From a virus: DNA of 23,564 bases. The notes under the pieces are model-generated. The model was not told the DNA's origin, made no database searches, and saw only the letters and a program-made list of their open reading frames with translations. Positions 1-23,564 of the stretch are shown here, piece after piece. Each line of letters begins with the position of its first letter. The stretch's first letter is position 1. The position numbers and the translations under genes were made by a program. The stretch covers positions 1 through 23,564 of IMG/VR virus record IMGVR_UViG_3300012936_000173. One strand, given 5' to 3'.

Positions 1-223
1 CATCAAAGTAAAGAATGAAGATCACCTGTATCGTGACTCTGATACAGGTGCAATCATAAATACTGACAGATCGGCTTTTGAAAAGTACAAGAAGTCTAGA
101 AATAAGTTCCGTAACATGGAACATGAACTAGACTACGTGAAGAGTGAAATTAGCGAGATCAAATCCCTTTTACACCAATTAGTTAACGGCAATGGTACTC
201 AGAAACGTAGCAAAGACATTTAG
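1..223 (+). CDS. C-terminal part of a small cyanophage coiled-coil protein (5' end outside window)
   Basis: An open frame runs from nt 2 to a TAG stop at 221-223 and encodes about 73 residues; its start lies upstream of the window. The visible part opens with a turn-like stretch (HLYRDSDTGAIINTD). It continues into a charged, probably helical tail with heptad-like leucine/isoleucine spacing (EHELDYVKSEISEIKSLL), ending in a basic KRSKDI. Small proteins with a 'RD..TGAIIN.D...YE.Y' start and a coiled-coil end are familiar from T4-like marine phages, but I know no assigned function. It overlaps the next gene by 32 nt, so the two are probably translationally coupled. The reading frame is well supported; the role is not. 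Confidence 0.7.
   Translation, partial: IKVKNEDHLYRDSDTGAIINTDRSAFEKYKKSRNKFRNMEHELDYVKSEISEIKSLLHQLVNGNGTQKRSKDI
55..62 (+). promoter_or_regulatory. Weak candidate late promoter (CATAAATA) inside the first gene
   Basis: CATAAATA fits the T4-type late promoter pattern NATAAATA and lies 129 nt upstream of the ATG at 192. It is inside coding sequence, where a few chance matches are expected over the window, so it is only a candidate. Confidence 0.25.
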
Positions 224-1745
224 TCTAGAAGAGCAAAGAGAAGAAATTAACGAAATTGCAGTAGATCTTGATGCTGTAAATACTACGTTGACGAACTGGA
301 ATGCTGCAAATTGGGATACTGCATATAGTTGGGGTGATCATAGTTTATCGGGATATGCAACACAGACCTTTGTCAACACTGCACTAACTAATCTAAACAA
401 TTGGGATACTGCATATGGTTGGGGTGATCATGGTACTGCTGGTTATCTTGTAGCAACTTCTGCAAGTTATAACAATACCGACTGGGATACAGCGTATGGT
501 TGGGGAGATCATGCACAGGGTGGGTATTTAACTGCATATCAAACTGATGCACAAATTAAGTCTTCATACGAAGCAAACGCAGATACCAATGCCTTTACTG
601 ACGCACTTCAAACCAAACTAAACGGTATTGAAACTAGTGCTACTGCAGATCAAACTGGTGCTGAAATTAAGACAGCGTATGAGGGAGAAGCAGATACTAA
701 TGCATTTACTGACGCACTTCAAACCAAACTAAACGGTATTGCAGATGGTGCAGAAGTAAATCAATCTCCTGGTGGTACATATTCGGGTGCTGGAACTGCA
801 CTGGATCCTGCTATCGGATCTATTCAGTTTAAGAACACTGGAAATACTTTTGGTGGAGATTCGTTATTTACTTACGACAATACAAACAACAAACTTTCTG
901 TTGGTATAAGTAGTGGCAATTCAGCACTAAATGTAGTTAGAACAGGAACGACTTCTGTAGATACTGCATACTTTTATGCTTCAACCAACGGAGCTGATAA
1001 CAGATTTTCTATTAACACTGTAGCAAATCAAGGTGGAAATCCATTTATCAGGTTTGATTCTGGTGGATCAAATATGGTTATTGGTCAGCGTTGGGTTGGC
1101 ACAACAAATAATAAACTAGTCCTTGGTACTGGAGAGACCCCAGATGCCGTTCAGGGTCTTAGTATTGATGGTAATGGTAATGGCATCTATGGTAATGGTC
1201 ATCAATCCAGTTCGCTGGCAGTTGATGCTGATTCAAATAGAGGACTCAATTTTTCTACTGGTGGAAGAATTTATTGCAAGACAGATGATCACTGGGACTT
1301 CAACCTAGTCGGTGGTGGTTTGATGATGAGATTCCGAAATGGAAATGATAATGGTAGTGGTGCCACTCAAACTCCTGTCGGAAATATTACTATTCAAACA
1401 AATTCTGTTGACTTTAACACAACTCAATCAGATAGTAGATTAAAGAAAAACATTGAATCTTGGTCAGAAGAAGTCTTACAACACTTCAAGACATTACAAC
1501 CTAAGAAATTCCATTTTAATTGGCAGTCTGATGAAGAATCATTAGAGACAGGATACATTGCTCAAGATTTGGTAGACACTTTCCCAGAAGCATATCCATT
1601 GTGTAAGACAGAAGTTGATGGTGAAGAAGTGGATAGATATTCCTTCAACCCTTCTGGCATGGTTAAGTATCTAATGAAAGCACTTCAAGAAGAGATCGCA
1701 AAACGCGAAGCACTTGAAGCAAGATTAGATGCTGCTGGTCTATGA
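192..1745 (+). CDS. Tail fibre protein with C-terminal S74 intramolecular chaperone
   Basis: A 517-residue trimeric-fibre-type protein. Residues 9-30 hold a conserved-looking N-terminal motif (TFSLEEQREEINEIAVDL), probably the virion-docking end. Residues 40-107 contain three copies of (N/D)WDTAY.WGDH. Residues about 118-185 contain two copies of a 37-residue DTNAFTDALQTKLNGI unit. The middle is glycine/asparagine-rich beta sequence. Residues 413-517 are a peptidase-S74/endosialidase-type chaperone: SDSRLKKNI carries the Ser413...Lys418 dyad, followed by a GYIAQDL motif and a C-terminal helix. In this family the domain helps the stem trimerise and then cleaves itself off just before the serine. 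That would leave a mature fibre of about 412 residues. The ATG at 192 overlaps the upstream gene by 32 nt; I keep it because the docking motif follows directly. The chaperone call is strong; the exact fibre identity is not known. Confidence 0.85.
   Translation: MVLRNVAKTFSLEEQREEINEIAVDLDAVNTTLTNWNAANWDTAYSWGDHSLSGYATQTFVNTALTNLNNWDTAYGWGDHGTAGYLVATSASYNNTDWDTAYGWGDHAQGGYLTAYQTDAQIKSSYEANADTNAFTDALQTKLNGIETSATADQTGAEIKTAYEGEADTNAFTDALQTKLNGIADGAEVNQSPGGTYSGAGTALDPAIGSIQFKNTGNTFGGDSLFTYDNTNNKLSVGISSGNSALNVVRTGTTSVDTAYFYASTNGADNRFSINTVANQGGNPFIRFDSGGSNMVIGQRWVGTTNNKLVLGTGETPDAVQGLSIDGNGNGIYGNGHQSSSLAVDADSNRGLNFSTGGRIYCKTDDHWDFNLVGGGLMMRFRNGNDNGSGATQTPVGNITIQTNSVDFNTTQSDSRLKKNIESWSEEVLQHFKTLQPKKFHFNWQSDEESLETGYIAQDLVDTFPEAYPLCKTEVDGEEVDRYSFNPSGMVKYLMKALQEEIAKREALEARLDAAGL
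309..512 (+). repeat. Three coding repeats of the WDTAY.WGDH unit
   Basis: Copies lie at 309-341, 399-431 and 480-512 (33 nt each, spaced 90 and 81 nt). The first two differ at one visible base. They encode aromatic-rich turns in the fibre's N-terminal shaft. Confidence 0.85.
579..740 (+). repeat. Two 51-nt direct repeats encoding ADTNAFTDALQTKLNGI
   Basis: 579-629 and 690-740 match at 49 of 51 positions, with a period of 111 nt (37 residues). The near-identity suggests recent duplication or gene conversion within the fibre gene. Confidence 0.85.
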
Positions 1746-1751
1746 TAAATA
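1744..1751 (+). promoter_or_regulatory. Late promoter element GATAAATA
   Basis: A perfect NATAAATA match spans the stop codon of the S74 fibre gene and lies 23 nt before the ATG at 1775. This spacing fits a T4-type late promoter with a short leader. Confidence 0.6.
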
Positions 1752-1774
1752 GTACGTCATCATGATTGATAATT

Positions 1775-1993
1775 ATGGATCCTTCCGCGCTAAAAATTGA
1801 GTTTGAAAAGCAACTCAAAGATTCTGAAACTAAGATTGCTCAAGCAGAAGAGCAACTTGCAAAATTGAAAGAATATAGACTGAAACTACAAGGAGGTATG
1901 GAGACTCTAGATCTTCTCTCCCCAAAGACCGAGGAGCAGGTAGAGACATCGGATGGTCCCCCAGAACCTACGACACCTGCAACTGAAGACTGA
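1775..1993 (+). CDS. Small acidic coiled-coil protein of unknown function
   Basis: A 72-residue protein beginning MDPSALKIEFEKQL. Residues 6-39 form a convincing amphipathic helix or coiled coil (KDSETKIAQAEEQLAKLKEY). Residues 40 onward are a disordered, Pro/Thr/Glu-rich acidic tail (DGPPEPTTPATED). An in-frame TTG at 1766 would add three residues. I prefer the ATG at 1775 because it sits at normal distance from the late promoter at 1744-1751 and no Shine-Dalgarno supports the TTG. It lies alone between a promoter and a terminator, so it can be a single-gene transcript. Its size and coiled coil would suit a scaffold, connector or fibre-assembly helper, but that is inference. Confidence 0.7.
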   Translation: MDPSALKIEFEKQLKDSETKIAQAEEQLAKLKEYRLKLQGGMETLDLLSPKTEEQVETSDGPPEPTTPATED

Positions 1994-1999
1994 AACCCT

Positions 2000-2029
2000 A
2001 CCCTCTCTAAATAGTAGAGAGGGTTTTTT
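2000..2029 (+). terminator. Intrinsic terminator with late-promoter-like loop
   Basis: A 9-bp perfect stem (ACCCTCTCT at 2000-2008 with AGAGAGGGT at 2016-2024) encloses a 7-nt loop, AAATAGT. A run of six T follows at 2024-2029. It begins 7 nt after the stop codon of the small coiled-coil gene. Confidence 0.85.
2006..2013 (+). promoter_or_regulatory. Possible late promoter (TCTAAATA) inside the terminator hairpin
   Basis: The octamer differs from TATAAATA at one base and covers the inner left arm and loop of the hairpin at 2000-2024. The next ATG is at 2039, a plausible leader length for initiation near 2019. It is weaker than the other boundary elements because of the mismatch. Confidence 0.4.
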
Positions 2030-2038
2030 AATAGGCAC

Positions 2039-2602
2039 ATGGCAGGGACGAATTTAAAGTTTGTTGATCCGTCAAATACTATTGAATTTCAGAGGCAAGT
2101 AATTAATGACATTGCGTCTGATATTCATGGTGCATATACGGGAACAGCAGACTTAAACGTAGCAAGAATTCAGATTGCTGGTGCAGACATTGGTGTTGTC
2201 TCTGACCAAATTGATAAAATCATCTTCTTCTATTATGGAGGATTTACTTCAGATAGAACAGTATCTTCACCTAATAAGTTTGCTGAAGTCTTTACTCATG
2301 TAGATGCAACGGTAGATATTGACGACACAGTAACGGTTGACGTTGATGATAGTTGTGTATTGTCTTTGACTGATACTGTAGATTATCAATTCTTTTCAAA
2401 CAATACAGAAAAAACAAACCTTCCTAAGTTAAACGATTTTGCGGATAACGTAAGAACTTCTTTTATCCAGGACGCTGAGTTATCTGGAGATAAAAAAGTA
2501 GGATACATTGTTCTTCCTGCAGCATATGAGGAAGATGTGCCCATTGATATTGAAGATACTGTAACGGTTTCCATTGGAGACCAAGCGGTACTCATTGTAT
2601 AA
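2039..2602 (+). CDS. Putative virion structural protein sharing a docking-like N-terminus with the S74 fibre
   Basis: A 187-residue protein of unknown family. Residues 12-33 (TIEFQRQVINDIASDIHGAY) resemble residues 9-30 of the upstream fibre (E..R..IN.IA.D). This suggests a common attachment element. The rest is acidic and beta-rich. A short DI(D/E)DTVTV unit occurs twice, at residues about 93-108 and 170-185, so two related beta modules are likely. No signal peptide, membrane segment or catalytic motif is seen. The gene lies between a terminator/promoter composite upstream and a perfect late promoter overlapping its own stop codon. A structural role is inferred from the motif and location only. 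Confidence 0.65.
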   Translation: MAGTNLKFVDPSNTIEFQRQVINDIASDIHGAYTGTADLNVARIQIAGADIGVVSDQIDKIIFFYYGGFTSDRTVSSPNKFAEVFTHVDATVDIDDTVTVDVDDSCVLSLTDTVDYQFFSNNTEKTNLPKLNDFADNVRTSFIQDAELSGDKKVGYIVLPAAYEEDVPIDIEDTVTVSIGDQAVLIV

Positions 2603-2605
2603 ATA
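2598..2605 (+). promoter_or_regulatory. Late promoter element TATAAATA
   Basis: A perfect consensus octamer overlaps the TAA stop codon of the 187-residue gene. It lies 38 nt before the ATG at 2644, implying a leader of about 30 nt for the beta-helix fibre gene. Confidence 0.75.
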
Positions 2606-2643
2606 ACTCAGAACAAGTATTGCCATCTACGGAATAGAACAGC

Positions 2644-5226
2644 ATGTCCACATTAAGAGTAGACAATATTAAGTCGCGTACTGGAACGACAGTCACAATT
2701 CCAGATTCACAAAGTCTTGCAGTTACTGGAGGATTGACCGTTAGTGGTGCATCTACTTACAACGCTGGTGCAACACTCAGTCTTCAAGGCACAAACATTA
2801 ACACGGGTGTTCGTGGCGATGTCCTCTATTACGATGCAAATGGAGCGATTGCAAAACTAAACATCGGTCCTGCTGGTGCAGTTCTTCAGTCGGATGGAAC
2901 GGACGTTACGTGGGGTGCTATTGGTGGTGCAACGAACGTTTATTACGTTGCTACTAACGGTACTGATGCTGTAGGTCGTGGTGGATCTATTGATACTGCT
3001 TTTAAAACGGTAAAGTATGCTTGTGCTAACATTGGTACGCCAACCATTTCTTCTCCTGCTGTAATCTTTGTAAAAGCAGGTACTTACGAAGAAATTCAAT
3101 TGCCAATTGTTGTTCCTCAATTCACTACAATTGTTGGTGACAATCTTCGTGCTACAATTATCAAACCAGGAACTGGATTAGATTCATCTGGTTCTGTTCT
3201 TAATGTTCGTTCTACTTTATTCCGTTTAAGTAATGGAACTATTCTTCAAGACATGGTTCTTGATGGAATGGAAGGTTATACTCCAGGAAGTCCAGCATAT
3301 GATCCAGAAAGTGCTACTCTTGGCGGTATTTATTTTGCATTAAACTCACAAAGTCCAATTGTTGACAAATCACCGTACATCTATAATGTAACTTCATTTG
3401 GTGCTGGTGCTACTGGTGCTTATATTGACGGTGGTCTTCATAATACTGGCAACCGCAGTATGCTGTTCCATACATATACTGCTATCCACAGTGACGGTCT
3501 TGGTATTTGGGCAGATTCCAATTCAAACGCAGAAATTATTTCTGGATTCACCTACTATAACCAAATTGGATTTGCTGCAACTGGTGGTTCTAAAATTAGA
3601 TCACTAAACTCATCCAACTCTTATGGTGAGTATGGTGTATATTCTGCTGGTTTTGACGCTTCAGAAACTCCAAATAGTGGTACTGTTTCTGGAACAATGC
3701 TTAACTATGTTGGTGTTCTTGCTTCAGACTTTACTCTCGGTGAGCAAATTACTGGAGGAACTTCTGGTGCAACTGCTTATGTTGCTAACGTACAAGCAGA
3801 ACCAAAAGTTATTTACATCGTAGGTAAGACTGGAACATTCCAAGCAAATGAGGTTATTACTGGCGGAACTTCTTCAGCGACTGCAACTCTTGAGGCATCA
3901 AACGTAGAAACGAATCAGTCTGGTAGAATCCTAATTACTACGTTCTCATCATCTGCAGATGCTGGAGACTCATTACAATTTGCAAACACCGATGGTAACG
4001 CATATCAGATTCAAACCGTAAGTTCTGTTACCGCTAACAGTGTTGCTTATCACATTCTTGTTTTCTCAACTTCTAGAGCAACTCCAGTTCCTGATGGAAC
4101 TACAGTTAACACAAGAAAAGAATTTAGTCTTATTAGATTAACTGGTCATGATTTCCTACAAGTTGGTACTGGAGATTCTACTACAACCAACTGGCCAGGA
4201 AATCCAACACAATCTCCTTCTCAAGCAGATCAAGTTGTTACTAATACCACAGACCCAGGTCGTGTTTATTACGTTGCAACCGATGAACTTGGTAACTTCT
4301 ATGTTGGAGATCAGTTCTCTGTTGATCAGGCAACAGGACAGGTTACTCTTGACGCATCAGCATTTAACCTAGCAGGTCTTGAATCATTAAGACTTGGTTC
4401 TCTTGGTGGTTTGATCGGTGCATCAGTAAACGAATTCTCAACTGATGGAACTTTATCACAGAACAGTGACTCTAAGGTTCCTACTCAGCAAGCAGTTAAA
4501 ACTTATGTTGATAATTTAGGCACAATTTCTGGTGATTTAACAGTTACAGGAGATCTAACTGTTCAAGGTTCAACAACTACAGTTCAAACTACTAACACAA
4601 CAATTTCTGATAAATTAATTGAACTTGCTACTGGAACTTCTGGTAGTCCATCAGGTGACGCTGGTCTTATTATTGAAAGAGGATCTAGTGATAACATCTT
4701 TATTGGATGGGATGAAAGTGATGACAAGATCAGATTTGCTACTGGTTCATTCACTGGTGGAGATACTGGAAACTTAACTTTAACCGATGCTCAAGTTAAG
4801 ATGGGCAACATTGAAGTTGACCGTCTCACAACTGGAGAAGTTATTGAGAGAGCAAATGTAAACGGTGGATTCCCATCTGGAACCGTAGATATTGACCTTG
4901 CCACTTATGCTGTAACTGTATATCAAGCAAATGTTGGTGCTAACTGGACTTTCAATATGAGAGGAAGTGGCAGCGAAACTCTAAATTCAATCATGGCAAA
5001 TGGAGATTCTCTTACTACTGCCATCGCTGTACCTAATGGTGGTACTGCATATTATGCAAATGGATTCCAGATTGATGGTACAAACACTGGTGTTACCGTA
5101 ATTTATTCTGGTGGATCTGCACCAACCTCAGGTAACGCTAACCATACTGATGTATATACATACACCATCGTTAAGACTGCAAATGCAACATTCACTGTAT
5201 TTGCATCACAGACCAAGTACGCTTGA
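2644..5226 (+). CDS. Beta-helix tail fibre protein
   Basis: An 860-residue fibre-type protein. Residues 1-30 hold a short N-terminal module (STLRVDNIKSRTG). Residues about 98-510 are a pectin-lyase-like right-handed beta-helix: it opens YYVATNGTDA, then has IFVKAGTYEE and VPQFTTIVGDNLRATIIKPG. A GE.ITGGTSGATA unit recurs near 360-420. Residues about 538-620 hold the conserved YYVATDELGNFYVG module and a trimerisation-type motif (NEFSTDGTLSQNSDSKVPTQ). Residues about 730-860 form a beta-sandwich tip ending VYTYTIVKTANATFTVFA, a tip type common in phage fibres. The helix and trimerisation modules are paralogous to those of the 1703-residue protein at 14709-19820, but this copy lacks its CBM-like repeats and S74-like end. 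The beta-helix may bind or cleave host-surface polysaccharide; no catalytic residues can be assigned. Confidence 0.8.
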   Translation: MSTLRVDNIKSRTGTTVTIPDSQSLAVTGGLTVSGASTYNAGATLSLQGTNINTGVRGDVLYYDANGAIAKLNIGPAGAVLQSDGTDVTWGAIGGATNVYYVATNGTDAVGRGGSIDTAFKTVKYACANIGTPTISSPAVIFVKAGTYEEIQLPIVVPQFTTIVGDNLRATIIKPGTGLDSSGSVLNVRSTLFRLSNGTILQDMVLDGMEGYTPGSPAYDPESATLGGIYFALNSQSPIVDKSPYIYNVTSFGAGATGAYIDGGLHNTGNRSMLFHTYTAIHSDGLGIWADSNSNAEIISGFTYYNQIGFAATGGSKIRSLNSSNSYGEYGVYSAGFDASETPNSGTVSGTMLNYVGVLASDFTLGEQITGGTSGATAYVANVQAEPKVIYIVGKTGTFQANEVITGGTSSATATLEASNVETNQSGRILITTFSSSADAGDSLQFANTDGNAYQIQTVSSVTANSVAYHILVFSTSRATPVPDGTTVNTRKEFSLIRLTGHDFLQVGTGDSTTTNWPGNPTQSPSQADQVVTNTTDPGRVYYVATDELGNFYVGDQFSVDQATGQVTLDASAFNLAGLESLRLGSLGGLIGASVNEFSTDGTLSQNSDSKVPTQQAVKTYVDNLGTISGDLTVTGDLTVQGSTTTVQTTNTTISDKLIELATGTSGSPSGDAGLIIERGSSDNIFIGWDESDDKIRFATGSFTGGDTGNLTLTDAQVKMGNIEVDRLTTGEVIERANVNGGFPSGTVDIDLATYAVTVYQANVGANWTFNMRGSGSETLNSIMANGDSLTTAIAVPNGGTAYYANGFQIDGTNTGVTVIYSGGSAPTSGNANHTDVYTYTIVKTANATFTVFASQTKYA

Positions 5227-5247
5227 TAATATACAGAGGAGTAAACA

Positions 5248-6162
5248 ATGCCAATTGTAGGAACTTTTGCAGGAGGATCCACTAGAGGATTTGGTGGAAT
5301 TGGAGGTGGTGGTGGCGGTGCCATCCTAGGAACTACTTCAGACAATCCTGCTGGAAGCGTCGGTGCTTTGTGGAATGAAGGTATCCGTGATAACGGTCAC
5401 TATTGGATTAAAGCAGGAAATGAAAACGCAAGACAATTTTATTGTGTTTTAGATGCTCAGTTTGGTGGTGGCGGTGGTTGGATGATTATTGCAAACAATG
5501 CAGCAGATACTGTTATTACAACAGGACATATTCCAAGACCAACATCATTTTCATCTCATGTTGGCGGTGAGGGAGGAGTAACAGAAACTGGTCTAGTTCC
5601 TCAATATTCATTTAGTCAAGACATGACAAATATTCCATTTAGGAAATTTTTTCATGTAGTTTACAATAATCAATCAATGTCAACTCCATCAAATGATAAT
5701 TGGTTGTCTCCTCTTGGATATTATGGTGGAACATTTAATTCAGATAAAACTATTCCCCAAAATTCAGCTTGGTCGCATGGATTTGATTCAAGTGGCACAC
5801 CAGTTCTTAGTTTCAATGGATCTAACTTGAACAGAAGGGCAGGTTATGGAACTGGAACCAGCGGCGGCGATCATGGTTGTTCTGGTGTAGGTGTTTGGAA
5901 TGATAATGGTGGTCCAAATCCTAGAATTGTTGGTTCTGGTGGTAACCATTACCCTGTTTATTGCGGTGTATGGTCTTATAGTACTAGTGGTGGAGCAACT
6001 GCATATTCATGGACCGATTATAGCACAAGCACAACTGGTGCTTATCAAGGCGTAGGTTTTGACGACTGGCAAGATGGAACTGGTATGGGAGATAGTTGGG
6101 CTATTGAAGGAGTAGGAACCAACGCTTATAGAGGATATCCTTCATACATTATGGTTCAATAA
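5248..6162 (+). CDS. Glycine-rich fibre/adhesin with fibrinogen- or intelectin-like signature
   Basis: A 304-residue protein. Residues 1-25 are a glycine-rich lead-in (GGIGGGGGGA) that may serve as a linker or docking strand. Residues 49-80 carry DNGHYWIK, then FYC (Cys66), then GGGGGWMII. That order resembles the 'dG.Y.I..... .YC.....GGGWT.I' start of fibrinogen-like/intelectin-like recognition domains. Further cysteines are at about 211 and 239. The C-terminus (SWAIEGVGTNAYRGYPSYIM) also resembles the end of such lectin-like folds. A GAGGAG Shine-Dalgarno (5236-5241) precedes the ATG by 6 nt. The gene directly follows the beta-helix fibre and probably shares its transcript, so it may form a receptor-binding tip. 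The fold assignment is motif-level inference; the structural/adhesin nature is likely. Confidence 0.65.
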   Translation: MPIVGTFAGGSTRGFGGIGGGGGGAILGTTSDNPAGSVGALWNEGIRDNGHYWIKAGNENARQFYCVLDAQFGGGGGWMIIANNAADTVITTGHIPRPTSFSSHVGGEGGVTETGLVPQYSFSQDMTNIPFRKFFHVVYNNQSMSTPSNDNWLSPLGYYGGTFNSDKTIPQNSAWSHGFDSSGTPVLSFNGSNLNRRAGYGTGTSGGDHGCSGVGVWNDNGGPNPRIVGSGGNHYPVYCGVWSYSTSGGATAYSWTDYSTSTTGAYQGVGFDDWQDGTGMGDSWAIEGVGTNAYRGYPSYIMVQ

Positions 6163-6172
6163 GGAGTAAACC

Positions 6173-6508
6173 ATGGCAGCAATTCCGTTAAATCTATTGC
6201 TGGAAAAAGGAACAGACTTTGATGCCACCTTTAATATCCAGAACGAAGACAATACTACTCCACTTAATTTAACGGGGTATACAGCAGCAGCAAAAATGCG
6301 TCGTAGTTACTATGCAACAACTGCGACAGATTTTACTGTAACTTTCGTTGATCGTTATAATGGTATCTTGAAGATTGGACTAACCAATTCAGAGACTGCT
6401 GGATTAGATCCAAGACGTTATGTTTATGACATCGTTTTGACATCACCTCAAAGTATTAAAACCAGAGTTATTGAAGGAGTTATTGAAGTAACACCAGGAG
6501 TAGTCTGA
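6173..6508 (+). CDS. Small beta-sandwich virion protein (BppU N-terminal-like)
   Basis: A 111-residue protein. It has alternating beta-strand character and a core GTDFDATFNIQNEDNTTPLNL-TGY-AAAKMRRS followed by L..SETAGL.PRRYVYDIVL. This is reminiscent of small Ig-like proteins placed on phage baseplates or fibres, such as the N-terminal part of baseplate upper proteins. The AAGGAG Shine-Dalgarno (6161-6166) overlaps the upstream stop codon, with 6 nt to the ATG. Its TGA stop shares one base with the next ATG at 6508, so the two genes are translationally coupled and their products may act together. The family link is by eye and tentative. Confidence 0.6.
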   Translation: MAAIPLNLLLEKGTDFDATFNIQNEDNTTPLNLTGYTAAAKMRRSYYATTATDFTVTFVDRYNGILKIGLTNSETAGLDPRRYVYDIVLTSPQSIKTRVIEGVIEVTPGVV

Positions 6509-7233
6509 TGCCTAACTATAATATTTCAGTTAAGTCATCAAACTACAATGTACTTTCTGAACCTCAACAGAAGTATAATGTAGGTGTTAACTATGAGATT
6601 CCAAGTAAATATCTTCAGTATGGTAATGAGATTCTCAACACCACAAACTGGGTATTTGATGGGACAACAACTGGTTATCCTCTGATTGATCAAACTGGAG
6701 ATGCATATACTCCAGTCAATGATCAACAGTTGATTGTTGCTATTAATGGACTTGTACAAGTTCCTGGTATTGATTACAGCACCAGTGGCACAAACTTAAT
6801 CTTCACTAATGCACCTGTTGCAGGTGATACAGTATATGTTGTAGGACTATCTACAACTGCAGACCTGACAAGAACGATCAACTTTGTTGTTGACTCTGGT
6901 TCTACTCAGATGTCTGCTGGTATCAAAGGTGAAATGACTCTTGACGTTACTGGAGAAATTCAATCTTGGACTGTAATCGGTGATCAAGATGGTCAGATTC
7001 AATTTGATATCAAGAAAGTAGACTTTGCAAACTTCCCCAACTTCTCATCTATTTGTGGTACTGAAAGACCACAATTAGGAGATATTAATACTGGAGCAGT
7101 TGCAAGAAAAAGCACAAACACGACAATTTCAAGTTGGAACAAGACTCTCAACGCGGGAGATATCATGCAATTTGAAGTTGTCTACGCTATAAATATACAG
7201 AGGTGTGTCGTTTCTATGAAACTCGCACTATAA
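6508..7233 (+). CDS. Putative virion structural/fibre protein
   Basis: A 241-residue protein. Residues 1-30 contain YNISVKSSNYNV and QQKYNVGVNYE, a short tandem beta motif. Residues about 74-112 hold a module seen in many phage fibres (INGLVQVPGIDY, then LIFTNAPVAGDTVYVVGL). The C-terminal half is a distinct beta domain ending MQFEVVYAINIQRC. The ATG shares a base with the upstream stop (TGATG), so translation depends on the 111-residue gene ahead. The final codons contain a perfect late promoter octamer (7188-7195), and a second lies just after the stop. Function beyond a structural role is not visible. Confidence 0.65.
   Translation: MPNYNISVKSSNYNVLSEPQQKYNVGVNYEIPSKYLQYGNEILNTTNWVFDGTTTGYPLIDQTGDAYTPVNDQQLIVAINGLVQVPGIDYSTSGTNLIFTNAPVAGDTVYVVGLSTTADLTRTINFVVDSGSTQMSAGIKGEMTLDVTGEIQSWTVIGDQDGQIQFDIKKVDFANFPNFSSICGTERPQLGDINTGAVARKSTNTTISSWNKTLNAGDIMQFEVVYAINIQRCVVSMKLAL
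7188..7195 (+). promoter_or_regulatory. Late promoter element TATAAATA within the gene end
   Basis: CTATAAATA occurs 38 nt before the stop codon of the 241-residue gene and 90 nt before the next start. It lies 44 nt upstream of a second perfect element, so the pair may act as tandem late promoters or one may be fortuitous. Confidence 0.45.
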
Positions 7234-7239
7234 TCTTTG

Positions 7240-7247
7240 TATAAATA
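7240..7247 (+). promoter_or_regulatory. Late promoter element TATAAATA
   Basis: A perfect consensus octamer in the 52-nt intergenic gap, 38 nt upstream of the ATG at 7286. This is the same spacing as the element before the 860-residue fibre gene. Confidence 0.75.
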
Positions 7248-7285
7248 ACATTATCATAGGTAAGAAACTCACGGAGAACATATAG

Positions 7286-8698
7286 ATGGCACTTCTAGTC
7301 ACAGACCAGGGTGAAATTGATTCGCTAAGAACTCTACTCAACGCGACTCATCAGATTCCCAGGAACTTAGTTCTAAAACTATACACCAGTAATACCACTC
7401 CTGCTGAGTCGGATACTCCTGCTGCAGGTGCGTATTTTGAACCATATAACGCAACTAACCTAAGTGGTTATGGTTCTGCACCAACCACTGGTTATCCTCT
7501 CTGCGTTGATAACAGAACTGAGGAAGATCAAAATTTTGGTGCTCAGTATGGTATCCTCCTAAACGGAAACCGTTGGACTATCGCAACAACTGTCAATCCT
7601 GTTGCTACTACAACTGGTACTGGTACTTCTGGAACCTATGCTCTTACCGTTGCAGACGCAACTGATATTAAAAAGGGCGACTATGCAGAGGGTGCAGGTA
7701 TCCCAACAAACACCTATGTCGTTGATATTCAAGGTCTTGATCTAGAACTCAGTCAGCAACTTACCGCTGGTCTATCTGCCACCGCTGTCTCCTTCGGTAG
7801 AGGTAGAACAACCGCTTCTTATCCTGAGCAAGTCTTTACCTTCACCTCCGCTGCTGGTAGCGTTTATGGTTACTACCTAGCACGTGCAAACAACATGCCT
7901 GTTGCCGTCCATGGCGTTGTTGATGCTGGTTCAGTTGCTGCTGGTACTCAAATTAGCAAGACTGGTTGTAAAGGAGTTATTGGTAATGATTACATCAACC
8001 TTCTTGATGTTGATCTAACCCCAAGTATTACCGCTGGCGTTTCTGGTACTTTTGAAATTGCTGTTGACTCTGCAACAAATATCGCTGCTGGTCAAAGAGT
8101 TAGTGGTACAGGAATTGCTGCTGAGACTCGCGTAGTTGGTGTTCAGGGCACAACTGTTTATCTAGACAAAGCACTTACTGGTGCTGCTTCTGGTACAGCA
8201 ACATTCCAAGTTAACGTTGCTGAAAATCTAACTGTTGGTATGGCAGTTTCTCAGACTGCAACTCCAAATGGTGTCGCTGGTTCAACCACAATTGTCGGTA
8301 TTGACTACGAAACACTTTCTGGTGAGATTGGTCCTCGTGTTTATCTCAGCAACCAACTAGTTGATAACATTCAGGTATCAAACGGTAACGACGCTGTTCT
8401 GTTTGACTTCTCTGTTGTTACATCTGATCCTGGTGGTTCTGCAACTGATCACGATCTAAACCCAGGTGATGTTATCTACATCGCTCAAGGTTCCTCAAGC
8501 ACCATCACTGCAGCACATTACACTGTATTTGAGACACCAACATCTTCAACTTTCACAACCACCCCTGCACTTCAGGGAACTGGTGATGCTACTCTTTACA
8601 GCAGCATCTTCTTCGCTGAAAGATTTACGAATGGTCCATACGCTATTCAAAACAACGGTGACCAGATCAAAGTTACCCTAAACGTAAGCTTGGACTGA
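7286..8698 (+). CDS. Virion beta-sandwich protein interrupted by GTGI-type repeats
   Basis: A 470-residue protein. Its ends look like one compact phage structural domain: residues 1-70 (VTDQGEIDSLRTLL, LVLKLYTSNTTPAESDT), about 180-203 (QVFTFTSAAGSVYGYYLA) and 439-470 (IFFAERFTNGPYAIQNNGDQ). Inserted between these are related repeats at about 116-173, 254-310 and 310-360. They follow the pattern G..V.G.GIP..T.V..I.G....LS..., as in EGAGIPTNTYVVDIQG and SGTGIAAETRVVGVQG. Such units are frequent decorations on phage surface proteins. A late promoter (7240-7247) precedes the gene and a strong terminator follows, so it is probably a monocistronic, highly expressed decoration or baseplate/fibre component. 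The precise position in the virion is unknown. Confidence 0.7.
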   Translation: MALLVTDQGEIDSLRTLLNATHQIPRNLVLKLYTSNTTPAESDTPAAGAYFEPYNATNLSGYGSAPTTGYPLCVDNRTEEDQNFGAQYGILLNGNRWTIATTVNPVATTTGTGTSGTYALTVADATDIKKGDYAEGAGIPTNTYVVDIQGLDLELSQQLTAGLSATAVSFGRGRTTASYPEQVFTFTSAAGSVYGYYLARANNMPVAVHGVVDAGSVAAGTQISKTGCKGVIGNDYINLLDVDLTPSITAGVSGTFEIAVDSATNIAAGQRVSGTGIAAETRVVGVQGTTVYLDKALTGAASGTATFQVNVAENLTVGMAVSQTATPNGVAGSTTIVGIDYETLSGEIGPRVYLSNQLVDNIQVSNGNDAVLFDFSVVTSDPGGSATDHDLNPGDVIYIAQGSSSTITAAHYTVFETPTSSTFTTTPALQGTGDATLYSSIFFAERFTNGPYAIQNNGDQIKVTLNVSLD

Positions 8699-8737
8699 TA
8701 CTATATACTTCAGACCCAATCTTTATTCTTTTTTCTG

Positions 8738-8766
8738 TGGGGGTTGCGTTGCAATCCCCATTTTTT
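8738..8766 (+). terminator. Strong intrinsic terminator
   Basis: TGGGGGTTGC (8738-8747) pairs with GCAATCCCCA (8751-8760) over 10 bp with one G-T wobble and a 3-nt loop. TTTTTT (8761-8766) follows. It ends only 15 nt before the ATG of the 1684-residue gene. Confidence 0.9.
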
Positions 8767-8781
8767 ATGCTTCTGTAGTGT

Positions 8782-11700
8782 ATGGCGATCTATACCTTTA
8801 CATCAGGAATAGAATCAGAGTCAGTTGGACAGTATTCCAACTTCATTTTAAGCAGCCTTGCAACCAGAACCATTGGTTCGTTCACTTTACGAACTGCGAG
8901 AGGATTATTTGGATTTATTAGCAGCGATGAAAAAAGAACATATGCATATCATCCTGCTATCATTGACCTCTATACAGAGGTTGATTATGGATTAATTACA
9001 TCAATTAATACACAAACAATAAATCAAGGAACATTATCTGATAACAACACGACTCAGGTAGATTACGGTCGCATCATTTACGTAACTAATGTAGAGTCGT
9101 TTGGATTTGTCAAACTTGTAAGTGAAGCTTCTTGGATAGCAACACAAGCATATCAAGGATCTGGAAATCTTGGATTGTTTGGTAAGGAGAAATCTCCTGC
9201 CTTCTACAACTGGATTACTGATGGTAAGGTCCGAATATCTGGAACGTCGGATCCTGCATTCTCTCCCGTCACATTTGGCGGGGGAGGATCCTCCTTACTT
9301 GGAGAAGGTTCTATTGGTATTACTGCTATCACAAGTGGCAGTGGAAATCTATTTACATTATCATCTCTCACCGAGAAAAAATCTTACGACTATCCCGCTA
9401 CGGAAGGAAGTCTGGATATTTTTGGTGCAGCAGTTCTGCAGCGTCAACGCGCATACGAAACAGAAGGAAATCTATTCGCATTTGCTGGAGGAGACGAGAG
9501 AAGACTCTTCCAATATTATGGTTCTGGAACTATCAATATTCTGGCAAGAAAACCAGAAGAATACAGACTATCAGAACTCGCAAATTATACTCTCGGAATT
9601 CATCCTGGTCTGGATGCGAATCTACCGCTTGGTCAGATTGAATTCTATACAGGACATACCAATATTGGTAATGTCCAACTAAGACATCTATCAAAAGAAT
9701 TCTCTCACGAGAAACATACAGAGGTATACACCGAAGAATCAATCAACTATTTTGAAAAAGTTGATCACGGTGTACTTGATGTTTGTACTACCACACAAAC
9801 AATTACTGGTGCTGTATCAGGAAATGCAACAGGATGTATTGTTTCTGTTAATGGCACCGCAAGTATTGCTCCTAGTCAGTCATTTAGAACTGCTCGTGGA
9901 ATTAATGCAGCGACCAGCTTCATTGATTATGGATTAGTATCCGAAGCAGCTGCACCAAGACTTGACTTCGGTCATATCTTGACCACAAGCAATATTATGC
10001 CAAATGGTCTGTTCAAGTTTAGAACAGACGTTGGATCTGATGATAAGTTTACACCTAACTGGAATGGTAGTGGTGTTATCAAGATTGCAAACATTGAGAC
10101 TATTCCTCCTCTTGATGTTAGCGTTGTATCAGAAGGTGGATTTAAAACACTTGGTGGTGCTGCAGAAACGACTCTGGTTTCGGAAGAATCTACAGGTCTA
10201 TTCACATTTACTGGCACTCCAGTTATTGTTATTACTGCTGGAGTATTTGGTGGAGGATCTCTATTTGGTATTTCTGGTGCTGCAGAATCTTTCTCTGCAA
10301 ATACACCAGAAGAGACACCAATATTCAAAATTGGTGGAACAGCAGAACCACCAGTCCTTTCACGTACAGAAGTTGCTTCTGGAACTTTATTCTCATTCTC
10401 TGGTGGAGACGAGAGAAATTCCTTTGTTCATTATGGTTCGGGTATTATTACCCTACTACCAAGAAAACCAGAGACATACGAACTTTCAGAACTATCTACA
10501 TTCACTCTGGAAGAGTATCAACTCTGTTCTCCTTATATCAATCTTGGAGACACGAGTTTCTACTCAAGCAATACAGAACTCGGTTGTGCTCAACTCAAGT
10601 GGCTCAATGCAGAAGAGTCTCACGAGAAACATACAGAAGTATACGATCTCGGACTCTGTAATGATAACCCAGAGATTGATTATGGTCTTATTGCAGATTC
10701 AAATGCAATTGCATGTGTCACAGTCAATGGCGGTACAGTAACTACAAATACTACCGCAACAACTGGATGCACTAAAGTTGCGGTTGGAACTGTTCTAACA
10801 ATTGCACCAGGAGTTACGTACAAAGTACCTCCTCAACTTACTACCCCAACAGCATTTGAAGATTACGGTCTTGTTACCGAAATTTATAATCCAAGAAGAG
10901 ATTATGGTCACATCCTTGAGACCATTGGAATTATCTGTCCATTTGGAGAGATTGGAATATTCCATGGCAGTGCAGATGTTGCTTTCTCTCGTCCAACTGT
11001 CGGAACTGCAGAGATTGGTGGATTTATCAAATTGCGTGGAGAAGCAGAAGTCTTCTACACTCCACCATATATTACCGAAGGATTTATTGGCAGAATTTCT
11101 GGAGAAGCAACAACTCTCTTCAGTCTACTTCATCCTTCTGAAGGTGGAATCTTCAAGGCATTCAGTGGATCTGCAGAGACTGTTCTGTGGGATCCAGATC
11201 TTGAACAACTTGGTTGGGAATTTAGTGGTGCTGCAGTTCCTGTCTTCAGTCTTGCTCATTATGGTTCTGGAACGATCAGAATCACTCCAGGTGTTGATCA
11301 GGCAAGGTCACTACGTCCACCTGCAGGTGGTGTTATCAATATTGATGGCACGGCAATTGAATCCTTCATTGCTAATCCACCAGAAGAAGCACCACTATTC
11401 AGATTTACTGGCACTCTAGACGAGTCATTTGCAACAGAGTATTTTGGAGAAGGTACTCTATTCTCCTTCAGTGGATCTTCGGAACTTCTTACATTTGTAG
11501 AGAAACCAGAAGTCAACATCAAGATTTCTGGTGTTGTAGATGCAAGATTCTCTCCTGTATACATTGGTTCTGGAACATTCAAGAAATTCTCTGGTCTTGC
11601 AGAATCGTTTACTGCAAATCCACAAGAGAGACAATTACTATTCTCCTTCACTGGCGCAACAGAAGAAGTCTTCTCTGCAAATCCACCAGAAGAGGGAGCA

Positions 11701-13836
11701 GAGATTCGTCTATCTGGTTCCACAGCTCCAGAAATTCTCACATTCTCCGAGCAACCATTTGGTACAATTTCCATCTTCGGAGAATCCAAAGATGCATTTG
11801 TCCCAAGCAATATTGGTACTGGTTCACTATTTGCATTTGCTGGTTCTGCAGAAGCAGTTGGATTCAATCCACCAGATATCACAACCGATATCAAGTTCTT
11901 CGGTACAGTAGAGGAAGTCTTCTCTGCAAATCCACCAGAAGAGGGAGCAAAGGTCAGAATTACTGGAGATGCATTCCCAGTATTCTTTGTTCCAAAATAT
12001 CCAGCATCTGGTCTCATCACCATTACTGGAGAATCTGCGAATGCATTTGTACCAAACCACATTGGTTCTGGTTCATTCAGAAAACTATCTGGTGCTGCAG
12101 AGTCTGTTACATTCAATCCAGACGAGAAGCAAATGCTCTTCTCGTTTACTGGAGAATCTGTCATCAAAAACACCGAAGTCTATGTCGGTGTGGATACACC
12201 AATCAGACTTCGCAGAGGTTCACTCAGCGACTTCCAGACTTACGACTTCCAACCAAATTGGAATGCGTTTGGTGTCATTTCTGTTTCTGGAGATGTTGGA
12301 ATCAAGTATGTTCCAAACAATGTTGGATTCGGCAACATCTTCACAATTGGTGGATCTGCAGAAGCAGTTACCTTCAACCCAGACGAGAAGCAAATGCTCT
12401 TCTCCTTTACAGGAGAACTGGCAGAAAGAAAAACTTCATCGCATGTTGGCGAGGGCAATCTATTTGCGTTCAGTGGTGGAGCAGAGAGAGTTGCATATGT
12501 ACCTACTCTACTCGCAGACATCAGACTCAACGGTGAGGTCGGTATTCGTTATGTACCTAACAACGTTGGATTTGGTAATATCTTTACCATTGGTGGATCT
12601 GCTGAGTCTATCACATTCAACCCAGATGAGAGACAATTACTCTTCTCCTTTACTGGTGAACTAGTTGAGTCGTTTGGTGCTGCTGAGACCAAGCAAATTG
12701 AAGTTGATATTGATGGTGTTGGTTCCTTTGCAAGATCCAATTCTTATCAAGGTTCTGGAAACATCTCTGTATTTGGTGAGTCATCTAACAAATTACTCAT
12801 CAATAATATTGGATTTGGTAACATCTTCAATATTAATGGTGCGGCAGAATCCTTTACCGCAAATCCAGAAGAAAGGCAAATGCTCTTCTCCTTTACGGGA
12901 GAAAGAATTTCCGAGAAGAGAACATCCAGAGAAATCAGTCGTGGTGGAGTTGTCACTATTACTGGTACTGCTGGAGATCCATCTCTTGCATTTGCAGAGC
13001 AACCAACTGTTCATACAAAGATCAGCGGCGAAGTATTCTTCACTACTCACCGCACCATTGTTGGTACTGGTTCACTATTTGCATTCTCTGGTGGTGCCGA
13101 AGCAGTTGGTGCAGTTCCTCCAACAGAACAAGCACTATTCAAGGTTGTTGGAGATTCCGAGAACAAGAGATCTGCAGTATATGTTGGATCTGGTTCTCTC
13201 AGAAAACTATCTGGTGCTGCAGAGTCTGTCTCGTTCAACCCAGACGAGAGGCAGATGCTGTTCTCCTTCACTGGAGAAAGAATCTCCGAGAAGAGAACTT
13301 CCAGAGAAATCAGTCAGGGTGGAACTCTCAAGGTATCTGGCGAGTCCAGTGTTCTTCTCGTTCTTGCTCATCATGGCGAAGGAACAATTCCAGTTACTGG
13401 AGATACCAAGTTCAATAGAGCAAGAAACTTTGTTGGATTCGGTACTCTCAGAAAAATTTCTGGTGCTGCAGAATCTCTCACCTTCAATCCAACAGAAAGA
13501 GACATGCTCTTCTCCTTTACAGGAGAACGCATTGCGGAGAGAACAACATTCAGAGAACTCGGTACTGCAGGCAAGTTTACCTTTACTGGAACAAGCGGCG
13601 AACCACTCCTCACATTTGCAGAGCAACCATTCGTTAATATTGACGTTACGGGTGATTCTGTTGATATTAGAGCTCACGCATATCAGACTACAGGAACACT
13701 ATTCACACTCAATAATGTTGAAGAGAAATTCATCAGAGTTGGATATCAAGGTTCTGGTTCTATCAGAATGTCTGGTATTGGATTTGTCCAAGTACAACTA
13801 TTCCAACCACCTCGTGTATACGTCTGGATTATCTAA
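8782..13836 (+). CDS. Giant repeat-containing virion protein
   Basis: A 1684-residue protein built almost wholly of degenerate repeats. The commonest unit is about 25-45 residues: YxGSGxLFxFSGxAE followed by xxxFNPxERQMLFSFTGE. The copies after about residue 900 are the most regular. The N-terminal half carries three 'DYG' cassettes (VDYGLI...DYGRI; IDYGLVSE...DFGHIL; EDYGLVTE...DYGHIL) and a duplicated 81-residue block at residues 236-316 and 541-621. It ends in FQPPRVYVWII. There is no signal peptide, transmembrane segment or catalytic motif. The architecture suits an elongated beta-solenoid or bead-like fibre. A terminator lies 15 nt upstream and no NATAAATA or clear Shine-Dalgarno precedes the ATG, so its expression route is unclear. 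Several long open frames overlap it on both strands; I treat them as repeat-composition artefacts. A virion role is inferred from its position. Confidence 0.75.
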   Translation: MAIYTFTSGIESESVGQYSNFILSSLATRTIGSFTLRTARGLFGFISSDEKRTYAYHPAIIDLYTEVDYGLITSINTQTINQGTLSDNNTTQVDYGRIIYVTNVESFGFVKLVSEASWIATQAYQGSGNLGLFGKEKSPAFYNWITDGKVRISGTSDPAFSPVTFGGGGSSLLGEGSIGITAITSGSGNLFTLSSLTEKKSYDYPATEGSLDIFGAAVLQRQRAYETEGNLFAFAGGDERRLFQYYGSGTINILARKPEEYRLSELANYTLGIHPGLDANLPLGQIEFYTGHTNIGNVQLRHLSKEFSHEKHTEVYTEESINYFEKVDHGVLDVCTTTQTITGAVSGNATGCIVSVNGTASIAPSQSFRTARGINAATSFIDYGLVSEAAAPRLDFGHILTTSNIMPNGLFKFRTDVGSDDKFTPNWNGSGVIKIANIETIPPLDVSVVSEGGFKTLGGAAETTLVSEESTGLFTFTGTPVIVITAGVFGGGSLFGISGAAESFSANTPEETPIFKIGGTAEPPVLSRTEVASGTLFSFSGGDERNSFVHYGSGIITLLPRKPETYELSELSTFTLEEYQLCSPYINLGDTSFYSSNTELGCAQLKWLNAEESHEKHTEVYDLGLCNDNPEIDYGLIADSNAIACVTVNGGTVTTNTTATTGCTKVAVGTVLTIAPGVTYKVPPQLTTPTAFEDYGLVTEIYNPRRDYGHILETIGIICPFGEIGIFHGSADVAFSRPTVGTAEIGGFIKLRGEAEVFYTPPYITEGFIGRISGEATTLFSLLHPSEGGIFKAFSGSAETVLWDPDLEQLGWEFSGAAVPVFSLAHYGSGTIRITPGVDQARSLRPPAGGVINIDGTAIESFIANPPEEAPLFRFTGTLDESFATEYFGEGTLFSFSGSSELLTFVEKPEVNIKISGVVDARFSPVYIGSGTFKKFSGLAESFTANPQERQLLFSFTGATEEVFSANPPEEGAEIRLSGSTAPEILTFSEQPFGTISIFGESKDAFVPSNIGTGSLFAFAGSAEAVGFNPPDITTDIKFFGTVEEVFSANPPEEGAKVRITGDAFPVFFVPKYPASGLITITGESANAFVPNHIGSGSFRKLSGAAESVTFNPDEKQMLFSFTGESVIKNTEVYVGVDTPIRLRRGSLSDFQTYDFQPNWNAFGVISVSGDVGIKYVPNNVGFGNIFTIGGSAEAVTFNPDEKQMLFSFTGELAERKTSSHVGEGNLFAFSGGAERVAYVPTLLADIRLNGEVGIRYVPNNVGFGNIFTIGGSAESITFNPDERQLLFSFTGELVESFGAAETKQIEVDIDGVGSFARSNSYQGSGNISVFGESSNKLLINNIGFGNIFNINGAAESFTANPEERQMLFSFTGERISEKRTSREISRGGVVTITGTAGDPSLAFAEQPTVHTKISGEVFFTTHRTIVGTGSLFAFSGGAEAVGAVPPTEQALFKVVGDSENKRSAVYVGSGSLRKLSGAAESVSFNPDERQMLFSFTGERISEKRTSREISQGGTLKVSGESSVLLVLAHHGEGTIPVTGDTKFNRARNFVGFGTLRKISGAAESLTFNPTERDMLFSFTGERIAERTTFRELGTAGKFTFTGTSGEPLLTFAEQPFVNIDVTGDSVDIRAHAYQTTGTLFTLNNVEEKFIRVGYQGSGSIRMSGIGFVQVQLFQPPRVYVWII
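9487..10644 (+). repeat. Duplicated 243-nt block within the giant gene
   Basis: 9487-9729 and 10402-10644 encode equally long 81-residue blocks with no length difference. Both run from GGDER through YGSG, (A/P)RKPE.Y.LSEL and ending SHEKHTEVY. The offset is 915 nt (305 residues). The similarity continues more loosely into the DYG cassettes that follow. Confidence 0.8.
11573..13560 (+). repeat. Dense array of diverged coding repeats in the giant gene
   Basis: Short stretches are identical between copies. A 36-nt match occurs at 11665-11700 and 11914-11949 (period 249 nt), and a 26-nt match at 12118-12143 and 12379-12404 (period 261 nt). Related NP.ERQMLFSFTGE copies recur to about 13530. The variable period and patchy identity point to repeated unequal recombination or gene conversion. 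Confidence 0.8.
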
Positions 13837-13844
13837 TTAGATAA
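13829..13844 (+). repeat. Perfect 16-bp palindrome overlapping stop codon and late promoter
   Basis: TTATCTAATTAGATAA is its own reverse complement. It contains the stop codon of the giant gene and its right half forms the start of the GATAAATA element. It has no T-run after it, so a classical terminator is unlikely. Confidence 0.7.
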
Positions 13845-13847
13845 ATA
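13840..13847 (+). promoter_or_regulatory. Late promoter element GATAAATA
   Basis: A perfect NATAAATA match in the 37-nt gap, 26 nt before the ATG at 13874. It overlaps the right half of a 16-bp palindrome. Confidence 0.6.
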
Positions 13848-13873
13848 CATTTGAGAAAAAGTGTGCGTAAACA

Positions 13874-14332
13874 ATGACCACTCAGGTACAGTTTAGAAAA
13901 GGCACAACTCCCGAACACGCTCTGTTTACTGGAGCGGTTGCTGAAATAACGGTTGATACCGACAAAAGAACAGCAGTTGTACATGATGGAAGTGATATTG
14001 GAGGATTTGAACTCCAACGTGCGAGATGGGAAGTTGTAAATTCAAATGGTAATTTATCATGTGGACTTAGATGGTTAGTTGACACATCTGCTTCCGCGTT
14101 ATCTTTAAATATGCCATATGAATCTGCTGGTGTAGTTCCACATATCGGTGATATGTTAGAACTTGTTGATTTCAAAGCAACCTGGTCTATAAATAATGTT
14201 ACTTTGATAACAAGTGGTGGACAGCAGTTTTTGAATAAGTTTGGAAATATTGATTCCACCTTTATTCTAGATGTCGCTGGATTATACGTGCAGTTTATTT
14301 GGGATGGAACATACTGGAGGATCCTAGCATGA
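13874..14332 (+). CDS. Small fibre-type protein with Mtd-like N-terminal domain
   Basis: A 152-residue protein. Residues 4-45 (VQFRKGTTPEHALFTG, AEITVDTDKRTAVVHDG) match the pattern of phage fibre N-termini related to the major tropism determinant N-terminal domain. In those proteins this region mounts a receptor-binding protein on the virion. Residues about 55-152 form a second beta domain (LNMPYESAGVVPHIGDMLELVD, then ILDVAGLYVQFIWDGTYWRIL), like small caps that follow this domain in other phages. A GGAGG Shine-Dalgarno for the next gene lies inside its last codons, and the genes overlap by ATGA, giving translational coupling. There is no variable-repeat/reverse-transcriptase system nearby, so the Mtd link does not imply a diversity-generating retroelement. 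Confidence 0.7.
   Translation: MTTQVQFRKGTTPEHALFTGAVAEITVDTDKRTAVVHDGSDIGGFELQRARWEVVNSNGNLSCGLRWLVDTSASALSLNMPYESAGVVPHIGDMLELVDFKATWSINNVTLITSGGQQFLNKFGNIDSTFILDVAGLYVQFIWDGTYWRILA
14188..14195 (+). promoter_or_regulatory. Candidate internal late promoter TATAAATA
   Basis: CTATAAATA matches the consensus perfectly but lies inside coding sequence, 133 nt before the ATG at 14329. It could start a transcript for the downstream pair, or be a chance match. Confidence 0.35.
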
Positions 14333-14697
14333 GTTTATATCTCAGTGCAAGCACGGCAGCATCTAGTCAGATCGTTGCACAATCAAATGATTTTACCGTT
14401 CACGCTCTAAGAAGAGATAAGGACGGTATGCTTTATTATACTGTGGCACGTTCCACAGAAGACGCAGTTTTTGATTTCCATAGAACTGACGGAGAAGAAT
14501 ATACAGATTTTCTTCAAGGGCAAGAATATATTGATGCTACTCCAAATGTAGCAAAGCAATATACTAACGACCCAGATGATAAATATCAGCAGTTCAGGTT
14601 TGATTTCAGACGCTTGACATATTTTATTGACAGTGATGGGTACTTAGTCGCAAGACTAAATAAATTATATGATCACAACTCTCAAGGACCTAAGTAA
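14329..14697 (+). CDS. Small conserved-type structural protein of unknown function
   Basis: A 122-residue protein starting MSLYLSASTAASSQIV. An in-frame ATG at 14299 would add 10 residues deep inside the upstream gene. The ATG at 14329 is preferred because GGAGG (14316-14320) stands 8 nt before it and it overlaps the upstream stop as ATGA. The sequence has a beta-like middle (FTVHALRRDKDGMLYYTVAR) and an acidic second half with TDGEEYTDF and DDKYQQFRFDFRRLTYFIDSDGYLVARLNKLYD. No known motif is recognised. It sits between the Mtd-type protein and the 1703-residue fibre, so a connector or fibre-base role is possible, but this is context only. Confidence 0.65.
   Translation: MSLYLSASTAASSQIVAQSNDFTVHALRRDKDGMLYYTVARSTEDAVFDFHRTDGEEYTDFLQGQEYIDATPNVAKQYTNDPDDKYQQFRFDFRRLTYFIDSDGYLVARLNKLYDHNSQGPK
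14578..14585 (+). promoter_or_regulatory. Candidate internal late promoter GATAAATA
   Basis: A NATAAATA match in the codons for Asp-Asp-Lys-Tyr, 123 nt before the ATG at 14709. No such element exists in the 11-nt gap itself, so this is the nearest candidate for the large fibre gene. A chance match is equally possible. Confidence 0.3.
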
Positions 14698-14708
14698 GGA
14701 TTTAAAAA

Positions 14709-17700
14709 ATGGCAGATTTTAGACTCGGTAGACTGAAGTTTAAGTGGCGTGGCGATTGGTCGGCATCTACTGCATATGTCATTGACGATATTGTCAAGTT
14801 TGGTGCAAACTCATATGTTTGCGTTGTAAACCATACTTCTGCGGCTTCAGAAACTACTTTTTATTCCTCAGACCTGAGCAACTGGGAACTCCACACTGAA
14901 GGTCTCAGGCATAGAGGAGATTGGGCAGCGACCACTTGGTACGCTCTCAATGACATTGTAAAGTATGGAAATAGTCAGTATCGTTGTACTACTGCCCATA
15001 CTTCACTAACAACTATTCAGTTTGCCAACTGGTCATCATATGTAGATGGTCTAATCTTTGAAGATACTTGGTCTGCTGCTGCTTATTATCAAACAGGTGA
15101 CATCGTAACATACGGTGGTTATTCATATGTTGCACAAGGAGAGTCTAATAATGCTGCTCCAAACTTAAATCCTTCTCAATGGTCTGTACTTTCAACAGGA
15201 TTCTTAGTTCAAGGAAACTATAATTCTGCCGAAGTTTACGAACCAGGAAACGTCGTAAAATACGGTGGTAATACTTATTCCTGTAAAGTAACTACTACCA
15301 CAGAAAATATTGCACTTGCAAGTGCATCTGGAAGTGGAACACTAGCTACTTATACTTTCCAAACTGCACAAGCAGTTGCACCATATGGTCCTGGCGATAA
15401 TGTAACTGTCACCGCATGTTCTGTTGCTGGATATAACGGAACATTTAGAGTTGTAGCTTCTACAACTACAGGATTTACAGCATCAAATGCTACTACTGGA
15501 GCTTCCAGTGGTGGTAGTGTTGCTTATGTTCCAGTACCTACAAATACAAGGTTCTGGGATTTAATTGTAGAAGGTTTCAACTGGAATGGACAGTGGAATT
15601 CTTCAACAAATTATCAACTGGGAGATGTTGTTAATAGAAATGGTAACTCCTACGTTTGTATTACTTCAAATACTCTAGGTGCAGTAACTGCTCCAGAACT
15701 TGATTCTCAGGGTAACTACTGGAACTATATGTCTCAGGGTGGTGACGCTGCTCAGGTTCTACAAGAAACTGGAGACCTCCTCTATCAGGCAGCAGGTGGT
15801 ATCAATAGAATTGCACTACCAACTGGATCAACTGGAACTGCTGCAGAGCAAGCAGAAGCAAGTGGTAAAGTTCTAACTGTTGGTGGTTCACCACTTCTAC
15901 CAAGATGGGAAAGCAACAGCACAACTGCTCCTGTTTACTATGTAACTAAAGAAGGTTCGGATGCAAATAACGGTAGAAGCATCTCTAGAGGTTTTGCTTC
16001 ACTACGTTATGCTTGTGATTATATCGCAGCAAAAACAGGTGCTGACGCTCCTTCTGCATCTAATCCACATACCATTTACGTTAAGGCAGGTGTCTATGAA
16101 GAGACACTACCAATCCAGATCCCTCAATTCGTTTCTGTAATTGGTGACAACCTTAGAACTTCTGTTATCAAACCAAAGACTGGTCTTGCATCTGACATGC
16201 AAGCAATTGTTCTTGGATCAAGCGTAACTCACCTAAAGTTTGGTGATACTATTTCAAACTCCGCTGGAACTAAGACTGCTAAAGTTCTTGATTCTGATTA
16301 TGCAACTAACGTTCACCTACTTAACTTGACAGGTGGAACTTGGGATGCCACGGATCTATATGTTGACATCGTAAGTCATACACATGCCGATGCTCATGAT
16401 CTTATCGTAACCAACAAAACTTTCATCGCACATGAAGCGTATTACCGCCACGTTGCAGATGTAGGTGCTGTTCCTGGAACAGGATCAACTGTTAGAACGA
16501 GACTAGAAGCATTCTGTGCAGATCTTGCATTCAACGTAAAATCAGGTCAGAACAATAAAGTTTGGGATTATGCATCTGCTCTCCTAGGTGGAGCAGACAT
16601 CACTAGTGATAACACCGTTGATACAGCACTTCTCAATTACATTGATTCAATTGCTACTCAAGTAATGCGTAACGAGACTGTTACAGTCTCATCTGGTAAC
16701 ACAGAAACGCAGGTTAAAGATACTTCAATTACTGTTGATTCTTCTTCTCCATATTGCGCCACAGTTGCGTCTGCAATTACAACTTTAGTTGGTATTGTAA
16801 CTACTGCAATTAGTAACGGTAATATGAATGCAACCGTTAAGGTTGAACCATACATTGCAATTTCTACCGCAGTAACTCGTGTCAATAACGAGTCAACCAT
16901 GTTCTACGTTGGTTCTCATACCACCGTTAAGGACATGATCTTTGAGGGTATGGATGGATATGCTCCATCAAATAATGATTCTGGTCAAGACATTGATACT
17001 GCTACCATTAAAGGTGTTTACTTCAGACTTGATCCTAATTCACCAATTCAAAAGTCACCATATATTCAAAACTGTACTGCCATTGGTGGAGCAGCAGTTG
17101 GTATTATGATTGATGGTGCGGTTCACGCACACTTTGATAATTCATCAACACCATCCAATAAGTCAATGGTGTTTGATGCTTATACTCAAATTCTAGACGG
17201 TGGTGTTGGTTTCTATGTAACAAGAGGTGCATCTTCTGAGATTGTTTCTTGTTTCACCTACTACGCTCACATTTCATACTCCTCTACCAGAGGTGGTAAG
17301 ATTCGTGCTGTTTCTGGTAACTCTTCATATGGTACATATGGTGTTATCGCAAAAGGATTTGATGCTACTGAAGCAACTATTGATGGTAATGTCAAGGGTC
17401 TAAGACTAGAACTTGATCCACAAGCAGCGAAGAATGGAACATTCACGGTTGGAGAAAGAATTAGCGGTGGTACATCAAATGCTGTTGGTGAACTAATCAG
17501 CGACCAGTCAGCATCCAACTATCTCTACTTCTTCCCAGTTACAGGAACATTTGTACAGGGTGAAGTTGTTACAGGTGCAACCTCAACTGCTTATATAACT
17601 CTCCTCAACAACACAGATGCATTAACTGGTCAGAAAGGATTCCTCCTTACTGTTGAAGGTCTATCTTCAGCACCTGATCAGGGTGGTTCTGTTGAGATGG

Positions 17701-19820
17701 TTGATGATGGAGTCAATAATGATCCAGGTTCGTTCGTTATCTCTAACTCCAGCTATTCCGCTCCAGATGGAAGAGGTTCACTTGGAGTCCAGAGAGCAAG
17801 ACTTGGTTCTTCTATTTCAGCTCACAATGGTACTACAAATATTGATTTGTATGCCGATGCAGGAACTACTGCACAACTAGCAGCAAATATTCCAACAGGA
17901 ACTGGAAACGGTTATACTATTTCCGTCAATGCTATTGCTGGCATGGATCCTAATGGATACTTGGTTATTAATGATGAAATGATGCAAATCGTTTCATTCC
18001 CAGGATCTCAATCAGTAACCGTCAACAGAGCAGTTGAAGGAACTTCCGAAGGATCTCACAGCACGGGTGACACAATCACAATTCTTGGCGTTAAGTCAAC
18101 TGCAGTTGATGAAGTTATTGAAGACTTTGATAACGCTGCAAACTCAATTCGTGTTGCTGCTGCAAACATCCTATTTGGTGTAGGTGACTTCATCAAGATT
18201 GATAACGAATTCTTCAAACTAACTACTGTAACACCAGATCCTGTTGGTATTACAATTCTGCAGATGGCAGATGAGAAGACTGTTGGTGCTACCGATGGTC
18301 AGAACATGAAGATCCGTTATCGTTATTCACAGTGTCGTCTAACTGCACACGACTTCTTGGATGTTGGTACTGGAAGTAAAGCAAATACTAACTGGCCATT
18401 CCTTCCACTTTCGCCAAACGTACCTTCAAACGAAACTATTGAAAACCGTCCAGGTCGTGTTTACTACGTTTCTACCGACCAAGATGGTAACTTCTCCGTT
18501 GGTCAGTTCTTTAAAGTTGAACAGGCAACTGGTAAGGCAACTCTAGATGCTTCCGCGTTTGACTTGTCTGGTCTATCATCCTTGAGACTGGGTTCAATCG
18601 GTGCTCAACTTGGTGCATCAATTAACGAATTCTCAACTGATGGAACTCTATCACAGAACAGTGACGAAAAAGTTCCAACTCAAAAAGCAGTTAAGACATA
18701 CGTTGATAACCTCTCTGGCGTGGACGCCGATTTCTCTGTTGGTGGTAACCTAACAGTTAATGGAACAACTACAACAATTGCTACGGTTAATGTTGAAGCG
18801 AAAGATCGTAACATCATTCTAGGTAAAGTTGCTGCTGGTACATTTACAGGAAATATCGCTGCTTCATCAAATGATATTACTAATGTAAGTGATACAACCA
18901 ACCTTGCTCCTGGTGTAGTCGTTAACCTAACAGGTGGTGGTGGTGGAGTAACACAACCTGCTTCTGCTACTGTAACTGCAGTCAATGGAACAACCGTAAC
19001 TATTGACCAGACTTTCCAAGGTTCTGGATCTGCAACTGGTGCTACCTTCTCTAATGGTGGTCCTACAGATGCAACAGCTAACGGTGGTGGATTGACCGTT
19101 CTTGGAGCAACTGATAAGACCATTGCATTTAGTGATGCAAATGATCGTTTTGATGTCAGTGAGTCACTTAACCTCGCAGTTGGTAAAGGTTTCTACATCA
19201 ATGGAACTGAGATTGCAACCGAGACAACTCTGTTCGGTCTAGCAGTTGGTGGATCTGGTGGTTTGGTTACCACTGGTGGTGCTCAAACTCTAACCGATAA
19301 GACCATCTCTGGTGGTACTTTAACAGGTACACTAACTGCAGGTGGTGGTACTGGTTCTTCTGGTCAGTTCCTTGCTTCTACTGGATCTGGTGTTCAGTGG
19401 CAGACAGTTTCTGTTGATGCTACTGCAATTACAAACGGAACTTCAAACGTACAAGCAGCTGCCAACTCTAACGTAACAGTACAGACTGGTGGTTCACTCT
19501 GTGCAACCTTTGATACTTCTAACAACCTAACCGTTGTTGGAACTGTCACTGCACAGTCTTCTATCGTCCTCAAGGACAACGTAGAAACCATTTCCGATGC
19601 TCTTGCTAAGGTAATGAACCTACGCGGTGTTGAGTTTGACTATAAGGCAAATGGACGCCACTCCATCGGTGTTGTAGCAGAAGAGGTAGAAAGCGTATTT
19701 GATTGCTTGGTTGTTGAAACCGATGGTGTTAAGTCCGTTGCTTATCAAAACCTTGTCGCTGTTCTTATTGAAGCGGTCAAGGATCTTAAATCGGAAATTG
19801 ATCAACTAAGAGGAGTCTGA
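14709..19820 (+). CDS. Very long tail fibre: CBM5/12-like repeats, beta-helix, degenerate S74-like end
   Basis: A 1703-residue protein. Residues about 12-325 hold five modules of the pattern W...T.Y..GDIV.YG...Y.C...HTS (near 12, 67, 116, 167 and 292), resembling carbohydrate-binding modules of families 5/12. A 70-residue beta insert separates the fourth and fifth. Residues about 407-1210 are a pectin-lyase-like beta-helix (YYVTKEGSDANNGR, YVKAGVYEE, VIGDNLRTSVIKPKTG), paralogous to the 860-residue fibre but with an extra block at about 495-725. Residues 1249-1330 carry the shared YYVSTDQDGNFSVG and NEFSTDGTLSQ modules. Residues 1617-1703 look like an S74 chaperone with an altered motif, SSIVLKDNV. 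Ser1617 and Lys1622 keep the dyad spacing, but the usual Asp and Arg are gone. TAAGGA at 14696-14701 may serve as ribosome site. Likely a major receptor-binding fibre. Confidence 0.8.
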   Translation: MADFRLGRLKFKWRGDWSASTAYVIDDIVKFGANSYVCVVNHTSAASETTFYSSDLSNWELHTEGLRHRGDWAATTWYALNDIVKYGNSQYRCTTAHTSLTTIQFANWSSYVDGLIFEDTWSAAAYYQTGDIVTYGGYSYVAQGESNNAAPNLNPSQWSVLSTGFLVQGNYNSAEVYEPGNVVKYGGNTYSCKVTTTTENIALASASGSGTLATYTFQTAQAVAPYGPGDNVTVTACSVAGYNGTFRVVASTTTGFTASNATTGASSGGSVAYVPVPTNTRFWDLIVEGFNWNGQWNSSTNYQLGDVVNRNGNSYVCITSNTLGAVTAPELDSQGNYWNYMSQGGDAAQVLQETGDLLYQAAGGINRIALPTGSTGTAAEQAEASGKVLTVGGSPLLPRWESNSTTAPVYYVTKEGSDANNGRSISRGFASLRYACDYIAAKTGADAPSASNPHTIYVKAGVYEETLPIQIPQFVSVIGDNLRTSVIKPKTGLASDMQAIVLGSSVTHLKFGDTISNSAGTKTAKVLDSDYATNVHLLNLTGGTWDATDLYVDIVSHTHADAHDLIVTNKTFIAHEAYYRHVADVGAVPGTGSTVRTRLEAFCADLAFNVKSGQNNKVWDYASALLGGADITSDNTVDTALLNYIDSIATQVMRNETVTVSSGNTETQVKDTSITVDSSSPYCATVASAITTLVGIVTTAISNGNMNATVKVEPYIAISTAVTRVNNESTMFYVGSHTTVKDMIFEGMDGYAPSNNDSGQDIDTATIKGVYFRLDPNSPIQKSPYIQNCTAIGGAAVGIMIDGAVHAHFDNSSTPSNKSMVFDAYTQILDGGVGFYVTRGASSEIVSCFTYYAHISYSSTRGGKIRAVSGNSSYGTYGVIAKGFDATEATIDGNVKGLRLELDPQAAKNGTFTVGERISGGTSNAVGELISDQSASNYLYFFPVTGTFVQGEVVTGATSTAYITLLNNTDALTGQKGFLLTVEGLSSAPDQGGSVEMVDDGVNNDPGSFVISNSSYSAPDGRGSLGVQRARLGSSISAHNGTTNIDLYADAGTTAQLAANIPTGTGNGYTISVNAIAGMDPNGYLVINDEMMQIVSFPGSQSVTVNRAVEGTSEGSHSTGDTITILGVKSTAVDEVIEDFDNAANSIRVAAANILFGVGDFIKIDNEFFKLTTVTPDPVGITILQMADEKTVGATDGQNMKIRYRYSQCRLTAHDFLDVGTGSKANTNWPFLPLSPNVPSNETIENRPGRVYYVSTDQDGNFSVGQFFKVEQATGKATLDASAFDLSGLSSLRLGSIGAQLGASINEFSTDGTLSQNSDEKVPTQKAVKTYVDNLSGVDADFSVGGNLTVNGTTTTIATVNVEAKDRNIILGKVAAGTFTGNIAASSNDITNVSDTTNLAPGVVVNLTGGGGGVTQPASATVTAVNGTTVTIDQTFQGSGSATGATFSNGGPTDATANGGGLTVLGATDKTIAFSDANDRFDVSESLNLAVGKGFYINGTEIATETTLFGLAVGGSGGLVTTGGAQTLTDKTISGGTLTGTLTAGGGTGSSGQFLASTGSGVQWQTVSVDATAITNGTSNVQAAANSNVTVQTGGSLCATFDTSNNLTVVGTVTAQSSIVLKDNVETISDALAKVMNLRGVEFDYKANGRHSIGVVAEEVESVFDCLVVETDGVKSVAYQNLVAVLIEAVKDLKSEIDQLRGV

Positions 19821-19823
19821 TAA

Positions 19824-20393
19824 ATGGCTACAGTTTTAGGTCCCAATGGAGTGACTATCAATGGGGTGTTGCTTAACTCACCCCCCTCATCTATTGGGAT
19901 GAGAGCAGGTAAGTATACTACTAGACAAAATCCTGGACAGCAGTCCAGTAATAGTTATTATAATATGTGGAATGCTCATAGTTATTTCTATGACACTGGT
20001 GGTTTTGGATCCAAGTTTAATAAAAAAGCAAGCGATACAACTGTTATTGTAACTGGTCAATGTATCGGAATGGATGCTTATTCATATCCATATGGTGGTA
20101 CTGCACTTGTTCTAACACATAGTGATGGTACTAGATATGTCAGAAATATTGGCAGTACATATAATCACGTTGGACAAGGTAACCATACTGTTTATTGGAA
20201 AGCAACCATGGCATGGACTGCTTCCGACTTAGGAAATAAAACAGGAGACTTCAATGTTTCTTGGGAGTATGGTGCTTACAGTGGTAGCGGTAACGAACCA
20301 TGGGAAGGAAACTGGAATCCAAGTTCTGCCGATGGTGATGGTAGAACTAGACCACAAGGTTCTACAACTGCAGTTTATGAACTAAAACCATAA
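19824..20393 (+). CDS. Adhesin-like protein, first of a tandem paralogous trio
   Basis: A 189-residue protein. It starts with a short fibre-type lead (ATVLGPNGVTINGVLLN). The core shares a pattern with the next two genes: Y.YPYGGTALVLTHSDGTRY.R, then W.ASDLGNKTG, then NWNPSSADGDGRTRPQGST. It is rich in Tyr, Trp, Gly and Asn, as in carbohydrate- or receptor-binding beta domains. Only 3 nt separate it from the 1703-residue fibre's stop (TGATAAATG), so the two are translationally coupled. It may be a tip or accessory of that fibre. No catalytic motif is seen and the family is not recognised. Confidence 0.65.
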   Translation: MATVLGPNGVTINGVLLNSPPSSIGMRAGKYTTRQNPGQQSSNSYYNMWNAHSYFYDTGGFGSKFNKKASDTTVIVTGQCIGMDAYSYPYGGTALVLTHSDGTRYVRNIGSTYNHVGQGNHTVYWKATMAWTASDLGNKTGDFNVSWEYGAYSGSGNEPWEGNWNPSSADGDGRTRPQGSTTAVYELKP

Positions 20394-20405
20394 GGAATTT
20401 CTATA

Positions 20406-20945
20406 ATGGCAACGTCAATTTCGGGAACAACATTAACATATCCATCAGGGGCAAGTCAGACAACTGGTGGTGGAAAAGTCATTAATTATGACTTTGATGA
20501 ATATAGCGGTAGAACAAGTTTACCTACTTCAAGTAATTATACTTTTTGGACGCCAAGTATCTCATTGACTAGATCATCATCCACTTCATATATCCATATT
20601 GAAGCACAGATGACTGGTCATGGTAGATATAGTTATCCAATGAATGGAACTTTTCACGAACTAATTAGACCAGATAATAGCAGAGTTCGTGTATGGCATG
20701 GTTGTCTTTATCAACCAAATTTAGAAAGTAGTGCTCAAGAAATCATTTTCTTAAGTGATTACGTATTTACTCCCTCAGAAATTGGATCTCAGACTGGTAC
20801 TTATGGAATTTGCTTTGGATGGGATGTAAATAATGGATCTAGTGGACATAGATGGGCAAACATTTGGAACCCCAACGCAAATGATGATGGTAGAGCAGCT
20901 CAGACTGGATCTACATGTTTCATGTCTGAAGTAATTTACGGATAA
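20406..20945 (+). CDS. Adhesin-like protein, second of the trio
   Basis: A 179-residue protein. The N-terminus (SGTTLTYPSGASQTTGGG) resembles phage-fibre leads of the 'ITF.DGT.Q.T' type. The core repeats the trio pattern: GHGRYSYPMNG, then ELIRPDNSRVRVWHG, then FTPSEIGSQTG, then GWDVNNGSSG and IWNPNANDDGRAAQTGST. The 12-nt gap upstream contains AAGGAA as a modest ribosome site. Sequence similarity to its neighbours is clear in motif order but low in identity, so the duplication is old or diversification was fast. The function, probably host-surface binding, is inferred. Confidence 0.65.
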   Translation: MATSISGTTLTYPSGASQTTGGGKVINYDFDEYSGRTSLPTSSNYTFWTPSISLTRSSSTSYIHIEAQMTGHGRYSYPMNGTFHELIRPDNSRVRVWHGCLYQPNLESSAQEIIFLSDYVFTPSEIGSQTGTYGICFGWDVNNGSSGHRWANIWNPNANDDGRAAQTGSTCFMSEVIYG

Positions 20946-20950
20946 AAAAA

Positions 20951-21472
20951 ATGGCAATTACACTAGGAGCAAGCGGCATTACCTTTAATGATGGTAGTGT
21001 ACAACAGGGAGCAGATAGAGTTTTGGGATGTTATGTCCAAAGTTCGTCAAGCAGAGCCAGCATCGGTCAGGGTGATCGTGTTGTAATGGATCATGTTTTT
21101 ACAAGAAAAGTAACTGATAGTGATATCAGAGCTAAGTATCATGGTGCTGGAACTGGTCACTATTGCTATCCATATTATAGAGTTTATGCTGAATTAGTTG
21201 CTCCAAACGGAACAACATATAGATCGTATGTTGGTGGACACTATCAAAGAAATTCAGAAAACCCAGATTCAGGTGGTGGTTATGAGGTTATGATGATTTG
21301 TGATCATACTTGGTCAGCATCAGAAATTCAATCTGTCACAGGATCTTGGAGAGTAAGATATGGATGGGCAGGATCTAACTGCAAAATTTGGAATGTAGAA
21401 AGTTATAACAATAATGATGATAGTAGAGCATACCAACAGGGTCAGCAATCTATCATTAGAGAATATAGATAA
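20951..21472 (+). CDS. Adhesin-like protein, third of the trio
   Basis: A 173-residue protein. The lead ITLGASGITFNDGSVQQGA is a textbook phage-fibre start. The core pattern is HYCYPYYRVYAELVAPNGT, then TYRSYVGGHYQRN, then WSASEIQSVTG, then RYGWAGSN and NNNDDSRAYQQGQQ. It differs from the other two by carrying several cysteines. Only 5 nt separate it from the previous stop, and the gap is A-rich without a clear Shine-Dalgarno. A late promoter follows its stop, so the trio ends the long-fibre transcription group. The binding role is inferred. Confidence 0.65.
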   Translation: MAITLGASGITFNDGSVQQGADRVLGCYVQSSSSRASIGQGDRVVMDHVFTRKVTDSDIRAKYHGAGTGHYCYPYYRVYAELVAPNGTTYRSYVGGHYQRNSENPDSGGGYEVMMICDHTWSASEIQSVTGSWRVRYGWAGSNCKIWNVESYNNNDDSRAYQQGQQSIIREYR

Positions 21473-21474
21473 TA

Positions 21475-21482
21475 CATAAATA
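21475..21482 (+). promoter_or_regulatory. Late promoter element CATAAATA
   Basis: A NATAAATA match in the 35-nt gap, 25 nt before the ATG at 21508. An AAAGGAA ribosome site stands between them. Confidence 0.6.
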
Positions 21483-21507
21483 GGTTAGTAACAAAGGAAA
21501 TTCTAAA

Positions 21508-21945
21508 ATGGGTTCGTTATTCCTTAAAGCAGTAAATAATTGCTTGGTAGCAAACGGTGCTGAGTATGGGGAGTTTATGCTCCAAGGTAATGATGCATAC
21601 GAAAACATCACCGAATGGTTCTGTGAAGACTCAGAAATCCCAACAGAATCTCAGGTAACCACAGAGCATGATAAATTGGTCGCAGAAGCAACTGCTACCG
21701 AATATCAAAGACATAGAGCACGTCTTTATCCTTCATGGGGTGAACTAGCAGATGCTATTTACCACAAGGAAGTAAATAATGATTCTTCAAAAATGACTGA
21801 GTACATTGAAAAGTGCGATGCCGTAAAAGTACTATTCCCTAAAGAAAATACGGGTGACGGAAGTATCTTTGTAAATCCAAATGGAACTGACGGTAGAGTT
21901 AGAACTAATCCTCTACCATTTGTACCTCCTGGTAACAACGATTGA
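21508..21945 (+). CDS. Tail-fibre-assembly-like protein
   Basis: A 145-residue protein. Residues 66-113 (YQRHRARLYPSWGELADAIY, then NNDSSKMTEYIEKCDAVKVLFPKE) fit a pattern frequent in small marine-phage proteins located beside fibre genes: 'R...YPS..D..DA.YH......S....Y....AVK..YPKP'. Residues 30-45 (YENITEWFCEDSEIPTES) match the lead that usually precedes it. The C-terminal 30 residues are Gly/Asn/Pro-rich and probably disordered. By analogy with fibre-assembly chaperones it may help fold or attach the adhesins encoded just upstream. It has its own late promoter and a good ribosome site. The pattern match is good; the chaperone role is inference. Confidence 0.6.
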   Translation: MGSLFLKAVNNCLVANGAEYGEFMLQGNDAYENITEWFCEDSEIPTESQVTTEHDKLVAEATATEYQRHRARLYPSWGELADAIYHKEVNNDSSKMTEYIEKCDAVKVLFPKENTGDGSIFVNPNGTDGRVRTNPLPFVPPGNND

Positions 21946-21951
21946 TAAATT
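21944..21951 (+). promoter_or_regulatory. Degenerate late promoter-like element GATAAATT
   Basis: One mismatch from NATAAATA, overlapping the stop codon and 14 nt before the ATG at 21966. The short distance and the mismatch make it doubtful. Confidence 0.25.
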
Positions 21952-21965
21952 AACTATTTTTTGTA

Positions 21966-22658
21966 ATGAGTGATAATTTTTTAACAGAGCATAACCCTGC
22001 TCTAGTATTTCCTACTGTCATAAAGAAATATACATTTCCAAAACCAGAAGAGTTGAAGGAATGTTTGTTTGAAATTATAAACAAAATGCATGAGAATGGT
22101 GATTACAACAGTCACCATTCTAAAACTTTATCGTTTTTTAATAATAAATCGGGATGTAGTTTATTCAAGAAAGAATCTGAAAACTACGAAATTGTAAAAG
22201 AGTTCCACGATTTTGCTGAGACCTGTGCCAAACACTATTGTACAGAAGTGTTGAACCATATTATTGATGGTAAAATGATTTGCACAAATTCTTGGGTAAA
22301 TTATTACAGTGAGTCTGATTCATATCAGCAAGAACACATTCACGTAAATTCTTTAGTAAGTTCTAATTATTTTGCAAATTTTGATAAAGAAGTTCATTCT
22401 CCACTATTCTTTAAACACGTAGAAGACTATGGAGTTTCAACTTTCTTACATCAAGAATGGAAAAAAGAATTAGGAGACCATTCTATTTGGGATACAACCA
22501 CTGTGGATTGTAATGAAGGTGATATTTTATTCTGGAGATCTCACAAATTTCATTTTGTTCCAGTAAGTAAGAAACCAGGAAGATTAAGTTTGTCATGCAA
22601 CTATGTTCCTGAACTTGTAGAACTTGGTGGATACGGTTTTAGGGTATCACCAGCATGA
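21966..22658 (+). CDS. 2-oxoglutarate/Fe(II)-dependent oxygenase
   Basis: A 230-residue protein. SWVNYYSESDSYQQEHIHVN (residues 109-128) supplies an H-x-H iron-ligand motif (His124, His126). GDILFWRSHKFHFVPV (185-200) gives the distal His196. Arg206 in GRLSLSCNYV is in the place of the 2-oxoglutarate-binding arginine. The order and spacing fit the phage 2OG-FeII_Oxy_5 type of small oxygenase. Such enzymes couple 2-oxoglutarate decarboxylation to hydroxylation of a substrate, here unknown. They are common in T4-like cyanophages and often lie among structural genes, so hydroxylation of a virion protein or of a host protein late in infection are both possible. It may be transcribed with the fibre-assembly-like gene 20 nt upstream, and is followed by a terminator/promoter composite. 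Confidence 0.8.
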   Translation: MSDNFLTEHNPALVFPTVIKKYTFPKPEELKECLFEIINKMHENGDYNSHHSKTLSFFNNKSGCSLFKKESENYEIVKEFHDFAETCAKHYCTEVLNHIIDGKMICTNSWVNYYSESDSYQQEHIHVNSLVSSNYFANFDKEVHSPLFFKHVEDYGVSTFLHQEWKKELGDHSIWDTTTVDCNEGDILFWRSHKFHFVPVSKKPGRLSLSCNYVPELVELGGYGFRVSPA

Positions 22659-22660
22659 TT

Positions 22661-22668
22661 TATAAATA
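22661..22668 (+). promoter_or_regulatory. Late promoter element TATAAATA overlapping a terminator stem
   Basis: A perfect consensus octamer 2 nt after the oxygenase stop codon and 26 nt before the gp13 ATG. Its last four or five bases form the base of the terminator's left arm. Initiation about 6 nt downstream would fall at or near the hairpin loop. Confidence 0.75.
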
Positions 22669-22694
22669 CCCGTAGGAAACTATGGGTATTTTTT
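22664..22694 (+). terminator. Intrinsic terminator between oxygenase and gp13
   Basis: AATACCCGTAG (22665-22675) pairs with CTATGGGTATT (22680-22690) over 11 bp with one G-T wobble, extendable by A22664-T22691. It encloses a GAAA tetraloop. T22689-22694 form the T-run. The gp13 ATG follows directly at 22695. Confidence 0.85.
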
Positions 22695-23498
22695 ATGGCT
22701 CAGCCTGCAAGTAGGACCGAGCTAAGGGACTATTGTCTTAGACAGTTAGGGTTCCCAGTTCTGGAAATCAACGTAGATGATGATCAGATAGAAGACGCTA
22801 TTGATGATGCTTTGCAGTATTACAGAGAGCGTCATTATGATGGTGTTGAGCGCATGTATCTCAAGCATGAGTTTACTGCTGCTGACGAAACTAAGTTTGA
22901 AACTTCAGATACTACTACAACAATTAATGGCGATGCATGGGAAGAGAGAAACAGATATATCTCTATCCCACCTCACGTCATGGGAATTTCTAAAGTTTTT
23001 GGACTTGCTAGTAATGCAATTAGAAATAACCTATTTGGCATTGAGTATCAGATCTTTCTGAATGATCTCTATGCTGTTGGTTCCCTTGACATGCTTAACT
23101 ATTACATGGTTAAGCAGTGGATGGAAACCATTGATATGGTTTTAAATAATGGATCATTTGTAGAGTTTAGATTTAACCAACGTCAAGACAGACTTTATCT
23201 AGATGTTGGTAAAAACATGCTTGACGAAGATGTATATGTAATTATTGATTGTTATAGAGCATTAGATCCAGAAACATTTACTCAAGTATATAATGACACT
23301 TTTGTTAAAAAATACACTACCGCATTAATCAAAAGGCAGTGGGGACAGAACCTAATTAAGTTCAATGGCATCCAACTTCCTGGTGGTGTTAGTATGAATG
23401 GTAGAGAGTTATATACAGATGCAGTAAATGAGATTGCGTTAATGATGGAGAACTCATCTAGAACGTATGAATTGCCCCCAATGGACATGATCGGATGA
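22695..23498 (+). CDS. 13: T4-family neck protein gp13
   Basis: A 267-residue protein recognised as the cyanophage version of the T4 head-completion/neck protein gp13. Its start (RTELRDYCLRQLGFPVLEIN, VDDDQIEDAIDDALQYYRE) is highly characteristic. It also has ISIPPHVMGISKVFGL and ALIKRQWGQNLIKFNGIQLPGGVSMNGRE. T4 gp13 is 309 residues, so this is somewhat shorter, as is usual in cyanophages. With gp14 it forms the neck that seals the DNA-filled head and joins it to the contractile tail. It is expressed from the late promoter at 22661-22668, with a very short leader lacking a clear Shine-Dalgarno. It overlaps the next gene by ATGA, matching the gp13-gp14 order in T4. Confidence 0.88.
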   Translation: MAQPASRTELRDYCLRQLGFPVLEINVDDDQIEDAIDDALQYYRERHYDGVERMYLKHEFTAADETKFETSDTTTTINGDAWEERNRYISIPPHVMGISKVFGLASNAIRNNLFGIEYQIFLNDLYAVGSLDMLNYYMVKQWMETIDMVLNNGSFVEFRFNQRQDRLYLDVGKNMLDEDVYVIIDCYRALDPETFTQVYNDTFVKKYTTALIKRQWGQNLIKFNGIQLPGGVSMNGRELYTDAVNEIALMMENSSRTYELPPMDMIG

Positions 23499-23564
23499 AA
23501 AAGGTTTATTTTCCACAGCATGGCGGTAATAAAACAGAACAGAATCTCGTACAGGATCTTGTGG
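23495..23564 (+). CDS. 14: Neck protein gp14, 5' end only
   Basis: The first 23 codons are visible (MKKVYFPQHGGNKTEQNLVQ and on), and the gene runs out of the window. 'FPQ.G...TEQ.LV..LV' agrees with the start of cyanophage gp14, the second component of the T4-type neck. The ATGA overlap with gp13 supports the call. Its function cannot be confirmed from this fragment. Confidence 0.7.
   Translation, partial: MKKVYFPQHGGNKTEQNLVQDLV

Follow-up and report, generated by a model that had tools for sequence, protein, structure and literature searches.

Promoter-early stem-loops (PeSLs) of T4-type phages, said to have been reported by Arbiol in 2010 and by Comeau in 2014, are reportedly cassettes with early sigma-70-type promoters that occur in several dispersed copies. 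PMC4503421 cites PeSLs as early promoter–terminator cassettes. In phage T4 itself, the late promoters of genes e, soc, 49 and I-TevI lie within the DNA encoding the 5′ strand of a hairpin (PMC3014915). Late promoters of the form NATAAATA are given for the cyanomyoviruses S-PM2 and Syn9 (PMC2984593), and CTAAATA was proposed as the late box of phage Aeh1 (PMC1524935). Cyanophage NATAAATA late promoters, T4 late promoters in hairpins and PeSLs are known already. In the literature searched, the coverage of which was partial, no account was found of a late promoter that is part of a terminator.

The window (the whole stretch of marine phage DNA analysed, 23,564 nt) contains a perfect T4-type late promoter box, TATAAATA, which ends 26 nt before the gp13 ATG (Table 1). 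As an earlier note on this DNA had claimed, the box shares bases with the left arm of a terminator hairpin, the overlap being AAATA, and the element lies between an oxygenase gene and gp13, in agreement with the matches to PHROG 81, PF13759 and PHROG 211. The same note had described an 11-bp hairpin; the hairpin was found, but its stem has 12 bp, one of the pairs being G–U. As in the T4 gene e type, the DNA for the hairpin's 5′ strand contains the late promoter, and the late RNA would lack the left arm. Unlike that type, in which the hairpin hides the ribosome-binding site, a U-tract is added here and the hairpin is terminator-like; furthermore, loop-type relatives are predicted to hide the start region little or not at all. 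The locus resembles PeSLs in combining a promoter and a terminator within a short stretch at a gene-exchange boundary, where the exchange carries the caveat of metagenome assembly, but its box is a late one, placed within the hairpin, and no early sigma-70-type promoter is listed there. Compared with S-PM2, Syn9 and Aeh1, the same box and the same gene class are present, with a gp55 homologue in the relatives searched, whereas a promoter–terminator fusion is not mentioned in the available parts of those accounts (PMC2984593, PMC1524935).

Table 1. Coordinates of the gp13 element, the second composite and the adjoining genes in the window
Feature	Position	Strand	Basis or remark
Second composite ACCCTCTCTAAATAGTAGAGAGGGTTTTTT	2000–2029	+	CTAAATA at 2007–2013, from stem into loop; T's at 2024–2029
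ORF behind second composite, 187 aa	2039–2602	+	No PHROG match
Upstream gene, 2OG-Fe(II) oxygenase	21966–22658	+	PHROG 81 and PF13759
Late promoter box TATAAATA	22661–22668	+	Sequence; conserved as NATAAATA ahead of gp13 of relatives
Hairpin left arm AAATACCCGTAG	22664–22675	+	AAATA common to arm and box; weak covariation of the pairs across 20 distinct relatives
Predicted late RNA +1, A22674	22674	+	Inferred from T4 box spacing; 21-nt leader
GAAA loop	22676–22679	+	Fold; of 20 distinct elements of type A, 10 have GAAA
Hairpin right arm CTATGGGTATTT	22680–22691	+	Sequence and fold
U-tract of terminator, six T's	22689–22694	+	Abuts gp13 ATG at 22695
gp13 neck protein/head–tail adaptor Ad2, 267 aa	22695–23498	+	PHROG 211, E 9e-48

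The features of an intrinsic terminator are present ahead of gp13, namely a stable stem-loop and a U-tract directly 3′ of the stem. The 71 nt around the hairpin folded at −21.2 kcal/mol (z = −3.0), and none of 200 shuffled sequences was as stable; with four G–C pairs, the strength of the terminator is moderate. The hairpin was absent from the list of a stock terminator scan, probably because the A–T extension of the stem consumes the first T's of the tract, and was detected by a custom scan at −14.7 to −15.6 kcal/mol. When the leader was shuffled 20,000 times, eight of the shuffled sequences had a T-tailed hairpin that contained a late box. Over the whole window, two box-in-terminator composites were present (shuffle mean 0.055, maximum 1), and TATAAATA occurred five times against 0.97 expected. 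The right arm includes GGG at 22684–22686, 8 nt 5′ of the ATG, which is a possible weak ribosome-binding site, and this arm may double as the ribosome-binding region of gp13. No Rfam family reached its gathering score, and sub-threshold matches to mir-10 and NsiR1 were taken as chance hairpin matches. A sigma-70 promoter driving gp13 was also rejected, no such site being listed on the + strand between 22640 and 22700.

The T4 late octamer sits at −13 to −6 (PMC1524935), and this spacing, applied to TATAAATA, places the predicted RNA start at A22674. RNA from this position would retain only AG, two of the 12 left-arm bases, so that the hairpin could not form. We infer that polymerase arriving from the upstream fibre and oxygenase genes would transcribe the full hairpin and the U-tract and halt just before the gp13 ATG, and that late RNA polymerase bearing gp55 would bind TATAAATA and initiate at about A22674. 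The resulting late RNA, with a leader of about 21 nt and without ten of the 12 left-arm bases, would form no terminator and would read into gp13 and the neck genes. The terminator thus probably stops upstream RNA and exempts the RNA that it starts, which would insulate the neck genes from the exchangeable genes upstream. If this is true, a 34-bp part ends one transcript and starts the next, and the immunity of the new transcript comes from geometry alone. A gp55 homologue was detected in all nine complete or large relatives searched (E ≤ 6e-18), the window itself being a 23.6-kb fragment.

The element, in the form ATAAATACC(T/C)NTAG-GAAA-CTANGGGTATTTTT, recurs 5′ of gp13 in IMG/VR relatives, and the DNA farther upstream differs. 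A pattern scan of IMG/VR returned at least 119 stretches, and the next gene was gp13 in nearly all of those listed; of the two exceptions, one was a truncated end and the other had no ORF called. The cultured phage S-SCSM2R has the window-type element, and many relatives of phage T4 from the ocean share the arrangement. Among 178 distinct gp13 leaders, 85 had a terminator hairpin, and a late box was near the hairpin in all 85. The left arm contained it in approximately 30 and the loop in 47; in seven it followed the T-run directly (S-BM3 and a few others have this arrangement), and in one it stood just before the stem. The box was in the left arm or loop in 77 of the 85; in a further 26 leaders a box was present but no terminator was called, and 67 had neither. 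In the loop geometry, a longer terminator occupies the corresponding position, and its loop holds the late box, which is GATAAATA in S-PM2 and Syn1 and CTAAATA in S-RSM4, S-WAM2 and Sf-CH1b; CTAAATA probably serves as a late box in cyanophages too. Tandem late boxes, one 5′ of the stem and CTAAATA in the loop, were seen in three gp13 leaders (L021, L029 and L350). With the box in the loop, the late RNA would again lack the left arm, and termination of upstream RNA with escape of late RNA is the sole reading compatible with both main geometries. The comparative evidence, with the overlap of box and terminator conserved ahead of gp13 in many relatives, favours the escape that had been proposed from the window sequence.

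In the gp13 tree (FastTree, 166 rows, deep placements unsure), the types were interspersed, with at least ten changes of type A and at least eight of type B on well-supported branches, and 66 of the 166 rows had neither box nor terminator. In T4 (L449), a GGGGCCGCAAGGCCCC hairpin lies between wac and gene 13, and the 110 nt that precede this gene contain neither a late box nor a T-run, suggesting that the composite is not ancestral in a simple sense. The predicted leader was 21–24 nt in 20 of 24 type-A cases, 22–24 nt in A0 and 20–24 nt in B (medians 22, 22 and 23), irrespective of the position of the hairpin. This near-constant length suggests that the distance to the start codon fixes the box and that the hairpin is fitted around the box. 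The consensus comparison used geometry as the sole criterion for type A, and this set was relied on instead of the conservation profile, which was built on element-matched rows and is biased for that reason. Twenty of 23 ATAAATA-type leaders fit the 32-nt consensus at 28 or more positions without gaps, and the remaining three have longer loops.

The anatomy of the element and its conservation are established, as is covariation of its arms. Two pairs vary among the 20 distinct elements of type A (C–G/T–G/A–T/G–T at one and T–G/C–G/T–A at the other), with pairing kept except in one element at each of two positions; based on these two pairs, the type-A sequences covary weakly. The 17 type-B elements that are in register show two-sided changes at three inner pairs (G–C/C–G; A–T/C–G/T–A; A–T/G–T/T–A) around a constant TAAATA loop, and the arms covary strongly in the loop type.

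The hairpin might instead act mainly on translation, with read-through RNA burying the ribosome-binding region of gp13 in the right arm, late RNA exposing it and the T-run being incidental. The T4 genes e, soc, 49 and I-TevI offer a precedent (PMC3014915), and the start region of the window was predicted to be 0.18 unpaired in read-through RNA and 0.49 in late RNA, with similar shifts in two relatives (L004, 0.11 vs 0.47; L037, 0.12 vs 0.37). Five relatives (L001, L002, L003, L005 and L007) have a late box and a similar hairpin, ATACCTCTAGGAAAACTATAGGTAT, upstream of gp13 without a T-run, and gp13 of L001 is 97% identical to that of the window. Such hairpins suggest that termination is dispensable in some genomes, and these relatives may, by analogy with T4 gene e, rely on hiding alone (PMC3014915). 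In the loop type, however, the hairpin is clear of the start codon, the predicted change is small or absent (S-PM2, 0.47 to 0.59; L333, 0.39 to 0.38) and the T-runs are retained, and even in S-SCSM2R little effect was predicted (0.28 to 0.32). A mainly translational role is therefore unlikely. Hiding of the ribosome site is predicted to be an added effect in the window type and to be inconsistent in the loop type, and in the window type hiding and termination could act together.

Stable hairpins are common at gene ends of T4-type phages, which lends some weight to the idea that the hairpin marks or protects a processed 3′ end of the upstream mRNA without terminating transcription; the observations made here would suit termination and processing alike. 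Protection would not need a T-run, yet one directly follows the stem in both main geometries, a T-rich tail being part of the definition used, and we regard this explanation as improbable.

The homology around the element bears on a further possibility, that it is conserved chiefly as a DNA joint for swapping upstream cassettes, with promoter and hairpin as bystanders. Among element-bearing pairs with downstream DNA at least 85% identical, the 60 nt upstream were unrelated in 401 of 788, and exact matching stopped 0–6 nt left of the box in the pairs listed. For example, one pair (L048 and L186) was identical across 300 nt downstream and unrelated upstream. These pairs are metagenome contigs, in which assembly could wrongly fuse unrelated DNA across a sequence of 32 bp that they share. 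Moreover, exchange at an essential promoter is expected anyway, because only such exchanges survive, and a function in RNA is favoured by the compensatory changes in the stem and by a predicted leader of constant length. Conservation chiefly as a joint in DNA is thus very improbable.

Composites of late box and terminator were also found elsewhere in the genomes. In eight phage records and the window, 202 terminators were called, of which 195 remained after the seven gp13 sites were left out. In these 195, late boxes lay in the arm or loop 11 times, compared with approximately 0.5 for anagram controls (ATAAATA, five, anagram mean 0.40; CTAAATA, six, mean 0.07), and a box directly after the T-run was found in 24 cases outside gp13 (anagram means 2.25 and 0.29); all of these counts are partly non-independent, since some sites are homologous across related genomes. 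In the 24 cases, the T-run merges into TATAAATA. An A-rich box pairs naturally with a T-run, so that a late promoter would coincide by chance with an A–T-rich terminator more easily than other motifs would; such an accident is nevertheless hardly credible in view of the shuffles, the anagram controls and the recurrence in two geometries. The exact gp13 element was present in at most one copy per record, at gp13 (14 records), unlike the dispersed copies of PeSLs, and a multi-copy mobile cassette was rejected on this basis. The suggestion in the earlier note that the element could be common in late regions holds for other composites elsewhere, but not for the exact sequence, which is confined to gp13 at no more than one copy per genome.

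There is perhaps an even chance that, in marine T4-like phages, the composite is a general self-exempting terminator of the late phase, which lets through no RNA except that started from the box in its left arm or loop. Both geometries would then have arisen repeatedly at a fixed spacing from the start codon, and the element would be a joint at which cassettes of host-contact genes are swapped without disturbing the neck genes. If true, this would explain how fibre and adhesin cassettes are swapped upstream while the expression of the neck genes stays steady in T4-like marine phages.

For the second composite of the window, the leader that precedes the ATG at 2039 is predicted to be 20 nt long. 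In three phage records (G003, 105860; G005, 20556; G006, 55734), a like composite lies ahead of a conserved gene of approximately 110–117 aa containing SAKAKGRRLQQWVRDKLIE. Within the window, a strong terminator, GTGGGGGTTGCGTTGCAATCCCCAT followed by TTTTT (8737–8761), precedes a 1684-aa ORF at 8782 and has no late box inside.
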